Source: Anaerolineales bacterium
GTDB lineage: Bacteria > Chloroflexota > Anaerolineae > Anaerolineales > Villigracilaceae
Direction: 5' to 3'
Assembly (NCBI GenBank): GCA_014379595.1
Contig: JACMLM010000033.1
Coordinates: 1-64,000, forward strand
DNA length: 64,000 nucleotides
The notes beneath the pieces were generated by a model. The model made no database searches and was not told the DNA's origin. It worked only from the letters and a program-made list of their open reading frames with translations. Of this stretch, positions 1 through 64,000 are shown one piece after another. Position 1 is the first letter of the stretch. Each line of letters opens with the position of its first letter. Both the position numbers and the translations under genes were made by a program.

Positions 1-543
1 AACAATGAAGTGCCATCCCGCTTGATCAAAACTGTAGTAACGATTTTTAAGTCCAAGCCTCTCGAGCGCCATCTCTTTACCATATAGCGGATCTTTTTTA
101 ATTGACGCATCAGCGACTCCCCAACCCCATACATCGTGATTCCCAATGGCATGAATTACAGGCAGGCTATTCTCATTCTTCATAATACTGTTATAAGTCA
201 GCCATTGCCCCACAGCTTTTGATTTACTTGTTTCAAGCGCATCCATGATCGAATCGCCAGTGTTCAAGATGAAATCGGGATGATCTGCCTGAGACTGGGC
301 ATGATGCAAAGCACGAGTCATTCCAGCAGATGAAACTCCTTGAGGCTCAACATGAAAATCTGTCATGTGGGCGATTCGCAATACCCTATTTTTCTGCTTT
401 ATTGGAAGTGGAACTACTGTTGGTTGAGTTGTTGGAGTAGAAATATCCACAGTTTGAGCGGGTGCACACGCACTGACCGCGCCTAGTGCGGTTAACCCAG
501 CAAGTTTCAGAAAATCTCGGCGATCAAGTATTTTATTAGTCAT
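1..543 (-). CDS. Calcineurin-like metallophosphoesterase, Tat-exported lipoprotein (3' part cut by window edge)
   Basis: The reading frame opens at an ATG on the minus strand and is still open at base 1, so the C-terminal part is missing. The first 30 residues hold a twin-arginine motif (RRDFLKL) followed by a hydrophobic stretch and a lipobox-like VSAC. This suggests Tat export with lipid anchoring outside the membrane. The mature part shows the metal-binding blocks of calcineurin-like phosphoesterases: TDFH (D-x-H), GDSIMD (GD-x3-D) and GNHD. It probably hydrolyses a phosphomonoester or phosphodiester in the envelope; the substrate is not visible. It follows the unknown gene at 582-1313 with a 38-base gap, probably in the same transcript as the hutH-like gene. 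Confidence 0.85.
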   Translation of the reverse strand, partial: MTNKILDRRDFLKLAGLTALGAVSACAPAQTVDISTPTTQPTVVPLPIKQKNRVLRIAHMTDFHVEPQGVSSAGMTRALHHAQSQADHPDFILNTGDSIMDALETSKSKAVGQWLTYNSIMKNENSLPVIHAIGNHDVWGWGVADASIKKDPLYGKEMALERLGLKNRYYSFDQAGWHFIV

Positions 544-581
544 CGCTTATCGATCCCTTCTTATTCGTTTTAGCATACTAG

Positions 582-1313
582 CTATTTCACTTCACTAGTT
601 GTTTCCTCGTGAAGCTTCAACTCATCAAACATTTTATTTTTCAATTCATCAAAATGTTGTGTGGGTATTTGACCCAGCCCTTCATCGAAATTCGATTTCA
701 ACTGACCAACCAGGCTATCAAGTTTAGCTTTATTCGCTTCAAAGAAGCCACCCATATTTTTCTCGAAAGCGGGGTCGCTCTTTCTCTTGAAGCCGCGCTT
801 TCGCAAATCTTTTATATAATCTGTGACAATGCCTGTCAGCCATTTTACGATGGACACTACAACGCCCCAGCTAGACTGAAATGTGCCTTTCATCACGCGG
901 CGCATCAACTTCTTATTGAGTCCCTTTTTAGCGTTTTGAAGAGCGACAGCATAGTGATTCGTTTTAGCGGAGTCAAATTTTTCGTGTGCAAACAATTCAT
1001 TGACGAGATAGCCTGAATAATAAGCGTCTGTTGCCATATCCAGCGCCTTGCCCCACTCTAAAAAGAAGATAAGTTCCTGAGCGATTTGCTTGAATATACG
1101 CTTGACGACAAGCAAACATCCATTCGAGAGAATAAACTTGTATTGATAGGATAATGTTGTCAATTGCTCATCACTTAAAGTCCTTTGATGTTTTTTTGCT
1201 AATTCGGAGATCATTCGTTTCCATAGATATGCAGCAAGTTTTTCGTCTAAAAATGGAATAGGCGCAAACAATGAAGCACCGATCAATAACGAGTGATACA
1301 TGATAATAAACAT
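582..1313 (-). CDS. Unknown protein, 243 aa
   Basis: I do not recognise a family. The start codon overlaps the stop of the ammonia-lyase gene by one base (TGATG), which points to translational coupling. The N-terminus is hydrophobic (about residues 1-22) and could be a membrane or signal segment. The middle (residues 50-95 and 140-165) has amphipathic to hydrophobic helical stretches, and the last 80 residues are charged and helical with many Lys, Glu and Asp. No Cys clusters or catalytic motifs stand out. A second in-frame ATG at codon 5 is possible as start. Codon use and the operon position argue for a real gene even though the function is unknown. Confidence 0.7.
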   Translation of the reverse strand: MFIIMYHSLLIGASLFAPIPFLDEKLAAYLWKRMISELAKKHQRTLSDEQLTTLSYQYKFILSNGCLLVVKRIFKQIAQELIFFLEWGKALDMATDAYYSGYLVNELFAHEKFDSAKTNHYAVALQNAKKGLNKKLMRRVMKGTFQSSWGVVVSIVKWLTGIVTDYIKDLRKRGFKRKSDPAFEKNMGGFFEANKAKLDSLVGQLKSNFDEGLGQIPTQHFDELKNKMFDELKLHEETTSEVK

Positions 1314-2836
1314 CAGCCCAATCCTCCCACAACCTTTTCCACTTCAATCAAAATCTCCCCAGACTTTACTAATGCTTTCATCCGGTTATGATCGTTATAA
1401 AGCGGACGATCCACTTCGAGATGATCTACATGCTTGCGAATTGTATCGCGGGCTTTTTGTGTCCCTCTACCAAATGTGAACTTGCGGAAATCCATAGCTT
1501 GTGCGGCAGCCATGAATTCGATTCCCAACACACCATAGGCATTATCTAAAATTTGTCCGTTCTTCAAAGCAGTATTCATTCCCATCGAAACAAAATCTTC
1601 CTGATCCGCCGCAGCTGGAATGGATTGAATACTTGCAGGCGCGGATAAAATTCTTTGTTCTACGATCAAATGATCGGCGGTGTATTGGCTGAGCATTAAT
1701 CCAGAGTAGAACCCAGGCTCATGGGCGAGGAAATCAGGCAGCCCCTGAGAAAGAGCTGGGTTTGTTAATCGATTGAGTCTACGTTCAGATAAAACAGAAA
1801 TCATCGTGATGGCAATGCCCGCCATATCCATCGGCAATGAAACAGGCGAGCCTTGAAAGTTCGCGCCTGTTAGAGTTAAATTATCTTCGGGGATGAAGAT
1901 CGGGTTATCGCCCACGCCGTTCAATTCAATTTCAACTTGTGACCTTGCATACGCAATCGCATCACGTGCCGCACCAACCACTTGCGGCGTGGAACGCATC
2001 GAGTACGCATCCTGCACCTTCGTTTTCATCTTGCCCGTTGTCAAATCCGAACCTTCCACCATCTTCGCGATATTCTGCGCCGATGTGATCGCGCCTTTGA
2101 ATCCGCGCAGTTCATGCAGCTTGGTGTTATATGGTTTCATATTTCCAAGCAGCGCCTCAATCGACATCGCCGCAGCGATCTCTGCCTGCTTGATAAATCT
2201 TTCCATATCATAAATATGCAATGCAGACATGGCAGTTAATAAATTGGATCCATTAATCGCAGCCAGACCATCTCTCGCCTGCAAACCTGGGACTTCGATC
2301 CCAGCCTGCCGCATCGCTTCTTGACCTGTGAGTCGTTCGCCGTTTAAAAACGCTTCGCCTTCGCCCATCAGCAGCAGCGCGGCTTGTGCCATTGGAGCAA
2401 GGTCACCGCTTGCGCCCACTGACCCTTTCTGACAAACAACTGGTGTGACGCCTTTGTTCAGCATCTCCACCAGTGTTAACGTGATCTCGGGTCTGCAGCC
2501 TGAATTCCCATGTGCATGGACATTGATGCGCCCTGCCAGTGCCGCACGGACATGTTCTATCGGTGCAGGCTCACCAATTCCAGCGGCATGGTTATATATT
2601 AAATACTTTTGAAATTCTTTGACCTGATCATCATTCAATATTTTTTCTGAGAATTCCCCAATGCCCGTGTTCGTGCCATACATAATTTCTTTATTAGCTA
2701 ATTTCTCTTCCAGCATTGCACGGCAAATTTTTATACGATCCAATGCTTCGGGAGCAAGTTCTATTTTTTCATTGAAGCGCGCAATCGCAACAAGTTTTTC
2801 AACTGTAAGAGATGAACCGTCGAGGGTGATGGTCAT
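1313..2836 (-). CDS. hutH: Histidine ammonia-lyase (MIO family)
   Basis: Deaminates L-histidine to urocanate using an MIO group formed from an internal Ala-Ser-Gly. With the ATG at 2836 as start (AAGGAG 7 nt upstream; an in-frame TTG at 2842 lies almost on the ribosome site), the triad falls at residues 142-144. Known HAL active-site positions then line up with the Pseudomonas enzyme: Tyr53, His83, Ser143, the Q-x2-Y-x2-R block, a conserved NFQG Phe and the Glu of QEDFVSMG. In most HALs that last block reads QEDHVSM, so Phe replaces His here. There are no hutU, hutI or hutG genes nearby, so the rest of histidine degradation is elsewhere or absent. A related aromatic ammonia-lyase activity is less likely, because the Glu is typical of HAL. 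Confidence 0.88.
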   Translation of the reverse strand: MTITLDGSSLTVEKLVAIARFNEKIELAPEALDRIKICRAMLEEKLANKEIMYGTNTGIGEFSEKILNDDQVKEFQKYLIYNHAAGIGEPAPIEHVRAALAGRINVHAHGNSGCRPEITLTLVEMLNKGVTPVVCQKGSVGASGDLAPMAQAALLLMGEGEAFLNGERLTGQEAMRQAGIEVPGLQARDGLAAINGSNLLTAMSALHIYDMERFIKQAEIAAAMSIEALLGNMKPYNTKLHELRGFKGAITSAQNIAKMVEGSDLTTGKMKTKVQDAYSMRSTPQVVGAARDAIAYARSQVEIELNGVGDNPIFIPEDNLTLTGANFQGSPVSLPMDMAGIAITMISVLSERRLNRLTNPALSQGLPDFLAHEPGFYSGLMLSQYTADHLIVEQRILSAPASIQSIPAAADQEDFVSMGMNTALKNGQILDNAYGVLGIEFMAAAQAMDFRKFTFGRGTQKARDTIRKHVDHLEVDRPLYNDHNRMKALVKSGEILIEVEKVVGGLG

Positions 2837-2956
2837 GAGCAAACTCCTTAAAAAAGAATAGGAATATTGTAATCCTGTAAGAGCAGAATTGTGTTATGTT
2901 TTATAGCTAGGTAAGCCAAGTTCGCCGATTTATTTAACAGATTTAAGGAACAAAAT

Positions 2957-5155
2957 ATGAATCTCATTAATCATCCACTGCCTATTGATAATTCAATCTC
3001 TTCTTTCAAATCCTTTTCAAGAGGCGCAAGCCTTTTTGTTATCGGAGTTGGCTGTCTTGTACTCTTTGGTTGGGCGCTGGATATCTCTGTACTGAAAAGC
3101 ATCCTGCCTGGTCTGGCAAGCATGAAGAGCAACACCGCATTTTTATTCATACTCTGCGGTATATCCTTGTGGATGCAGGTAAGAGGGCAAACTCTGCGGA
3201 TTGCGCAAGCCTGCGCATTTATTGTGACCCTTGCTGGATTCCTGACACTTGGAGAATATCTATTCAATAAAGATTTTGGCATTGATCAATTATTATTTCA
3301 GGATAACAATATAGGCGCGCTACATCCTGGGCGTATGTCACCTGCTACAGCGTTAGCTTTTGTTCTCATTGGGTACGCCTTGATATTCCGGGATAATCAT
3401 TCGGGAAATCGGTTCAATGAATCTTTAGTAATTGCAGTATTTGCGATTTGCGGTTTGGCTTTGCTTGGCTATCTCTATGGAGTTTCCTCGCTTTATCAAA
3501 TCGGTGCGTATTCATCCATGGCATTGCATACATCCATAACCATGCTTCTGCTTTCAATCGGCATCTTTTTTGCGAGGCCAGAACAGGGCCTGATGCAAAC
3601 CATTCTGGCAGACACAGTGGGCGGACTTATCTTACGAAGGTTTTTACCCGTAATTATCGTCGGGCCCATCCTGCTGGGATGGGTAAGATTATTGGGCCAG
3701 CGCGCAGGATTGTATGATACGGCCTTTGGTCTTGTTTTAATGGTGGTATCTATTATCACAACACTGACTGTTTTTATCTGGTTCAACGCGAGGCAACTGA
3801 CGAATATTGATATCAAACGCAGGCAATTGGATGCAACCTTGCTTGAGCGTGAAATGAAGCTCTCGAAGCTTTTCGAAATATTGCCAGTAGGCATCTCCAT
3901 TCTCGATGCAGAGCGCAATGTAACTTATACAAACCCTGCCCTGAAAAAGATACTGGATATTTCTGAGGAAGGACTGCTTAAAGGCATATATAGAAATCGT
4001 AAGTATTTAAGAGCCGATGAGACTTTAATGCCGGTTGATGAACTGGCCAGTATGCGGGCATTCAAGGAAAATAGGGAGATCGATGGAGTGGAAACCGGGG
4101 TGGTAAAAGAAAACGAAAGTATCGTCTGGACAGAGGTGAGCGCGGTGCCTGTGGATTTTCCAGATTGGAAGATTGTAGTGGTCACATCAGATATTACCGA
4201 ACGCAAGCAGGCGGAGGAAGATTTGCGTGCGAATGAGCAGCGTCTGCATCTCGCCGCTGCCGCAGGGGAGGTTGGCATTTGGGATTGGGACATTGTAAAA
4301 GATGAGCTGATTTGGGATGAGAGTATGTATTCCCTCTACAGTATTGACGAAAAGGATTTTAGCGGCGCATATGACGCGTGGATCAGCACCTTGCATCCCG
4401 ATGACCGCCAGTTTACGGATGGGGAGATCCAGGCTGCGCTGCACGGCGAACGGGAATATGCTCCCGAATTCCGCATCCTTCGCCCGGATGGCATTGTGCG
4501 GGTAATCAAGGCCACCTCCCAAACCATCCGCGACCAGGATGGCAAAGCCCTGCGTATGATCGGCACGAATATTGATATCACTGAGCGCAAACAGGCGGAG
4601 GAAGAAATCATCAAACTCAATACCAACTTGGAAATGAAGGTTGCCGAGCGGACAGACGAGCTGGCAGCGGCAAATAAGAAATTACACGAACTATCAATTG
4701 TGGATGAATTGACTGGCTTATACAACCGTCGCGGTTTCCTCTTACACGCTGAGCAACAATTGTTGCTGGCTCGACGCGCCAAATATAACCTGCTGGTCTT
4801 TTATGCCGACCTTGATGGCTTGAAACAAATTAATGATCGCTTTGGTCATAGTGCCGGCGATGAAGCCATTATCATCGCTGGCCGTGCCTTGTATGAAACA
4901 TTCCGCACTTCTGATATTAAAGCCCGTCTCGGCGGCGATGAATTTATCGTGCTAGCTATAGAAGCCGAAGAGCAGGATGCACAAATGCTGGTTGCCCGCT
5001 TGCACGAACAACTTGCAGAGAATAATCAATCCATGAGTATTGGCGTGGTTACCCTAAATGCACAAAATGAGATAACCCTGGATGAGCTCATTGCCCGCGC
5101 GGATGAGGCCATGTATGCTGAGAAGCGCACCAAGCCAAGCCGCCGTGAAAGGTAA
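2957..5155 (+). CDS. Membrane diguanylate cyclase with two PAS domains (TM-PAS-PAS-GGDEF)
   Basis: Makes cyclic di-GMP from two GTP. The first 280 residues contain about eight hydrophobic segments, a MASE-like integral sensor region. Two PAS domains follow (about 295-420 and 425-545), each ending in the linker typical of PAS/PAC repeats (DITERKQAEE). A short coiled coil leads into the GGDEF domain, which begins with DELTGLYNRRGF near residue 583. The active-site GGDEF is intact at residues 659-663, and an RTSD inhibitory site lies five residues before it, so product feedback is expected. No EAL or HD-GYP domain is present. The start ATG has AAGGA upstream. It is transcribed away from hutH and is followed by a terminator at 5190. 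Confidence 0.92.
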   Translation: MNLINHPLPIDNSISSFKSFSRGASLFVIGVGCLVLFGWALDISVLKSILPGLASMKSNTAFLFILCGISLWMQVRGQTLRIAQACAFIVTLAGFLTLGEYLFNKDFGIDQLLFQDNNIGALHPGRMSPATALAFVLIGYALIFRDNHSGNRFNESLVIAVFAICGLALLGYLYGVSSLYQIGAYSSMALHTSITMLLLSIGIFFARPEQGLMQTILADTVGGLILRRFLPVIIVGPILLGWVRLLGQRAGLYDTAFGLVLMVVSIITTLTVFIWFNARQLTNIDIKRRQLDATLLEREMKLSKLFEILPVGISILDAERNVTYTNPALKKILDISEEGLLKGIYRNRKYLRADETLMPVDELASMRAFKENREIDGVETGVVKENESIVWTEVSAVPVDFPDWKIVVVTSDITERKQAEEDLRANEQRLHLAAAAGEVGIWDWDIVKDELIWDESMYSLYSIDEKDFSGAYDAWISTLHPDDRQFTDGEIQAALHGEREYAPEFRILRPDGIVRVIKATSQTIRDQDGKALRMIGTNIDITERKQAEEEIIKLNTNLEMKVAERTDELAAANKKLHELSIVDELTGLYNRRGFLLHAEQQLLLARRAKYNLLVFYADLDGLKQINDRFGHSAGDEAIIIAGRALYETFRTSDIKARLGGDEFIVLAIEAEEQDAQMLVARLHEQLAENNQSMSIGVVTLNAQNEITLDELIARADEAMYAEKRTKPSRRER

Positions 5156-5189
5156 CACTCTCAGAAAACTTTCCAAACCCAAAACCATA

Positions 5190-5216
5190 GCGGAGATCAA
5201 TTGGTCTCCGCTTTTG
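5190..5216 (+). terminator. Rho-independent terminator after the diguanylate cyclase gene
   Basis: The stem GCGGAGA pairs with TCTCCGC around an 8-base loop and is followed by TTTTGATTT. It also covers the TTG that could be read as an upstream start for the next gene, which argues against that start. Confidence 0.75.
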
Positions 5217-5245
5217 ATTTCAAAGATTACATTACAATTCCCATT

Positions 5246-5857
5246 ATGGCCGATCCACATTATAGAAAACTCACCCTCTCCGATCTCAAATCAATGACGC
5301 AGGTCCTCGCACAATCGTTTGAAGATGACCCATTGGTCTCGTTCATTCTGCCAAATAAAAAAACACGTATAAAAACGGTTGCTAAATTCTTCCGTGCCAT
5401 GGGCAGGCTTAACATTCAGAACAACATGGCATTCGGCATTTCTGATCCGCTGGAGGGCGTGGCGGTATGGAACTTTCCCGATAAAAGCCTATCTGTCAAA
5501 CCAAAAGATTTTTTGACTTTTATTCCTCTGATTCTTTCATCGTATCCATATAAAGCACAGAAGGCACGTCCAATTTTCCGTCAGATTGAAGCCAATCATA
5601 AAAAATATGCGGATGAGCCACATTTTTACTTGGATAATCTTGGAGTGCTCGCATCTTCACGGGGCAAAGGGCTTTCATCCAAGCTGATTCGTCCCTTTCT
5701 CGAAATGGCTGATTCGCAAAAAGTCATCGCTTATACAGATACGGTGACGAAAGAAAATGTTCCGCTGTATGAACACTTTGGGTTTAAATGTATGGAAGAG
5801 AATCATGTCAGCAGGACAGGCATTACTGTTTATGCGTTACGCAGGTCTGCGAGATAA
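5246..5857 (+). CDS. GNAT-family N-acetyltransferase
   Basis: Transfers an acetyl group from acetyl-CoA to an amine; the acceptor is unknown. The acetyl-CoA binding motif A is clear in the C-terminal half (LGVLASSRGKGLSSKLI, with the R-G-K-G pyrophosphate loop), followed by a motif B-like YEHFGF. The frame extends upstream to a TTG at 5201, but that codon sits inside the terminator hairpin, so I use the ATG at 5246 (203 aa). There is no Shine-Dalgarno sequence. A TACAAT box ends 7 nt before the ATG, which fits a leaderless message. It stands alone between the cyclase terminator and the methyltransferase operon. Confidence 0.82.
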   Translation: MADPHYRKLTLSDLKSMTQVLAQSFEDDPLVSFILPNKKTRIKTVAKFFRAMGRLNIQNNMAFGISDPLEGVAVWNFPDKSLSVKPKDFLTFIPLILSSYPYKAQKARPIFRQIEANHKKYADEPHFYLDNLGVLASSRGKGLSSKLIRPFLEMADSQKVIAYTDTVTKENVPLYEHFGFKCMEENHVSRTGITVYALRRSAR

Positions 5858-5871
5858 CAAAGACTTTCGAG

Positions 5872-5877
5872 TAAAAT
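5872..5877 (+). promoter_or_regulatory. -10 box 6 nt before a start codon (leaderless candidate)
   Basis: TAAAAT lies exactly 6 nt before the ATG at 5884, and no ribosome binding site is present. The same spacing recurs at 22554, 30632 and 43088. No convincing -35 box is visible. Confidence 0.5.
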
Positions 5878-5883
5878 CCCCTT

Positions 5884-6786
5884 ATGAACAAAGAAAAAAT
5901 AGATGAGCTAAAGAAGCATCCATCACAAGGAACTCGCTTTACTTACAAACTTAAGAATGCAAATGTTTATGTCTCTGATGAAGGATTTCACTTCATAGAT
6001 TACCTAGACCCTGTAGAAGAGATACCTCACAATATAGATGCTTCACAATTAACCAACGAAGAGTCTGCTTATATTGAAACGCAGTTACAGGCGAATTTAC
6101 AAAAGTTCAGAAATCAAGCAGATATTGTCAAAAAACATCTTCAACTCAATAAAGCTAAAGTGCTGGATATTGGCTGCGGAGGCGGCTTGTTCCTATCTCT
6201 TCTAAAACAAGATGGAGCAGAAGTTGTTGGCATTGAATTAAGTGACAGCCGCGCACAATACGCAAAAATTAAGCATAACCTTGAAATCCATAAATATGCA
6301 ATTGAAGATGACTTCTGGCAAAAAGAATATGTCAATTCTTTTGATGCAATCACCCTTTGGGATGTAATCGAGCATGTCAATTATCCGTTTCAGGTTTTGC
6401 AGTCTACTGCGAATGTATTGAAGCAAGGCGGACTCCTCTTTATCGACACGCCATGCCGTGATAGTTTCTATCATCAGTTCGGCGAGTTCACCTATCGACT
6501 CACCAAAGGTAAATATCCCACTTTCTTGAACGCAATGTATTCATCGCATTTGTTCGGTCATAAACAGATATTCTCCACTAATGAAATGAAGCAACTTTTC
6601 GAGTCAGCGGGATTTGAAATCATTGACTTAAATAAATTCCACGAACTATCCTTCCCATACAGTTTCTATTTGAAGAAATTATTCAGATCAGAAGTGCTCG
6701 TCAGTTTATTATTGCCAGCTGTTAAAATATTCTTTAAGATATTCAAAATCCAAAATAAAATGTTAGTGATCGGGAGAAAAAAATGA
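5884..6786 (+). CDS. Class I SAM-dependent methyltransferase
   Basis: Methylates an unknown substrate with S-adenosylmethionine. The Rossmann motif I is at residues 95-101 (DIGCGGG), an acidic residue for the ribose follows at the end of strand 2 (GIEL, residues 116-119), and DAITLWDVIEHV around 145-156 matches motif II/post-II of UbiG-like enzymes. The first 90 residues, including a small Tyr/Asp-rich region, are not part of the core fold and resemble leaders of methyltransferases that act on sugars or lipid-linked glycans. The gene overlaps the PIG-L gene by four bases (ATGA) and opens a four-gene unit ending with an MBOAT and its SGNH partner, so a role in modifying an envelope glycan is likely by context. 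Confidence 0.85.
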   Translation: MNKEKIDELKKHPSQGTRFTYKLKNANVYVSDEGFHFIDYLDPVEEIPHNIDASQLTNEESAYIETQLQANLQKFRNQADIVKKHLQLNKAKVLDIGCGGGLFLSLLKQDGAEVVGIELSDSRAQYAKIKHNLEIHKYAIEDDFWQKEYVNSFDAITLWDVIEHVNYPFQVLQSTANVLKQGGLLFIDTPCRDSFYHQFGEFTYRLTKGKYPTFLNAMYSSHLFGHKQIFSTNEMKQLFESAGFEIIDLNKFHELSFPYSFYLKKLFRSEVLVSLLLPAVKIFFKIFKIQNKMLVIGRKK

Positions 6787-7520
6787 GCGATGAATATATT
6801 CCCCAGCGTGCAATGTCCATCCAAGCTCACCCAGATGATCAGGATTTTTCTGTGGCAGGTACGCTTGCAAAATGGGCAAAAGCTGGATGTGAAATCACAT
6901 CCGTGCTTATTACCAGCGGAGACTCTGGCTCAAATGACATAACCAGAGGCACAGCGTATAAAGCTGAGCTTGCGGCTCTACGTGAGGGTGAACAACTGGC
7001 AGCCAACGAAGTGCTTGGCATCAAGCATACAGTTTTTTTACATTACCCAGATGGCGAACTGGAACCGTCGCTTCCTTTACGAAAAGATCTAACGCGTGTC
7101 ATCCGTCAATATAAACCTGACGTGGTTTTTGCGGGTAACCCTGAAGCGTGGTTTTATGGCAATGAATATGTTAATCATCCCGATCATCGCGCGGCAGCAC
7201 AAGCTGCATGTGAAGCGGTCTTCCCGTCAGCTGGGACCAGGCTCATTTTTACCGACCTGCTTGAAGCGGGGTATGAACCGCACAATGTTGAACGGTTATA
7301 TATCCACGGGTCGGAAAAAAATGATACGTGGATCGACATCAGTGAAACCATCGATATAAAGATCGAAGCGCTGAAAAAACATGTAAGTCAAATGGATACG
7401 CATGAAGTGGATAAATGGATGCGCGATTGGGCGAAGGATGAAGGCAAGGAAAAAGGAATCGATTTTGCTGAAGCCTATAAAGTGATGATCCTGCAAAAAA
7501 AGGAAGAGCCAGAGAAATAA
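6783..7520 (+). CDS. PIG-L/LmbE family N-acetylglucosaminyl deacetylase-like protein
   Basis: Members are zinc enzymes that remove N-acetyl groups from GlcNAc-type sugars on lipids, glycosides or antibiotics. The metal-binding motif AHPDDQD is at residues 15-21, and the second motif, HPDHRA, starts at residue 132. Length (245 aa) is normal. There is no signal peptide, so it should act in the cytoplasm. It is translationally coupled to the methyltransferase and is followed after two bases by the MBOAT gene. The set methylation, deacetylation and O-acylation fits decoration of one glycan. A mycothiol- or bacillithiol-type role is also possible for this family but has no support in the neighbourhood. 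Confidence 0.88.
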   Translation: MSDEYIPQRAMSIQAHPDDQDFSVAGTLAKWAKAGCEITSVLITSGDSGSNDITRGTAYKAELAALREGEQLAANEVLGIKHTVFLHYPDGELEPSLPLRKDLTRVIRQYKPDVVFAGNPEAWFYGNEYVNHPDHRAAAQAACEAVFPSAGTRLIFTDLLEAGYEPHNVERLYIHGSEKNDTWIDISETIDIKIEALKKHVSQMDTHEVDKWMRDWAKDEGKEKGIDFAEAYKVMILQKKEEPEK

Positions 7521-7522
7521 GC

Positions 7523-8926
7523 ATGGCTTTTACGAGTTATGTTTTTCTCCTTTTCTACCTGACCGTTTTTGTTTTGTATTGGGTGGTTCGGGAACGCCGC
7601 TGGCAAAATGTTATCTTGCTGGCGGCGAGTTATATTTTTTATGGCTGGCTGCAACCCTGGCTTGTAGTATTGCTTGGGGTATCCACCCTCGCTGATTTTT
7701 TCCTTGCACGCGGCATGAACGCTTATCCCAACCGCAAACTTCTTTTTATATGGATAAGTTTGTTCGTTAATCTGGGAGTGTTGGCATTCTTTAAATACTT
7801 CGGGTTTTTTAGAGAAGGTGCTATTGCGGCTTTGCAAAGTGCAGGTATTCAAGCTGACTTATTTCTTCTTTCGATCCTATTGCCCGCAGGGCTTTCTTTT
7901 TTTACTTTGAAAAAGCTAGGCTATATGATCGATGTCTATCGCGGCACACTCAAGCATTCACACTCACTAATTGACTTTGCATTATATGTATCATTCTTTC
8001 CACAGATCATAGCGGGCCCGATTGAGCGGCCGCAAAAGCTATTGCCGCAACTTGAAGCGCCGCGTATTTGGCAAATGGATTATTTTTACAGGGCATGGCC
8101 TTTGCTGGTGATGGGTCTTTTCAAAAAGATCGTGATCGCCAATAGCATTAAAGTGATCGTAGATCGTGTTTTTGGATTAAACGACCCAACAGGTTTTTTA
8201 CTCATCAGCGGCGCACTTGGTTTTACCTTACAGATCCTCGCAGATTTTTCTGCGTATACCGATCTCGCGCGCGGAGTTGCTTTGCTGCTGGGTTTTGAAA
8301 CTTCAGAAAATTTCAATCGTCCATATACATCTCTTACACCAACCGATTTTTGGAATCGCTGGCATATTACTCTTTCCACCTGGTTAAGGGATTATGTTTT
8401 TTTCCCTGTGCGCCGCGCGCTTCTACAAAGCCGATTTAGATTCAATGAAAGCATCGCCATGTCCATCCCACCGATTGTGACGATGTTTATTAGCGGCCTC
8501 TGGCATGGCGCAGGTTGGACGTATGTGATTTGGGGTTTATATTACGGTGTGTTAATTGCCGCTTATCAACTGATCGGCATTCGAGGCGAATGGAAACCAA
8601 GCTCCAAAATAAAAATCTTTTTTGCATGGTTCATCATGTTTATGTTTATTGTCTTTGGTTGGGCCATCTTCCGCGCACCTTCTATCAACTGGGTTGGCAA
8701 CGCGCTCTTTCACTCTCCATTTGTACGCGCACAAAATGACCTGGTGCTTGGCTTGATCGCGCTCACCATGGCATTGGTTTATTCACTGCCTTTGATCATT
8801 AAAATGTTACTGGATCAATATTCAAAGGAAAGCTGGCTGCAAGGTGCTTATTACGCGATTGCCGTTTCACTCATATTAATTTATATCAATTCATCATCAT
8901 CGGATTTTATTTACGTTCAATTCTGA
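7523..8926 (+). CDS. MBOAT O-acyltransferase with a C-terminal tyrosine acyl-shuttle hexapeptide
   Basis: An AlgI/DltB-type polytopic membrane protein that passes an acyl group across the membrane. Family marks are FPQIIAGPIERP, DFWNRWHITLSTWLRDYVF, and the conserved active-site His (residue 328) in SGLWHGAGWTYVIWG. The length of 467 residues is typical. The last six residues are FIYVQF, with Tyr464, right after the final membrane helix. This matches the F-x-Y-x-x-F shuttle motif known from DltX and from MBOATs that carry it fused. Positive charges before the last helix put the tail outside the cell. The SGNH partner follows 9 bases later. No carrier protein or ligase is in this unit, so the donor may be acyl-CoA. 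Confidence 0.92.
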   Translation: MAFTSYVFLLFYLTVFVLYWVVRERRWQNVILLAASYIFYGWLQPWLVVLLGVSTLADFFLARGMNAYPNRKLLFIWISLFVNLGVLAFFKYFGFFREGAIAALQSAGIQADLFLLSILLPAGLSFFTLKKLGYMIDVYRGTLKHSHSLIDFALYVSFFPQIIAGPIERPQKLLPQLEAPRIWQMDYFYRAWPLLVMGLFKKIVIANSIKVIVDRVFGLNDPTGFLLISGALGFTLQILADFSAYTDLARGVALLLGFETSENFNRPYTSLTPTDFWNRWHITLSTWLRDYVFFPVRRALLQSRFRFNESIAMSIPPIVTMFISGLWHGAGWTYVIWGLYYGVLIAAYQLIGIRGEWKPSSKIKIFFAWFIMFMFIVFGWAIFRAPSINWVGNALFHSPFVRAQNDLVLGLIALTMALVYSLPLIIKMLLDQYSKESWLQGAYYAIAVSLILIYINSSSSDFIYVQF

Positions 8927-8935
8927 AAATAAAAT

Positions 8936-9973
8936 ATGCGCTTCTTTCTGGCACAGCCCCCTGTGGGTAAATTCATCCTGCTTCTATCCATCATCATGGT
9001 CGCCACCTCGATCATTCTCCCACGTCGCTACAACTTGGATTTTCCCCGTAACCCTGGCCCTGCGTTGGATGCAAAGGTCCGCAGGAATTATATTGATGTC
9101 CTTGTTGAACAGGAACCAGAGATCGTTCTCATGGGTGATTCAACCCTGGTCCTCGGCCTGGATGCAGACTTACTTGCCCAACAAACAGGCAAATCAGTTT
9201 ATAGCATTGGCATTCCAGGATCTGCCTCTGCTTTATGGTATCTCATTCTCAAGAATAATATTGCCGAGTCATCTTATAAGCCGAAATATCTACTTGTCGT
9301 ATTTCGCGACACAATCCTGACTGCACCAGGTTATCGCGTTCACGGCAGTTATTTTGAGTTAGTGGATGAATATGCGCGCCGCAATGAACCTTTGTTCATT
9401 CAGAATTCATTCGTCAACTTGATGAATCCGCTTGAAATTGCAGCCGAGAAATATTTTCCTTTATATGTCTCGCGTACAAACATAAGAAATAATATTGACG
9501 CACATATCCGTTATTTTTCGCCAGCCCTCTTTGGCTGTGACAGAAATTGCACCGATTATGCAATGGGTGATATTTTCAGCGGCGCAGACCTTGAACCACA
9601 AGCGCTGGTCAACGCTGTAGCAGCGGCTGAGTCCGATCTTTATAGGCCAGATCAAATGGATTTTTCCACTCAAGTGGATCAATCCTATCTTCCTGAAATG
9701 ATCCGCATTGCGAAGCAACATAATATTCAAATTGTGTTTGTGCGTATCAAGGTCGAAACTGTAGGGCCGCGCATTACCAATTCCCCAGCAATGCTCAATT
9801 ATCTCGATTCACTCACAGATTACCTGGCAAATGAAAACGTCCCGCTTCTGGATTTTGGTTCTGACCCAAGGCTCACACATGATCTGTTCTACGATTCGAT
9901 CCATCTAAATGAACAGGGTCAGGTCGTGTTTACTAAAATGGTTGCTGATGAATTGAAGGGTATTTTAAAATAA
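8936..9973 (+). CDS. SGNH-type extracytoplasmic acyltransferase, partner of the MBOAT (DltD/AlgX-like role)
   Basis: Probably takes the acyl group from the MBOAT's C-terminal tyrosine and places it on a glycan outside the membrane. The N-terminus has one membrane anchor (about residues 9-28) and the rest should be outside. The SGNH catalytic set is intact: MGDST with Ser69, a conserved Gly in IGIPGSASA, and D-S-I-H near the C-terminus with Asp320 and His323. Length (345 aa) fits the DltD-like and AlgJ-like group. It is the last gene of the unit that starts at 5884 and lies 9 bases behind the MBOAT. A plain esterase role cannot be excluded from sequence alone. Confidence 0.82.
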   Translation: MRFFLAQPPVGKFILLLSIIMVATSIILPRRYNLDFPRNPGPALDAKVRRNYIDVLVEQEPEIVLMGDSTLVLGLDADLLAQQTGKSVYSIGIPGSASALWYLILKNNIAESSYKPKYLLVVFRDTILTAPGYRVHGSYFELVDEYARRNEPLFIQNSFVNLMNPLEIAAEKYFPLYVSRTNIRNNIDAHIRYFSPALFGCDRNCTDYAMGDIFSGADLEPQALVNAVAAAESDLYRPDQMDFSTQVDQSYLPEMIRIAKQHNIQIVFVRIKVETVGPRITNSPAMLNYLDSLTDYLANENVPLLDFGSDPRLTHDLFYDSIHLNEQGQVVFTKMVADELKGILK

Positions 9974-9985
9974 TTAGTTGCTAGC

Positions 9986-10687
9986 TTAGAAAAGCAAGTA
10001 CCCAACAAGCACAGAAGCTATAGTCATCGTTATATTATCAATATCTTTAAAGTGCAATGATTCAACCAGCGCAGCAGCAAGTGCAATCAATGTTATGGGC
10101 AAAAGATAATTTGTAAAAGGGCCTGCAAATACACCTGCACTTACATAAATAAATAAAATAATCGCAGATAAAATCCATCCGCCTGCAAACACACCAATTG
10201 ACCCTGCCACGGATTTTTCCCTGCTCCAGGGAAGTTTCGGTGATTTGATCCGCCGCCCCACAATATCAGCAATCCCGTCTCCGCCACACATCATCATTAA
10301 CGCGACAATGCCAATTGGGGAATCTCTCCAAAATAGGATCGTCAACACAACGAACATAATTCCATAATAAAGCGGACCACGCAAAATTTCTTTCGGGTCA
10401 CCATTGCGTGACATGGCTTTCACAGATGCATCATCTTTTATGATGCCAAGTCCGATCAAGGCAAATTGAACAGTGATCGTAAATGGAACTAAAGCCGCCA
10501 GCCAACGTGCATCAGGTGTATCTCGAAAAAGAAACCAACATAAAACGAATAATGGACCTGTGCCAATATGAATCACCTTGCGGCTGAGTTTGCTATCCAT
10601 CCAGCCACGATGAGCAATAAAATCCATGGAACGGAGAAAGATGAGCGAAATACCAAAAGTAATGATGAGTGCAATATAGTTATTCAA
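9986..10687 (-). CDS. Phytol/dolichol kinase-like integral membrane CTP-dependent kinase
   Basis: Members phosphorylate isoprenoid alcohols such as phytol, dolichol or polyprenols with CTP. The protein has about seven hydrophobic segments. Key motifs are RKVIHIGTGP (conserved R-K-x2-H-x3-G) near residue 36 and the nucleotide-binding GGDGIADIVGRR near residue 135. I place the start at a TTG at 10687, because GAGGAG lies 6 nt before it; the frame can also open at a TTG at 10705. It lies between the two acyl-transfer modules on the other strand and converges on the first. A role in making lipid carrier phosphate for envelope glycans is possible but only by context. Confidence 0.8.
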   Translation of the reverse strand: MNNYIALIITFGISLIFLRSMDFIAHRGWMDSKLSRKVIHIGTGPLFVLCWFLFRDTPDARWLAALVPFTITVQFALIGLGIIKDDASVKAMSRNGDPKEILRGPLYYGIMFVVLTILFWRDSPIGIVALMMMCGGDGIADIVGRRIKSPKLPWSREKSVAGSIGVFAGGWILSAIILFIYVSAGVFAGPFTNYLLPITLIALAAALVESLHFKDIDNITMTIASVLVGYLLF

Positions 10688-10749
10688 TTTAAACTCCTCA
10701 GGCAATTTATTTATATGATAAACCCGTAATACTATGAAAAGATATACTT

Positions 10750-10778
10750 TTTACGCGGTAAATCCCCTATGCTATAAT
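10750..10778 (+). promoter_or_regulatory. Sigma-70-type promoter for the second acylation operon
   Basis: TTTACG and TATAAT are 17 bp apart, with an extended TGC just before the -10 box. It reads into the lipoprotein gene at 10816, which has CGGAGA 8 nt before its ATG, and is the only clear promoter in front of the microprotein-MBOAT-SGNH genes. Confidence 0.65.
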
Positions 10779-10815
10779 CCAAAATTGTTTTCAAAATAAC
10801 CAAACGGAGATTTCA

Positions 10816-11205
10816 ATGCGATACTTAACAATATTATCCATGCTCGGGTTGGGCATACTTTTATCGGCCTGTGGTTCAGCTTCCAATTCAACGGGCGCAG
10901 TGGATGCGGTTGAAGGCTATGTCAATGCACTCGCCAGCAATGATGAAGCTAGTCTATCCGCGCTTTCCTGCGCCGAATGGGAAACAAATGCACTGACCGA
11001 GCTTGATTCGTTACAGGCAGTGACAGCATCACTCGAAAGCTTTTCCTGCCAGCAATCAGGAACAGATGGTGACACAGCTCTGGTTGACTGCGAAGGAAAG
11101 ATGATCCTCAGCTACAACGGAGAAGATCAGGAACTTGACCTCTCCAACCGAACTTATCAGGTTGTTGAACAAAGTGGCAGCTGGCTGGTCTGTGGCACTC
11201 AATAA
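10816..11205 (+). CDS. Small lipoprotein, unknown function
   Basis: A 129-residue secreted lipoprotein. The signal peptide ends in the lipobox LSAC (Cys19). The mature part has two Cys pairs (SALSCAEWE, SFSCQQ, VDCEG and the C-terminal WLVCGTQ), which may form disulfides. The shape, with a helical start (AVEGYVNALASNDEASLSAL) and then beta strands, resembles the small DUF4878/NTF2-like lipoproteins that are common in this phylum, but I cannot name the family with certainty. It is the first gene after the promoter at 10750, and its stop lies only 5 bases before the microprotein, so it may belong to the acylation module. Confidence 0.8.
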   Translation: MRYLTILSMLGLGILLSACGSASNSTGAVDAVEGYVNALASNDEASLSALSCAEWETNALTELDSLQAVTASLESFSCQQSGTDGDTALVDCEGKMILSYNGEDQELDLSNRTYQVVEQSGSWLVCGTQ

Positions 11206-11210
11206 CTATT

Positions 11211-11327
11211 TTGAAACACATTTTTTCACGCGAAAATCTTTGGGCTGTGCTTTTCTGTTTGATACTGATCGCCTTGGTGATCCTTACAGCAGATAGCAGC
11301 CCAACGTGGATCTATCAAGGATTTTAA
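11211..11327 (+). CDS. DltX-like acyl-shuttle microprotein, 38 aa
   Basis: A tiny gene between the lipoprotein and the MBOAT. It starts with TTG and its stop TAA is one base before the MBOAT ATG. The product has a basic N-terminus (Lys2, Arg7), one membrane helix (about residues 10-27) and a short outer tail that ends exactly in WIYQGF, with Tyr35. This is the layout of DltX: one helix plus a C-terminal F-x-Y-x-x-F hexapeptide whose Tyr carries the acyl group from the MBOAT to the outer transferase. Trp takes the first Phe position. The next gene is an MBOAT that lacks such a tail, as expected if the shuttle is a separate protein. No strong ribosome site is visible; coupling to the upstream stop is likely. 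A longer start at CTG 11190 is possible. Confidence 0.72.
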   Translation: MKHIFSRENLWAVLFCLILIALVILTADSSPTWIYQGF

Positions 11328-11328
11328 A

Positions 11329-12759
11329 ATGACGATCAATCAAATTTTGATCGTTGTAGCAGCCGCTTTGTTTTGGGGATTTGTCATGCGCGAACGCGGC
11401 CGTTTGCATTTCATCCTGATCGCAAGCATCATCGTCATCTTCTGGCTGCAGTCTGCCCTGCCTTTGCGCGGCTTTGATTTTTGGCTGCCCGTCGCAACAC
11501 TTGTGATAACAATCTTCAGTTGGTATATCACTGCTGCTCTAGAAGCTCGGCATTCAAGAAAAAATTGGAGCACGCTTGCGCTCATAATTACCATAGTTTT
11601 GCTATTAAATTTAACTCGCTTTCTTCCTTTCGATCCCGCACTAACAGCTTCACGCCCACCTCAAACTGAAATCTTATTATTGATTCTGGCTTTATCAGGA
11701 TTGTTCTTATTTCTCACGAAAAAGCTAACGCGCTTTCATACAGCTTTATTAGCTATTGCTATCATCAGTCTTATTCTTATTTTTCTTGCCATCAAGGTTC
11801 CCGCATTTGCTTATTGGGTTAGTTATGGAATTCGGTTGCTAACCAGTCAATCATTGGAGCAGGCAAAAATCACTGATCTGCGTTGGCTTGGGTTTTCCTA
11901 TGTTGCCTTTCGTATCATCCACACCCTTCGTGATCGTCAAATGGGACGCCTGCCTGATGTTGATCTCGCGGAATATATGACTTATGTTATTTTCTTCCCC
12001 GCTTTTACTGCTGGCCCGATTGACCGTATTGAAAGATTTATGAAAGACCTGCGTCAACCTGCAACCGCCCTTGGAAATGATGAGCTCCTTGTTGCTGGTC
12101 AACGCTTCATCCTTGGATTATTCAAAAAATTTGTGATTGCAGATGCTCTTGCATTAATTGCATTAAACGATGTCAACGCATTACAAGTCCGCACGGCTGG
12201 ATGGACATGGATATTGTTGTATGCGTATGCATTTCAGATCTATTTTGATTTCAGCGGCTATACCGATATTGCGATCGGGACTTCCCGATTGCTCGGTATT
12301 AAATTACCTGAAAATTTTTCGACGCCTTATCTAAAACCAAACCTGACCCAGTTCTGGAATAACTGGCACATTACGTTGACCCAATGGTTCCGCGCTTATT
12401 TTTTCAATCCCACTACGCGCTGGTTACGCTCATGGAAAAACCCATTGCCAATGCCACTAATGATTTTAGTTACGCAAGTTGCGACGATGGTTTTGATCGG
12501 TTTCTGGCATGGAGTGACATGGAACTTCACCCTCTGGGGTCTCTGGCATGGACTTGGCCTATTCATCCATAACCGCTGGAATGAATTCACGCGTGCTCGT
12601 GCAACAGCCTGGGCAACAACACCCATTCGCCAAAATGTACTAGCCATCAGCGGAGTATTAATCACATTCCATTTCGTGGCATTGGGGTGGATATTTTTTG
12701 CATTATCTTCGACATCTACTTCGTTACATGTATTTTTAAAGTTGTTTAGCATAAAATAA
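11329..12759 (+). CDS. MBOAT O-acyltransferase (DltB-like) of the microprotein-type module
   Basis: A 476-residue polytopic membrane acyltransferase. It has TAGPIDRIERF, QFWNNWHITLTQWFRAYFF and the active-site His394 in IGFWHGVTWNFTLWGLWHG, all in the usual MBOAT order. Its C-terminus (LKLFSIK) has no tyrosine hexapeptide, unlike the MBOAT at 7523, and the microprotein just upstream supplies one. It should take an acyl group from the acyl carrier protein encoded at 15049 and load it on the microprotein Tyr outside the membrane. It follows the microprotein stop by one base, so the two are coupled. About five extra hydrophobic segments precede the MBOAT core. Confidence 0.9.
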   Translation: MTINQILIVVAAALFWGFVMRERGRLHFILIASIIVIFWLQSALPLRGFDFWLPVATLVITIFSWYITAALEARHSRKNWSTLALIITIVLLLNLTRFLPFDPALTASRPPQTEILLLILALSGLFLFLTKKLTRFHTALLAIAIISLILIFLAIKVPAFAYWVSYGIRLLTSQSLEQAKITDLRWLGFSYVAFRIIHTLRDRQMGRLPDVDLAEYMTYVIFFPAFTAGPIDRIERFMKDLRQPATALGNDELLVAGQRFILGLFKKFVIADALALIALNDVNALQVRTAGWTWILLYAYAFQIYFDFSGYTDIAIGTSRLLGIKLPENFSTPYLKPNLTQFWNNWHITLTQWFRAYFFNPTTRWLRSWKNPLPMPLMILVTQVATMVLIGFWHGVTWNFTLWGLWHGLGLFIHNRWNEFTRARATAWATTPIRQNVLAISGVLITFHFVALGWIFFALSSTSTSLHVFLKLFSIK

Positions 12760-12766
12760 GATAACA

Positions 12767-12836
12767 GTAGGGCGTGCTTGCAGCGCGCCATTTCCTACAT
12801 AACAAAATTCGTCATGCTAAAAGCATGACCTACGAA
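12767..12836 (+). repeat. Palindromic repeat element in an operon gap
   Basis: The gap between MBOAT and SGNH holds a structured element. GTAGG and CCTAC bracket a GC-rich inner hairpin (GGCGTGC...GCGCGCC), then GTCATGCT pairs with AGCATGAC around three A. There is no T-run, so it is not an ordinary terminator. It looks like a dispersed REP-type sequence, but a second copy would have to be found elsewhere. Confidence 0.5.
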
Positions 12837-12850
12837 AGCTTGCAATCTTT

Positions 12851-13948
12851 ATGAAAAACGAAATTAAACCAATAAATATCCTGGTAAAAGGACTTTCCCT
12901 TTTCATTCTTATCAATATCCTCTTTGCTGTTTGGCAGCCGAAGATAGGTCAGTTTTCAGCTTATAACGCGATATTTCCTGGGCGGGAGCGATTGCCATTT
13001 GGTGAAAATTCAGCGCAGGCGTATAACCTCAGCCTTTTTGATTTGGATGCCATGTTTGCATCACATGTAATTAACGATGACCAAAAACAAGATGATGAAT
13101 TTCGCGTTATCTTGATCGGCGATTCGTCTGTTTGGGGAACTTTACTTAAGCCAGAGGAAACTTTAGCTGGTCAACTTAATTCAGCTGATATGTCTGCATG
13201 CGGAAAAAATGTCCACGTGTATAACTTGGGATATCCAACCATTTCATTGACGAAAGATGTTCTCATGCTTTCATATGGAATGAAATATGAACCAGACCTC
13301 GTCATTTGGCTGACGACATTGGAAGCGTTTCCTATGGAAAAACAGCTCGCTTCGCCGATAGTAGCTAACAACCAGGAAACTCTTAATAGTTTGCGGAGCA
13401 GGTACGGGCTAGTGTTTGATCCGAATGATCCTGCTTTTGTCAAACAGTCATCGTGGATTATTGTAAATCGACGTGCTTTTGCTGACATTATCCGCTTGCA
13501 AATTTATGGGGTGATGTGGGCGGCTACTGGCATTGACCAAATCTACCCAGTTAATTATGAACCTGCTCAAATTAATCTTGAAGATAACGAAAAATTTCAT
13601 GAAGCAAAGCCGCCTATGCTTGATACGAAGTCACTGGCGATCAATGCACTTGAAACTGGTATTCGTGTTGCGGTTGACACACCCGTTATGATCGTCAATG
13701 AACCGATGCTTATCAGTAACGGAGAGAATAGTGATATCCGCTATAATTTCTTTTATCCGCGTTGGGCTTATGACCAGTACCGTGATATGATGGCCGAGTT
13801 AAGCCAGAAAAACGACTGGAACTATGTCGATCTATGGGACGCCGTGCCTGCAAATGAATTTACCAATAGCGCCATTCATCTCACTCCAACGGGAGAGGGT
13901 TTATTGGCTGAAAAACTTGCGCCTGTTATTATGGCGACATGTAAATAA
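12851..13948 (+). CDS. SGNH-type acyltransferase (DltD-like) of the microprotein module
   Basis: Likely the outer transferase that receives the acyl group from the microprotein. One N-terminal anchor helix (about residues 13-30) is followed by an extracytoplasmic SGNH fold. The nucleophile block is LIGDSSVWG with Ser92, a conserved Gly lies in LGYPTIS, and the C-terminal catalytic His is His343 in NSAIHLTPTGEG. The position three residues before that His, normally Asp, is Ser340, so the acid of the triad is missing or supplied from elsewhere. The sister protein at 8936 keeps Asp there. Length is 365 residues. It is separated from the MBOAT by 91 bases that hold a palindromic repeat. Confidence 0.78.
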   Translation: MKNEIKPINILVKGLSLFILINILFAVWQPKIGQFSAYNAIFPGRERLPFGENSAQAYNLSLFDLDAMFASHVINDDQKQDDEFRVILIGDSSVWGTLLKPEETLAGQLNSADMSACGKNVHVYNLGYPTISLTKDVLMLSYGMKYEPDLVIWLTTLEAFPMEKQLASPIVANNQETLNSLRSRYGLVFDPNDPAFVKQSSWIIVNRRAFADIIRLQIYGVMWAATGIDQIYPVNYEPAQINLEDNEKFHEAKPPMLDTKSLAINALETGIRVAVDTPVMIVNEPMLISNGENSDIRYNFFYPRWAYDQYRDMMAELSQKNDWNYVDLWDAVPANEFTNSAIHLTPTGEGLLAEKLAPVIMATCK

Positions 13949-13956
13949 AAAATCTA

Positions 13957-14081
13957 TGTCCTGAGCGGAGTGACGAGCTCTCTTCGAGGAACGTAGTCGA
14001 AGGACAATTTGATTGAAAAATAAATGTTTGAAGCATTATCCTTCGACTACGCCGCAAAATCACGCGGCTCCGCTCAGGACG
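13957..14081 (+). repeat. Nested inverted-repeat element (MITE/REP-like)
   Basis: The gap between the two SGNH genes is almost all one palindromic element. The outer arms GTCCTGAGCGGAG (13958-13970) and CTCCGCTCAGGAC (14068-14080) pair perfectly. Inner arms GTAGTCGAAGGA (13993-14004) and TCCTTCGACTAC (14039-14050) also pair perfectly. The motif family GTCCTGAGCGGAG...GTCGAAGGA is one I associate with dispersed repeats in this kind of genome. There is no coding potential. Confidence 0.7.
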
Positions 14082-14097
14082 AATTACAGGAGTATAA

Positions 14098-15027
14098 ATG
14101 TATAAAGTTCGAAACGCAGTACTGTTTTTGATGATTGCAGTGCTTGCCGCTTGCAGCGATACACCTAAAACAAATGATGTGGAAGTTATTGCTACATCTA
14201 CACAAAATGAAATCACACCTCTTGCAACAGAAACATTGACTCAAGTTCCAGAATCCACGCCTCGCCCAACTCTTGGAGTGGATGAATGGAAAAGCTTTCC
14301 CATCGTTCCAACTATCAGCGATACAGCGCGTGAAATTTATCAGCGCGGGCTTGAAATGGGAAATGACCCGAATGCATTCTCCAAAGTTGGCGACTGCCAA
14401 ACCAATACCAGTTTCTATTTAGTGGACTTTGATTATGCTAATCAGTACAGTCTAGGTGAAGACTATGCTTATCTGCAAGAGACGATTGATCATTATGAAG
14501 GTTCATTCTCACGCACGAGTCTCGCGATGCGTGATGGATATAATGTCGCCGCGATTTTGACTCCTCTGCGAGCCGACCCAAAACAATGTGAGTCGGGTGA
14601 GTCTCCGATTGCATGTGAATTTCGTTTGTATAATCCTAGCGTGGCATTAATTAGTTTGGAGACGAACTTCAATGACCGCTCAGCGGATGATTATGGCAAG
14701 TATATGCGTCAGATTGTGGAATATACAATTGAACAAGGTGTCGTTCCAATCCTCGCCACGAAAGCGGATAATAAAGAAGGCGACCATAGCATCAATGCTG
14801 AAATTGCAGAGATCACGCTTGAATATGATATTCCATTGTGGAATGTATGGGCGGCGATAGATGTGCTTCCAAACCACGGCTTCGACACTGAATTAAATGA
14901 TGGCTTTCATCTTTCATTCTCTCGAAACTTTTTTGATAAGCCTAAGAACATGCTCAGCGGCTGGCCCTGGCGAAACCTGACCGCGTTACAAGCGTTGAAT
15001 GCAGTACGGGAAGGTTTGAACCAATAA
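14098..15027 (+). CDS. SGNH-like lipoprotein with Cys at the nucleophile position
   Basis: A 309-residue lipoprotein (lipobox LAAC, Cys19) with a Thr/Pro linker up to about residue 60. The rest resembles SGNH hydrolases: a block I-like KVGDCQTN with Cys100 where GDS would place Ser, a middle region that reads like block III (ALISLETNFND, where N and D are present), and D-G-F-H near the end with Asp268 and His271. A Cys nucleophile would suit transthioesterification or acyl transfer, or the protein may bind rather than cleave. It sits between the DltD-like gene and the acyl carrier gene, with AGGAG 5 nt before its ATG, so it is probably a working part of the same acylation pathway. The family call is moderate. 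Confidence 0.65.
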   Translation: MYKVRNAVLFLMIAVLAACSDTPKTNDVEVIATSTQNEITPLATETLTQVPESTPRPTLGVDEWKSFPIVPTISDTAREIYQRGLEMGNDPNAFSKVGDCQTNTSFYLVDFDYANQYSLGEDYAYLQETIDHYEGSFSRTSLAMRDGYNVAAILTPLRADPKQCESGESPIACEFRLYNPSVALISLETNFNDRSADDYGKYMRQIVEYTIEQGVVPILATKADNKEGDHSINAEIAEITLEYDIPLWNVWAAIDVLPNHGFDTELNDGFHLSFSRNFFDKPKNMLSGWPWRNLTALQALNAVREGLNQ

Positions 15028-15048
15028 TTCAAGAAAAAGGAAACAAAT

Positions 15049-15297
15049 ATGACAACTGAAATCATCTCCACCCTTGCGAAATTTATTGCGGAAAAAATAT
15101 TGAAGCAGCCGAATAAAGAAATTAAACCCGATGAATCCTTGATATCCAGCGGATTGATCGATTCATTCAGCTTGATGGATCTGGCATTATTTGTTGAAGA
15201 TACCTATGGCGTACGAATCGAAGACACCGAATTGAATGCGCAGACATTTGATAATTTATCCCAGCTAACAGAGTTGATCGCATCCCGTCAGAAGTAA
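15049..15297 (+). CDS. Acyl carrier protein (DltC-like role)
   Basis: An 82-residue carrier protein that holds an acyl group as a thioester on phosphopantetheine. The attachment Ser is in GLIDSFSLMDL (Ser39), the usual D-S-x start of helix 2. The rest is four short helices with acidic surfaces, as expected. AAAGGA precedes the ATG by 7 nt. Its stop codon is directly followed by the ATG of the acyl-AMP ligase, which should load it. In the Dlt pathway the same pair is DltA and DltC. The acyl group cannot be read from this sequence. Confidence 0.93.
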   Translation: MTTEIISTLAKFIAEKILKQPNKEIKPDESLISSGLIDSFSLMDLALFVEDTYGVRIEDTELNAQTFDNLSQLTELIASRQK

Positions 15298-16977
15298 ATG
15301 TCTACATTCTCAAATCTTTTACATCGTTCATATTTAGAAGTTCCTGATAAGGTCAGTATTGTCTTGCAACATGCTGGCGAAGCAGATCAGGAAATCACTT
15401 ATCGACAGTTGATCCTTGGTGCAAATCAATACGCGTTGAGTTATGCACGCGAGGAGTTAAAACCTGGCGAGGTAGTGCTGCTCATCCTTCAGCATGGGCA
15501 GGATTTAACTTTTGCGTTTTGGGGAGCGATATTACATGGTGTGATTCCTGCAATCATGCCGTTTCTCAGCGAGAAACTTTCACCGGAAAGATATCGCGCT
15601 GATCTTGCTTCACTCATTTCAATTACAAAACCATCGGCGATCATCACTTCTGCAGAATTTGAAGAAGAGGCTCGTTCAGCACTCGTGCCTGGCGATTCGA
15701 TTCGCAAGATAATCGTTACCAATACAATCGAAACACAATCAGAACCTGATTTTGAATCATTGCCCGGCATGAAAGCAATGCCCGATGATATTGTCATCTT
15801 GCAACATTCATCAGGGACGACGGGTCTACAAAAAGGCGTAGCTCTCTCGCACAAGGCGGTTCTTAATCAACTTGAGGCATACAGCAAAGCAATTAATCTC
15901 GATGCTGAAAAAGATGTGATCGTTTCATGGCTGCCGCTTTATCACGACATGGGATTGATCTCGTGTTTCCTCATGCCAGTTCTTTTGCGCGTGCCAGTGA
16001 TCGAGATGTCGCCATTTGATTGGGTGCGTGCGCCATATAAGTTGATGCAGTCCGTGTCACAATACAAAGGCACGTTAAGCTGGCTGCCAAATTTTGCATA
16101 TAATTTTTGTGCCAATAAAATTCGTGAACGAAATCTTGAAGATGTGGATTTATCGTCATGGCGGGCTATCATCAATTGCTCGGAACCTGTCCATGCTGAG
16201 AGTCATAAACTCTTTGTAGAAAAATTTGAGAAGTTCGGGCTTCGACCCAATACATTGCAAACATCTTATGCCATGGCTGAAAATGTCTTCGGTGTAACTC
16301 AGAGCTTATTGGAAGCTGGGCCAACTGTCGATGAGATTGACCGCGAATCTTTTATGAAGAACCGAGTCGCGACTCCGCCGATAACTGGTCAGCCATCGAT
16401 GAAGATATTATCTTCGGGACGTCTGCTCGACAACACAAAAATCCGCATCATAAATGAAAATGGAGAAGACATCCCCGACCGTTTGATTGGTGAGATCATG
16501 CTGCAAAGCAATTGTATGTTGACAGGGTATTACAACCGCCCCGATGCTACAGAATCAGTATTACGTAACGGCTGGTACATAACAGGTGATATTGGTTATC
16601 TTGCAGACGGGGAGCTTTATGTCTCTGGGCGCAAAAAAGATATGATCATTGTAGGCGGAAAAAATATTTATCCACAAGATCTAGAAACCTTAACCAGTGA
16701 AGTGCCTGGTGTACATCCTGGCCGCACCGTGGCCTTTGGCATGTATGATGAAGAAGCAGGGACCGAGGAAGTTGTGATCATTGCTGAAGTAGATAGTGAA
16801 GAAGCATCCGAACAGGAAGTCATCGCAGATGCGATCCGCAAACATGTGACGAAGAGTTCAGCAATTGCATTGCGGCACGTCAAAGTGGTTGGTGAAAAAT
16901 GGATCGTGAAGACATCCAGTGGAAAGATAGCACGTTCGGCAAATAAGGAAAAATTTATCGGGGAGCTGAAGAGTTAA
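15298..16977 (+). CDS. FAAL-like acyl-AMP ligase loading the carrier protein
   Basis: An ANL-superfamily enzyme that activates a carboxylic acid with ATP and transfers it to the adjacent carrier protein. Core motifs: HSSGTTGLQKGV (P-loop, near residue 170), WLPLYHDMGLI, NFAYNFC, SYAMAENVFG, GWYITGDIGYL, GRKKDMIIVGGKN, and the C-terminal catalytic Lys in SSGKIARSANKEKF. WLPLYHDMGLI and NFAYNFC are typical of fatty acyl-AMP ligases rather than of DltA, so the cargo is more likely a fatty or short-chain acid than D-alanine. It has 559 residues and starts right after the carrier protein stop. It ends the acylation operon; the ABC-F gene begins 18 bases later. Confidence 0.88.
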   Translation: MSTFSNLLHRSYLEVPDKVSIVLQHAGEADQEITYRQLILGANQYALSYAREELKPGEVVLLILQHGQDLTFAFWGAILHGVIPAIMPFLSEKLSPERYRADLASLISITKPSAIITSAEFEEEARSALVPGDSIRKIIVTNTIETQSEPDFESLPGMKAMPDDIVILQHSSGTTGLQKGVALSHKAVLNQLEAYSKAINLDAEKDVIVSWLPLYHDMGLISCFLMPVLLRVPVIEMSPFDWVRAPYKLMQSVSQYKGTLSWLPNFAYNFCANKIRERNLEDVDLSSWRAIINCSEPVHAESHKLFVEKFEKFGLRPNTLQTSYAMAENVFGVTQSLLEAGPTVDEIDRESFMKNRVATPPITGQPSMKILSSGRLLDNTKIRIINENGEDIPDRLIGEIMLQSNCMLTGYYNRPDATESVLRNGWYITGDIGYLADGELYVSGRKKDMIIVGGKNIYPQDLETLTSEVPGVHPGRTVAFGMYDEEAGTEEVVIIAEVDSEEASEQEVIADAIRKHVTKSSAIALRHVKVVGEKWIVKTSSGKIARSANKEKFIGELKS

Positions 16978-16995
16978 TTCTCAGAACAAACATTT

Positions 16996-18819
16996 ATGGC
17001 ATTAATTAGTTTACAAGATGTAAGTCTCGGTTTCGGCGGGCCGCGGCTTTTTGAAGAGATCAATTTACAAATTGAGCAAGGCGAATGGGTTGGCTTATTG
17101 GGCCGAAACGGCATGGGCAAATCCACTTTGCTTAAGTTGGTCAATGGTGATATTTTGCCGCAAAGTGGCGCCGTATCACGTCAACAAAATTTACGCGTGG
17201 CATATTTACCGCAAGAAGTTCCTGCAGATATTGTTGGTAAAGTTTTTGACATTATCACAAGTGGATTGGATACACCACCTACCCATGATGAGCATCACTG
17301 GCAGGGACAGCTTCAAGTGGAACAGGTCATCTCGCGTATGCAATTGGATGCCGATGCTAAATTTGAAACGCTTTCTGCGGGGATGAAGCGCCGCGTCATG
17401 CTCGCCCGAGGCCTGGTGCGTGACCCCGAACTTCTCCTGCTCGACGAGCCCACCAATCATCTTGATATTGCATCCATTGATTGGCTGGAAGGTTTTCTAA
17501 AACGTTGGGGCGGCACATTATTATTCGTTACACATGACCGTGTTTTTCTACAAAAGTTAACTACCCGCATTATTGAATTAGATCGGGGCCGCTTATTCGA
17601 TTGGAATTGCAGTTACACCACTTTCCTCGAACGCAAGGAAGCCATGCTCTCTGCTGAAGCAGAGCAAAATGTTCTATTCGATAAAAAGCTGGCTCAAGAA
17701 GAAGTCTGGATTCGTAAAGGCATCGAAGCTCGCCGCACACGTAATGAGGGACGAGTTCGTGCGCTTAAACGATTGCGTGAACAACGGCTTGAAAGGCGCG
17801 AACGCCCGGGCAAGGTCCGCATGCAGATTCAGGGAGAAAAACGTTCGGGGAAAATCGTGATCGAAGTAGAAAATATGAATTATTCGATTGGAGATCAAAC
17901 AATTGTCAGCGATTTCACGACGACCATTCAACGTGGTGACAAGATCGGTATTATCGGTCCAAATGGATCTGGCAAAACAACTTTGCTGCGTTTATTACTT
18001 GGCGAGCTAACTCCACAAAGCGGAACTGTTGAATATGGGACAAATTTAGAGATCGCATACTTTGATCAACTGCGCGCGCAATTAGATGACAGTAAATCTG
18101 TTTTAGATAATGTGGGGCAGGGCAGTGATAACGTCACCATCAACGGCAGGACGCGCAACTTGAATGTTTATCTCGAAGATTTTCTTTTCTCCAAAGACCG
18201 AGTCAATGCACCGATCAGTGCGCTTTCAGGCGGCGAACGGAATCGTCTGTTGTTAGCGCGTTTATTTGCTCAACCTGCGAATCTGCTTGTGATGGATGAA
18301 CCCACTAACGATTTGGATGTTGAGACGCTAGAAATTCTCGAAGACTTGTTGCTTGATTACGAAGGCACATTGTTACTGGTCAGCCATGACCGCGCTTTCC
18401 TGAACAACATTGTCACGAGTACATTTGCCATGGATGGCAGTGGACAAGTCACCGAGACAGTGGGCGGGTATGACGAGTGGCAGAGGCAAAATGAATCAGC
18501 GAAGCAAGAGTCAAAGCCGCGCAAAGCAGTTGTCGGTCAAGAGAATGAACCGCGATCTTCATCAGATAAAAAACTTAGCTATAAAGAGCAACGCGCACTT
18601 GAATCCCAAAAACGTGAGCTCGTCGAACTGCCACAGAAAATCGAAAAACTGGAAGCCGATGTCCATGCTCTAACTGTTGAGATGGCAACCCCATCTTTCT
18701 ATCAACAAGACAGTGCAGAGATCACGCGGGTGGTCAATCAATTAAAAGAGATGCAAGATGAGTTAGCACAGGCATATCACAGGTGGGAAGAGTTGGAGAA
18801 AAATAATCATATACCTTAA
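16996..18819 (+). CDS. ABC-F ATPase (Uup/EttA-like), two ATP-binding domains
   Basis: A soluble protein with two ABC domains and no membrane part, the arrangement of ABC-F ribosome-acting factors. Walker A motifs are GRNGMGKST (near residue 36) and GPNGSGKTT (near residue 323), with signatures LSAGMKRRV and LSGGERNRL and Walker B blocks LLLLDEPTNHLD and LLVMDEPTNDLD. A charged linker of about 60 residues lies between the domains. The last 90 residues form the coiled-coil C-terminal domain seen in Uup. It probably helps translation or structure-specific nucleic acid events; antibiotic protection is possible but not indicated. The start is the ATG at 16996 without a clear ribosome site. It may be read through from the ligase gene. 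Confidence 0.92.
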   Translation: MALISLQDVSLGFGGPRLFEEINLQIEQGEWVGLLGRNGMGKSTLLKLVNGDILPQSGAVSRQQNLRVAYLPQEVPADIVGKVFDIITSGLDTPPTHDEHHWQGQLQVEQVISRMQLDADAKFETLSAGMKRRVMLARGLVRDPELLLLDEPTNHLDIASIDWLEGFLKRWGGTLLFVTHDRVFLQKLTTRIIELDRGRLFDWNCSYTTFLERKEAMLSAEAEQNVLFDKKLAQEEVWIRKGIEARRTRNEGRVRALKRLREQRLERRERPGKVRMQIQGEKRSGKIVIEVENMNYSIGDQTIVSDFTTTIQRGDKIGIIGPNGSGKTTLLRLLLGELTPQSGTVEYGTNLEIAYFDQLRAQLDDSKSVLDNVGQGSDNVTINGRTRNLNVYLEDFLFSKDRVNAPISALSGGERNRLLLARLFAQPANLLVMDEPTNDLDVETLEILEDLLLDYEGTLLLVSHDRAFLNNIVTSTFAMDGSGQVTETVGGYDEWQRQNESAKQESKPRKAVVGQENEPRSSSDKKLSYKEQRALESQKRELVELPQKIEKLEADVHALTVEMATPSFYQQDSAEITRVVNQLKEMQDELAQAYHRWEELEKNNHIP

Positions 18820-18908
18820 TTTGTTAACATTTGATTATGCCCACAACCTCGACAAATCAATTCCGTATATGGAAATGAAACATCTTTATTATTTTTCACG
18901 GAGGATAC

Positions 18909-19850
18909 ATGGAACAACTTGTTCTTGAAGAAAAGAAAACCAAATCATCCAAAATATGGAATGTCATTCGCTGGATTCCACTTGGGACAATGATCCTGGC
19001 GGCAGTGGTTTTATTGGGCATGATGCTGGCTGGCGGTATGACCAGGATCTCTGGATGGTATTTACTGCAATTGATTCCGCCCGTTTTGGGAATTGTAAGT
19101 TTAATCGCAGTCGTGATCTATGCAATCGTTCGGCGGCGCAGGAGTAAACCTATCATTGTGACAGGAATCGCTTCGTTGGTGAGTCTGCTTCCCTTGATCC
19201 TTTGGTTCTCGCCTTTTGCATATCCTGCATCGCTTGAAAAGATGTCTCCTTCAGCAACTATACGTCTCCCTGCGGATGGCCCGATCCGCGTGGTTTGGGG
19301 AGGTGACTCGCTCAAAACAAATTATCATGCCATTTCACCTGATCAACGTTGGGCCTATGACTTGTTGATAGAACCATATTTTTCAGGCACTCCCAATTTG
19401 GAAGATTACGGTTGTTATGGCGTACCTGTAGTTGCCCCAATTAATGGAACCGTAGTCTCTGCTCATGATGGCGAACCTGATGAAGTACCGGGCGTGGTGT
19501 CAAATAACTTTACAGCGCCAACTGGCAATCATGTGATGATCCTCATGGACACAGGCACATATCTGGTAATTGCCCATTTGAAAAATGGAAGTGTCGCTGT
19601 AAAAACTGGTGACGTCATTGAAGAAGGCCAAATGATAGGAGAATGCGGCAACTCAGGGAATACCAGCGAACCGCACATTCATATTCATCACCAACGCCAA
19701 GACCCAACTGTCTATGAGCTAAATTTTGCAGAAGGTCTGCCGCTTTACTTTCGAGACCATGATGGTCCGCCAATGCCTGTGGGAGGCGTGCGCATGGAAG
19801 GCGAGACTATTATTCCATTGGGAGATATCGTTCAACATATTGGAAAATAG
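18909..19850 (+). CDS. Membrane-anchored M23 (LytM) family peptidase
   Basis: A 313-residue protein with three or four hydrophobic segments in its first 120 residues (about 25-45, 52-73 and 85-105) followed by an outer LytM domain. The domain has a first metal-ligand region NYHAISPDQRWAYD, the glycine-rich APINGTVVSA strand and the signature GNSGNTSEPHIHIHHQ, with both His of H-x-H present. Such enzymes cut peptide cross-links in peptidoglycan or, when inactive, activate amidases. The ligand residues look intact, so it is probably active. The ATG has GGAGGA 6 nt upstream. A strong terminator follows at 19873. Confidence 0.88.
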   Translation: MEQLVLEEKKTKSSKIWNVIRWIPLGTMILAAVVLLGMMLAGGMTRISGWYLLQLIPPVLGIVSLIAVVIYAIVRRRRSKPIIVTGIASLVSLLPLILWFSPFAYPASLEKMSPSATIRLPADGPIRVVWGGDSLKTNYHAISPDQRWAYDLLIEPYFSGTPNLEDYGCYGVPVVAPINGTVVSAHDGEPDEVPGVVSNNFTAPTGNHVMILMDTGTYLVIAHLKNGSVAVKTGDVIEEGQMIGECGNSGNTSEPHIHIHHQRQDPTVYELNFAEGLPLYFRDHDGPPMPVGGVRMEGETIIPLGDIVQHIGK

Positions 19851-19872
19851 TTGTAAAACAATTTGATCAACA

Positions 19873-19912
19873 AAAACCTGTTTGGATATATATCCAAACA
19901 GGTTTTATTTTT
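19873..19912 (+). terminator. Rho-independent terminator after the M23 peptidase gene
   Basis: AAAACCTGTTTGGATA pairs perfectly with TATCCAAACAGGTTTT around two bases, followed by ATTTTTT. Confidence 0.88.
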
Positions 19913-20016
19913 TACTCCCACTATTCTTCGTGATAAACTCAATTAAATCTACCAAACAGAGCGTTTTGAAACAGTAACTATCATTCTCCGATATTAAAAA
20001 ATTGAAAGGCAAGACC

Positions 20017-20454
20017 ATGCAATTAACAAAAGAAGAACTTGGCGCACTTCTAAACGGAACGAAACCGCTGCAACTGGCAAGATATGATTTAAGTAAAGCC
20101 GATCTAAACGAAGTTGACTTGAGCAAAGCGGACTTAAGCGGAGCGAACCTGAACGGAGCTTTCCTCGATAAAGCTAAACTACGCTATGCTGACCTGAGCA
20201 AGGCCAATTTAGAAGGTGCTAACTTAAACAAAGCAAACTTTCATGGGGCCACTCTAATAGAAGCTGATTTGAGCGAAACGAACCTACGCGGCGCTGACTT
20301 AAGCGGAGCGAAACTGAATAATGCAAATTTGAACTTCGCTAACTTGACCGAGGCGAACCTAAGCGGAGCGGATTTGAATGAAGCTACTTATAATACGTAC
20401 ACTCAATGGCCTATTGGATTTGATCCAGTAGCGGCGGGGGCAATACTAGGTTAA
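20017..20454 (+). CDS. Pentapeptide-repeat protein
   Basis: A 145-residue protein of which residues 22-125 are about twenty tandem A(D/N)Lxx repeats (for example ADLSGANLNGAFLDKAKL). Such repeats fold into a right-handed four-sided beta helix. Members include DNA-gyrase mimics, but no specific function can be given from the repeat alone. The frame opens at a TTG at 20002, but the ATG at 20017 has AAAGG at a good distance and is preferred. The repeated sense gives a DNA-level pattern of about 15 bp (GCxxATTTxAAC-like units), which should not be taken for a CRISPR array. It ends with a short non-repeat tail, WPIGFDPVAAGAILG. Confidence 0.92.
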   Translation: MQLTKEELGALLNGTKPLQLARYDLSKADLNEVDLSKADLSGANLNGAFLDKAKLRYADLSKANLEGANLNKANFHGATLIEADLSETNLRGADLSGAKLNNANLNFANLTEANLSGADLNEATYNTYTQWPIGFDPVAAGAILG

Positions 20455-20494
20455 TAAAAATTATGAGTGAGAAACTCGGCACACAAACACAGCG

Positions 20495-21229
20495 ATGTTA
20501 ATCGATGAATTACTCATCTATCTCTTCGATGGGAAGTCCCACCTCATTGCTGCACCGATGGCAGCGTGGTTAGCCTCCTCGCGTCGGTTCACTGCGTTTG
20601 TCACTACCTATCACACGAAAATTCGCAAGAAACTCCGCACCGCGCATGAACCAGAAAGCCTGCGCGATCTCCAGCTTGAACTGGAAACGGCCTACCTGCT
20701 CCTCCGTGAGAGTTCATTGAGTCTGGCATATGAACCGGTTCATCGGGAACTCGGGCGCAGCCCGGATTTCGCAGTCACCTTTACTACCAGCCTTGTGTTT
20801 ATGGTCGAGGTCACGCGGCTGCGGGCAGTTCAGCAAAGAATATCCGCGGATACCACTCTCAGTATTCCACCAAAGCTAGTTGATCGTTTCACTGATATGT
20901 TGTGTGACAAATTAGGACAGCTCATGTCGCAACGTAGTAACGTTCTGCTCGTTGGTATGGAATCTCCTCCCATGACTCACAGTGAACTCAACACTATCAT
21001 GCTCCGCCTCCAGCAGCGTGCGGAAGCCAATGATTTAGCTATCATGCAGCGGTATGGGTTTCGTGACCGCGCTGACTTTTTCCGTCACTATGGGAGATTG
21101 AGTGCATTAGTTGTGCGCGAGATACCCTTGCAAGCCGGCGAACCCGCAGTCATTTGGGTTAATCCTCAGGCGAAATATCCGTTGCCTGCCAAAGTACACA
21201 CTGCACTCACCCGCAGCCATACTATCTGA
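20495..21229 (+). CDS. Unknown protein, 244 aa
   Basis: I do not recognise this family. The product looks soluble and mainly alpha-helical, with Arg- and Leu-rich amphipathic stretches (residues 55-85 and 165-200) and no signal peptide or Cys. The C-terminal 40 residues (EIPLQAGEPAVIWVNPQAK) are more beta-like. By eye the gene is clearly richer in G and C than its neighbours and uses CGC, CTG and CTC codons more, so it may have been acquired. It starts at the ATG at 20495 with no good ribosome site. It faces the TolB-like lipoprotein gene tail to tail with 12 bases between them. Confidence 0.68.
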   Translation: MLIDELLIYLFDGKSHLIAAPMAAWLASSRRFTAFVTTYHTKIRKKLRTAHEPESLRDLQLELETAYLLLRESSLSLAYEPVHRELGRSPDFAVTFTTSLVFMVEVTRLRAVQQRISADTTLSIPPKLVDRFTDMLCDKLGQLMSQRSNVLLVGMESPPMTHSELNTIMLRLQQRAEANDLAIMQRYGFRDRADFFRHYGRLSALVVREIPLQAGEPAVIWVNPQAKYPLPAKVHTALTRSHTI

Positions 21230-21241
21230 TACTTACTTTTG

Positions 21242-22456
21242 TCACGGCAGCCAGCCAATGAGCCGAATCGGTCTTAACTGGTCTTCATCATATACCCTGA
21301 CCTTGCCATTGCCAAGTCTGTCCATAATAAGAATACTTCCATCAACGGAGTATGTAGTGGCGATGTATTGGCTATCAGGTGACCAGGTCCAATCATAGAA
21401 ACCGTTGCCGCCGCCCGTCAAACGCAAAGGCTCGCCTCCATTTGCATCCACAACATGAATGCCAAAATCTTCATAAGAGATGAGACTGCCGTCTGGTGAC
21501 AGGCTTAGAAGTCCCACATGATCTCCTGTGGCAGTGACGAATGTGATTGCTCCAGTGGAAACATCCAGACCGTAAATACCGAGTTCAGGTTTATCACAGA
21601 CAAAAAATAAGCGCTTCCCATCGGGATGCCAGACAAGATTTTGGCTGACCCATCCTTCGACCATCATCCGCTGATCGGTTCCATCCGCGTTGATCAAGGA
21701 TAAGCCCGGGGTTGCTGATAAAGCGGTGAAGGCGAGCTGTGCCCCGTCTGGTGAGAGTGCAAACGCATACGGCTGAACAGCATCAATACGAATAGTTTTA
21801 AGATTGCCTGATATAACCTCATATATATATAAGAGATGCTGCTGTTCAAAGCTTGTCCAATCCGTTGACCGCGCAAATGCAAGAACTTCGCTATTTGCAG
21901 ACCACGAGAATGCTGGTCCCTTCCAACGCTCGTCAGCAATGGCATCACCAGTAAAAGCATCGCCGATTTGAATGGCCTCGTTACTATCAGGGTTTGAGAG
22001 ATATACGGAAACCGAAACACTGCCATACAGATTATCGCCCGATTGTGTGTAGACTTCCTGTGCAAACCCTAAATGGGAAAAATCAGGCGAGAGAGTCACA
22101 GCCTTTTCTCTAATTGGATATTCGCCGATCAAATATTGATGAGCTTCCACTTTCATATTTGGTAATTGCAACCAGAAGTATTGATTGAACCCGGGAGTGC
22201 TGGGATCGGCATTGCTTGCATCGGAATTCACAGCGGCCTCGAACAGAAGTCTGCCACCGGGCAACACGAAAACCTCGTCCGTTGGTGTTGGGGAAATTGC
22301 AGTGGGTAGTGAAGTTGGAGAAGGGGTGCTGGGTTGAGAAGTTGGTGCAGAAGTTACTATCTGCGACTCAGTGGGTGTTGATTGACTACAGGAAGAAATA
22401 AATAAAAAGCCAACCAAAATTGTGAATATCTTTTTCATGTTCGACTTTGACATCAT
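21242..22456 (-). CDS. Lipoprotein with TolB/PD40-like beta-propeller
   Basis: A secreted 404-residue lipoprotein. The lipobox is ISSC near residue 23, followed by a Ser/Thr/Pro linker to about residue 65. The rest contains several PD40-type propeller units with the SPDG/SPDS turn (ALSPDGAQLAFTA, LSLSPDGSLISYED, TWSPDSQYIATTY). Such propellers usually bind proteins or glycans; no enzyme motif is visible. The start has two adjacent ATGs behind AAGGAAAAGG; I use the first. It is transcribed away from the mevalonate decarboxylase gene. The protein at 45217 has a similar propeller but is otherwise different. Confidence 0.82.
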   Translation of the reverse strand: MMSKSNMKKIFTILVGFLFISSCSQSTPTESQIVTSAPTSQPSTPSPTSLPTAISPTPTDEVFVLPGGRLLFEAAVNSDASNADPSTPGFNQYFWLQLPNMKVEAHQYLIGEYPIREKAVTLSPDFSHLGFAQEVYTQSGDNLYGSVSVSVYLSNPDSNEAIQIGDAFTGDAIADERWKGPAFSWSANSEVLAFARSTDWTSFEQQHLLYIYEVISGNLKTIRIDAVQPYAFALSPDGAQLAFTALSATPGLSLINADGTDQRMMVEGWVSQNLVWHPDGKRLFFVCDKPELGIYGLDVSTGAITFVTATGDHVGLLSLSPDGSLISYEDFGIHVVDANGGEPLRLTGGGNGFYDWTWSPDSQYIATTYSVDGSILIMDRLGNGKVRVYDEDQLRPIRLIGWLP

Positions 22457-22553
22457 AGCCTTTTCCTTTCAGGATCAACCTATACGTCAACCAGAAGCGA
22501 CAACAATTAATTATAGCCGCATATGATATTTATACTCGATTGCATAGTAGTGG

Positions 22554-22559
22554 TATTAT
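22554..22559 (+). promoter_or_regulatory. -10 box 6 nt before the decarboxylase start (leaderless candidate)
   Basis: TATTAT ends exactly 6 nt before the ATG at 22566 and there is no ribosome binding site. The spacing is the same as at 5872, 30632 and 43088. Confidence 0.5.
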
Positions 22560-22565
22560 CACAAC

Positions 22566-23531
22566 ATGACCACCAAAACCGCACAAGCAAATCCAAATAT
22601 TGCATTTATTAAATACTGGGGCAATCGTGATAATAATTTACGTCTCCCCGTCAACGGCTCCATCTCAATGAATCTTGATGGGCTTTTTACGCGCACCACA
22701 GTTACATTTAATTCATCCAAACAGGATTCGCTTACGATCAACGATCATGCAGTGCTAGGCAAGGGACTCGAGCGCGTATCATCCATTCTCGATCTTGTGC
22801 GTGAGATGGCTAATATCAATGAACGCGCTGAAGTTTCAAGCACGAATAATTTTCCTGCCGGTGCAGGGATTGCTTCTTCAGCAGCGGCGTTTGCAGCACT
22901 CGCGCTCGCTTCATCCCACGCCGCCGGTCTGACTCTGTCCGAAGCGCAGTTATCGCGGCTGGCACGGCGTGGTTCCGGTTCAGCGTCACGTTCCATCCCC
23001 AGCGGATTTGTCGAATGGAAGATGGGCACCGGCGATGATGACTCTGTTGCAGAATCAATTGCACCTCCTGAACATTGGGATTTAACCGATTGCATTGCCA
23101 TCGTCAACGCATCTCACAAAAAGACTGGCTCCACCGAAGGTCATGCCATCGCAGGGACAAGTCCGCTACAGAATGCGCGAGTAGAAGATACACCTCGCAG
23201 GTTGGATATTTGCCGCAACACAATCCTCAAAAAAGATTTTGAGGCGTTTGCAAATATTATTGAACATGATTCAGATGTAATGCATTCTGTAATGATGACG
23301 TCTAATCCGCCCTTGATGTATTGGCAGGCGGCCACCGTTGGCATCTTTCATGCAGTTCGCGAGTGGCGCGCCAATGGATTGCCCGTGGGCTATACAGTAG
23401 ATGCCGGGGCGAATGTGCATGTGTTGTGTTTGACCGAAAAAGCAAAGGAAGTTGAAAAAAGATTAAGAGAATTGCCTGGTGTGGAAAATGTCCTTGTCGC
23501 CAAAGTCGGTGGCGCGGCACAAGTGGTTTGA
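22566..23531 (+). CDS. mvaD: Diphosphomevalonate or phosphomevalonate decarboxylase
   Basis: A GHMP-family enzyme that decarboxylates a phosphorylated mevalonate to an isopentenyl phosphate in isoprenoid synthesis. N-terminal ANPNIAFIKYWGNRD is diagnostic of the family, the ATP loop is PAGAGIASSAAAFAAL (near residues 97-110), and the catalytic-Asp region is TVDAGANVHVLC. Length (321 aa) is normal. In Chloroflexota such as Roseiflexus a relative uses mevalonate monophosphate instead of the diphosphate and works with an isopentenyl phosphate kinase, so the exact substrate is open. No other mevalonate genes are nearby. It is probably transcribed alone. Confidence 0.88.
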   Translation: MTTKTAQANPNIAFIKYWGNRDNNLRLPVNGSISMNLDGLFTRTTVTFNSSKQDSLTINDHAVLGKGLERVSSILDLVREMANINERAEVSSTNNFPAGAGIASSAAAFAALALASSHAAGLTLSEAQLSRLARRGSGSASRSIPSGFVEWKMGTGDDDSVAESIAPPEHWDLTDCIAIVNASHKKTGSTEGHAIAGTSPLQNARVEDTPRRLDICRNTILKKDFEAFANIIEHDSDVMHSVMMTSNPPLMYWQAATVGIFHAVREWRANGLPVGYTVDAGANVHVLCLTEKAKEVEKRLRELPGVENVLVAKVGGAAQVV

Positions 23532-23583
23532 GTCCGCTTAAGCGGGCTTCGTAGCAGTAGCCCGACGGTTAATCGTCGGGCGG
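23532..23583 (+). repeat. Hairpin-rich intergenic element
   Basis: Two hairpins lie behind the decarboxylase gene: the palindrome CCGCTTAAGCGG (23534-23545) and CCCGACGGTTAATCGTCGGG (23561-23580). The base composition is much more GC-rich than the flanks and there is no T-run, so this looks like a REP-type element rather than a terminator. The rest of the gap to 23732 holds only the rseP promoter region, with a TATAAT at about 23690. Confidence 0.5.
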
Positions 23584-23732
23584 GGGTGACGGGGAGAAAA
23601 TGCCCATCGAACAGAATCAACTGTCGCTGGTGAGAGAATCGTTAGATTTATCTAATAAATCTTTAACTTCAATCAAATCCATTTGAAGATATAATCCTGT
23701 CTTGTCGTTCAAATTAGACTAAGGAATATAAA

Positions 23733-24845
23733 ATGGTATCTGGTTTTGTAACTTTAATAATATTCATTCTCGCATTAAGCGTGATGATTATCGTACATGA
23801 ATTAGGACACTTCATTGCCGCACGCTGGGCAGGGATCGAAGTGGAAGAATTTGGCTTGGGTTTGCCTTCTGTAAAACTAGCAACCCTCTTCACATGGAAG
23901 GGAACCGAGTTCACGATTCATGCGCTGCCTCTTGGCGGATTCATTCGACCTAAAGGCGAGAATGATCCCAACGTTCCCGGCGGACTTGCATCTGCCAGCC
24001 CCTGGAAAAGACTCGTTGTATTATTTGCAGGCCCGCTGATGAACTTGATCACAGCAGTGATCGTGTTCTCTTTTCTCGTCGCCTCTGAAGGCGTGCCTGT
24101 TCCTGGCTCGATCAAGATCGACGCGATCACTGAAAACTCTCCTGCAGAAATAGCAGGCATGGAAACAGGAGATGTTCTGCTTGCCATCAATGGAGAAAGA
24201 GTCAGCGAAGTGGAATCTGCCATTGCGCTTATTCAAGCCAATCTCGATAAACCCGTTGAATTGTTAATTGATCGCAACGGCGAAGAAATTATGATCACAG
24301 CTACTCCCTTATCCAGCCGACTGAAAAGTGAAGGCGCGCTTGGTGTTGGGCTTACTTATCCAACACGGCCCGCAACGTTTTATGAGAGCGTATCCAGCGG
24401 AGTGATGATCACAGGCTTACAAGCTGCCACCATTGTGTATCTTCCCATCGCTCTTATTCAAGGTGTTATTGCTCCTGAAGATGCACGTATCATCGGCTTC
24501 AAAGGTATCTTTGACATGTTCGATGTGGCCGTGGAAGAAGATTTATCGAGCCGTCAGGAAGCTGTCACTGCCCCTGCTGGCGCAAGCAGTTCACGCCCCA
24601 CCAACTGGACCCTCAACCTGATCGGTGTACTCAGTATTTCATTAGGCGTAATGAATCTCCTCCCCATCCCCGCCCTCGATGGTGGACGCATTCTCTTTAC
24701 ACTTCCTGAAATCCTTTTCAAAAAACGCGTTCCCATGGAATGGGAGAATCGTGTCAACGGTATCGCCATGCTGCTGCTCATTGGGCTTCTGCTATTCGTC
24801 AACGTGATGGATTTCGTTAACCCTGCTCAAATTCCCCGCCCATAA
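23733..24845 (+). CDS. rseP: Site-2 protease RseP family zinc metalloprotease
   Basis: An intramembrane protease that cuts anti-sigma factors or signal-peptide remnants within the membrane. The zinc site HELGH is at residues 22-26 in the first helix and the third ligand is Asp316 in NLLPIPALDGGRILF. One PDZ domain lies between (about residues 125-205, GIETGDVLLAINGERV-type sequence). The last helix is at the C-terminus. 370 residues is typical for single-PDZ forms. AAGGA lies 7 nt before the ATG. It is followed after two bases by the HEAT-repeat gene, so the two are probably co-transcribed. Confidence 0.93.
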   Translation: MVSGFVTLIIFILALSVMIIVHELGHFIAARWAGIEVEEFGLGLPSVKLATLFTWKGTEFTIHALPLGGFIRPKGENDPNVPGGLASASPWKRLVVLFAGPLMNLITAVIVFSFLVASEGVPVPGSIKIDAITENSPAEIAGMETGDVLLAINGERVSEVESAIALIQANLDKPVELLIDRNGEEIMITATPLSSRLKSEGALGVGLTYPTRPATFYESVSSGVMITGLQAATIVYLPIALIQGVIAPEDARIIGFKGIFDMFDVAVEEDLSSRQEAVTAPAGASSSRPTNWTLNLIGVLSISLGVMNLLPIPALDGGRILFTLPEILFKKRVPMEWENRVNGIAMLLLIGLLLFVNVMDFVNPAQIPRP

Positions 24846-24847
24846 AT

Positions 24848-25843
24848 ATGACCGAAACAATTTCCTTTCAAAACATTCTCGATCACCTGCTGGATTCTAA
24901 AAAAGATATTCCACGGGGTCACCTGTCATACTATTCGGATCTGGATCCGATGTCTTTGCAGCTGTTTAAGGATGTCTGGTCCAGCGTCAAGCCTGCCCGA
25001 AAACTGTTACTGCTTAAAGAGCTTTTAACTCACCTCGACTCAGATAACCTCGTCTCATACGAAGAGATTGGTCGCGCACTGTTAAATGATGCGGATGGAG
25101 AAGTACGCGCACTTGCCATTCGACTGCTCGCCGAATCAGACGACCCGCAGCTTGCCGGCACATTAACTGACATTCTCTTAAACGACACAGAGCTCGCTCC
25201 GCGTATGGAAGCCACGCAATTGCTTGGCGAGTTTATTCTGTTGGGTGAGTTGGAAGAAATCAAAGAAGAATTACAACGCAAGGCAGAAGATGCCTTGATC
25301 ACTGTTATCAGGAGTGAAGATAATCCTGCCTTACGAAAGGTGGCGCTTGAAGCTCTGGGGTATTCTTCCCGAGATGAGATCATCAAACTGATCGAATCCG
25401 CCTTTCAACGCACAGACCCAGCCTGGATAGCCAGCGCCCTGCGTGCCATGGGGCGTTCGCATGATGATCGCTGGAATGATGATGTTGTTAGCATGCTGCT
25501 CAACGATGATCCTCGCATTCGTTTCGCAGCCGTTGAAGCAGCAGGCGAACTTAATATTGAAGAAGCTGGCCCCATCATGCTTCAGATGCTTGAAGAAGAG
25601 GAAGAAGATGATGAGGTGGTTGCTGGCGCAATCTGGTCGCTTTCACAGATCGGCGGCGAGGATGCACGCATCTATCTGGTGAACCTGCTTGAGCTTACCG
25701 AAGATGAAGACATGACCAAGTATCTTGAAGATGCACTCGAAAATTTAGACTTCACTGATGAACTGAATAAATTTGATCTATTGTCACTCGATGAAAATGA
25801 ACTGGAAGAAGTAGACGAAGTGGAAGTAGATGAAGATGACTAA
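24848..25843 (+). CDS. HEAT-repeat protein
   Basis: A 331-residue soluble protein made of tandem HEAT-like helical repeats from about residue 60 to 300 (units such as DGEVRALAIRLLAES, NPALRKVALEALGY and DPRIRFAAVEAAGEL). Both ends are acidic; the last 35 residues are nearly all Asp, Glu, Val and Leu. Such scaffolds bind partner proteins. No enzyme motif is visible. It starts two bases behind rseP, which suggests a partner of the protease or of its target pathway. A bidirectional terminator follows at once. Confidence 0.87.
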   Translation: MTETISFQNILDHLLDSKKDIPRGHLSYYSDLDPMSLQLFKDVWSSVKPARKLLLLKELLTHLDSDNLVSYEEIGRALLNDADGEVRALAIRLLAESDDPQLAGTLTDILLNDTELAPRMEATQLLGEFILLGELEEIKEELQRKAEDALITVIRSEDNPALRKVALEALGYSSRDEIIKLIESAFQRTDPAWIASALRAMGRSHDDRWNDDVVSMLLNDDPRIRFAAVEAAGELNIEEAGPIMLQMLEEEEEDDEVVAGAIWSLSQIGGEDARIYLVNLLELTEDEDMTKYLEDALENLDFTDELNKFDLLSLDENELEEVDEVEVDEDD

Positions 25844-25879
25844 AACAAAAGAGTTCTCCTGAAGGAGAACTCTTTTGTT
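25844..25879 (+). terminator. Bidirectional terminator between the HEAT-repeat gene and tRNA-Lys
   Basis: AACAAAAGAGTTCTCCT pairs perfectly over 17 bp with AGGAGAACTCTTTTGTT around a two-base loop. T-runs occur on both strands, so it can end the HEAT gene and the opposing tRNA transcript. Confidence 0.85.
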
Positions 25880-25885
25880 CTTTTG

Positions 25886-25957
25886 TGAGCGCGGGGGGAC
25901 TCGAACCCTCAACAAATGGCTTAAAAGGCCACTGCTCTGCCATTGAGCTACGCGCCC
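25886..25957 (-). tRNA. tRNA-Lys (anticodon UUU)
   Basis: Read on the minus strand it folds as a standard cloverleaf. The acceptor GGGCGCG pairs with CGCGCTC with one G-T, the D arm is GCTC...GAGC, the anticodon stem is GTGGC/GCCAT with loop CTTTTAA, and the T arm contains GGTTCGAGTCC. The discriminator base is A and CCA is not encoded. It is 72 nt long with a short variable loop. Confidence 0.96.
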
Positions 25958-26047
25958 ATCAAAGCGGGTTGCATTTTATCACGTGAAAATACGAACGTCA
26001 ACGTAATAATACGAAGCAACATCACATCTATTTGTTTGGAGGCACAA

Positions 26048-26371
26048 ATGACAGAAGTTCAATATGTAACCGAATCAGATTTTCAAGATGAAGTAATCGG
26101 CGCCGCCCTGCCCGTGCTCGTGGATTTCACAGCCACCTGGTGCCCGCCGTGTAAAATGATCGACCCCATTGTGAAGCAGCTTGCAGGCGAGTGGGAAGGC
26201 AAAGTCAAAGTCGTCAAACTCGATGCAGACCAAAACCCGAACATCATGATGCAATATGGAGTGATGGGTATTCCCACCCTTATGCTTTTCAAAGGTGGCG
26301 AGCTGAAAGAACGCATGACAGGCTTTCAGCCAAAAGAAAAACTGACTGCTAAAGTCATCCCCCATGTGTAA
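26048..26371 (+). CDS. trxA: Thioredoxin
   Basis: A 107-residue thiol-disulfide oxidoreductase. The redox motif WCPPCK places Cys32 and Cys35 at the same positions as in E. coli thioredoxin, but Pro replaces the usual Gly between them. The cis-Pro region MGIPTLMLFKGGE and the buried Asp of VLVDFTATW are present. The ATG at 26048 has TTGGAGG about 6 nt upstream. The frame extends back to 25943, but that region overlaps the tRNA gene and is not coding. A terminator follows directly. Confidence 0.95.
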   Translation: MTEVQYVTESDFQDEVIGAALPVLVDFTATWCPPCKMIDPIVKQLAGEWEGKVKVVKLDADQNPNIMMQYGVMGIPTLMLFKGGELKERMTGFQPKEKLTAKVIPHV

Positions 26372-26372
26372 A

Positions 26373-26404
26373 GAAAAAAGAGCCGAAATTCGGCTCTTTT
26401 TTAT
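26373..26404 (+). terminator. Rho-independent terminator after trxA
   Basis: GAGCCGAA pairs with TTCGGCTC around a minimal loop and is flanked by A- and T-runs (AAAAAA...TTTTTT). Confidence 0.88.
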
Positions 26405-26499
26405 CTTTTGCATACAAATTGCAATATTGTAATTAGCAAAATACGAATTTAGGAATTAGAATGAATTATATATTCGTTTAATAAAAAGGCCAGGGTTTT

Positions 26500-28983
26500 G
26501 TGTCAGAAGAAGAAAAACTAAAAGCGGGGATGGTAGCAATTAGGTCCGGAGAGCGGGGTCGTGCTGCATCCATATTTGCCGAAATCGTCAAGTCGAATCC
26601 ATTATCAGAGCAGGGTTGGTATTTGCTGGGGATTAGTTGCACCGCGCCTGATCAGCGTGAATATTGTTTTCGCCGCGTAATAACCCTCAACCCTAACAAC
26701 CAGGAAGCAACAAACCAACTAGTCAGCTTGTCCAAGCTTATAATTGCACAGCCTCCAGCCTGGGCATCTCAGCCACCTGCCATTCAAAATACAAGTACCC
26801 CTGCTACAACTACTATTTCCCCTTTTGTATATGAGGAAAATATCCCCAGCCCTGTAGGGAATAAAGAATCTGTTAAGTTTCTAGAAGACACATACCCCAA
26901 AGTTGAGCAACAAAAGAAAGCTGTTGTTCAGCCAAAAAAATCAAACAAAGTATTAATATTTTCTTTGTTATCGATCCCAATTTTGATCGGTTTTGGGTTT
27001 GCAATTGCATATTTGCTGTACCCGAAACAATCATTCACCAATCTCCCTGCTACTCAAATTCCTCTTCCATTACTGCCAGCATCTAGTCCTACGCCACTTC
27101 CCCCAACAGCAATTCCTACTGCAATGCCCACAGTAGAATATACAGCTATCTACGAGAAGGCTCCTTGTCCATTTGATACTCCTGTATTCTCAGACACTGA
27201 TTGCGGATATTTGATCGTACCCGAAGACCGCACAGGTGACCCAACCCACACGATTAGATTAGCTGTTGCTGTTTATCACAGCACAAGTGAGAACCCTGAG
27301 CATCCAGTGATGTTCTTGCAGGGAGGCCCAGGAGCAGGGGCTGTTCAATTAAGTGCGGATGCATATGATTTTCTTGTCGCTCCTTTTCTATCAGAAAGAG
27401 ACTTTATTGTTTTCGATCAACGTGGAACTGGGTTATCAGAACCTTTCCTGCATTGTGATGAGTTGAAAAAAATATACTCACAAGATATTCATGGATTGAT
27501 TCCCAGCACAACTCGTGAGCTGGTGTATTCAAATGCTTTTCTTTCATGCAATGGTTTAATGAAGGCACAAGGTGTGAAATTAAATGCTTATACAACTGTC
27601 GAAAGTGCGGCGGATGTAAGGGATATCCTGAAAGTACTGGGATATGAAAAAGTTAATTTATATGGCGCATCCTACGGAACACGGCTTGCACAAGTCGTCA
27701 TGCGCGACCATGCACAGATCGTGCAAAGTGCCATATTGGATTCTGTTGTTCCTATTGAAACCAATCTCTTTAACAAATACGCAGACTCTTCCGAATCTGC
27801 ACTGAAAACATTATTTGATACATGTGCGGCTGATCTGGAATGTAATACCGCCTACCCCGACCTGGAAACCGTATTTTGGGATCTCGTAACCAAATTGGAT
27901 GCCAGGCCTGTCACGGTGACTACATCCACGTACCCAATAGGAACAGTTACAGAATCTGTCACTGGCTCCACTTTCAGGTCTATTATTTTAGGCTCTATAA
28001 AAAGTTCATATTTTTTATCCACTGCGCCACAGACGATCCATCGTTTTGAATTGGGCGATTATTCAACATTGATCGCGGCGCAATATGGTTTGCCTTTTGC
28101 ATTTGAAGATATCAGCCCCGGCTTATATATCTCCATGATGTGCCATGAACATATTCTTACCACTACTCCCGAAGAACTACAAAATATTTCCACACGGCGC
28201 GGCGTCAAAGATTATGGATGGCTTCCATTTCAAGGGAATGCTGATAATATTTTTGAAACTTGTAAATCATGGGGATCTGTAAGTCCTTATCTAGGTGAGA
28301 ATGATCCAGTAATAAGCGACATTCCTTCACTGATTATCACCGGTAAATATGACCCGGTCACACCGCCAGTGTATGGTCAGCAGATCGCTGAACGATTGAG
28401 TAACAGTTATTATTTTGAATTTTCCAATCTTGGTCATACCCCAACAGCAGCGGATGGTACAGGCTGTGCCATGGATATTGCGATCGCATTTCTTGCAGAC
28501 CCAACTGTTGAGCCTGATCGCAGCTGCTTAGATAATTTGGAGAAGGAAGAGTTTCTTGTCCCATATACCGGGAATCCACCTCTTTCGCTGGACAAAACAA
28601 CAATAATGGGTGTCTCGGTAGATGCGCCAGAAGATTGGTATAACATTGGCGATGGATTTTTCTTTCGCGGTAGTTCGTCTTTAGATATAACCCAGATAGG
28701 AGTTCTTCGGGCAATCCTCAGCGCTGAAGAATTGAAAGACTGGTTTTCGTTGAGCATCTACGGATATCGCGGATTGGATACTGCACCGGTCAAAGCTAGT
28801 CAGTTGGAAGTAAATAACCTGACGTGGACACTTTACACATCTACTTCAAATGGCCGCCCGGTGGATATTGCCATGGCAGATTACAAAGGTAACTCGCTGG
28901 TGATCCTGATGTTTTCCCATATTGATGAACGCGAAGCTTTATATCAGACCATCTTCTTGCCCATGGTTGAATCTGCGAAATAA
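26500..28983 (+). CDS. Large TPR-TM-alpha/beta hydrolase (TAP-like proteinase family)
   Basis: An 827-residue protein with an unusual fusion. Residues 1-85 form TPR-like helices (cytoplasmic), a Pro-rich linker follows, one membrane helix lies at about 149-171, then a Pro/Thr linker and an outer alpha/beta hydrolase at about 220-690. The hydrolase resembles tripeptidyl/prolyl aminopeptidases of the SlpD/SlpE and TAP type: FLQGGPGAG, FDQRGTGLSEP, the nucleophile elbow GASYG with Ser391, Asp618 in GKYDPVTPP and His646 in NLGHTP, with the TAP-like C-terminal Cys region. The last 130 residues are a separate beta-rich domain. It starts with GTG behind AGGG. It may release amino acids or small peptides outside the cell. 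Confidence 0.85.
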   Translation: MSEEEKLKAGMVAIRSGERGRAASIFAEIVKSNPLSEQGWYLLGISCTAPDQREYCFRRVITLNPNNQEATNQLVSLSKLIIAQPPAWASQPPAIQNTSTPATTTISPFVYEENIPSPVGNKESVKFLEDTYPKVEQQKKAVVQPKKSNKVLIFSLLSIPILIGFGFAIAYLLYPKQSFTNLPATQIPLPLLPASSPTPLPPTAIPTAMPTVEYTAIYEKAPCPFDTPVFSDTDCGYLIVPEDRTGDPTHTIRLAVAVYHSTSENPEHPVMFLQGGPGAGAVQLSADAYDFLVAPFLSERDFIVFDQRGTGLSEPFLHCDELKKIYSQDIHGLIPSTTRELVYSNAFLSCNGLMKAQGVKLNAYTTVESAADVRDILKVLGYEKVNLYGASYGTRLAQVVMRDHAQIVQSAILDSVVPIETNLFNKYADSSESALKTLFDTCAADLECNTAYPDLETVFWDLVTKLDARPVTVTTSTYPIGTVTESVTGSTFRSIILGSIKSSYFLSTAPQTIHRFELGDYSTLIAAQYGLPFAFEDISPGLYISMMCHEHILTTTPEELQNISTRRGVKDYGWLPFQGNADNIFETCKSWGSVSPYLGENDPVISDIPSLIITGKYDPVTPPVYGQQIAERLSNSYYFEFSNLGHTPTAADGTGCAMDIAIAFLADPTVEPDRSCLDNLEKEEFLVPYTGNPPLSLDKTTIMGVSVDAPEDWYNIGDGFFFRGSSSLDITQIGVLRAILSAEELKDWFSLSIYGYRGLDTAPVKASQLEVNNLTWTLYTSTSNGRPVDIAMADYKGNSLVILMFSHIDEREALYQTIFLPMVESAK

Positions 28984-28993
28984 ATTTCATGTC

Positions 28994-29133
28994 ACACCTG
29001 CACTTGCGTACAGGTGCAAGTGTTGCGAGGGCGTTCTTCTTCGCCCGATACTTGCGCGGTACGCCAATGCTGTGAGCAACCCTCAATTCGACGAGGAGAT
29101 TGCTTCGTCGGAAAGACAAGGACCTCCTCGCAA
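28994..29133 (+). repeat. Palindromic repeat element upstream of infC
   Basis: The gap between the hydrolase and infC has nested inverted repeats. CACTTGC/GCAAGTG makes a local hairpin, TTGCGAGG (29023-29030) pairs with CCTCGCAA (29126-29133), and inside lies GACGA...TCGTC around GGAGATTGCT. The GCGAGGAG / GAAGCAATCTC-type words look like a dispersed bacterial repeat. No gene is visible in it, and a terminator for the upstream gene is not clear. Confidence 0.5.
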
Positions 29134-29157
29134 AGACATGTTTAAACAGCCATTTCG

Positions 29158-29222
29158 TTGACGATTCGCCTGCCTTCATGGTATTATTTGACCCGCTAAA
29201 AAACCAGCCGAACTTGGGCTGG
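29158..29222 (+). promoter_or_regulatory. Promoter and leader hairpin of infC-rpmI-rplT
   Basis: TTGACG (29158) and TATTAT (29182) are 18 bp apart. The leader that follows contains the hairpin CCAGCC...GGCTGG (29204-29222), followed by ATTTGTTT. It may be a weak attenuator; whether it controls the operon cannot be judged here. Confidence 0.55.
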
Positions 29223-29252
29223 ATTTGTTTCATAGATAACGAGGAGTAGCAT

Positions 29253-29834
29253 ATCAGCGCCAACGAATTTAGAGTAAATGAGGGCATCCGCGTCGCGGAG
29301 GTTCGCCTGATCGGGCCAGATGGCGGTAATGTCGGTGTTGTGCCGATTCGCCAGGCTTTGCAAATTGCCCGTGATGCCGAGATGGATCTGGTAGAGGTTT
29401 CACCCGGGGCCACCCCACCTGTTTGCCGTGTAATGGATTTTGGTAAGTTCATTTACGAAAAGGCAAAGAAGGAACGTGAGGCCAAGAAAACTCAAACCAA
29501 GGTTGAGGTTAAGGAAATCCGCTTGCGCCCTAAAACGGCTGGAGCCCATCGCGGTTTCAAAGTGGATGATGCCCGCCGTTGGCTGGGCCAGGGACATAAG
29601 GTGCGTGTCACCATTAGGTTTCGTGGCCGTGAAATGGATTATCCCGAGATCGCTCTCGAAGATTTGAAAGAGATCGTTCAAGACCTGATCGATGTAGCTG
29701 TTGTTGAAGTACCACCGCAAATGGAAGGCCGCACAATGCTCGTGGTGTTGGTCCCCGCTAAAGGCGCAGTGAAAAAGAAGGAAAAGACCGAGCAGGCTGA
29801 GGTTAAGTCTGAGGCGAGTCCTGAAGCGTCGTAA
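29253..29834 (+). CDS. infC: Translation initiation factor IF-3 with an ATC start codon
   Basis: Binds the 30S subunit and checks start-codon pairing. The N-domain begins ISANEFRVNEGIRVAEVRLIG, with the C-domain from about residue 85 (EIRLRPKTAGAH). Homology runs upstream of any ATG, GTG or TTG. The frame is closed by TAG at 29247, so the only fitting start is ATC at 29253, with GAGGAG exactly 6 nt before it. infC is known to use rare starts (AUU in E. coli), which lets IF-3 repress itself by rejecting the weak codon; the same control is likely here. 193 residues, with an acidic/basic Lys-Glu tail. First gene of the operon with L35 and L20. Confidence 0.95.
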   Translation: MSANEFRVNEGIRVAEVRLIGPDGGNVGVVPIRQALQIARDAEMDLVEVSPGATPPVCRVMDFGKFIYEKAKKEREAKKTQTKVEVKEIRLRPKTAGAHRGFKVDDARRWLGQGHKVRVTIRFRGREMDYPEIALEDLKEIVQDLIDVAVVEVPPQMEGRTMLVVLVPAKGAVKKKEKTEQAEVKSEASPEAS

Positions 29835-29907
29835 GTTTAAACATGTTGATTGTCTGCGGTAGAAATTAATCCGCAGTTAAATAAATTTTCTGAAAGGAAA
29901 AATAGCA

Positions 29908-30141
29908 ATGCCTCGCAAAGCAAAGAAGTCTGGTAAATTAAAGCTGAAGACCCACAAAGCGACATCCAAAAGATTCCGCTTGACTGGCTCCGGCACACTT
30001 GTGCGAACCAAAGGCGGTAAGAGCCATTTACGCCGCCGCACGTCGGATCGCACGAAAGCATTATTGGGCGAAATGATCGTAGTAAAAGGCCGTAAATACA
30101 TCAAACGTATTAAACGCCTTAATCCCAACATGGAAAGCTAG
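29908..30141 (+). CDS. rpmI: Ribosomal protein bL35
   Basis: A 77-residue basic protein of the large subunit. The N-terminus MPRKAKKSGKLKLKTHKATS and KRFRLTGSGTLVR are typical of L35, and KSHLRRRTSDRTKAL follows. AAAGGA lies before the ATG. It lies between infC and rplT in the conserved order. The C-terminal 15 residues extend beyond the usual 65-residue length. Confidence 0.95.
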   Translation: MPRKAKKSGKLKLKTHKATSKRFRLTGSGTLVRTKGGKSHLRRRTSDRTKALLGEMIVVKGRKYIKRIKRLNPNMES

Positions 30142-30244
30142 TCTCCATAATCATCGTCAATTTTTAGTTGCGGCTTTCGGGTGTGTGCAACTGGTGTCGC
30201 TAAAAGCACGCCGACGCCCGCGAGTTTGCAGGAGGTAATAAGAA

Positions 30245-30586
30245 ATGCGCGTAAAAAGAGGTCCGCACAACCATCTTCGTCACAAAAAAGTTTTGAAGAT
30301 GACCAAGGGGCAGCGCGGTTCGAAGCACTTGTTATTCAGACGTGCGAACGAAGCCATGCTTAAAAGTCTGTGGTACGCCACACGTGATCGCCGCGTACGC
30401 AAGCGCGATCTTCGCAAGTTATGGATCGCTCGTATCAATGCAGCAGCCCGAATGAATGGCACCACCTACAGCAAGTTAGTGGCTTCACTCAAGAAGGCAA
30501 ACATCGAGCTTAATCGCAAGATGCTGGCCGATATCGCAGTACGCAATCCGCACGCATTCGCTGCGGTTGTAGCAAAAACGAAATAA
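30245..30586 (+). CDS. rplT: Ribosomal protein bL20
   Basis: A 113-residue 23S rRNA-binding assembly protein. Key blocks are [41 protein letters not shown] and the conserved C-terminal [24 protein letters not shown] lies before the ATG. Gene order and length are standard. A strong terminator begins at its stop codon. In some bacteria L20 represses this operon through an RNA fold in the leader; I could not identify such a fold in the 103-base gap before it. Confidence 0.96.
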
Positions 30587-30624
30587 AAAAACTGGTCGGG
30601 ATGAAAATCTCGACCAGTTTTTTT
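30586..30624 (+). terminator. Rho-independent terminator of the infC operon
   Basis: AAAAAACTGGTCG pairs with CGACCAGTTTTTTT around a short loop (GGATGAAAATCT). Confidence 0.88.
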
Positions 30625-30631
30625 AACGGGG

Positions 30632-30637
30632 TAAAAT
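30632..30637 (+). promoter_or_regulatory. -10 box 6 nt before the macrodomain gene (leaderless candidate)
   Basis: TAAAAT ends 6 nt before the ATG at 30644, just behind the infC terminator. There is no ribosome site. TCGACC at 30610 with 16 bp spacing is a weak -35 candidate. Confidence 0.5.
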
Positions 30638-30643
30638 AGAAAT

Positions 30644-31264
30644 ATGAATTCCGTCTTGGTAGAGCGCGCGCTTTCAACAGGTCAAACCCTGCAAATCGTT
30701 CGTGGCGATATCACACTTGAAAAAGTGGATGCCATTGTCAACGCAGCTAACGAACATTTGCAGCATGGAGGTGGTGTGGCTTGGGCTATTGCAAAAGGTG
30801 GCGGGGATAGCGTTCAGGGAGAAAGCGACCTGTGGATTCAAAAACATGGGCCTGTCTCACACGCGCATCCAGCCTGGACTTCGGCCGGGGCACTGCCTGC
30901 GAAATACATCATCCATGCTGTAGGTCCGGTTTGGGGCGATGGAGACGAGGATAAAAAATTATCTGATGCAGTGATGGGTTCTTTGCAAGTTGCGGATGAA
31001 TTGCAATGCTCATCCATATCCATGCCTGCCATTTCAACGGGGATATTTGGTTTTCCAAAAGATAGAGCCGCAGGAATTATTTTAAATTCCATTGACCAAT
31101 ATTTTGCCAAAGCTCAAGAATCAGGCATTCGACAAATCAGAATCATTTTGTTCGATGTATCAAGCTTGCAGGTGTTTGTGAAGGTCTGGCAGAAATATAT
31201 ATCAAAGAATAATAAAACAACTCTTGGTGATTGGATTGATGGGATTGACGAACTCTTTTCATAA
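30644..31264 (+). CDS. Macrodomain protein (ADP-ribose binding/hydrolysis)
   Basis: A 206-residue protein whose first 170 residues form an MacroD/Ymdb-type macrodomain. Marks are IVRGDITLEKVDAIVNAAN, GGGVAWAIAKGGG, KYIIHAVGPVW and the loop AISTGIFGFPKDRAA. Such proteins bind ADP-ribose or O-acetyl-ADP-ribose and often remove it from proteins. The conserved NAAN and the Gly-rich loop are intact, so activity is likely. The last 25 residues (TLGDWIDGIDELFS) are extra. It begins a unit with the rRNA methyltransferase that follows after 8 bases. Confidence 0.9.
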   Translation: MNSVLVERALSTGQTLQIVRGDITLEKVDAIVNAANEHLQHGGGVAWAIAKGGGDSVQGESDLWIQKHGPVSHAHPAWTSAGALPAKYIIHAVGPVWGDGDEDKKLSDAVMGSLQVADELQCSSISMPAISTGIFGFPKDRAAGIILNSIDQYFAKAQESGIRQIRIILFDVSSLQVFVKVWQKYISKNNKTTLGDWIDGIDELFS

Positions 31265-31272
31265 TTTTTCCA

Positions 31273-32037
31273 ATGATCACATCCAACCAAAACTCAAAAA
31301 TAAAATTGATCCGCGCATTGCAAGGCCGCGCAAAAGAACGCCGCGAAACTAGTGCATTTCTCGCGGAAGGAGTGCGCCTTGTTGAGGAAGCAGTAAATAG
31401 TAATTGGGAATTTCAATTCGCGTTGTATGATGAGACGTTAAGCGAGAGGGGAAGATTACAAGTTGAAACTTTAAAGTTGCGGGGTATAGATGTGGAAGAA
31501 GTTTCAACAACCATCATGAAATCCTTGAGCGAAACAGAAACACCTCAAGGTATTCTCGCCGTTCTCAACGAATCCCCACTCCCGATTCCCGATTCCCCAA
31601 ATTTTATTCTTATTCCAGATCAAATCCGCGATCCTGGCAATCTCGGCACCTTGTTGCGGACTGCTGCTGCGGCGGGTGTACAAGCCGTGTTGCTTCCACC
31701 TGAGACAACAGATGCGTTTGCACCAAAAGTAATCCGTTCGGGGATGGGTGCACATTTCCGTTTACCAATCCACTCGATGACATGGGATGAGATAAAACAA
31801 TGCACAAATGGTTTACAAATTTTTCTAGCTGAAATGAATGGACAATCTTGCTGGGAAACAGATTTGCGTCAGCCTTTAACTTTAATTATCGGCGGCGAAG
31901 CAGACGGCGCGAGTGAGCAAGCTCGCAAACTGGCGAATCAAAAAATTAGCATTCCAATGAATGGAAATATTGAATCTTTGAATGCAGGTGTAGCGGGTTC
32001 AGTGTTGATATTTGAAGTAGTGAGGCAGAGGAATTAA
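31273..32037 (+). CDS. TrmH/SpoU-family 2'-O-ribose RNA methyltransferase
   Basis: A 254-residue SPOUT enzyme. The N-terminal 95 residues are the substrate-binding domain (SNQNSKIKLIRALQGRAKERR, FLAEGVRLVEEA). The C-terminal knotted domain has motif 1 DQIRDPGNLGTLLRTA, motif 2 IIGGEADGAS and motif 3 IPMNGNIESLNAGVAGSV. It transfers methyl from SAM to a ribose 2'-OH in rRNA or tRNA; the target base cannot be read. RlmB/TsnR-like members share this layout. The start at 31273 lies 8 bases after the macrodomain stop with no strong ribosome site, so coupling is likely. Confidence 0.92.
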   Translation: MITSNQNSKIKLIRALQGRAKERRETSAFLAEGVRLVEEAVNSNWEFQFALYDETLSERGRLQVETLKLRGIDVEEVSTTIMKSLSETETPQGILAVLNESPLPIPDSPNFILIPDQIRDPGNLGTLLRTAAAAGVQAVLLPPETTDAFAPKVIRSGMGAHFRLPIHSMTWDEIKQCTNGLQIFLAEMNGQSCWETDLRQPLTLIIGGEADGASEQARKLANQKISIPMNGNIESLNAGVAGSVLIFEVVRQRN

Positions 32038-32038
32038 C

Positions 32039-32521
32039 ATGGAAACAAAATATTTTCACTATCCGAAGTCAATCCAATTTTCAAAAAAATACAGTAAGTT
32101 TATGATATTCGTGTCGCTCCCCATTTTTATTCTAATAATTCTAAATAACAAATCGACAGATTTCAATTCATTGATTGAATATTATTTTGCAATGTTTTCT
32201 GTACCACTAATCCTTATTTTGGGATCCATACTTCATCTAGGGAGTTTTTCAGATATAGGTGTTGATGAAGAAGGTATATTAGTCGAATTTCTATGGACAT
32301 ATCTGCGTATTAGTTGGAGCGACATAGTAGAAGTTAAGCTCGCAGGTTCACGAAAATACGGTGTCATAGTAGTTACGACTAATAACCGATTAACCCTAAT
32401 TCACCGGTTATATAGTTTATTTACAGCCTATTCTCTACAACCGGGCTTTTATATACACCAACAGTTTATTTCATCAGAAGTTCTTAACATCATTAATAAG
32501 CATATTGTCAAAGGCACATAA
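32039..32521 (+). CDS. Small membrane protein with a possible PH-like domain, unknown
   Basis: A 160-residue protein. Two hydrophobic segments at about residues 21-37 and 49-66 form a membrane hairpin. The remainder (GVDEEGILVEFLWTYLRISWSDIVEVKLAG) reads like the bacterial PH-domain proteins in which a short membrane part precedes a beta sandwich. The family call is tentative. The gene starts two bases after the methyltransferase stop. It is richer in A and T than its neighbours. Confidence 0.65.
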   Translation: METKYFHYPKSIQFSKKYSKFMIFVSLPIFILIILNNKSTDFNSLIEYYFAMFSVPLILILGSILHLGSFSDIGVDEEGILVEFLWTYLRISWSDIVEVKLAGSRKYGVIVVTTNNRLTLIHRLYSLFTAYSLQPGFYIHQQFISSEVLNIINKHIVKGT

Positions 32522-32587
32522 TGAAAATCCGTTCCATTACCTATTTTGGCAATCCTAAATATTCTACGAATAGCAGGAGAACGAATA

Positions 32588-33565
32588 ATGGCCACAACAC
32601 TTGAAACTGTCCGCCCTATAGAACTGGCAGAGATAAAAGAAGCGCGCGAGCGCATCGCAGGGACTATCGTGCGAACGCCTCTGATCCGCTTGGAACTGGG
32701 TCCAGGTTTCCCAGATATTCGACTCAAACTTGAGAACCTTCAACCAATCAATGCTTATAAGTTGCGGGGCGCTGCAAATGCGGTGGCAATGCTTTCTGAG
32801 GCGGAACGCAAGCGCGGAGTATGGACGATCAGCGCGGGCAATGCAGGACAAGGCGTTGCCTACGCAGCAAGGAAAGCGGGGGTTCCATGCTCGGTGGTTG
32901 CAATCGAAACAGCCCCGCTCTCGAAACTTGAGCGAATGAAGGCACTCGGCGCAAAACTCATTCCAGTGTCATACGATGTCGCGTGGAAGGCTCTTGAGGA
33001 GCGTTCATATCCCGGAGCGGAAGGGACGTTTATACATCCCTTCGACGATCACAACTTCATCGCGGGTCATGCTACTATGGGCTTGGAGATTCTTGAAGAT
33101 GCGCCTGATACAGTTGTAGTCATTGCTGGCATAGGCGGCGGCGGACTCATAACAGGAGTTGGTAGTGCTATAAAAGCAATCAAGCCAGATGTTCAGGTTT
33201 GGGGTGTTGAACCAGAGACCGCCGCTCCAGGAGCACTTTCATTCAGTATGGGATCACCGCAAATATTTAAAGAATGGAAACCTTCCTTTGTTGATGGTGC
33301 TGGCGGCCAGAGTGTTTTCCCTCGCATGTGGGAACGAATGAAACCAATCGTCGATGATTATATCGTGGTCAGCTTGGAAGAAACTAAGCGAGCAATGCGG
33401 CTTATGGCGGAAAAGGCGCGTGTTATCTCAGAAGGCGCTGGAGCTCTGCCGCTTGCCGCCGCGTTGACTGGCAAAGCAGGTCAGGGCCCAATCGTTGCAA
33501 TCGTATCTGGCGGAAACATTGATCTAAAGAAATTCTCCGAGCTTATTGAATCAGTAATGGTTTGA
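32588..33565 (+). CDS. Threonine/serine dehydratase-like PLP enzyme
   Basis: A fold-type II PLP enzyme that probably deaminates threonine or serine. The Schiff-base Lys58 is in NAYKLRGAANAV, the phosphate-binding loop is GIGGGGLITGVG near residue 185, and the C-terminal SGGNIDL binds the pyridine nitrogen. There is no ACT regulatory domain; 325 residues matches the short catabolic or racemase-like type. The frame extends to a TTG at 32546, but the ATG at 32588 has AGGAG 8 nt upstream. The gene is followed by a bidirectional terminator, and the opposite strand carries two ArsR regulators. Confidence 0.9.
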   Translation: MATTLETVRPIELAEIKEARERIAGTIVRTPLIRLELGPGFPDIRLKLENLQPINAYKLRGAANAVAMLSEAERKRGVWTISAGNAGQGVAYAARKAGVPCSVVAIETAPLSKLERMKALGAKLIPVSYDVAWKALEERSYPGAEGTFIHPFDDHNFIAGHATMGLEILEDAPDTVVVIAGIGGGGLITGVGSAIKAIKPDVQVWGVEPETAAPGALSFSMGSPQIFKEWKPSFVDGAGGQSVFPRMWERMKPIVDDYIVVSLEETKRAMRLMAEKARVISEGAGALPLAAALTGKAGQGPIVAIVSGGNIDLKKFSELIESVMV

Positions 33566-33610
33566 AAGTGTTGTATCGGCACGCTTCGCGTAACTGCCGA
33601 TACAACACTT
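33566..33610. terminator. Bidirectional terminator between convergent genes
   Basis: AAGTGTTGTATCGGCA pairs over 16 bp without mismatch with TGCCGATACAACACTT around a 13-base loop. The right arm reaches into the stop codon of the minus-strand regulator gene. Confidence 0.75.
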
Positions 33611-34163
33611 ATTCGCGCCAGTAATCCCCTCCGCCACCCTCACGTTTCATTAATCCATAGCCGACAAGTTCACGCCGCAAGCTGGCTGTATCCTCATGGT
33701 ATTTGCTTAGAATTTCATTTACCTTTTTCTCGCTGTATCTTTTATTGATTTCAAAAGATTTCACTATATAACGCAAAATGGCTTCCAGCTTTTTCCGTTG
33801 AGCTGGGATGGTCTTTAGGCTTCCGTCTTTGCGCACATAATCCTTAACTACTTTATTATCATAGGCATTTGAATCCACATCAATAACAGATGCGGCTAGA
33901 TTCTCTTGTGAGAACAGATTCCGCGATTTGCTTTGTAAGGCTTTTTCATCGAGTTGATAGACGTTGTAATAACTTTGTGTTTTCGCGCTGACTAAACCAA
34001 CTTGTGCAAGTTTCGCAAGGTGATGAGAAACTGTGGATGCTTTTAGGTTGAGCAACGCAGCAAGCTCTTCCACACTATAAGGCTGTTGAGCTAGAAGACC
34101 TACGATCTTAAGTCGATTTGCATCTGCAAGGGCTTTGAAGAAGGTAACCATTTCGTCACTCAT
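33609..34163 (-). CDS. ArsR-type transcription regulator with DUF2087 domain
   Basis: A 184-residue regulator. Residues 1-80 form an ArsR winged helix (ALADANRLKIVGLLAQQPYSVEELAALLNL, then KASTVSHHLAKLAQVGLV as recognition helix and wing). Residues 110-180 match DUF2087 (RKKLEAILRYIVKSFEINKRYSEKKVNEIL, HEDTASLRRELVGYGLMKREGGG), a domain often attached to such regulators. There are no Cys metal-site motifs, so the signal is probably not a metal. It overlaps the upstream paralogue by four bases. It may be part of an autoregulated pair with the operator at 34737. Confidence 0.87.
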   Translation of the reverse strand: MSDEMVTFFKALADANRLKIVGLLAQQPYSVEELAALLNLKASTVSHHLAKLAQVGLVSAKTQSYYNVYQLDEKALQSKSRNLFSQENLAASVIDVDSNAYDNKVVKDYVRKDGSLKTIPAQRKKLEAILRYIVKSFEINKRYSEKKVNEILSKYHEDTASLRRELVGYGLMKREGGGGDYWRE

Positions 34164-34723
34164 ATTGCACCTTCTTCTACACGCCAGTAACGCGAACCAT
34201 CACTAATTCGGGCTAACATTTTGGCATCCACCAGGTCACGCCGTAAACCAGCCGTGTCTTCATGGAATCGGCGCAAAATCTGATTCACTTCCTTTTCTGT
34301 GTAATTGGTAGCTGGAGCAAATGCTTGAATTAAATAATTCAAGATCACGTGCAGCTTTGTTGATTGCATAGGTATTTCCTTGATGCTTCCATCTGGATTC
34401 AAATGAGCCTTTAGAATTTTCTGTGACTTTTGATCAAGTTCAGGAACAGGGATATAGGTCGCGCGTACATGTTCAAATTGATCACGTCCAAGAACAGCAA
34501 GATTATCCGCATTTAATTCATACACATCCTCTTTTTGCTGGATAACTCCAACCTGTTCAAGGAATACGAGATGATCTACAACTTCACGTAACGGGAGCCT
34601 AAGCGTTGCGACGATATCAGCCCGGCTGGCAACGCGCTGAGTCGTTAATAGACCGATGATTCGCAATCGATCCGCATGGGACATGGCTTTTAGGAAATCG
34701 AGTATTTGAAGGGTTGCATCCAT
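34160..34723 (-). CDS. ArsR-type transcription regulator with DUF2087 domain (paralogue)
   Basis: A 187-residue regulator closely similar to the downstream gene in layout. The N-terminal helix-turn-helix is LKAMSHADRLRIIGLLTTQ, with helices around ASRADIVATLRLPLREVVDHL; the C-terminal DUF2087 has KLHVILNYLIQAFAPATNYTEKEVNQIL and HEDTAGLRRDLVDAKML. The wing and recognition helix differ more than the DUF2087 part does, so the two may bind different sites or form a heterodimer. An inverted repeat lies just upstream of its ATG. The pair is transcribed away from ilvE. Confidence 0.85.
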   Translation of the reverse strand: MDATLQILDFLKAMSHADRLRIIGLLTTQRVASRADIVATLRLPLREVVDHLVFLEQVGVIQQKEDVYELNADNLAVLGRDQFEHVRATYIPVPELDQKSQKILKAHLNPDGSIKEIPMQSTKLHVILNYLIQAFAPATNYTEKEVNQILRRFHEDTAGLRRDLVDAKMLARISDGSRYWRVEEGAI

Positions 34724-34736
34724 ATTTCACTTTCGC

Positions 34737-34768
34737 AAATCTAATTAGATAAGTATCGAATTAGATTT
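34737..34768 (-). promoter_or_regulatory. Inverted repeat, candidate operator for the ArsR pair
   Basis: AAATCTAATT and AATTAGATTT form a perfect 10-bp inverted repeat with 12 bases between, ending 13 nt before the first regulator's ATG. The place and shape suit an ArsR-family operator overlapping the promoter. It could also act on the ilvE side, 130 bases away. Confidence 0.55.
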
Positions 34769-34899
34769 TAGCAGAATTCATCCATCCGTCAAGGGAATAT
34801 TTGAAAAATAGAAGCAGGTTGAGGTCCAAAAATGAAGCGGATTGTATCGGTTATAATTTCTGTGTAAACAACATCACACTTATTTTATTGGAGGTGCAA

Positions 34900-35817
34900 G
34901 TGGACCTTTCTAAACATGCCTTCTTCGAGGGAAAGATCGTCCCTTTAAGCGAAGCAAAGATAACAATTGCCACTCATGCTTTTTTATACGGAACTTCTGT
35001 GTTTAGCGGCATGCGGGCGTATTGGAACGAAGAGAAGAAACGTCTCTTCGTTTTTCGTCCATACGATCATTATCGCCGCCTGCTTAATTCGGCGCGCATG
35101 ATGTCGATGGACATCCCTTATGACGAGGAAAGTTTGATCCAGTTGAGCTTGGATGTTTTACGCGCTGACGATTGGAAGCAGGATGTGTACCTGCGCCCCA
35201 CCATCTACAAAGCGGATATGGGTATCGGTGTGCGTTTGCATGATCTAAAAGATGAGTTTTGCATGTTCGTAATGGCGTTTGAAAAATATGTAAAAAATGA
35301 TGCGGATGCGCACTTAACCGTTTCCTCCTGGCGGCGTATTGATGACAATTCCATTCCTGCGCGCGCTAAGATAGCGGGTGCATATGCCAATTCTGCGTTG
35401 ATCAAAACCGATGCAAACCGCGCAGGGTTTGACGAAGCAATTGTGCTGGATCAAAATGGACATGTCTCTGAAGGTTCAGCGATGAATATTTTTATGATGC
35501 GCGACGGGGCATTGATCACGCCGCCAATCACAGATAATATTCTTGAAGGTATTACCCGCCGCTCCATTATCGAACTGGCGCATAATGAATTAGGGCTTGA
35601 AGTGGTGGAACGGTCAATTGACCGAACCGAAGTTTTCATTGCGGAAGAAATGTTCATGACCGGCACAGCCGCGCAAGTGGTTGCCGTAACGAAAATAGAC
35701 CATCGCCCGGTTGGCACGGGACTGATGGGGCCAGTCACTACAAAATTACGCAAGTTATTTGATGATGTGGTGCATGCCAAACATTCAAAATATCAACAGT
35801 GGAATTTGGAAGTGTGA
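34900..35817 (+). CDS. ilvE: Branched-chain amino acid aminotransferase
   Basis: A fold-type IV PLP aminotransferase that makes or degrades valine, leucine and isoleucine. The catalytic Lys157 is in PARAKIAGAYANS, followed by EAIVLDQNGHVSEGSAMNIFM and ITDNILEGITRRS. 305 residues is typical of IlvE. The frame is open back to 34801, but the GTG at 34900 has TTGGAGG 5 nt upstream and gives the usual N-terminus (HAFFEGKIVPLSEAKI). A TATAAT box at 34852 is a probable -10. A strong terminator follows. Confidence 0.93.
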   Translation: MDLSKHAFFEGKIVPLSEAKITIATHAFLYGTSVFSGMRAYWNEEKKRLFVFRPYDHYRRLLNSARMMSMDIPYDEESLIQLSLDVLRADDWKQDVYLRPTIYKADMGIGVRLHDLKDEFCMFVMAFEKYVKNDADAHLTVSSWRRIDDNSIPARAKIAGAYANSALIKTDANRAGFDEAIVLDQNGHVSEGSAMNIFMMRDGALITPPITDNILEGITRRSIIELAHNELGLEVVERSIDRTEVFIAEEMFMTGTAAQVVAVTKIDHRPVGTGLMGPVTTKLRKLFDDVVHAKHSKYQQWNLEV

Positions 35818-35846
35818 TCGTTAAAACATTTACAGGTAAACAAGAA

Positions 35847-35880
35847 AAAGACCGCCGCTCATTGAGCGGCGGTCTTTAAA
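35847..35880 (+). terminator. Rho-independent terminator after ilvE
   Basis: AAAGACCGCCGCTC pairs over 14 bp with GAGCGGCGGTCTTT around ATT. The opposite-strand gene ends only a few bases beyond, so it may serve both. Confidence 0.88.
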
Positions 35881-35881
35881 T

Positions 35882-36298
35882 TTATTTCCTGGTCTTCCTC
35901 TTTGGCTTGCTTTCCTTTAATCTTTCAAGTTCAAGTTTAGTCTTCTCAAGTTCGGCTTCCAGTTTTTTATGTTGCACGTCTGCCAGAGATGCTTCGCGTT
36001 TTTCCTTGCGCCATGCGATCATAGTGGTAGTGATAAAACCAATCAGTGAAGTCACTGAGGTGATAACCGAACCAATCAATGCAAATCCTAAATTTTTAGA
36101 GTTTTGTGTCGATGGATCAACCTCAGGGTTATCTGTCGAAGCTGTTGGCACAATATTTGGGATTTGTGTAACTACTGGTGTTTCTGTAGTCGCAGGCGCA
36201 GGAAAACTGAGGTTGGGCAGTATGTTCATAAACAGCGCCAAGACGCCCAGCGTGGAAATCACAAACACAATAAGGAATATTTTGCTAGCTGTATTCAA
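35882..36298 (-). CDS. Small membrane protein with C-terminal coiled coil, unknown
   Basis: A 138-residue protein with two membrane helices (about residues 7-27 and 72-95) separated by a Thr/Pro-rich loop that should lie outside. A charged coiled coil of about 40 residues ends in KPKRKTRK. I know no family name. The start is TTG, 12 bases after the stop of the upstream gene, which suggests the two form one unit. The upstream gene also has a membrane helix plus a Thr/Pro linker, so both may act together at the envelope. Confidence 0.65.
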   Translation of the reverse strand: MNTASKIFLIVFVISTLGVLALFMNILPNLSFPAPATTETPVVTQIPNIVPTASTDNPEVDPSTQNSKNLGFALIGSVITSVTSLIGFITTTMIAWRKEKREASLADVQHKKLEAELEKTKLELERLKESKPKRKTRK

Positions 36299-36310
36299 GT
36301 TAATTCCAGG

Positions 36311-37039
36311 TTATGGATTCTTTTTAAACCTTACTAATACAAGATTCTTTGAACAATCGTTGAAGGTATCAATGTAAATATTATCAGAAAGCGGCAAGCC
36401 AGCCTGATCAAGGATCTGAATATATAACTGTCCTTTGGATGAGATCGGCACAGTCCCCAGGAAAAATTCATAGCCAGATTTACCATAGGAAGGTGCAATA
36501 CTACTGACTGTTAATTCATTCTTGGTCTTGCTGTTATAAAAACCTACCAGGCGAATTGTAATTCTTAGCATATCTGCATTATTAGCATCCACTATCGTGC
36601 CGCCTACGCCCTGCCAATTACAGGCTGCTTCTGGGTGAATGATCGTGCTATCAATGTAAGTGATGGTTGCGGAGAATGGTGCTTTAGGTGTGGCCGTTGG
36701 CGTTGGGGTTTTGGTTGGAGGCACAAGTGAAAATGCTGTGGCCGAAGGCTCTAGTGTGAAAGTGGGGAAAAGAGTTGGTGTCTCCGTCGTATCGGCAACA
36801 GGAGTAGCAGTCCATGTTGGTTCGAGCTGAATGGGTGTGATCGTAGCAGGTGGAGGAGCAAATGGATCAGATGGTGGAAAAGGATTCAAAGCAGAGTTGG
36901 GTGCAATAAAGATCGCAACAAAATATGCACCAATACAAAGCGTAATTAAAAGCACGACGATACTTAACATATCCCACAACTCAAGCTTGCCTGCACTTTT
37001 CTTCGGTGCTTCTTCGTAACTATAATTGTTTTTGCTCAT
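36311..37039 (-). CDS. Membrane-anchored protein with Pro/Thr linker and outer beta domain, unknown
   Basis: A 242-residue protein with a short cytoplasmic start (20 residues), one helix at about 22-46, a Pro/Thr linker to about 120, and a C-terminal domain with two Cys (AACNWQGVGG, FNDCSKN) that looks like a beta sandwich of about 120 residues. Such an outer domain is common in Anaerolineae surface proteins; I cannot name it. The ATG at 37039 has GGAG 6 nt upstream; the TTG at 37051 is rejected. It is probably the first gene of a two-gene unit. Confidence 0.72.
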   Translation of the reverse strand: MSKNNYSYEEAPKKSAGKLELWDMLSIVVLLITLCIGAYFVAIFIAPNSALNPFPPSDPFAPPPATITPIQLEPTWTATPVADTTETPTLFPTFTLEPSATAFSLVPPTKTPTPTATPKAPFSATITYIDSTIIHPEAACNWQGVGGTIVDANNADMLRITIRLVGFYNSKTKNELTVSSIAPSYGKSGYEFFLGTVPISSKGQLYIQILDQAGLPLSDNIYIDTFNDCSKNLVLVRFKKNP

Positions 37040-37089
37040 GTGCGACTCCAAATAATAACTTTGACCACCTTGATAGTGGCTTAAACTTT

Positions 37090-37977
37090 TTATGGGGTGA
37101 GAACAATTGCACTTTTTTCTCGTTGTTCAGCAAGCCAGTTCTTTACAGCAAGTTCCTGCACTGTCAATAAAGCATCAGGCGTTAACGCATGACTGCCGCG
37201 TTCAAGAGCTTTGAAAATATGAAAGCCAGCATCTGTTGCGATCACAGTACTGTATGCACCAGCTTGCAAAGCGAACACAGCTTCATCAGCTTTTGCATCG
37301 AGCAAATATCCGCGCGGCAGCCAGCCTAATTCGCCCAATGTAATTGGATCATATAAGCCAGCCAGTTCATCAAAATCTGCGCCGGCGTTCAATTGCTCCA
37401 ACGCGGCGAGCGCATCTTCCTGATTATAGGTCAAAATCTGACGCACGTGAATCTGTTCAACAACACTGGGCACATCAGCAATGATTTTGTCACGCATCCA
37501 GGCAGATTCGGCGGAGCGCTTCAATGAAATGCGAAATGACGCATCATCGTAACCGTGAGCAGCTTGCCATGCAAATAAAGCATCCGCGCCTCCAATTTCA
37601 GCCGCCAACGCATCTATTCTGGACTTGAGGTCTGCTTCTGTTAAATTGAAATTCGCTTCCCTTGCAGCTTGAGCCAGCAAAAACTGCGCGATCAAATCGT
37701 CGAGAACAATTTTATTCGCCTCATCATCTGAGACAGAAATTCCAAGCTCAACTTGTGCAGCTTGATAACGCTCAAGTTCTGCTTGAAATTCTTCAGAAGT
37801 AATATACTCTCCATTAACACTTGCCACCGAAGGCGGAGGTGTGGCAGTAGGAGGCACAGGCGTAGAAGTCGGTATGGAGGGAGTGGGCGTGCCCGGGTTT
37901 AAAAAAGAAGCGCAGGCACTTAATCCCAAAACAATCATTAAAGTCAATTGAGGTAAAAAACGGGGGGGTGAAAACAT
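37090..37977 (-). CDS. SurA/PrsA-like peptidyl-prolyl isomerase lipoprotein
   Basis: A 295-residue lipoprotein. The signal peptide ends in the lipobox LSAC near residue 21, and a Thr/Pro linker follows to about residue 50. A SurA_N-like helical chaperone region (GEYITSEEFQAELERYQAAQ, LDDLIAQFLLAQAAREANF) covers about 55-180. The parvulin (PPIC-type) domain lies at about 185-275 (VRQILTYNQEDALAALEQLNAGADFDELA, GELGWLPRG, GFHIFKALER). It should help fold secreted proteins. I use the ATG at 37977, which has TATAAT 7 nt before it and no ribosome site. Confidence 0.88.
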   Translation of the reverse strand: MFSPPRFLPQLTLMIVLGLSACASFLNPGTPTPSIPTSTPVPPTATPPPSVASVNGEYITSEEFQAELERYQAAQVELGISVSDDEANKIVLDDLIAQFLLAQAAREANFNLTEADLKSRIDALAAEIGGADALFAWQAAHGYDDASFRISLKRSAESAWMRDKIIADVPSVVEQIHVRQILTYNQEDALAALEQLNAGADFDELAGLYDPITLGELGWLPRGYLLDAKADEAVFALQAGAYSTVIATDAGFHIFKALERGSHALTPDALLTVQELAVKNWLAEQREKSAIVLTP

Positions 37978-37984
37978 TCGTGGA

Positions 37985-37990
37985 ATTATA
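37985..37990 (-). promoter_or_regulatory. -10 box 7 nt before the isomerase start (leaderless candidate)
   Basis: Read on the minus strand, TATAAT ends 7 nt before the ATG at 37977. TTTGTG 17 bp upstream is a poor -35. There is no ribosome binding site. Confidence 0.5.
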
Positions 37991-38010
37991 CCCGTGAGCG
38001 GGCATACCAC

Positions 38011-38050
38011 AAATTAAAAACGTAGGGACACAGCAATGCTGTGTCCCTAC
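38011..38050 (-). terminator. Hairpin behind groL, probable terminator
   Basis: GTAGGGACACAGC pairs over 13 bp with GCTGTGTCCCTAC around three bases. On the minus strand it is followed by GTTTTTAATTT, so it can end the groES-groL message. The sequence may also be a dispersed repeat used as a terminator. Confidence 0.7.
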
Positions 38051-38070
38051 AAATTTCTTGATGGATCGGT

Positions 38071-39732
38071 TTAGTAATCCATGCCGCCCATGCCGCCAGG
38101 AGGCATGGCAGGAGCACTTTCTTTCGCAGGTACATCGGTGATCAACACATCAGTGGTGAGGATCATCGCTGCAATGGATGAAGCGTTTTCGAGTGCGCCG
38201 CGTACAACCTTCACAGGATCAATCACACCTGCTTTGATCATATCCACATATTCACCGGTAAGAACGTTGAAGCCGATGTTAGGATTCTTCTTCTCAGCTG
38301 CAGTGCGGCGAACAGTGTCAATGATGACAGAGCCGTCTTGGCCAGCATTTGAGGCCAGCTTGCGGATCGGGGCTTCAAGAGCCTTCTTGACAATGTTGAT
38401 GCCGACTTTGATTTCTTCATTCTCGTCTTCAGCATGTGCCTTGGCAAGTTTATCAAGTTTATTCGCGGCATTGATGAGGGAGATCTCACCACCAGGGACA
38501 ATGCCTTCTTCTACAGCGGCGCGAGCAGCTGAGAGAGCATCTTCCACGCGGTGCTTCTTTTCTTTCATTTCAGTTTCGGTCGCGGCACCTACGCGGATGA
38601 TGGCAACACCACCGCTGAGCTTGGCGAGACGTTCCTGAAGTTTTTCTTTGTCATAATCGCTGGTGCTCTTGTCGATCTCAATGCGGATCTCTTTGATACG
38701 ACCTTCGATTTCACTCTTCTTGCCTTTGCCACCGATGATGGTTGTGTTCTCTTTGTCAGAGACAACCTTCTCAGCGCGGCCGAGGTCTTGAATAGTGGTG
38801 GTCTCAAGCTTGCGGCCAGTCTCTTCAGAGATGACCTGTCCAGCGGTGAGGGTAGCAATATCCTGCAACATGGCCTTGCGGCGATCACCAAAACCTGGAG
38901 CTTTGATGGCAAGCACATTGAGCATACCGCGCAGTTTGTTCAACACGAGGGTAGCAAGAGCTTCGCCGTCAATATCTTCAGCAATGATGACGAGTTCGCG
39001 TTTACCAACTTGAACGAGTTTCTCAAGCAAAGGAACAATGTCCTGTGCGGCGGAAATCTTCTTGTCATAAATCAAGACATAAGCATCGCTGATCTGAGCT
39101 TCCATTTGATCGGCGTTGGTGATGAAGTAAGCTGAGATGTAACCACGGTCAAACTGCATACCTTCGACGAATTCAGTCTCGAACTGCATGGACTTGGATT
39201 CTTCAACAGTGATAACGCCGTCTTTACCGACTTTGTCCATCACGTCTGCGATCAATTCACCAATCTCACTGTCTGCTGCGGAATTGGTTGCAACAGAGGC
39301 AATTTCTTCGCGAGTGTCGATCTTGGTGGAGTTTTTCTTGAGTTCGGTCACGATGGTCTCAGTGGCGAGCTCAATGCCCTTCTTGAGGAGCATTGGGTTG
39401 TAACCAGCTTCGAGAGCCTTCAGACCTTCTGTAACGATGGCATAAGCCAAAACGGTGGAGGTGGTTGTACCATCACCGGCGATGTCATTGGTCTTCTGGG
39501 CAGCTTCCTTAAGAAGCTGAGCGCCCATGTTTTCGAATGGATCTTCGAGTTCAATTTCTTTCGCAACGGATACGCCGTCGTGAGTAATGGTTGGGGAACC
39601 GAACTTTCGGTCAATGGATACGTTGCGACCCTTGGGTCCGAGTGTTGCAGAAACAGCGTTTGCAACAACAGTCATGCCGTTCTTAAGCTTACGGCGGGCT
39701 TCTTCTGAAAATACAATTTGTTTAGCGGCCAT
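38071..39732 (-). CDS. groL: Chaperonin GroEL
   Basis: The 60-kDa ring chaperone that folds proteins with ATP and GroES. The 553-residue length is normal. Clear blocks are [38 protein letters not shown], the ATP loop [12 protein letters not shown] and [12 protein letters not shown]. The C-terminus ends in a short GGM-type repeat ([10 protein letters not shown]) that lines the cavity. It follows groES by 33 bases and shares its CIRCE-controlled promoter. The opposite strand has long open frames that are shadows of this gene. Confidence 0.98.
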
Positions 39733-39765
39733 AGTAATAATTCCTTACTTTCTTCTTTATTGGGA

Positions 39766-40062
39766 TTAACCGACGATGCCGAGAAGATCACTCTCGCGCA
39801 TGATGAGCAATTTCTTGCCTTCCATCTTGACTTCAGTACCAGAGTACTTGGCGAAAAGTACGATATCGCCGACTTTTACGTCCAATGCGATACGTTCGCC
39901 TTTGTCATTGCGGTCACCAGGACCAGCAGCTAACACTTTGCCCTGCTGAGGTTTTTCCTTAGCAGTTTCGGGCAGGACGATGCCACCCGCGGTTACTTCT
40001 TCCTGTTCGACCGGTTCCACGAGCACACGGCCGCCTAGGGGTTTGAATGATAGTTTTGCCAT
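39766..40062 (-). CDS. groS: Co-chaperonin GroES
   Basis: A 98-residue lid of the GroEL cavity. [28 protein letters not shown] contains the mobile loop, followed by [11 protein letters not shown] and [24 protein letters not shown] lies before the ATG. First gene of the groES-groL operon, downstream of a good promoter and CIRCE. Confidence 0.98.
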
Positions 40063-40106
40063 TTCTTGTCTCCTATGAGGATTTTGGGTTTTGAGTAATC
40101 ACGAAA

Positions 40107-40133
40107 TTAGCACTCAATAGCTTCGAGTGCTAA
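40107..40133 (-). promoter_or_regulatory. CIRCE element (HrcA operator)
   Basis: TTAGCACTC and GAGTGCTAA form the perfect CIRCE inverted repeat with the standard 9-base gap. It lies right at the expected transcription start of groES, so HrcA should repress the operon until heat or unfolded protein releases it. Confidence 0.97.
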
Positions 40134-40137
40134 TTCA

Positions 40138-40166
40138 ATATTACCTATTTAAACAGGCAACGTCAA
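40138..40166 (-). promoter_or_regulatory. Sigma-70 promoter of groES-groL
   Basis: On the minus strand TTGACG and TAATAT are exactly 17 bp apart, and the CIRCE begins 4 bases after the -10 box. Confidence 0.88.
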
Positions 40167-40207
40167 GGGGATTGTATGGTTTCTTACAAAACTCTGATGG
40201 ACAATAC

Positions 40208-41677
40208 TTAAGGTGTGGCTGTCGGTATTGCGCTTGGAATCGCAGACTCAACCGTGGGAGTTAAATCAGCACTTATACCAAATGGCAAATCATTGCAAAT
40301 ATTCCGAACTACTACAATATCTGCAGCAATATTCGGGTCGTTATCAAATTCTTTGGCTTCGATTTCACTAGCTACCAACAACGCTTCAGGACAATAGTTA
40401 TTTTTGGGCAGTTTGTGGAGCGCAGCCAACTCTGACGCATATATGTCGTAGTAATAGACAGTTCCATTTGTTAAGGGAAGCCCGATGACAACTGCGGGAA
40501 TGTCATTTTTGCCGCACTCACCCCGCCCAGCACATGATTCTTCCTCAGTACAGCCACGCACCGCACACTTGAGCGCCAGTATCCCAGTCTCATAATTACG
40601 ATTCTTATGATACAGCACACCCAACTCCCCATACAGTTCAGCTTGACTCGGCTCGAATTCAATTGTCTTTTGCACATTACGAATGGCAATGAAGAATTCA
40701 CCCATTTGAGAATACGTCTTGGCAATCGAAAGATATGGACCCGGGTCCTGCACACCTAACTGCTCATTTATACGGGCGGTTTGCGCAAAATAGTCGAGCG
40801 ACTTTTCATAGAGTTCACGTTGGATATCTTCATTGGGGCTGTCAAACGCAAGACGGCGATAATTCGCACCTGCATACTGATATAAAAATGTCAGATTTGG
40901 AGTTATGGCAATTGCACGATCATACGCTTCAATTGCAAGCGCATATTCACCCAAAGACTCAAGCACATAGGCATTTATGCGATGCACATCCATCAGAGAT
41001 GCATTGCGCTGCAATGCTTGTTTAATGTTTTGATCTGCCTGTGTCCATTTTTGCTGATCAACAAGAATTTCAGCAGAGAAAGCCAATGCCAGCGTATTGG
41101 TATTATCCAATTGCAAGGCACGTGCAGCCTCCTGCTCGGCCTCTTGGAGCAGTCTTGAGATTTCACGTGGATCTTCAATAAGTCTCGAATCGGCATTCCA
41201 ATCCAATGTAAAAGCGTATATGGAATGAACGTAACTATCATCAGGCGCAAGCTCCACAGCTTTTTCCGCAGAGACAAGCGCCTCAGCAAGGCGAGCCTTA
41301 ATATCGTCACGATTTACGATCATCGCAGATGAATAAGTTTGAACGCGTGCAAGGTCTGCCCATACCTTTGCATTGTTCGGGTCTACTTTTGTGGCTTCAA
41401 GATAGGATGAGATTGCTCCATTAGATATAACATTTCCTTCTGCATCTTTCGTGTCATCCAATTTACCGGCAGTGAATAGAGCTTCAGCTTCAAGAACATA
41501 TGATCCTGCAAAACGTGTAGGAGTAGCGGTCGGTAAAAATAACGGTTTGATATCGCCTTGTCGAACAGAGCGGATCAGCCAAATACCGCCCAGGATCAAT
41601 ATGACCCAAAAGAACATGCGGTACACGCTGGATTCGTCACGGCGGCGAAAAATGGCTCGCTTATGATATATGTTCAT
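40208..41677 (-). CDS. TPR-repeat membrane protein with Thr/Pro tail
   Basis: A 489-residue protein with a basic start, one membrane helix (about 21-37), a short Thr/Pro stretch (PTATPTRFAGSY), and an array of about eight TPR-like units to about residue 345 (for example AISSYLEATKVDPNNAKVWADLARV). A Cys-rich segment with six Cys (CAVRGCTEEESCAGRGECG) follows at about residue 375, and the end is PTATP. The TPR part should be outside the cell. The Cys-rich loop is absent from the upstream paralogue. It overlaps that gene by four bases. Binding partners are unknown. Confidence 0.85.
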   Translation of the reverse strand: MNIYHKRAIFRRRDESSVYRMFFWVILILGGIWLIRSVRQGDIKPLFLPTATPTRFAGSYVLEAEALFTAGKLDDTKDAEGNVISNGAISSYLEATKVDPNNAKVWADLARVQTYSSAMIVNRDDIKARLAEALVSAEKAVELAPDDSYVHSIYAFTLDWNADSRLIEDPREISRLLQEAEQEAARALQLDNTNTLALAFSAEILVDQQKWTQADQNIKQALQRNASLMDVHRINAYVLESLGEYALAIEAYDRAIAITPNLTFLYQYAGANYRRLAFDSPNEDIQRELYEKSLDYFAQTARINEQLGVQDPGPYLSIAKTYSQMGEFFIAIRNVQKTIEFEPSQAELYGELGVLYHKNRNYETGILALKCAVRGCTEEESCAGRGECGKNDIPAVVIGLPLTNGTVYYYDIYASELAALHKLPKNNYCPEALLVASEIEAKEFDNDPNIAADIVVVRNICNDLPFGISADLTPTVESAIPSAIPTATP

Positions 41678-42966
41678 GGTGTAGCTGTCACCGTGGGTGT
41701 AGAAGTTGCTATCTCATCGAGACTTTCAGTTGAAACAGCATCAGGCTCGGGCGAGGTGGGAGGCGTTGGCGTCTGCTCAAGATTTTGCTGGCAACGGTTC
41801 ACGATCTCATTCGCATTCTCTACCGCTAATTCATCAGTAGGAATACTTGCAAGAATGGACTGTGCAATTTCTAAAGCTTCGCTGCATTTATTCAAACGCG
41901 ACAATGCAAGCCCATAAGTGAAGTAGTATTCTGCAACAAGTGAATTGTTGGGTGCAAGATTAATTGCTTCCACTGGATCGCCGTCTTCTGTAAAGCCACC
42001 GTTGACCACATATTCAAGCTCTTCAACTGCTTCCTCAAAGTAAGCATTCCGATAATACATTACGCCAAGATTTCCACGCAAATTTGTATTGGTGGGGGTA
42101 TTTCCAACCGCAGTCTCAGCAAATTGCATCGCCTTGGAGAATTCACCGATCGTCGCATACGTACGCGAAGTTAAATAATCTGGCATGTGGTCTTCGGGAT
42201 TAAGCGCATTGGCATCTGTATATGCGGCAATAGCCTGATCGTAAATACTCAACCTGCTATAGTTTCGTCCAAGAGCGAGGTGCAAATCAGCAATATTATT
42301 ATTGATGGCAAGCGCCGCTTTATATTCAGGAATAGCTTCTTGATAATTGCCTGTATTCTCCAAAACATATCCACGTGCGCGGCGCGATTCTATTAGATCT
42401 GGAGCAAGACCAATCGCAATATTTGATTCCTCAATAGCTTTTTCAATACCACCAATAGCACCTGTACCATTATTATTGGCATCAATAAGGATTTCTGCAT
42501 AATAAGCATGTGCAATTGCGTTGTTGGGGTCCAGCTCCAGAGCACGTTTAATGCTGTCCTCTGCTCGAAGAGTTTCGCCCTGAAAATCCAAGGCCCACGC
42601 TTTCACAGCATGTGCCATGGAATTATCTGCGTTGAGCAGTATGGCGCTTTCCGCGCTCTCTTGCGCTTCTGGATATCGACCCGCCCAAACCTGCACACGT
42701 GCCAATGCTATATAGGCTGCAGGGTTATCCGGCTTCGATAAAATCGCCTGTTCATAGGCAGCAATTGCAGGAACCAGTTTCCCAGCTTTAAAAAGCTCTT
42801 CTGCTTCTGTAATAAATGCTTCAGACGCACGCGTTGGTGTTGGCGATGGCACACCCAGTTGTGGCTGGTTGGGGAGAATGTATCGATTGACATATGCACC
42901 ACCCAATACCAAAAGGCACAGCAAAATAATGCGAAACCAGTTTGGACGGGTCCGCTTGTGGTTCAT
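41674..42966 (-). CDS. TPR-repeat membrane protein with Thr/Pro tail (paralogue)
   Basis: A protein of about 430 residues with the same plan as the downstream gene: short basic start, one helix, Thr/Pro link, then about nine TPR units (such as AIAAYEQAILSKPDNPAAYIALARVQVWAGRYPEAQESAES), and a C-terminal Thr/Pro-rich tail (PTPPTSPEPD...PTVTATP). I favour the ATG at 42966, because it gives the same short basic start as the paralogue; the ATG at 42993 is also possible. The pair probably arose by duplication and is likely co-translated. Confidence 0.84.
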   Translation of the reverse strand: MNHKRTRPNWFRIILLCLLVLGGAYVNRYILPNQPQLGVPSPTPTRASEAFITEAEELFKAGKLVPAIAAYEQAILSKPDNPAAYIALARVQVWAGRYPEAQESAESAILLNADNSMAHAVKAWALDFQGETLRAEDSIKRALELDPNNAIAHAYYAEILIDANNNGTGAIGGIEKAIEESNIAIGLAPDLIESRRARGYVLENTGNYQEAIPEYKAALAINNNIADLHLALGRNYSRLSIYDQAIAAYTDANALNPEDHMPDYLTSRTYATIGEFSKAMQFAETAVGNTPTNTNLRGNLGVMYYRNAYFEEAVEELEYVVNGGFTEDGDPVEAINLAPNNSLVAEYYFTYGLALSRLNKCSEALEIAQSILASIPTDELAVENANEIVNRCQQNLEQTPTPPTSPEPDAVSTESLDEIATSTPTVTATP

Positions 42967-43087
42967 ACTCCACTTACTTCCTTTTAAATACATGGTTTTA
43001 TATTACCATTGTAAACAAAGCACAGTCAAGCAAGGGTCTTGATCTCTTATTTGCTTCTAACATCACAGGGCGCGGAAAAATCTATGC

Positions 43088-43093
43088 TAAAAT
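43088..43093 (+). promoter_or_regulatory. -10 box 6 nt before trmD (leaderless candidate)
   Basis: TAAAAT, preceded by TATGC, ends exactly 6 nt before the ATG at 43100. No ribosome site and no clear -35 box. Confidence 0.5.
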
Positions 43094-43099
43094 CCCTCC

Positions 43100-43867
43100 A
43101 TGAAATTTGAGGTATTTACCCTCCTGCCCGAAGTATTTCCCTCTTATCTTGAAACCAGCATCATTAAACGCGCCCGTGAACGGAATTTGATCGACGTGCG
43201 TGTTCATAACATCCGCGATTACACACACGACAAACATCACATGACCGACGATACACCATACGGTGGCGGTGGCGGGATGGTGATGAAACCTGAACCTGTC
43301 TTTGAAGCAATAGAATCTGTTTTGGGATTAAATTCGAGTCACACTGCGCCCGAGCCTGCTTCAAACATCCCGATCATTTTGCTAACTCCGCAGGGACGTG
43401 TGTTTAATCAGAGCATTGCTCAGGAATTTTCCCAACACCCACACATCGCTTTGATCTGCGGCCGCTACGAAGGGATCGATGAACGCATCCGTGAGCATCT
43501 TGTTACCCATGAAATTTCCATTGGCGATTATGTGCTAACGGGCGGCGAACTCCCTGCGCTTATCCTCATTGACGCAATTGCACGCTTATTGCCTGATGTA
43601 CTCGGTGACCCCACCGGTGCACAGGATGATTCTCATGCCATGGGGCTACTCGAATATCCGCATTACACACGTCCGCCTGAATTTCGCGGCTGGAAAGCGC
43701 CCGATGTTTTGCTTTCAGGAGATCACGCAAAAATAGACAAATGGCGCCGCGAACAAGCCTTGTTACGTACATTCAATAAAAGACCAGATATGTTAGAGAA
43801 AGCAGAATTGACCAAGGAAGATTTGAAATTTATTGAGCGGTTGAAGGTTGGAAAGTTAGAAGGTTGA
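43100..43867 (+). CDS. trmD: tRNA (guanine-37-N1)-methyltransferase
   Basis: Methylates G37 next to the anticodon, which prevents frameshifts. The 255-residue SPOUT protein has [20 protein letters not shown], the substrate loop [17 protein letters not shown], the knot [12 protein letters not shown] and [15 protein letters not shown]. It stands alone, without the usual rpsP-rimM-rplS neighbours. Confidence 0.96.
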
Positions 43868-43918
43868 AAAGGTAAGAGCCAAACATTTGCAACTTGTAAA
43901 CCATAATGTGGAGGAAAT

Positions 43919-45208
43919 ATGTCAACAAAATTCAACTACGGCAAAACATTACTACTCGGATTTGGTTTTTTGGGAATCAGCATTATCTGGCCAATCTTCA
44001 ATCAATACTTACCGATCTTCTTGCAGGCAGGCAACCCCGAATTCGAAAAACAACTGCTTGCTGAAGGACGTTCCATTCCCGATATAGTTGGCTTTGGTCT
44101 GGCCCCCGGTCTCGCGCTTTTTATTATGACGTGGGATAACATTATCAACATGTTCATCCAACCCTGGGTTGGCACAAAAAGCGACCAGACTTGGAATCGC
44201 TTTGGCAGGCGCAAACCGTGGATATTGATTGGTGCGCCCATTGCGTTACTGGGGTTTATCTTTATCCCCATCGCGCAATCGCTTATTGCAATTGCTGTAT
44301 TCATTTTAATCACCAACTTGGGCATGTCTTTATTCCGCTCACCGACGGTTGCATGGCTGGGAGATCTTTTCGAACCAAACGAGCGCAGCAAAGCAAATGG
44401 CATCATCAACCTAATGGGCGGCATAGGTGGACTCCTCGCTTATTTTGGCGGTGGGATCTTATTTAATTCCTTAGGACGCGCTGCACCATTTATAGCAGGC
44501 GCAATCGTGGCCGCGCTGGCATTAATCACCGTTTTTATTTTTGTAAAAGAACCAGAACAAATTCACTTGGAGAACGGCGAAAAACAACCCGGTTTATTTG
44601 ATAATATAAAGGCTCTCCTTGATCATCAGGATAAAAGCGGAATCTTTGTATTGCTTGGCATCCTATTCTGGTTTATGGGATTCAACGCGCTCGAAACGGG
44701 TTTATCGTCGTTCGCAGTTTTTACGCTTGGCATGAAAGCAGGGACAGCTTCAATCTATACGGGACTGGTAACCGTTACATTCATCCTATTCGCCGTACCT
44801 GCCGGGAATTTCGGCACACGCTTTGGGCGCGCCGCCGTGATTCGTGTCGGATTGATTGGGCTTTCTATTTTGATGTTGCTTGGTTACTTATTCATTCAAA
44901 ACACAATCACCTTTGCAATCGTTTTGGTCTTAATAGGAATCTTCTGGGCAATGGTGAATGTCAACAGCCTGCCATTGGTCTACGATCATGGTGATGAAAA
45001 ACGTATCGGTGCATTTACTGGCTTATATTATTTTTCTTCACAATTTGCGGCTGTGCTTGGCCCAACGCTTGGTGGAGTTCTGGTAGGGGTGATGGGAAAT
45101 CAATATCGCTGGCTATGGTTATTTGCGGCGGTCTTCATGGCTGCCGCTTTGGCAGTGATGTTTAATGTGAAGCGTGGCAATTCCCAAAGTTTACAAGCTT
45201 CCGGGTGA
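43919..45208 (+). CDS. MFS transporter (GPH/SLC45-like)
   Basis: A 429-residue protein with about twelve membrane helices. The cytoplasmic loop between helices 2 and 3 reads GTKSDQTWNRFGRRKPWILIG, a form of the MFS loop typical of sugar:cation symporters (GPH) and SLC45-like sucrose transporters. The second half has NFGTRFGRAAVIRVG, the repeat of the same loop. A sugar or glycoside is the likely cargo. GGAGG lies 5 nt before the ATG. It follows trmD but has its own ribosome site and may be separate. Confidence 0.87.
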   Translation: MSTKFNYGKTLLLGFGFLGISIIWPIFNQYLPIFLQAGNPEFEKQLLAEGRSIPDIVGFGLAPGLALFIMTWDNIINMFIQPWVGTKSDQTWNRFGRRKPWILIGAPIALLGFIFIPIAQSLIAIAVFILITNLGMSLFRSPTVAWLGDLFEPNERSKANGIINLMGGIGGLLAYFGGGILFNSLGRAAPFIAGAIVAALALITVFIFVKEPEQIHLENGEKQPGLFDNIKALLDHQDKSGIFVLLGILFWFMGFNALETGLSSFAVFTLGMKAGTASIYTGLVTVTFILFAVPAGNFGTRFGRAAVIRVGLIGLSILMLLGYLFIQNTITFAIVLVLIGIFWAMVNVNSLPLVYDHGDEKRIGAFTGLYYFSSQFAAVLGPTLGGVLVGVMGNQYRWLWLFAAVFMAAALAVMFNVKRGNSQSLQASG

Positions 45209-45216
45209 GCAGTAAT

Positions 45217-46902
45217 ATGACAATTACAAACTTACCCAACGAAAATAACCAGGATTCATCAAACACCTATGCCTGGATAGCTGTTGCAGTCTTCACTGCT
45301 TTGATACTTTGCTTTTCTATTGTATTTTGTGGGTTAGGCTTATGGGCCATTCGCAATAGTACAACCAGTGAAACTCAGTCAGAATCTGAGGCGTCTGAAT
45401 CGCAAGAAAATATCCTTCAAGAAATTGGCTCAGACCCGGCCTGGAAGCTTCTGGTCAATGATGAATTTACGAATAACAAAAACAGATGGGAAGTAGGGGC
45501 TTATTTAACTGACTTTCTAACTTTAGACCGTTCAATTGAAGATGGGAAATATATTTTAGATTTCCAATCCAGTACTGGTTGGACGTATTGGTCATTTCCA
45601 GATATAGAAATTTTGGAAGATTTTGTTGCAAGCGTAGAAATTAAACATAGTGACGGAAACCTCGCTGACTCATTTGGCTTGATCTTGAGGGCTAGTTATG
45701 ACGATTATTATCTTTTTCAAATCAACGAGAATAACCGAGCGTCGTTTTTTATTTACACCCTTGATAAATATACTACATTGATGGACATCTCTACTTCGGC
45801 GGTCAAAATTGGGGAAGTCAACGAAATCACGGTCAGAGCGGAAGGAAGCCACTTCACTTTCTATGTAAACAATACTAAGGTTGGCGAAATTGATGATGAC
45901 CGTTTGGCAAGTGGATACGCTGGCATCCTTACATCACCAAGTGGCCTGCCCTCATCCAAACAAAATCTCAACTCGAACACTGCCCAGCAACGATATCCAT
46001 CTACGTTTGAAGTGGATAATTTCAAAATTTGGGAACTGGTTGCTGGAAATATCAAACTTGAGTCTCTCACCCCAGAGCAAGGCCGTATCGCTTTCGTTTC
46101 AGATAAAGATGGAAACTCGGAAATATATTCCATTAACACAGATGGAACAGATATGGTACGCCTAACAGATAATAAAGCTGATGATCTCTCACCAAAATGG
46201 TCACCAGATGGGAGCAAAATCACTTTTATTTCAACAAGGGATGGAAACTCTGAAATTTATGTGATGAACTCAGATGGTTTAGGAATTATAAGAATCACAA
46301 ATGATAAATCTGATGATATTGACCCGTCATGGTCGCCGGATGGACAGAAGATTGTTTTCTCATCTAATCGTGACGGTGATTATGAAATTTATATTCATAA
46401 CCTAGAAACAGGCACTGACGAGCAAATAACAGAAAACACCTTCGAAGACCGTTATCCAGATTGGTCTTCAAAAAATGATGTGATCCTTTATCAATCCCTA
46501 CAATATGGGAGTTCTGCTCTATATATGCTTGACATTTCTACAGAGGAAAGTGAGCGAATCACCCCAAGAATCCCTCCATACAGTGACAGTCGCTCATCTT
46601 TTTCCAAGGATGGCTCAAAAATCGTCTATGCAGCCGGAAGTTATAAAAACCAAACGGGCATCATGATATATGACCTTGACACAAAGATGACCATTGATGT
46701 AGTGATCAGGTTCGCAGATCCAACAAACAAAAAAGGCGAAAATTTATCTCCTACATGGTCGGCTAATGACGAACAGATCGCCTTTGTATCCAGCCGCGAT
46801 GGCCAAATTGATATTTATATTATCAGCAGCGATGGGAAATCAATTTTCCGCGTAACGAATACCGAAACTAATGAATGGGATTTGGACTGGACGGAAAACT
46901 AA
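45217..46902 (+). CDS. Membrane-anchored protein with concanavalin-like domain and PD40 propeller
   Basis: A protein of about 560 residues. One helix lies at residues 20-45, a Ser/Glu linker follows, then a laminin-G/DUF1080-like beta sandwich at about 75-265 (EFTNNKNRWEVGAY, SFGLILRASYDDYYLFQINENN, AGILTSPSG), and a C-terminal propeller with six or seven PD40 units (IAFVSDKDGNSEIYSINTDG and repeats with SPDG). TolB-like propellers bind other envelope proteins; the sandwich suggests glycan binding. The frame also opens at GTG 45205, which overlaps the stop of the transporter gene. It is followed after 7 bases by a BMP lipoprotein gene. Confidence 0.83.
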   Translation: MTITNLPNENNQDSSNTYAWIAVAVFTALILCFSIVFCGLGLWAIRNSTTSETQSESEASESQENILQEIGSDPAWKLLVNDEFTNNKNRWEVGAYLTDFLTLDRSIEDGKYILDFQSSTGWTYWSFPDIEILEDFVASVEIKHSDGNLADSFGLILRASYDDYYLFQINENNRASFFIYTLDKYTTLMDISTSAVKIGEVNEITVRAEGSHFTFYVNNTKVGEIDDDRLASGYAGILTSPSGLPSSKQNLNSNTAQQRYPSTFEVDNFKIWELVAGNIKLESLTPEQGRIAFVSDKDGNSEIYSINTDGTDMVRLTDNKADDLSPKWSPDGSKITFISTRDGNSEIYVMNSDGLGIIRITNDKSDDIDPSWSPDGQKIVFSSNRDGDYEIYIHNLETGTDEQITENTFEDRYPDWSSKNDVILYQSLQYGSSALYMLDISTEESERITPRIPPYSDSRSSFSKDGSKIVYAAGSYKNQTGIMIYDLDTKMTIDVVIRFADPTNKKGENLSPTWSANDEQIAFVSSRDGQIDIYIISSDGKSIFRVTNTETNEWDLDWTEN

Positions 46903-46909
46903 TTACAAC

Positions 46910-47926
46910 GTGACGATCCATAAGTTTTTCATTTTGGTTGTTTTAGCTTTGACTTCTTGCGCGAACTTAAATGATTGCTTTAGCGAGAATGTCTTTTGCG
47001 CAGCATTGGTAACAGATACGCTTGGCATTAACGATCATGGCATTAATCAGGATACATGGGCAGGACTGGAAGAATCCAAAGCAAATGGCGTCGTGGATCA
47101 AATTGAATATATTGAATCAGTTGATACACGTGATTACGAAAAGAATATTATCTACTTTGCTGAAAAGGGATACGATGTGATCATCACCTCAGGAATTGGT
47201 TTGCTCGATGAGACGTTTCGCAGCGCGGACCTGTATCCTGATTCCCCAGAGGGGGCTGTGCCTGTTTTCGTTGGAATGAATCAACCCTACGAAGAAACAC
47301 GCTCGAATATTATTTCAATCACGTTTGCAGAAGATCAAATGGGATTCGCTGCAGGCGCATTGGCGGCACGTATTTCAGAGACTCGAATTGTCGGCGCGGC
47401 GTGTGAGACATCTGGCATCGATTCGATGTGGAGATATTGCGAAGGTTTCCGTGCAGGCGCCCAGTTCGTGGATGAAGATATAAAGGTAATGGTAATCTAT
47501 CGTGATGATGGGAGCAGTGAAAAATTATTTATTGATGAAGCCTGGGGGCGTGAGACCGCGCAGAAATTAATCCAACGCGGTGCGGATGTGATCTTTGCTG
47601 CGGGTGGAGCAACGGCGCAAAGCGCACTGCGTGCAGCATCCGAGGTGGAAGTAGATGCAATTGGCACAGAGCGAGATCAGAGTGTGATTTTAGGAGAAGA
47701 AGGTTCAAGTGTAATAACTTCTATTTATGGGAATGCCAGCTTCGAGGTCCAGAGTTTGATGCAGCTGATAAAGGATGGAAATGCAAATGAGCCACGATTA
47801 AGTCAAATTAAATATGTACCATTTGATGAGAAATTCCCCGAAAGTTTTACAAAGGAAATGGACACTTTACTTGTAAGTCTATGGAAAAGAGTTGTCAAGA
47901 CAAATGTTAACAACGAGAAGCCATAA
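46910..47926 (+). CDS. BMP-family substrate-binding lipoprotein (first of two)
   Basis: A PnrA/Med-type binding protein of about 338 residues. With the GTG at 46910 the signal peptide and the lipobox LTSC near residue 18 fit. Family marks are ALVTDTLGINDHGINQDTWAGLEE, the ligand-region SITFAEDQMGFAAGALAA and VIFAAGGATAQSAL. Compared with the next gene it lacks the long Ala/Thr/Pro linker and is less conserved at ligand positions (GIND...GINQ instead of KVNDKSFNQ). It may bind another nucleoside-like ligand or act as a sensor. It is read with the propeller gene before it; a promoter for the next gene follows. Confidence 0.85.
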   Translation: MTIHKFFILVVLALTSCANLNDCFSENVFCAALVTDTLGINDHGINQDTWAGLEESKANGVVDQIEYIESVDTRDYEKNIIYFAEKGYDVIITSGIGLLDETFRSADLYPDSPEGAVPVFVGMNQPYEETRSNIISITFAEDQMGFAAGALAARISETRIVGAACETSGIDSMWRYCEGFRAGAQFVDEDIKVMVIYRDDGSSEKLFIDEAWGRETAQKLIQRGADVIFAAGGATAQSALRAASEVEVDAIGTERDQSVILGEEGSSVITSIYGNASFEVQSLMQLIKDGNANEPRLSQIKYVPFDEKFPESFTKEMDTLLVSLWKRVVKTNVNNEKP

Positions 47927-47939
47927 AATTGGTTCAGGC

Positions 47940-47968
47940 TTGCACAATAAAATAATAGGATTTATACT
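47940..47968 (+). promoter_or_regulatory. Sigma-70 promoter of the main BMP lipoprotein gene
   Basis: TTGCAC and TATACT are exactly 17 bp apart. The expected transcript starts at about 47975, a few bases before the palindrome at 47982. Confidence 0.7.
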
Positions 47969-47981
47969 AGTCATGTCGTAA

Positions 47982-47999
47982 GGCCCTTGTACAAGGGCC
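47982..47999 (+). promoter_or_regulatory. 5' leader palindrome of the BMP lipoprotein message
   Basis: GGCCCTTGTACAAGGGCC is a perfect 18-base palindrome close to the predicted 5' end of the mRNA. It may stabilise the transcript or be a protein-binding site. It has no T-run. Confidence 0.5.
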
Positions 48000-48034
48000 A
48001 TTAAATCCCTACTCTTCTAGAGGAGAAGAAAAAA

Positions 48035-49198
48035 ATGAAAAAGTTTTACTTTGTTATGGCTTTGTTGATCGTCGCTTCGATGATCCTCACAGCCTGTGGC
48101 ACACCTGCTGCCACTGAAGCACCAGCTGCTACAGATGCACCAGCTGTTACGGAAGCACCCGCCGCTACGGAAGCTCCTGCTGCCACTGAGGCACCTGCTG
48201 AAGTCACCCAGGAAGACTGCGTCACTGAAGAAGTCTTCTGTGTTGGCGTCGTGACCGATGTGGGTAAAGTCAATGATAAATCCTTCAACCAATCTGCCTG
48301 GGAAGGTGCTTTGAAATCTCAGGAAGATGGCGTAGCAGATTTGGTCCAATTCATTGAGACCGCTGATGCCAAAGACTATGCCAAGAACATTGGTACCTTC
48401 GGCGATGCTGGTTTCGATGTAATCGTGACCGTTGGTTTTGCTCTTGGCGAAGCCACTGTAGCTGCCGCTGCCACCTACCCCGATATTTCCTTCATCGGTG
48501 TAGATCAGTTTCAAGCTTGGGAGTTTGATGAAGATGCAGCCAACGATGTTGCTAATGTAACTGGTTTGGGCTTCCCTGAAGATCAAGCTGGCTTCCTCGT
48601 TGGTGCTCTTGCTGCTGCCATGTCTGAGAGCCACAAGATTGGCGCCGTTTGTGGTACCGATGTTGTTCCTCCCGTTTGGCGCTTTGGTGAAGGCTACAAA
48701 GCCGGTGCTGCTTATGCTGATGGCTTGAATGGCACAACCACGGAAGTATTCGTTGTGTACCACAGTGATGTGGGCTTTGATAAGACCTTCACTGACCCAG
48801 AATGGGGTGCACAAACTGCCACCTCCATGATGGATCAGGGTGCAGATGCAATCTTCGGTTGTGGTGGTCTTACCGGTAACGGTGCTATCACTGCAGCAGC
48901 CCAAGCTGGCAAATATGCTATTGGTGTGGATGCTGACCAATACTTGACCTTGCCCGAAGCTGCTCCTCGTATGCTCTCCAGTGCAATGAAACTCATTACT
49001 CCTGGTGTTGCTGATCTTGTTGCTGCCGCTAAAGATGGCTCCATCAAACCTGGTAACTTTACTGGTCTTGCTGGTTATGCTCCATATCACGATCTTGAGA
49101 GCGAAGTTCCTGCCGAAGTCAACGCTATGATGGAAGAACTCAACGCCGCTTTGCTTGATGGAAGCGTCACAACTAATGTTCCTCCAGTCAAGCCGTAA
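48035..49198 (+). CDS. BMP-family substrate-binding lipoprotein (PnrA-like)
   Basis: The external receptor of a nucleoside-type ABC importer, 387 residues. The lipobox is LTAC (Cys21). A linker of repeated EAPAAT units spans about residues 28-57. The binding fold has GVVTDVGKVNDKSFNQSAWEG, GFPEDQAGFLVGALAAAM and GADAIFGCGGLTGNGAI. AGAGGAGAAG lies in front of the ATG. Codon use is strongly biased (GCT, GGT, CTT), unlike its neighbours, which fits a highly expressed gene. The terminator that follows allows an excess of receptor over the permeases and ATPase downstream, as is common for binding proteins. Confidence 0.95.
   Translation: MKKFYFVMALLIVASMILTACGTPAATEAPAATDAPAVTEAPAATEAPAATEAPAEVTQEDCVTEEVFCVGVVTDVGKVNDKSFNQSAWEGALKSQEDGVADLVQFIETADAKDYAKNIGTFGDAGFDVIVTVGFALGEATVAAAATYPDISFIGVDQFQAWEFDEDAANDVANVTGLGFPEDQAGFLVGALAAAMSESHKIGAVCGTDVVPPVWRFGEGYKAGAAYADGLNGTTTEVFVVYHSDVGFDKTFTDPEWGAQTATSMMDQGADAIFGCGGLTGNGAITAAAQAGKYAIGVDADQYLTLPEAAPRMLSSAMKLITPGVADLVAAAKDGSIKPGNFTGLAGYAPYHDLESEVPAEVNAMMEELNAALLDGSVTTNVPPVKP
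48105..48200 (+). repeat. In-frame tandem repeat (EAPAAT linker)
   Basis: About six imperfect 15-18 bp copies of GAAGCACCTGCTGCTAC-like sequence encode the Ala/Pro/Thr/Glu linker of the BMP lipoprotein. The number of copies may vary between strains. Confidence 0.7.
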
Positions 49199-49218
49199 TT
49201 TAGAAATTTAGATGTAAT

Positions 49219-49252
49219 AAAAGGGAAAGAGGTTAACCTCTTTCCCTTTTTG
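49219..49252 (+). terminator. Rho-independent terminator after the BMP lipoprotein gene
   Basis: AAAAGGGAAAGAGGTT and AACCTCTTTCCCTTTT form one continuous 32-base palindrome, followed by TGTTTTATT. Confidence 0.85.
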
Positions 49253-49320
49253 TTTTATTAAGAAGAAATTTATTACTTGCCAGGTTGTTTTTGCATCAAA
49301 TATTTAACGCTATTTTCCTC

Positions 49321-49346
49321 TTGAAACAAACCCTATTTGATATAAT
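49321..49346 (+). promoter_or_regulatory. Extended -10 promoter of the BMP permease genes
   Basis: TATAAT at 49341 is preceded by TGA (extended -10). TTGAAA lies only 14 bp upstream, so the extended element probably carries the promoter. Confidence 0.55.
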
Positions 49347-49380
49347 TGACTGATAATTCGCAGGACCACTGGAGTGAAGG

Positions 49381-50505
49381 ATGCAAACGGAAAAGCCAAA
49401 TTCGCTGACAAGTCAAATACTGCAATCCATATCCAATGCAAGCCTAATTCCATTTCTTGCCATACTAACTGCTGTAATCCTGGGTGGCATCATTATCAAG
49501 ATTGTGGGCGGCGATCCATTTTTAGCTTACAAAGGTTTGATTCAAGGATCATTAGGTTCTGCAAAAGCATTAAGTGAAACAGCAATTTGGGCAACACCTT
49601 ATATCTTTGCCGGGTTGGCAGTGGCATTGGCATTCAAAGGTGGTTTGTTTAATATCGGCGCAGAAGGTCAATTGGCTGTCGGCGCTGTTTTTTCAGCTTT
49701 GATTGGTTATGGTTTACCTGAATGGCTTGGTTATGATCTACCGGCCATAATTCATCTACCACTCGCTATTGGTGTTGGAATGTTAATGGGTGGAATTTGG
49801 GCAGGTATCGTTGGCGCACTCAAAGCATATACAGGCGGACATGAAGTAATCAATACCATTATGATGAATTACATTGCTTTAAATACAACATCATTCCTGT
49901 TGAACGGTGTGATGAAAGACCCTAGCCCAAACAATGTTATTGCACGTACGCCTTTGATCGCGGAGAGTGCCCGCATCTCTCCGCTCTTTGAAGGGCTTCG
50001 CGTTCATTGGGGATTTGTCCTCGCTCTGCTCGTGGCATTCTTAATCTGGTGGCTGCTCAACAAAACCACACTTGGCTTTGAGATTCGTACAGTGGGATTA
50101 AATCCAGATGCAGCACAATATGCAGGTATTAACGTCAAGAGGACAATCATCGTCACCATGCTGCTCTCGGGCATGTTGGCAGGTTTGGCAGGTTCCATCG
50201 AAGTAACAGGTTTGAATTATCGCCATGAGCTTGGTTTCTCCATTGGTTATGGTTATGATGCAATTGCCATCGCATTACTTGGAAAATCTCATCCCCTTGG
50301 GATCGTTTTATCGTCATTTCTTTTTGCGGCCATGCGTAATGGCGCAACGCGCATGCAATTTCTCACGCAATTGCCCGTTGACCTGATCTCCATGCTTCAA
50401 GCTTTGATCTTGCTCTTTGTGGCAGCTGATGCTATCGTTAGATATATTTATCGCATCAAATCCAAAGGCGAACGCGTTGTGCTCACTCGCGGTTGGGGAG
50501 GCTAG
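49381..50505 (+). CDS. BMP-type nucleoside ABC transporter permease 1
   Basis: A 374-residue membrane protein of the BPD_transp_2 family (NupP/YufP-like). About ten helices are visible. Marks are the N-terminal EKPNSLTSQILQS before the first helix, GLFNIGAEGQLAVGAVFSA, GGHEVINTIMMNYIAL, and the ATPase-contact region IRTVGLNPDAAQYAGINVKR. GGAGTGAAGG is just upstream of the ATG. It is followed after 9 bases by the second permease. Together with the receptor at 48035 and the ATPase at 51642 it forms an importer for nucleosides or similar purine compounds. Confidence 0.95.
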   Translation: MQTEKPNSLTSQILQSISNASLIPFLAILTAVILGGIIIKIVGGDPFLAYKGLIQGSLGSAKALSETAIWATPYIFAGLAVALAFKGGLFNIGAEGQLAVGAVFSALIGYGLPEWLGYDLPAIIHLPLAIGVGMLMGGIWAGIVGALKAYTGGHEVINTIMMNYIALNTTSFLLNGVMKDPSPNNVIARTPLIAESARISPLFEGLRVHWGFVLALLVAFLIWWLLNKTTLGFEIRTVGLNPDAAQYAGINVKRTIIVTMLLSGMLAGLAGSIEVTGLNYRHELGFSIGYGYDAIAIALLGKSHPLGIVLSSFLFAAMRNGATRMQFLTQLPVDLISMLQALILLFVAADAIVRYIYRIKSKGERVVLTRGWGG

Positions 50506-50514
50506 GAGACAAAT

Positions 50515-51630
50515 ATGGACTGGAGACGTTTTGGTTTCATTGCTCTAATTATTATTGTTCTCTTCAGCGTGGTTGTTTTTATTGGACAGGTAAAACAACC
50601 ACCGCTATTGATCATAACCAGCATGTTAGCAACCACAATTGCAGTTGCCACACCGTTAACTCTGGGTGCGCTTTCAGGTGTATTTTGTGAACGAGCAGGC
50701 GTGGTTAACATCGGTATTGAAGGCATGATGCTTACCTCTGCATTCTTTGGATGGCTAGGTGCTATTTACTCATATCATATTTTTGGTTTTGGAAATTGGA
50801 CCAGCATTATCCTTGGTGTAGTCTTTGCCGTCATCACAGGTGCATTAATGGCTTTGCTTCATGCCGCACTCTCAGTAACTTTCAAAGTAGATCAGATCAT
50901 TGGCGGGACGGTCATTAACATTCTTGCAGTAGGGCTGACAGGCTTTCTCAATCGTCAATTGTTTTTTGGGCAGGGCAGTGTCTTTGGCGGCAATGTACCT
51001 GGTTCTCCCGGGGTTTTGCAGACACTCCATATTATTCCACTAACAGAATTGTTTGCTCCAATCTGTGGAGCATCTGAGATTTGCTTGCGAAATATTCAAG
51101 CGATCAACCGTGTATTCGATCAAAAACCGATTGCACTCGCCGCTATTTTATTGGTGTTTATATCTCACTATATTTTGTTTAACACACGTTGGGGACTACG
51201 CACACGCGCAGTGGGCGAACATCCCAAAGCAGCAGATACGGTTGGTATTAACGTCACCAAGATGCGCTACGCCAATGTCATTATTGGCGGAATGTTTGCC
51301 GGGCTTGCAGGTGCATACTTCACTATTGAATCGGTTCCATCCTTTGAACCTTTACTTACAAACGGACGAGGTTTCATCTCATTGGCTGCCATGATCTTCG
51401 GGAACTGGACTCCAATCGGCGCGTGGGCTGCGGCGCTTGTTTTTGGCTCATCACAAGCCATGTTGATCAACATGCAGATATTCCGTGATGTGATTCCTCC
51501 GCAATTGGCATTTCTCCAGGAATCCTATATTGTAGGTCTTACACCCTATATTCTCACCATGTTTATCCTTACGGGTATCATCGGTAGAACCACACCACCT
51601 GCCGCCGATGGCGTTCCGTACGAGAAATAA
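50515..51630 (+). CDS. BMP-type nucleoside ABC transporter permease 2
   Basis: A 371-residue permease of the NupQ/YufQ type, with about nine helices. Marks are ATPLTLGALSGVFCERAGVVNIGIEGMML, DQIIGGTVINILAVGLTGF and RAVGEHPKAADTVGINVTKMR, which contacts the ATPase. AGGAG precedes the ATG by 6 nt. It pairs with the upstream permease to make the membrane channel. The ATPase gene follows after 11 bases. Confidence 0.95.
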   Translation: MDWRRFGFIALIIIVLFSVVVFIGQVKQPPLLIITSMLATTIAVATPLTLGALSGVFCERAGVVNIGIEGMMLTSAFFGWLGAIYSYHIFGFGNWTSIILGVVFAVITGALMALLHAALSVTFKVDQIIGGTVINILAVGLTGFLNRQLFFGQGSVFGGNVPGSPGVLQTLHIIPLTELFAPICGASEICLRNIQAINRVFDQKPIALAAILLVFISHYILFNTRWGLRTRAVGEHPKAADTVGINVTKMRYANVIIGGMFAGLAGAYFTIESVPSFEPLLTNGRGFISLAAMIFGNWTPIGAWAAALVFGSSQAMLINMQIFRDVIPPQLAFLQESYIVGLTPYILTMFILTGIIGRTTPPAADGVPYEK

Positions 51631-51641
51631 AGAGGCCGTCT

Positions 51642-53171
51642 ATGTCAGAAAACAATATCGTCCTTGAAGCCAAAGGCATCACTAAACAATTTCCCGGTGT
51701 GCTTGCCAGCGACAACGTTAATTTCGATTTACGCAAAGGTGAGATCCATGCCTTGCTTGGAGAGAATGGTGCAGGCAAAAGCACCTTGATGAATCTTATC
51801 TACGGTTTGCATCGTCCCGATAAAGGCGAGATCATTGTCAATGGAAAAACTGCAGCGATCCATTCCCCAAATGACTCCATCGCTCTTGGCATCGGCATGG
51901 TGCATCAACATTTCATGCTTATCCCCGTTTTTACAGTTGCCGAAAATGTGATGCTTGGCGATGAAACAGTCAAACGCGGCTCGCTGGACCGTAATGCTGT
52001 TGCCGCAAAAATAAATGAGATCTCCAAACAATATGGTCTCGATGTAGATCCGAATGCAATGGTTGGTCCCCTGCCTGTTGGCATCCAACAACGCGTGGAG
52101 ATCGTCAAGACCCTTTATCGCAATGCAGAGATCGTCATTCTTGACGAACCAACCGCAGTGCTCACTCCTCAAGAAGCTGAAGACCTCTTCCGCATCATGC
52201 ATGACCTGACCGCGCGGGGTGTTTCGATCATCTTTATCACACATAAACTGAAAGAAGTTCTTGCCGTTGCAGACCGCATTACAGTCATGAGAGCGGGGCG
52301 AGTTATTAATACGGTCCTTCCATCGGAAACAGATTCTGCACAATTAGCCAATATGATGGTTGGGCGTCAGGTTATCCTTACCGTGAACAAGAAAGATCAT
52401 GTAGCGGAAGGCGAAGTTCTAAAGGTAGAGGGGCTTTCTGTTCGTGACCAGCGTGATCTGGAAACAGTTCACAATGTTTCCTTCTCTGTATTGGGTGGTG
52501 AGGTGCTTGGCATTGCAGGTGTACAAGGCAATGGTCAAACTGAACTTTCCGAGGCACTCACAGGCCTGCGTCGTCCCACCGGTGGCAAAGTAACAATTGA
52601 TGGACGTGATCTAACGGGTAAACCACCGCGCATCATTACTCAAGCCGGCCTTGCTCACATCCCAGAAGATCGTCAACGTCATGGTCTCGTGCTATCCTAC
52701 AGTGTTGCAGATAATATGGCGCTTTGCGACTATTATCATTCGCCATTTAGTCAGCGCGGTGTAATTCAGCCAAAAGCGCTGGATGAAAACTCACGTAAAC
52801 TTATCAAAGCATTTGATGTACGCACCCCATCTCCATTTGTAAACGCAGGCAAGCTCTCTGGCGGCAACCAGCAAAAAGTGATCGTCGCGCGCGAACTCAG
52901 CCGTAATGTAAAACTCGTCATTGCCAATCAACCTACCCGTGGACTGGATGTCGGCTCCATTGAATATATCCATGGTGAGATCATAAAAATGCGTGATCGC
53001 GGCGTTGCCGTCTTACTTATTTCCGCCGAACTGGATGAGATCATGGCGTTATCAGATCGCATTGCTGTTATGTATCAAGGTCAGATCGTCGCAGTTGTAG
53101 AAACAAAAAAAACCACACGCGAACAACTGGGATTATGGATGGCTGGCGCGCACGTGGAAACCACCCAATAG
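51642..53171 (+). CDS. BMP-type nucleoside ABC transporter ATPase (two ABC domains)
   Basis: A 509-residue ATPase of the MglA/NupO type with two fused nucleotide-binding domains. The first has Walker A GENGAGKST and Walker B VILDEPTAVLTP. The second has the degenerate Walker A GVQGNGQTE, the signature SGGNQQKVIVARE and a Walker B region with LVIANQPTRGLD, where Asn-Gln replaces the usual Asp-Glu. The degenerate second site is normal for this family. AGAGG precedes the ATG. It ends the importer operon; a terminator follows. Confidence 0.95.
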   Translation: MSENNIVLEAKGITKQFPGVLASDNVNFDLRKGEIHALLGENGAGKSTLMNLIYGLHRPDKGEIIVNGKTAAIHSPNDSIALGIGMVHQHFMLIPVFTVAENVMLGDETVKRGSLDRNAVAAKINEISKQYGLDVDPNAMVGPLPVGIQQRVEIVKTLYRNAEIVILDEPTAVLTPQEAEDLFRIMHDLTARGVSIIFITHKLKEVLAVADRITVMRAGRVINTVLPSETDSAQLANMMVGRQVILTVNKKDHVAEGEVLKVEGLSVRDQRDLETVHNVSFSVLGGEVLGIAGVQGNGQTELSEALTGLRRPTGGKVTIDGRDLTGKPPRIITQAGLAHIPEDRQRHGLVLSYSVADNMALCDYYHSPFSQRGVIQPKALDENSRKLIKAFDVRTPSPFVNAGKLSGGNQQKVIVARELSRNVKLVIANQPTRGLDVGSIEYIHGEIIKMRDRGVAVLLISAELDEIMALSDRIAVMYQGQIVAVVETKKTTREQLGLWMAGAHVETTQ

Positions 53172-53208
53172 ACTGATCGAATATTTCTTAAACTCGAACT
53201 GCTCCATT

Positions 53209-53241
53209 AAAACAGGAGTTGTCACAACTCCTGTTTTGATT
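53209..53241 (+). terminator. Rho-independent terminator of the importer operon
   Basis: AAAACAGGAGTTG pairs with CAACTCCTGTTTT around TCA, followed by GATTCTC. Confidence 0.82.
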
Positions 53242-53315
53242 CTCATAAGAAATGCAGGGGATATGAAGAAAGATAACCTGCGGTAAAATACTTTTATTCT
53301 GAAGGAGAATGTAAT

Positions 53316-54212
53316 ATGAAAAAACAAACACGCCTGTTTAACCTGCTAATTATTATCACCTTATTCATGGGTGCATGTAATCTGCCATCAGCTAATCAAG
53401 GCGAAGAACTTAGTCTCACCGCTGCGGCACAAACTGTGGAAGCTTTACTAAGTGCCACCCCCGCATCGGGTACTGCCACGCCTAGTGTCACACCCTTGCC
53501 AGCTTTAGCTACACTTACTCCTATTCCATTAACAAATACTCCTGCGGCCACAGCTACTTCAAACTGTAATGTTGCTCAATTTGTTACCGATGTGACCATT
53601 CCTGATGGCACAGTTATGACACCCGGACAGGCTTTTATTAAAAAATGGCGTATCAAAAATATTGGCTCATGTGCCTGGTCTGGTTATATAATGGCGTTTG
53701 ATAATGGCGATTCGATGAACGGGCCTGCATCAAAAGCCATCAGTGCTTTAAATCCCGGGCAGGAAGTCGACCTTGAAGTCAACTTGACCGCTCCCTCCAC
53801 TGCTGGCAATTATCGCGGTTATTGGCGTATCACCACAAATGGAGGCGTGCTCGTGCCTGTAGTTAACGGCTATCAAGGAAATTCTTTCTACGTCGATATA
53901 AAGGTGCAAAGCCCATCTGCTCCTGCCTTTGCAGTTAGTAGTGCACCAGTTACGAATGGAGGCACATGTGGAGCATTCACTGCCACAGCCAGTATTACTA
54001 CAAATGGTGCAGGTTCTGTCACCTATCACTGGGTCCGAAGCGATGGAGCCATAGACGGTGTTTCCCATCCCGCAGTTGTTTTTTCAGCGGCCGGCACACA
54101 GTCTGTTAATACCACATGGTCTGTATCTGCCCCGGGGACATATTGGATCGACATTTATATAGATACTCCCAACAACCAACAATTTGGGCGGGCTTCTTTT
54201 ACTTGCCCATAA
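53316..54212 (+). CDS. NBR1-Ig-domain lipoprotein 1 of 5
   Basis: A 298-residue surface lipoprotein. The lipobox is GAC (Cys21, FMGAC), a Thr/Pro linker runs to about residue 85, and an NBR1-type Ig-like domain follows at about 86-195: DVTIPDGTVMTPGQAFIKKWRIKN, GSCAWSGY, NGDSMNGPASKAI, PGQEVDLEVNLTAPSTAGNYRGYWRI. The last 90 residues form a second beta domain (TCGAFTATASITTNGAGSVTYHWVRS) like PKD/Ig folds. AAGGAG precedes the ATG. In eukaryotes this Ig domain occurs in the autophagy receptor NBR1; in bacteria its role is not known. It is followed by its own terminator and then four related genes. Confidence 0.9.
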   Translation: MKKQTRLFNLLIIITLFMGACNLPSANQGEELSLTAAAQTVEALLSATPASGTATPSVTPLPALATLTPIPLTNTPAATATSNCNVAQFVTDVTIPDGTVMTPGQAFIKKWRIKNIGSCAWSGYIMAFDNGDSMNGPASKAISALNPGQEVDLEVNLTAPSTAGNYRGYWRITTNGGVLVPVVNGYQGNSFYVDIKVQSPSAPAFAVSSAPVTNGGTCGAFTATASITTNGAGSVTYHWVRSDGAIDGVSHPAVVFSAAGTQSVNTTWSVSAPGTYWIDIYIDTPNNQQFGRASFTCP

Positions 54213-54235
54213 CAGATTAGTATCTATTAATACAG

Positions 54236-54265
54236 AACGCCCGGTCACTCCGGGCGTTTCTCTTT
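54236..54265 (+). terminator. Rho-independent terminator after NBR1-Ig lipoprotein 1
   Basis: AACGCCCGG pairs with CCGGGCGTT around TCACT, followed by TCTCTTT. Confidence 0.88.
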
Positions 54266-54301
54266 AACAGTATAATACTCTGTGTAAATGAAAGGAAAAA
54301 A

Positions 54302-55240
54302 ATGTATAAAACAACAAAATATATACTCTTAAACACCCTCTTAATCTTAACTTTTCTGGCTACAGCCTGCAGCGCGGGAAACGCACAGGACCCATTCATA
54401 TCCACCGCTGTTGCACAGACCGTTGCTGCACAAAACGCAGAACCAACGAGTACAGAAACACCCTCTGTACCTGCATCAACAATAATTACCCAGACACCTT
54501 TCGCTCTTTCTCCCACACTCACTCCGCTAGCTTCTCCAACTGTGCCTGCAAATGTTACTACATCAGAATGCGCCAAAGCCAGTCTTGAGAGCGAGACGAT
54601 TATTGACGGTACGATCTACAAGCCCGGCGAACAGTTCACAAAAGTTTGGCAAATTACCAACACAAGCAACTGCGTTTGGGATACAAACTATAAAATCGTA
54701 TTTTGGTCTGGTGACATATTGGGCGGAGCTTACTATTACAACCTACCTCAGGCTACTGGCCCTGGCCAAACGATTCCCATTGCTCTTGTATTAACTACAC
54801 CTGCGATAGATGGAACCTACAAATCTGAGTGGAAACTCCAAACTCCGGAAGGCATTGAATTCGGCGTGGGAAGTTATAATGCGGCTTTCTTTACGGTGAT
54901 CGCTGTTTCTTCTGAAGAAAATCCAGAATATGGAATCGCTTCAATAACCACTAGCATAACTCGTGAACCAAAAACAGGCTGCCCCGCAAATAGCCTGTTT
55001 ACCGTGAATGCTACTGTCTCAACAAGCGGCCCAGTAGACTTTACTTACTATTGGGATCAAAGTGATGGCAATGACTCAAGTCCCAAAACATTTACCATGG
55101 AAGCAGCAGGTACAAAAACATTTACGCGCGAATGGAAATTTGGGCGCGCCAACACCCAAGGTCCCAAATGGATCTCTTTTAAGATCACAAATCCTGATTA
55201 TCCAGAACAGGTGGTAAATTTTACTTTTGAGTGTCCATAA
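54302..55240 (+). CDS. NBR1-Ig-domain lipoprotein 2 of 5
   Basis: A 312-residue lipoprotein of the same plan as gene 1. The lipobox TAC is near residue 24, the Thr/Pro linker ends near residue 95, and the NBR1-type domain lies at about 96-205 (ETIIDGTIYKPGEQFTKVWQITN, NCVWDTNY, PGQTIPIALVLTTPAIDGTYKSEWKL). The C-terminal domain has the TGCPANSLFTVNATVSTSGPVDFTYYWDQSDG pattern, the same fold as in gene 1. GAAAGGA lies before the ATG. A terminator follows at 55253. Sequence identity with gene 1 is modest, so the duplication is old. Confidence 0.9.
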   Translation: MYKTTKYILLNTLLILTFLATACSAGNAQDPFISTAVAQTVAAQNAEPTSTETPSVPASTIITQTPFALSPTLTPLASPTVPANVTTSECAKASLESETIIDGTIYKPGEQFTKVWQITNTSNCVWDTNYKIVFWSGDILGGAYYYNLPQATGPGQTIPIALVLTTPAIDGTYKSEWKLQTPEGIEFGVGSYNAAFFTVIAVSSEENPEYGIASITTSITREPKTGCPANSLFTVNATVSTSGPVDFTYYWDQSDGNDSSPKTFTMEAAGTKTFTREWKFGRANTQGPKWISFKITNPDYPEQVVNFTFECP

Positions 55241-55252
55241 GATAATCAACAC

Positions 55253-55280
55253 AAGAAGTCAGCTTGCTGGCTTCTTCTAT
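55253..55280 (+). terminator. Rho-independent terminator after NBR1-Ig lipoprotein 2
   Basis: AAGAAGTCAGC pairs with GCTGGCTTCTT around two bases with one G-T pair, followed by CTAT. Confidence 0.65.
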
Positions 55281-55343
55281 ATTCAGGAACAATTCATCTG
55301 GTCTCTTCGTCTTTAATCATTGAGATAAGCAAACGGAGGATCC

Positions 55344-56594
55344 ATGTTCACTAAAAAATCACCTTTAATTTTATTCCTTACTACAATAATGATTGCCCAA
55401 CTTGCCTGTAATATTCAAGCTGACGCGGCAACGCCAGATACATTTGCCACCTTAAATGGACTCTATACCGCCTCTGCGCAAACGCTCGAAGCTGCCGGCA
55501 CACAATCAGGTTTTACAGCCACTCCTGGCCTTCCCCTGCCAACTACTACATTGAGCGGCTCTATTCCAGTGACGAATACGCCTATTCTGCAGGCGCCTGT
55601 TCCAGTTTCCAAATGTGATGCGGCTCAATTTCTGGCTGACGTAACATACCCAGATGGCAGTGTTGTCGGACGGAACAATACATTCGTCAAAATTTGGCGT
55701 ATTAAAAATGTAGGGACATGCACGTGGACTCCATCCTACTCATTTGTATTCACCAGCGGCGACTCCATGAGCGGACCTTCTGCTATTGCACTTGCTGGAA
55801 ACGTGAGCCCGGGACAGTATATTGAAATTCCAGTAACATTTATAGCCCCAAATAGAGATGGAAACTATCGCGGCTATTGGAAAATACGCAACAGTGGCGG
55901 CTCATTATTTGGTATCGGCACGCAAGCGGACACTGCTGTTTGGGTTGATATAAAAGTTACAGGCCCAGGTTATGTTGCTTATGATTTTGTTACAAATTAT
56001 TGCAATGCCGATTGGGAAAATAATAATGCCACGCTCCCCTGCCCGGGCACAGACGGCGACTCAAAAGGATTTGTTCTAAAGTTAAATGCACCTGTGATGG
56101 AAAATGGAACAACAGAGGATGAACCGGGTTTACTTACTTCACCACAGGATAAGACAAACGGCATCATCACTGGGCAGTACCCATCTTTCACAGTTCAGGC
56201 AGGAGATCGTTTCCGCGCTCTGGTGAATTGCCAGTATAACTCGAAAAACTGCGATGTGATCTTCAGAGTGGATTACAGGAACAATGGACAGACGAAAACT
56301 TTGGCAAGCTGGCACGAAGCATATGAAGGCAAGTATTACCCGGTTGATCTCGACTTAAGCGGCCTTGCTGGCAGCACTGTGAAATTTATTCTTGTAGTAA
56401 ATGCCAATGGCTCAAATAATAACGATAACGCCATCTGGCTTAATCCTCATATCATTCGTCAGGGTGTCCCACCTCCTACATCCATACCATCATCTACACA
56501 TACAATTACATCTACGGCTACATCGACTTTTACATTCACCCCCACGTTTACTCCAACGCCAACGGATACACCAACTGAGACACCCACGCCATAG
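55344..56594 (+). CDS. NBR1-Ig-domain lipoprotein 3 of 5 with extra C-terminal domain
   Basis: A 416-residue lipoprotein, the longest of the set. After the lipobox (LAC) and linker, the NBR1-type domain is at about 90-205 (DVTYPDGSVVGRNNTFVKIWRIKN, TCTWTPSY, PGQYIEIPVTFIAPNRDGNYRGYWKI). A different domain follows at about 210-375 (FVTNYCNADWENNNATLPCPG, YPSFTVQAGDRFRALVNCQYNSKNCDVIFRVDY), with four Cys that may form two disulfides; it resembles carbohydrate-binding beta sandwiches. The last 35 residues are a Thr/Pro tail, perhaps a wall-spanning or glycosylated stretch, which is odd at a C-terminus. GGAGG precedes the ATG. Confidence 0.88.
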   Translation: MFTKKSPLILFLTTIMIAQLACNIQADAATPDTFATLNGLYTASAQTLEAAGTQSGFTATPGLPLPTTTLSGSIPVTNTPILQAPVPVSKCDAAQFLADVTYPDGSVVGRNNTFVKIWRIKNVGTCTWTPSYSFVFTSGDSMSGPSAIALAGNVSPGQYIEIPVTFIAPNRDGNYRGYWKIRNSGGSLFGIGTQADTAVWVDIKVTGPGYVAYDFVTNYCNADWENNNATLPCPGTDGDSKGFVLKLNAPVMENGTTEDEPGLLTSPQDKTNGIITGQYPSFTVQAGDRFRALVNCQYNSKNCDVIFRVDYRNNGQTKTLASWHEAYEGKYYPVDLDLSGLAGSTVKFILVVNANGSNNNDNAIWLNPHIIRQGVPPPTSIPSSTHTITSTATSTFTFTPTFTPTPTDTPTETPTP

Positions 56595-56635
56595 GTGCGT
56601 TATAATAAAGTTAACCATTTTCGGAGGTTATTAAC

Positions 56636-57358
56636 ATGAAATTTCGCAAGTCACTTTGGCTGGTAATTATGGCAATGCTAGCCGTCACCTTGAATGCGTG
56701 CAATCTTGGCGCCACCCCAGCTCCCACACAGGATCCAGGTATAGTTCAAACAGAAGCAGTCAGTATTGTATTAACCCAGGCCGCTCTACAACAGACTCAG
56801 ACCGCGTTGGCAATTCCCCCAACTCCATTGCCAACAAATACGCCTCTTCCAACAGCCACATTGGGAGATATTCCTACATTTTCCGCTCTTGCCGGTACAA
56901 ATACACCCTTTGCATTTAACACACAACAGCCCGGCTTAACTCCATTATCATCGCCTATTGCAACAGTAGGTGGGGTCGTTGCGACATTTACGACAAAGAA
57001 TGGATGCAATGATGGCGCTTATGTAGGAGAAACTAAACCTTTTGATCAGGACAAACTCGTCGCGAAAAAAAATTATTCCAAAGGCTGGACCATTCTTAAC
57101 ACCGGCACCTGCACCTGGGATGAAGGCTATTCTTTCACTTATATGGCTGATCTTTCAGACCCCGAAATTAAAGGGTATAGTATCGTTCTAAAGAAAAACG
57201 CTCCCGGTGACTACACCAAGCCAGGCCACAGTCAAACGTTTATCGTTAAACTGGTTACGCCTGATAAAGCTGGAGAGTATAAAGGTTATTGGAAAATGAA
57301 AGATGACGCAGGTAACTTCTTTGGTCCGCTTGTTTCCATTTGGATTATCGTCCTATAG
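56636..57358 (+). CDS. NBR1-Ig-domain lipoprotein 4 of 5
   Basis: A 240-residue lipoprotein with a single domain. The signal ends near AC (LNAC, residue 22), a Thr/Pro linker runs to about residue 120, and the NBR1-type domain closes the protein (ETKPFDQDKLVAKKNYSKGWTILN, GTCTWDEGYSFTYM, KPGHSQTFIVKLVTPDKAGEYKGYWKM). There is no second domain, unlike genes 1 to 3. CGGAGG precedes the ATG. Gene 5 follows after 37 bases with no terminator between them, so 4 and 5 may be co-transcribed. Confidence 0.9.
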   Translation: MKFRKSLWLVIMAMLAVTLNACNLGATPAPTQDPGIVQTEAVSIVLTQAALQQTQTALAIPPTPLPTNTPLPTATLGDIPTFSALAGTNTPFAFNTQQPGLTPLSSPIATVGGVVATFTTKNGCNDGAYVGETKPFDQDKLVAKKNYSKGWTILNTGTCTWDEGYSFTYMADLSDPEIKGYSIVLKKNAPGDYTKPGHSQTFIVKLVTPDKAGEYKGYWKMKDDAGNFFGPLVSIWIIVL

Positions 57359-57395
57359 AATAAGCTAAAGCAGTAATCCGAATAAGGAGGTAGTT

Positions 57396-58010
57396 ATGAA
57401 AACAAAATTGCCAATCATGGCTTTAACCAGCATCCTGATTCTCGCTGCGTGTGCACCCGCCACACCGATTGAACCAACTCCTGATGTTCTTGCAATTCGT
57501 ACCTCGGCAGCATATACAGTTGTGGCAGAGTTTACGCTCACAGCATCTGCCTTTACACCTACAGCTCTGCCTCCAACAGAGACACCCATCCCAGAGTTGC
57601 CAACAGAAACAGCAACACTTGCCTTTGCAACTGACCCCACTCAAATTGCTCTCGGCACTCCTGGTGCTCCATGTAACGACCTATCTATTGATAACAACAC
57701 TGTGGATGTAACTATACTAGATGGAACACAAATGACCCCAGGACAGGAATTCGTAAAAACATGGAAGATCAAAAATACAGGTATCTGTACTTGGGGTGAG
57801 GGATATGGATTACTTTATTTATATGGAGAAAGAATGAATGGTCAGCCTATTCCACTCAGTGTGGTTGTAGAAGTGGGCCAGGAAGTTGAAGTCTCTGTAA
57901 CTCTAAAGGCTCCTGATCAGGTCGGCAGCTATATCAGTGCCTGGCAAATGGCAACTGCTAGCGGTGTTCCATTTGGAGTAGAGCTTAATTGCAAGATCAT
58001 TGTGCAATAA
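57396..58010 (+). CDS. NBR1-Ig-domain lipoprotein 5 of 5
   Basis: A 204-residue lipoprotein, the smallest of the set. The lipobox is AAC near residue 19, the linker runs to about residue 90, and the NBR1-type domain ends the protein (DVTILDGTQMTPGQEFVKTWKIKN, GICTWGEGYGLLYL, VGQEVEVSVTLKAPDQVGSYISAWQM). The domain is closest to that of gene 1. AAGGAGG precedes the ATG. The queG gene starts only 4 bases after the stop, so a common transcript is possible although the functions differ. Confidence 0.9.
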   Translation: MKTKLPIMALTSILILAACAPATPIEPTPDVLAIRTSAAYTVVAEFTLTASAFTPTALPPTETPIPELPTETATLAFATDPTQIALGTPGAPCNDLSIDNNTVDVTILDGTQMTPGQEFVKTWKIKNTGICTWGEGYGLLYLYGERMNGQPIPLSVVVEVGQEVEVSVTLKAPDQVGSYISAWQMATASGVPFGVELNCKIIVQ

Positions 58011-58014
58011 AGTT

Positions 58015-59046
58015 TTGAACGACAATCTTACACAAGCCATCAAAGAAAAAGCGCGCCAGCTGGGATTTATCCTGGCTGGCGTTACTTCTTGTGGGCCGCC
58101 GTTGCATTACACAGTTTTCGAATCATGGCTCAACGCAGGCCATCACGGCACAATGGATTATCTTGCAAAAGAAAAAAGCCTTGTTCGCCGTTCGGACCCC
58201 AAACAAATACTCTCTGAGTGTAAATCCATTCTTGTACTCGCCATACCTTATTCATCTCCAAGTGAAAAAATTTCTGGTGATAAAAAAATTGCAGCTTATG
58301 CTCTCGGTGATGACTATCACGATATTATTCCTCCACGCCTGAAATTAATTGTTGAATTTATCGAAGAACAAGTTGGTCATCCAATTCCCAATCGTTATTA
58401 CACAGATACAGGCCCAATCCTCGAACGCGACCTGGCTCAACGAGCAGGGCTAGGCTGGATCGGCAAAAACTCTATGCTTATCAACCCTAAAGCTGGTTCC
58501 TATTTTCTGCTCGCGGAAATACTACTGGGCATTGAGCTTGAGTCAGATCAACCCTTCGCTACTGACCATTGCGGCACGTGCACACGTTGTATTGACGCTT
58601 GCCCCACACAATGTATTCTTCCAAACCGCACTATTGATGCACGTAGTTGCATTTCCTATCTCACCATCGAACTTAAAGATGACATTCCTCTGGCGTTACG
58701 TTCGTCGATGCAAGATTGGATTTTCGGATGCGATATCTGTCAGCAGGTCTGCCCGTGGAATCGATTTTCACCAGAAGCTGACCCTGCTTTTGAGCCGAAA
58801 ATTCCGCTTCCTGTCTTAACCTCAGACTTGTTGTTGACATCCGTTGAGTTTAATCAGCGCTTCAAGAAAAGCCCCATCAAACGTGCCAAGCGACGCGGTT
58901 ATCTGCGAAATATAGCAGTTGCCATTGGAAACAATGGAAATAAAAATGATATTCCCATTTTAGAACAAGCCATGGAAGCTGCGCGTGATGAACCCCTGAT
59001 ACGTGAACATGCAAAATGGGCAATAGAAAAGATAACAGGTAAATAA
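58015..59046 (+). CDS. queG: Epoxyqueuosine reductase
   Basis: Catalyses the last step of queuosine synthesis on tRNA, with cobalamin and two [4Fe-4S] clusters. The ferredoxin part has CGTCTRCIDACPTQC and GCDICQQVCPW. The N-terminal flavoprotein-like region has GVTSCGPPLHYTVFESWLNAGHHGTMDYL, and RYYTDTGPILERDLAQRAGLGWIGKN is a family mark. The last 60 residues are HEAT-like. The start is probably TTG 58015; another TTG at 58000 lies inside the previous gene. The length of 343 residues is typical of the short form. It overlaps rdgB by one base. Confidence 0.93.
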   Translation: MNDNLTQAIKEKARQLGFILAGVTSCGPPLHYTVFESWLNAGHHGTMDYLAKEKSLVRRSDPKQILSECKSILVLAIPYSSPSEKISGDKKIAAYALGDDYHDIIPPRLKLIVEFIEEQVGHPIPNRYYTDTGPILERDLAQRAGLGWIGKNSMLINPKAGSYFLLAEILLGIELESDQPFATDHCGTCTRCIDACPTQCILPNRTIDARSCISYLTIELKDDIPLALRSSMQDWIFGCDICQQVCPWNRFSPEADPAFEPKIPLPVLTSDLLLTSVEFNQRFKKSPIKRAKRRGYLRNIAVAIGNNGNKNDIPILEQAMEAARDEPLIREHAKWAIEKITGK

Positions 59047-59645
59047 TGGAAAAACTCCTTATCGCAACAAATAACAATGGGAAAGTAAAAGAGTTAAAAG
59101 AATTGTTGAAAAATACTGGAATTGAACTCATCACACCCTTTGATATTGGTTTGGATCTCGAAGTTGACGAAGATGGCACAACCTATGCAGAAAACGCCAT
59201 CAAGAAAGCTGTGGCTTTCGCCCATGCCAGCGGACTAACTTCCCTTGCGGATGATTCGGGCGTAGAAGTAGAAGCATTAAATGGTGCGCCCGGTTTATTT
59301 TCCAAGCGATATTCTCCCAAGCTCAACGCATCAAATGCAGATCGCCGCGCCTATATGCTTGAAAATCTCAAGGGTAAACCTCGCCCATGGAAGGCACGCT
59401 TTCATGCAACAATCGCAATTGCCACATCAGAAAAGGATGTTCAAGTAGCGGAAGGTAATTGTTATGGCGAGATCATCCCTGAAGAAAGAGGTACTGGTGG
59501 CTTTGGTTATGATGCTATTTTTTTATTACCAGAATTAAATAAAACAATGGCTGAATTGGAACAAGAAGAAAAAAACCGCTTCAGCCATCGGGCCAAAGCA
59601 GTGATGAATGCAATTCCTATTTTGAGGGAAATATTTCAGACTTAA
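59046..59645 (+). CDS. rdgB: XTP/dITP diphosphatase (RdgB/HAM1)
   Basis: Removes non-canonical purine nucleotides such as dITP and XTP, giving the monophosphate and pyrophosphate. The 199-residue protein has the family blocks LLIATNNNGKVKELKELL, the metal-site LADDSGVEVEALNGAPGLFSKRYS, and GTGGFGYDAIFLLPE with AELEQEEKNRFSHRAKA. The TAATG overlap with queG couples the two. Its stop faces the histidine kinase gene 35 bases away. Confidence 0.95.
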   Translation: MEKLLIATNNNGKVKELKELLKNTGIELITPFDIGLDLEVDEDGTTYAENAIKKAVAFAHASGLTSLADDSGVEVEALNGAPGLFSKRYSPKLNASNADRRAYMLENLKGKPRPWKARFHATIAIATSEKDVQVAEGNCYGEIIPEERGTGGFGYDAIFLLPELNKTMAELEQEEKNRFSHRAKAVMNAIPILREIFQT

Positions 59646-59679
59646 TAAAAATATGGGTCGTTCATAAGCATTACGATCT

Positions 59680-61434
59680 TTATTTTTTTGAACGCGCGTG
59701 ATGCAAGCGGTCCGCTGCATCCTCTGTGAGAGGAATATATACCTGCACTTTCGTTCCTTTCCCCGGTGCTGAATCCATTTGGAACAGGCCATTTACAAGT
59801 TCAGCGCGTTCACGCAAATTCACCATACCAAGGCTGCTGCTTGAACGCTTATCATAAGCCTGCGTCATGGATTTTATATCAAACCCAACCCCGTTATCTA
59901 CAATTTCCAATAAGGCGATGCCCTCTTCCATTTGACGCAAACGCACTGCAATGGTTTCGGCAGATGCATGTTTACGAGCATTGTTGATAGCTTCCTCAAC
60001 AATATAAAAGATCACACCCTGCTTGCCCATTTCCAGTTGAGTCGTCACACGCTCATCCACGGTGACAGTAACTTTTTGAGAATATGTTTCCATCATTTTA
60101 TCGGCCATGGCTTGCACGGCGGCGGCAAGACCTTGAGATTCTAATATCAGCGGGCGCAAGGTAAAGAGCATATGGCGAATTTCTTTTGTAGTGCGATGCG
60201 CTAGTTCTTCAAGTTTTACAATCTCCTCCCCCGCACCCTTAACATCCTTCACCATCATACGCCTTGTAATATTAAGCCGCATTGCCATTGCTGCAACTGA
60301 CTGTGTGGGCCCATCGTGTAAATCACGTGCGAGTTTCTTGCGAGCTTCTTCGTGAACTTCTATCATGCGTTCTTTCTCTTCCACAAGATCCTGATATAAA
60401 CGCGCATTCTGGATTGCGATCACTGCCTGTCTGCCAATAATATCAAGTAAGTTACGGCGTTCCGAGTTGAAATATTCAGGGTCGGGATGCGCGAATAAAA
60501 GCACACCGTACACGTTAAAGCCGCTGCGCAAAGGAAACAAATATCCGCTTGTACAAGTTCTTAACGCGATGATGTGTCCAAGTTCAGGATCATATCCAAT
60601 ATCTTTGAAGATAATCGGCTCACCTTCATCAAGCGCTTTTTTGAGGAGACCCTCCGCAGCATCAAAGGTCACACGCATATCAGGAGTGGTAAATCGTCGC
60701 GCTGATCCGATCCGCAATTTACCCCCGTTGAATAGCATCACTGCACTCACAAGAGGATCGCTTACTGATTGTTCATCAGGGTCAGGGTTCAAAGCAGCAG
60801 CACTCATATCCAATGCAGATTCGAGCACACGCTTATAACTTAATGTAGAAGAAAGCGCTGACGTCAATTCGTAGATGGCGCGCATACGCTCATTTTGGAT
60901 GGCCTGTTTCCTGTCCTCCGAATCGAAATACAAGGAACGGTTTTTCCGCATATGCGCCATCATACGACGGCCAAGAAACCCAAATATAAGGCTCAGCGTA
61001 ACCATTACAACTGCAGTGGGGATTGCAAGAGAAAGCTCTCCCTCAACTTGTGTACTCGTATAAATGATAAGAGCTGAGAATAAAATCGCAGAGATCAATG
61101 CCCCAAAAAATTCGAAATAAATTGAAGCAGTTAAGATCGGTAACAAACCTGCCCAAAATGCAGGGCCATGCAAACCACCCTGCACCAGAAAAAAAGCACC
61201 CGTTAATATAAGGTCTACAAAAATACTAATAAACCGATGATATTTCATGCGGATGTTCAAGGTTGTCAATGCTGTCATCCCAAGATTCCAGGCAACCATT
61301 AAGCCGAGGGGCCATGATAGGGCGAGCTCCAACTTTTGTCCAAGGCCAAGCGAAACGATCAGGCCAACGAACATGACCCAACGCAAGGAAATGGCAAACC
61401 AGTCTGCCATATATGGAGTTTCAAATCTACGCAT
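59680..61434 (-). CDS. NarL-type sensor histidine kinase with GAF domain
   Basis: A 584-residue kinase. Six hydrophobic segments fill the first 155 residues, a coiled linker follows, then a GAF-like domain at about 195-345 (AIYELTSALSSTLSYKRVLES, GYLFPLRSGFNVYGVLLFAH). The HisKA_3 dimerisation helix has the phospho-acceptor His373 in RDLHDGPTQS, and the HATPase domain has FYIVEEAINNARKHA and DNGVGFD with SLGMVNLRERAELVNG. No response regulator lies next to it. The start among TTG 61446, ATG 61437 and ATG 61434 is uncertain; I use 61434, which leaves four bases after GGGAAG. Confidence 0.9.
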   Translation of the reverse strand: MRRFETPYMADWFAISLRWVMFVGLIVSLGLGQKLELALSWPLGLMVAWNLGMTALTTLNIRMKYHRFISIFVDLILTGAFFLVQGGLHGPAFWAGLLPILTASIYFEFFGALISAILFSALIIYTSTQVEGELSLAIPTAVVMVTLSLIFGFLGRRMMAHMRKNRSLYFDSEDRKQAIQNERMRAIYELTSALSSTLSYKRVLESALDMSAAALNPDPDEQSVSDPLVSAVMLFNGGKLRIGSARRFTTPDMRVTFDAAEGLLKKALDEGEPIIFKDIGYDPELGHIIALRTCTSGYLFPLRSGFNVYGVLLFAHPDPEYFNSERRNLLDIIGRQAVIAIQNARLYQDLVEEKERMIEVHEEARKKLARDLHDGPTQSVAAMAMRLNITRRMMVKDVKGAGEEIVKLEELAHRTTKEIRHMLFTLRPLILESQGLAAAVQAMADKMMETYSQKVTVTVDERVTTQLEMGKQGVIFYIVEEAINNARKHASAETIAVRLRQMEEGIALLEIVDNGVGFDIKSMTQAYDKRSSSSLGMVNLRERAELVNGLFQMDSAPGKGTKVQVYIPLTEDAADRLHHARSKK

Positions 61435-61506
61435 CATACTTCCCAATAATAACGAAAATCCTCACAGTCGACAACTTGAAAGGCGTTACAGCAAGTTTAC
61501 ACCTTG

Positions 61507-62235
61507 TTATATATCATATCCCATTTGAGTTAAATATGACCCCAGTTTTTTCTCCAAAACAGATTTCTGCTCACCAGTATAGGATTCACGGAAGCGGCCA
61601 ATTTTTCCCTTAAAAAAATGGAGACCTTGCTGGCCCTCTGCTGCGTCAGGGCGGTATTTTTCGATCACAGCGCGGACCTGAGGCCTGCTTCCGTCTAATT
61701 TGAGATAATCTATCAGTTTGGATGATTCTACGTCATAGTTCGTCAACAGGTCTTCATATCGGGCGATAAGCACATTTTTTTCGGCCAACCATTTCTCCCA
61801 AATGTAAACGTATTCCATCATAAAATCTACACTTTTCTCAAAATCAGATAAATGCGAAAAGGCGTTAGGGCGTCCCTTCGTAAGAGCACGTTGTCCAAAA
61901 TCAAATGCTGAAAGCATGGCGTCGCGCGGGTCACGATAAATATATGTGACGCGTAGCAGGCCGAGGCTTGAGAGAAGACGCGATGAATTTGTCGGGCTTG
62001 AATGTGCTTTGATGACAAAGGTATTTCCCATCAACGCAGGCAGCGTCACCATTCCTAATCTGCGCGCGGAGAGAACACCAATATTGCAGTTAACTTCAGT
62101 AAGAATTTTTTGCAAACCATATTTCTCGCGGATATCACGCGCATCTGCAGAACCTGTAGTTTCCATCAAATCATGAATTAGATTGTAATGCCAACCCGAG
62201 CCAGCCCGCGGCATTCCAACGGAGAGAACGATCAT
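61507..62235 (-). CDS. Sulfotransferase-family protein
   Basis: A 242-residue enzyme that probably moves sulfate from PAPS to a hydroxyl or amine, here likely on a polysaccharide or lipid. The 5'-phosphosulfate loop is GMPRAGSGW (residues 7-15), the 3'-phosphate motif is VTYIYRDPRDAMLSA, and the C-terminal GKIGRFRESYTGEQ matches the GxxGxW/FK block. AAGGA lies 6 nt before the ATG at 62235; the frame extends further but without a ribosome site. It overlaps the O-antigen-ligase-like gene by one base (TAATG), so it is part of the polysaccharide set. Confidence 0.87.
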   Translation of the reverse strand: MIVLSVGMPRAGSGWHYNLIHDLMETTGSADARDIREKYGLQKILTEVNCNIGVLSARRLGMVTLPALMGNTFVIKAHSSPTNSSRLLSSLGLLRVTYIYRDPRDAMLSAFDFGQRALTKGRPNAFSHLSDFEKSVDFMMEYVYIWEKWLAEKNVLIARYEDLLTNYDVESSKLIDYLKLDGSRPQVRAVIEKYRPDAAEGQQGLHFFKGKIGRFRESYTGEQKSVLEKKLGSYLTQMGYDI

Positions 62236-63671
62236 TATTTTTCCTTGTGTGATGAAGTTGCAGATAGCCCAACCATGATACCCGAAACCAGCCAAATGTT
62301 TGGCGTTGTAAGCGAATCCTGTGTGACATTATAAAATGCGATTGCAAACCATGCAAAGGCTCCTCCAATGGCAGCAAAGCGCGCCCAAGATTCCTTACGA
62401 AGATAAAGCGAAAGTGTGTCACTAAGAATATAAAACTGAAAAGCAATAAACAAAAAGAAACCGATCAAGCCTGTTTCAGCCAGCAAACGCACATAAAGGT
62501 TTTTTGGGTTTGGATACAAACGATTCTCAGGATTCAATTGTTTTGCGATTTCAGGCACAGTAGTCAACGACCAATCTGGTAAGTTCTGGTAAATATAAAA
62601 TCCGCTTGCGCCGAGGCCCACACCTGTTAATGGGTATTCTTCATAGGCGGCCATTGCGCCTGCGGAATATGCACCGCGCGCTCCTGCATTGATATCTATA
62701 ATATATTCACTTAGATTCTCTGCATCTGTTTCCCACAAACGGCGGAAGAAATTTTTCTGACTTAAAAAGAGAAATGATCCCGCAAATACCCCAATGACTA
62801 CAACGACCATTCCAATGCGAAAGAGCATATCCATGGCACGGCCGCGAAAACCGTTGATAAACCATATCCATGTTGAGCGTAGCATATCATGGCCAAAAAA
62901 TAAAAATGTAAGTCCAGCCGCGGCTATTACGGTCAACAACCCGCCACGTGAATAGGTAGCCAAAAGTATCAGCAAAGACAATGCTAACAGAATAGGTTCC
63001 AGCCATTTGAAACGTGTGAGGCGGAACTTTGTCAGAATGGATGCGAAAAGAAATGGTATGAATATCGTAGCCAGCTGACCTGCCAGCCAGGCAGGTTCGT
63101 ATGCAAAGCCTGAGATACGATTCGTGCGCACGAGTTCGCGCATCGAAAATGCCAATTGCCAATGCGTGACCATTTCCTTATCAAGCAAACCTGTATAAAA
63201 AGTAACTGCCTGTAATCCGCTCCACAAAATTGTGAGGCATAACCCAGCAAAAACCCATTTCACTGAAAAACGAAAATCATTTTCATCTTTGTTCATCCAA
63301 ACGGCTGAGATGAAAAAGATGACTCCAATAAGAAGAGTTGCCAACGCGCGGATGGCCCGGCCAAGATATTCCTGTCCGCGAAGAGGAATCGGGTCGATCA
63401 AAATGCCAAAGCTGGATATTGTAAAAACAAAAAGGATAAATACCCCAAGTGCAACAAACGCACCTGATACATATAAATTTGTTTTTCTACGAAATGCCTG
63501 AATCAATAAAAGCGGCAATAGCAATGCCAGCGGATATAAAGAAAGTGGGCGAACCAGTGTGCCTTCACCGAGAAAAGGAAACCATCTAAAACTTGTGACG
63601 GGTACAGTAAGCAGAGCTAATCCCCAAAGGATGCGCGGGAGATTTGCTAAAGAGAAATTTAGATTCTTCAT
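62235..63671 (-). CDS. O-antigen ligase/polymerase-like membrane protein
   Basis: A 478-residue protein with about twelve helices and a long outer loop between about residues 310 and 385 (LWETDAENLSEYIIDINAGARGAYSAGAMAAYEEYPLTGVG), the layout of Wzy/WaaL/RfaL-type enzymes that join or attach polysaccharide units. The loop's GVGLGASGF and Arg/His-bearing region fit the Wzy_C family. It overlaps the upstream gene by four bases and the sulfotransferase by one, so all three are one operon. Since the genome has no sign of LPS here, it more likely polymerises or attaches a surface polysaccharide than LPS O-antigen. Confidence 0.83.
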   Translation of the reverse strand: MKNLNFSLANLPRILWGLALLTVPVTSFRWFPFLGEGTLVRPLSLYPLALLLPLLLIQAFRRKTNLYVSGAFVALGVFILFVFTISSFGILIDPIPLRGQEYLGRAIRALATLLIGVIFFISAVWMNKDENDFRFSVKWVFAGLCLTILWSGLQAVTFYTGLLDKEMVTHWQLAFSMRELVRTNRISGFAYEPAWLAGQLATIFIPFLFASILTKFRLTRFKWLEPILLALSLLILLATYSRGGLLTVIAAAGLTFLFFGHDMLRSTWIWFINGFRGRAMDMLFRIGMVVVVIGVFAGSFLFLSQKNFFRRLWETDAENLSEYIIDINAGARGAYSAGAMAAYEEYPLTGVGLGASGFYIYQNLPDWSLTTVPEIAKQLNPENRLYPNPKNLYVRLLAETGLIGFFLFIAFQFYILSDTLSLYLRKESWARFAAIGGAFAWFAIAFYNVTQDSLTTPNIWLVSGIMVGLSATSSHKEK

Positions 63672-64000
63672 TTATTCTTTGGCTTGATGAACAACATAAC
63701 AAAAACAAATAGTGTAAGAAAACTTGTGGAGCCTGCAAGTAAATATCCACTTAAAGGAATGCTTCGTTCCTTTGGTAAATTTTCGGATTGGGTTACTTCG
63801 AGTTTTACAAATTGATTGATATTACCAGTGTCGATTTCAGCTACTACTTTTTGCACTTTTTGAACAAAAGCCTCAGCCCATGCAGATGCAAGTAATGCCG
63901 CAATAATAGGATCATTATCATCAGCATAGAAATGCCAGCCTGCTTCAGCGGGTTGGCTAAGCTGAAATTTATTATTCCTCAAATCCTCAACTGTAATTCC
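63668..64000 (-). CDS. Wzz/chain-length-determinant-like protein, N-terminal part beyond the window
   Basis: The frame is open to the right end of the window, so only the last 110 residues are seen. They end in a hydrophobic helix (about 28 residues, SGYLLAGSTSFLTLFVFVMLF) and a short basic tail (IKPKNK). Before it lies a charged region with VEDLRNNKFQLSQPAEAGWHFY and coiled elements (AEAFVQKVQKVVAEID). A C-terminal membrane helix after a helical outer part is the plan of Wzz-type proteins, and the neighbour is a polymerase/ligase. The call is by layout and context. The stop overlaps the start of the ligase gene by four bases. Confidence 0.55.
   Translation of the reverse strand, partial: GITVEDLRNNKFQLSQPAEAGWHFYADDNDPIIAALLASAWAEAFVQKVQKVVAEIDTGNINQFVKLEVTQSENLPKERSIPLSGYLLAGSTSFLTLFVFVMLFIKPKNK

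Follow-up and report, generated by a model that had tools for sequence, protein, structure and literature searches.

A Dlt-like gene block with a fatty-acyl-AMP-ligase-type enzyme and a tyrosine-tailed microprotein in the Anaerolineales

Known acyl-shuttle systems and the locus

The chemistry proposed here is based on work on acyl shuttling in the Dlt and PatA systems (PMC12148441). Dlt brings together an AMP ligase, a carrier protein, a tail-less membrane O-acyltransferase (MBOAT), a microprotein with a tyrosine-bearing tail and an SGNH protein. In the O-acetylation of peptidoglycan by PatA/PatB, the MBOAT bears a fused C-terminal F-x-Y-x-x-F tail, and the gene after it encodes an SGNH protein that has GDS and DxxH motifs. 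According to a 2025 paper (PMC12148441), both a carrier protein and a DltX-like microprotein are missing from the MBOAT/SGNH pathways outside Dlt.

The window, that is, the whole stretch of 64,000 nucleotides of Anaerolineales DNA that was analysed, holds two neighbouring MBOAT blocks, one with the tail fused to the MBOAT (block 1) and one with the tail on a separate microprotein (block 2), which confirms the preliminary description of both motif forms at this locus. Its reading as two acyl-shuttle systems is supported in part, with the addition of a carrier protein (15049) and a ligase (15298) that it had left out; lipoprotein 10816 and the SGNH-like lipoprotein SG3 (14098), inside the region it covered, had been passed over as well. 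Block 2 is likely to be a Dlt-like acyl-export route that runs via the ligase, the carrier, MBOAT2, Tyr35 of the microprotein and the SGNH protein SG2, a reading that rests on its gene content, the strongly conserved pairing of the microprotein with a tail-less MBOAT, the co-occurrence of the ligase and the failed curated tests for Dlt.

The genes of block 2

Block 2 (10816-16977, all genes on the forward strand) begins with a small lipoprotein with conserved cysteines (10816..11205), followed by the 38-residue, single-helix membrane microprotein (11211..11327) and by MBOAT2 (11329..12759, 476 aa). As previously described, MBOAT2 is tail-less (it ends in ...HVFLKLFSIK, without a shuttle motif) and is preceded by a small membrane protein ending in WIYQGF. 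It passes Pfam PF03062 (83.4 bits, cut-off 27), and its His394 and His347 are invariant in 61 of 61 aligned sequences. Against the DltB model it reaches 225.5 bits, under the cut-off of 375; it also matches DltB structures. Its residue 139 aligns to position 54 of the DltB model, which points to a longer N-terminal region.

The membrane-anchored SG2 (12851..13948) has the signature GDS...SAIH, with Ser92 of the GDS kept in 56/56 aligned sequences and His343 in 55/56; the position three residues before the histidine is mostly Ser or Thr, without the usual Asp. SG2 gave no NCBIfam match of any kind at E up to 1, to the DltD model TIGR04092 or otherwise, and the solved-structure search gave weak, sub-threshold matches only, to WD-40 repeat proteins. 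SG3 (14098..15027) carries GDC, with Cys100 at the position of the nucleophilic Ser, conserved in 39/39 aligned sequences. Six loci have it as a fusion with the small lipoprotein, and in the solved-structure search it gave weak matches only, mostly to thioesterase I.

The acyl carrier protein (15049..15297; phosphopantetheine site DSF, Ser39) scores 35.3 bits against PF00550, and 17 and 19.7 bits against the DltC models, below their cut-offs of 52.35 and 68. The adjoining AMP ligase (15298..16977) appears to be of the fatty-acyl-AMP-ligase (FAAL) type. Its best models are FAALs (361 bits, under the curated cut-off of 600), DltA is absent from the best 25 of 106 models, and a stretch of 22 residues past the A5 motif has no counterpart in DltA; we take this stretch to be the FAAL-specific insertion. 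Its closest solved relatives are likewise FAALs (3pbk, 3kxw), and both the SWLPLYHDMGL motif and the region past A5 align to the two of them. The usual role of FAALs is to supply polyketide or mycolate pathways. Ligase 15298 differs from them in adjoining an MBOAT-SGNH system and in scoring under the curated family cut-offs.

With regard to the link between ligase and acyltransferase, MBOAT2 might instead use acyl-CoA, with carrier and ligase belonging to another product, as could be read from 15 of 41 MBOAT2 loci with sufficient flanking DNA, in which neither of the two lies within 7 kb. At the genome level, however, 69 of 151 genomes have both the ligase and MBOAT2, 6 the ligase only, 4 MBOAT2 only and 72 neither, a co-occurrence that is inflated by shared ancestry; we regard this alternative as unlikely.

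Conservation of the microprotein and its tail

The translation of 11211-11327 ends in SPTWIYQGF, with Tyr35 within the motif. The gene starts with TTG, 5 bases past the stop codon of the lipoprotein gene before it, and ends one base ahead of the ATG of MBOAT2. No obvious ribosome-binding site was seen before the TTG and the start is therefore putative; several orthologues start with ATG. The microprotein has no match to DltX (Pfam PF12459) at E up to 10, and none in NCBIfam.

The tail was searched for with [FW].Y..F, the published FXYXXF pattern to which Trp was added because it is seen in this locus. The 64 kb window has 1172 stop-to-stop frames of 30 codons or more, and only two of them, MBOAT1 and the microprotein, end in this pattern. 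Across 72 related loci it ends 60 of 20277 frames, and all of those 60 that are shorter than 380 codons are of the microprotein type. Chance occurrence of the motif is rejected on these frame counts.

The microprotein lies upstream of MBOAT2 in 59 of 60 order-level loci (drawn from 73 MBOAT2-type places outside the window), the sole miss being cut by a contig start, and within 3 kb of 113 of the 120 MBOAT2-type ORFs that have 700 bp or more of sequence before them, the two sets partly overlapping in genomes. Among 72 loci in named records, 62 have a microprotein match, three of them partial or atypical; of the other ten, two are truncated by the end of a contig and eight showed no match. In 109 distinct microproteins, residues that played no part in picking them are nearly invariant (Pro-8 in 109, Asn-30 and Ala-27 in 108, Glu-31 in 107). 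Because the set was picked by its tail, the constancy of Tyr, Gln and Phe is partly built in. The first motif residue is Trp in 108 of the 109, which therefore depart from strict FXYXXF. A profile of the pre-tail part, blind to the tail, retrieved 121 frames, two of them with masked tails, and all 119 readable tails follow [WF][ILV]YQ[GAS]F. Furthermore, the motif codons vary synonymously among orthologues. Both hexapeptides are conserved in orthologues, which was the first of the two points on which, according to the preliminary description, its reading could fall.

The microprotein could also be a structural or regulatory subunit whose Tyr is not acylated, and the Trp in first position, unlike the Phe of FXYXXF, would fit such a role. 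This is quite improbable, however, given that the tail-blind profile yields no other tail and that the microprotein supplies the piece that fused MBOATs bear beyond the end of the shared core.

Spread and the two forms of the tail

Systems of the block 2 type turn up repeatedly in the window's order and class and, in a 301-genome sample of the phylum, were found only in this class. A fused tail is present in none of 127 MBOAT2-type ORFs; conversely, the profile detected no own microprotein for any of 48 other MBOATs whose tail is fused. A fused-tail MBOAT stands alongside carrier and ligase in L227 and alongside the ligase in L232, and in L234 and L222 carrier and ligase adjoin an MBOAT ending in VF[IV]YP. 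A strict rule by which a carrier goes with a microprotein and CoA with a fused tail is therefore not absolute, being broken by L227, L234 and L222, and by L232 for the ligase only. In L196 and L197, a separate small protein ending in F.Y..F follows the MBOAT, and no FAAL, DltA or carrier match was found in the DNA examined around it.

Block 1 as a separate cassette

MBOAT1 (7523..8926, forward strand, 467 aa) ends in ...SSSSDFIYVQF, as the earlier translation had it, and this fused tail, with Tyr464, is a strict FXYXXF match. It passes PF03062 (70.8 bits, cut-off 27), and its His328 is invariant (alignment A3). Its partner SG1 (8936..9973, forward strand) has the signature GDS...DSIH, with GDS and DxxH retained in 12/12 aligned sequences and a complete Ser-His-Asp set; nothing matched it in the solved-structure search. 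The proposal of an SGNH protein with one anchor helix after each MBOAT holds as far as the signatures are concerned, with Pfam GDSL matches of SG1 and SG2 under the curated cut-off and anchor helices judged by eye. On the second point of the preliminary description, a tyrosine placed near the MBOAT channel exit, the two AlphaFold models gave pLDDT <50 on both shuttle tails; a fold search returned only the MBOAT/DltB fold.

MBOAT1 and SG1 form a cassette flanked by conserved genes, upstream a PIG-L/LmbE deacetylase (6783..7520, forward strand) and downstream a polytopic membrane protein without a Pfam match (9986..10705, reverse strand), which separates the two blocks. Further upstream, a SAM methyltransferase (5884..6786, forward strand) had no match at E 1e-8 across the 14 loci compared. 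Block 1 resembles a PatAB-type pair and is separate from block 2; the likeness to the PatA/PatB system (PMC12148441) is one of motifs and gene layout (fused tail, SGNH protein with GDS and DxxH after the MBOAT). Acyl-CoA would be its probable donor, via MBOAT1's own tail.

Block 1 is removable as a cassette. It is missing between the flanking genes in L260, the closest block 2 relative seen (MBOAT2 77-78% identical to that of the window), as well as in L124, L125, L126 and L066, and it is doubled in L122 and L208. Conversely, L205, L206 and L208 have the cassette without MBOAT2 nearby, and in genome G125, which has it, no MBOAT2-type gene was found. The suggested cooperation of the two routes is not supported, because block 1 is removable and missing in this closest relative; joint work on one polymer, which the adjacency of the blocks in the window, L122 and L127 and their distance of about 12 kb in G025 might favour, is weakened by this pattern of presence and absence and now has little likelihood.

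Comparison with Dlt

L250, a dlt operon of the same class that served as positive control, passes DltA (570.9 bits, cut-off 559.85), DltB (446.3 bits), DltC (73 and 79.2 bits), DltD (170.8 bits against a cut-off of 150) and DltX, and its gene order is unlike that of block 2. The genome of L250, G038, carries a block 2 system besides this operon. The DltX (PF12459) cut-off is exceeded in 2 of 199 genomes of the class, and the genome of the window has two DltX matches only, both under the cut-off and on other contigs.

Block 2 shares its types of parts with Dlt, but the ligase is of the FAAL type instead of DltA, the microprotein with its WIYQGF tail is outside the DltX model, the N-terminal region of MBOAT2 is longer than in the DltB model, SG2 is outside the DltD model and there are additional lipoproteins. 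Its carrier protein and ligase make it Dlt-like and at the same time set it apart from Dlt. Dlt in its usual form, adding D-alanine to a teichoic-acid-like polymer, would be in keeping with the shared parts and with the DltB matches of MBOAT2 but is very unlikely, since block 2 failed the curated DltA, B, C, D and X tests that the control from the same class passed, and G038 has both systems.

Proposed mechanism and significance

Judging from its family, the FAAL-type ligase would adenylate a carboxylic acid and then load it onto Ser39 of the carrier; this acid is probably a fatty acid or another that is not an amino acid. The acyl group would next pass from the carrier arm into the MBOAT2 channel and via His394 to Tyr35, on a WIYQGF tail predicted to face outside. 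The tail may then swing to Ser92 of SG2, which would hand the group to an envelope acceptor, possibly with the help of both lipoproteins. The tiny membrane protein without a family name probably takes the acyl group across the membrane. This group is best read as a non-amino-acid one; we infer its chemistry, substrate and acceptor. A more far-reaching and rather doubtful idea is that Anaerolineae have a 'fatty-acyl Dlt' lineage of their own, in which a microprotein shuttles fatty-acid-type acyl groups from carrier to envelope and the invariant Cys of SG3 adds a second relay through a thioester.

In the titles and abstract openings of the open-access literature searched, no such system is described. 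Block 2 has both carrier and microprotein, with another class of ligase, which contrasts with the statement on non-Dlt pathways cited above (PMC12148441). As fused, split and Dlt forms coexist within one class, a preference of carrier-fed MBOATs for a tail on its own protein can be looked for there. If the proposed mechanism is true, a microprotein shuttle would not be bound to D-alanine, a further microprotein family, unnamed in Pfam and NCBIfam, would be added, and there would be a handle on the envelope chemistry of a little-studied group.

Gene layout of the two blocks

Block 1 consists of genes for a methyltransferase (5884), a PIG-L deacetylase (6783), MBOAT1 (7523), which ends in the fused tail FIYVQF, and the SGNH protein SG1 (8936). 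A membrane-protein gene on the reverse strand (9986-10705) lies between it and block 2, which comprises a small lipoprotein (10816), the microprotein with its tail WIYQGF (11211), MBOAT2 (11329), the SGNH protein SG2 (12851), the SGNH-like lipoprotein SG3 (14098-15027), a carrier protein with a PF00550 match (15049) and an AMP ligase (15298). The preliminary description, which had claimed both tail forms for this locus, is thus confirmed on this point. The tail motifs are not there by chance, since only MBOAT1 and the microprotein end in [FW].Y..F among the window's 1172 stop-to-stop frames with 30 codons or more. The window is part of contig C36 of a 4.47 Mb genome. A second MBOAT2-type gene is found in this genome near a contig start (C61:58-1440, locus L085), followed by an SG2 relative, with no carrier or ligase match in the 7 kb examined.

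Conservation of the microprotein

Besides the window's own, 73 MBOAT2-type places were shown at E up to 1e-90, and 60 were fetched, 59 from other genomes and one being the second copy in the window's genome. The hexapeptide had been expected to be kept in orthologues, and in 59 of the 60 loci the MBOAT2-type gene is indeed preceded by a short ORF with the ending W-[ILV]-Y-Q-[GAS]-F; in the sixtieth, L085, the DNA begins just 57 bases before the MBOAT. In a set of 72 named-record loci, which has some genomes in common with the first, the microprotein profile matched in 62 (partial or atypical in L127, L165 and L192), and the ten without a match were L155 and L174, which are cut, and L133, L153, L170, L172, L177, L178, L183 and L193. 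The microprotein sits farther upstream in L181 and L185. The 109 distinct microprotein sequences were selected by tail, which partly builds in the invariance of their Tyr, Gln and Phe; outside the tail, Pro-8 (109), Asn-30 (108), Ala-27 (108) and Glu-31 (107) are nearly as constant. A tail-blind profile made from the 28 residues preceding the tail retrieved 121 frames, two with masked tails and the remaining 119 all ending [WF][ILV]YQ[GAS]F, a result which, as the profile was trained on the same sequences, means that no matching frame had another tail and is not an independent sample. The motif codons show synonymous variation. In locus L244, on a Leptolinea sp. HRD-7 plasmid (AP024711.1), the MBOAT2-type gene follows a small frame annotated as 'hypothetical protein', 47 aa long and with the tail WIYQGF.

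Fused tails and tail variants

The survey of fused tails covered 31 loci, one of which (L003) is the second MBOAT2-type gene, leaving 30. The MBOAT ends in F-x-Y-x-x-F in 26 of these, so that the proposed conservation of the fused hexapeptide among MBOAT1 orthologues also held; the ending is present but in another open frame in L013 and L016, and L026 and L027 have none. Across the loci compared, a fused tail was seen in 48 non-MBOAT2 MBOATs. By the profile, none of these comes with its own microprotein; three seem to have one because block 2 adjoins. The fused tail occurs in 0 of 127 MBOAT2-type ORFs.

Other arrangements were also observed. Carrier and FAAL-like ligase genes lie beside a fused-tail MBOAT in L227 and beside MBOATs with a tail ending VF[IV]YP in L234 and L222. 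Two loci from Coriobacteriia and Syntrophomonadaceae records (L196 and L197) have an SGNH protein, an MBOAT and, downstream, a small, separately encoded membrane protein with the ending F.Y..F, with no carrier seen in the DNA examined. A further tail variant, VLYAKF, ends another MBOAT of 484 codons stop to stop (L260:1102-2554, reverse strand), downstream of block 2, about 8 kb off on the far side of the ligase.

Separability of the blocks

The presence of block 1 and that of block 2 are not tied to each other. MBOAT1 and SG1 lie between the PIG-L and reverse-strand genes in the window, L122, L127, L204, L205, L206 and L208, with two tandem MBOAT1-SG1 units each in L122 and L208; in L207, just MBOAT1 and SG1 were matched in the same neighbourhood search. 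The suggested cooperation of the two blocks was not borne out, as L260 (the closest relative seen, MBOAT2 77-78% identical), L124, L125, L126 and L066 retain the PIG-L gene, the reverse-strand gene and block 2 but have no MBOAT1 and SG1 in between, and genome G125 (L205) has no MBOAT2-type gene in a search at E up to 1e-90. In L205, three SG1-like genes surround a single MBOAT1.

Accessory lipoproteins

SG3 is a member of the GDSL/SGNH group, with PF13472 matches (E up to 0.1) in 6 of 9 members. GDC replaces GDS in 39 of 39 orthologues (L064-L123), Cys taking the place of the catalytic Ser, and the block V His is not universal, being Tyr in four. SG3 may serve as a binding protein or as a thioester relay. 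In six loci (L108, L109, L114, L116, L117 and L119), the small lipoprotein is fused to SG3 in a single protein of 406-429 residues, which suggests that the two act together.

Structural models and described pathways

AlphaFold models of a read-through microprotein-MBOAT2 from L125 (pTM 0.85) and of MBOAT1 (pTM 0.78) both have the MBOAT fold, with DltB as the nearest structure. The pLDDT falls below 50 at residues 25-37 of the former, in which the tethering of the tail to the MBOAT is an artefact of the device, and at residues 458-460 and 462-467 of the latter. One published account shows an acetyl-Tyr intermediate for PatA, presents Dlt as having a carrier and a microprotein, and states that the other MBOAT/SGNH pathways have neither (PMC12148441). 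In the mainly open-access literature searched, no paper came up that describes an MBOAT system fed by a FAAL and using a microprotein.

Distribution, donor side and relation to Dlt

MBOAT2-type genes (E up to 1e-60) were found in 26 of 301 genomes of the phylum sample, all 26 in the window's class. A single wider scan of genome contigs listed the 80 best out of at least 567 relatives and therefore tells little about other phyla. The 72 closest named loci among the matches listed are mostly Anaerolineales, Anaerolineae or Chloroflexi by record title, the rest being a few others, among them Caldilineae and Thermoflexus, and one 'uncultured bacterium'.

The best solved relatives of the ligase are fatty-acyl-AMP ligases, with which it has in common a region after the A5 motif; 22 residues there are missing from DltA of the dlt operon L250 and from its counterparts in L251 and L255. 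Among 151 order-level genomes, 69 have both an MBOAT2-type gene and a ligase orthologue, 4 the former alone, 6 the latter alone and 72 neither (Fisher p 1.6e-30, which takes no account of kinship). Locally the tie to carrier and ligase is looser than at genome level: in 41 loci with enough flank, each is found downstream of MBOAT2 in 26, and neither lies within 7 kb in 15.

The reading of block 2 as an ordinary Dlt system is disfavoured, with MBOAT2 at 225.5 bits on the DltB model against a cut-off of 375, the carrier at 17 and 19.7 bits on DltC models, and neither a DltD match for SG2 nor a Pfam DltX match for the microprotein. As a control, the DltX model was run on 199 genomes of the window's class and scored above its cut-off in two of them. 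One of the two hits lies in L250, an operon with the order dltC-dltD-dltX-dltA-dltB, in which the A, B, C and D products exceed curated cut-offs. Dlt-type operons in Anaerolineae are recognised in L250 by curated models, in L251 by the DltX match and in L255 from layout alone. Genome G038 combines the L250 dlt operon with a block 2 system at L076, made up of microprotein, MBOAT2, carrier and ligase. In G146, the L255 operon, of a layout similar to that of L250, occurs alongside L112, where an MBOAT2-type gene is accompanied by microprotein, carrier and ligase genes.
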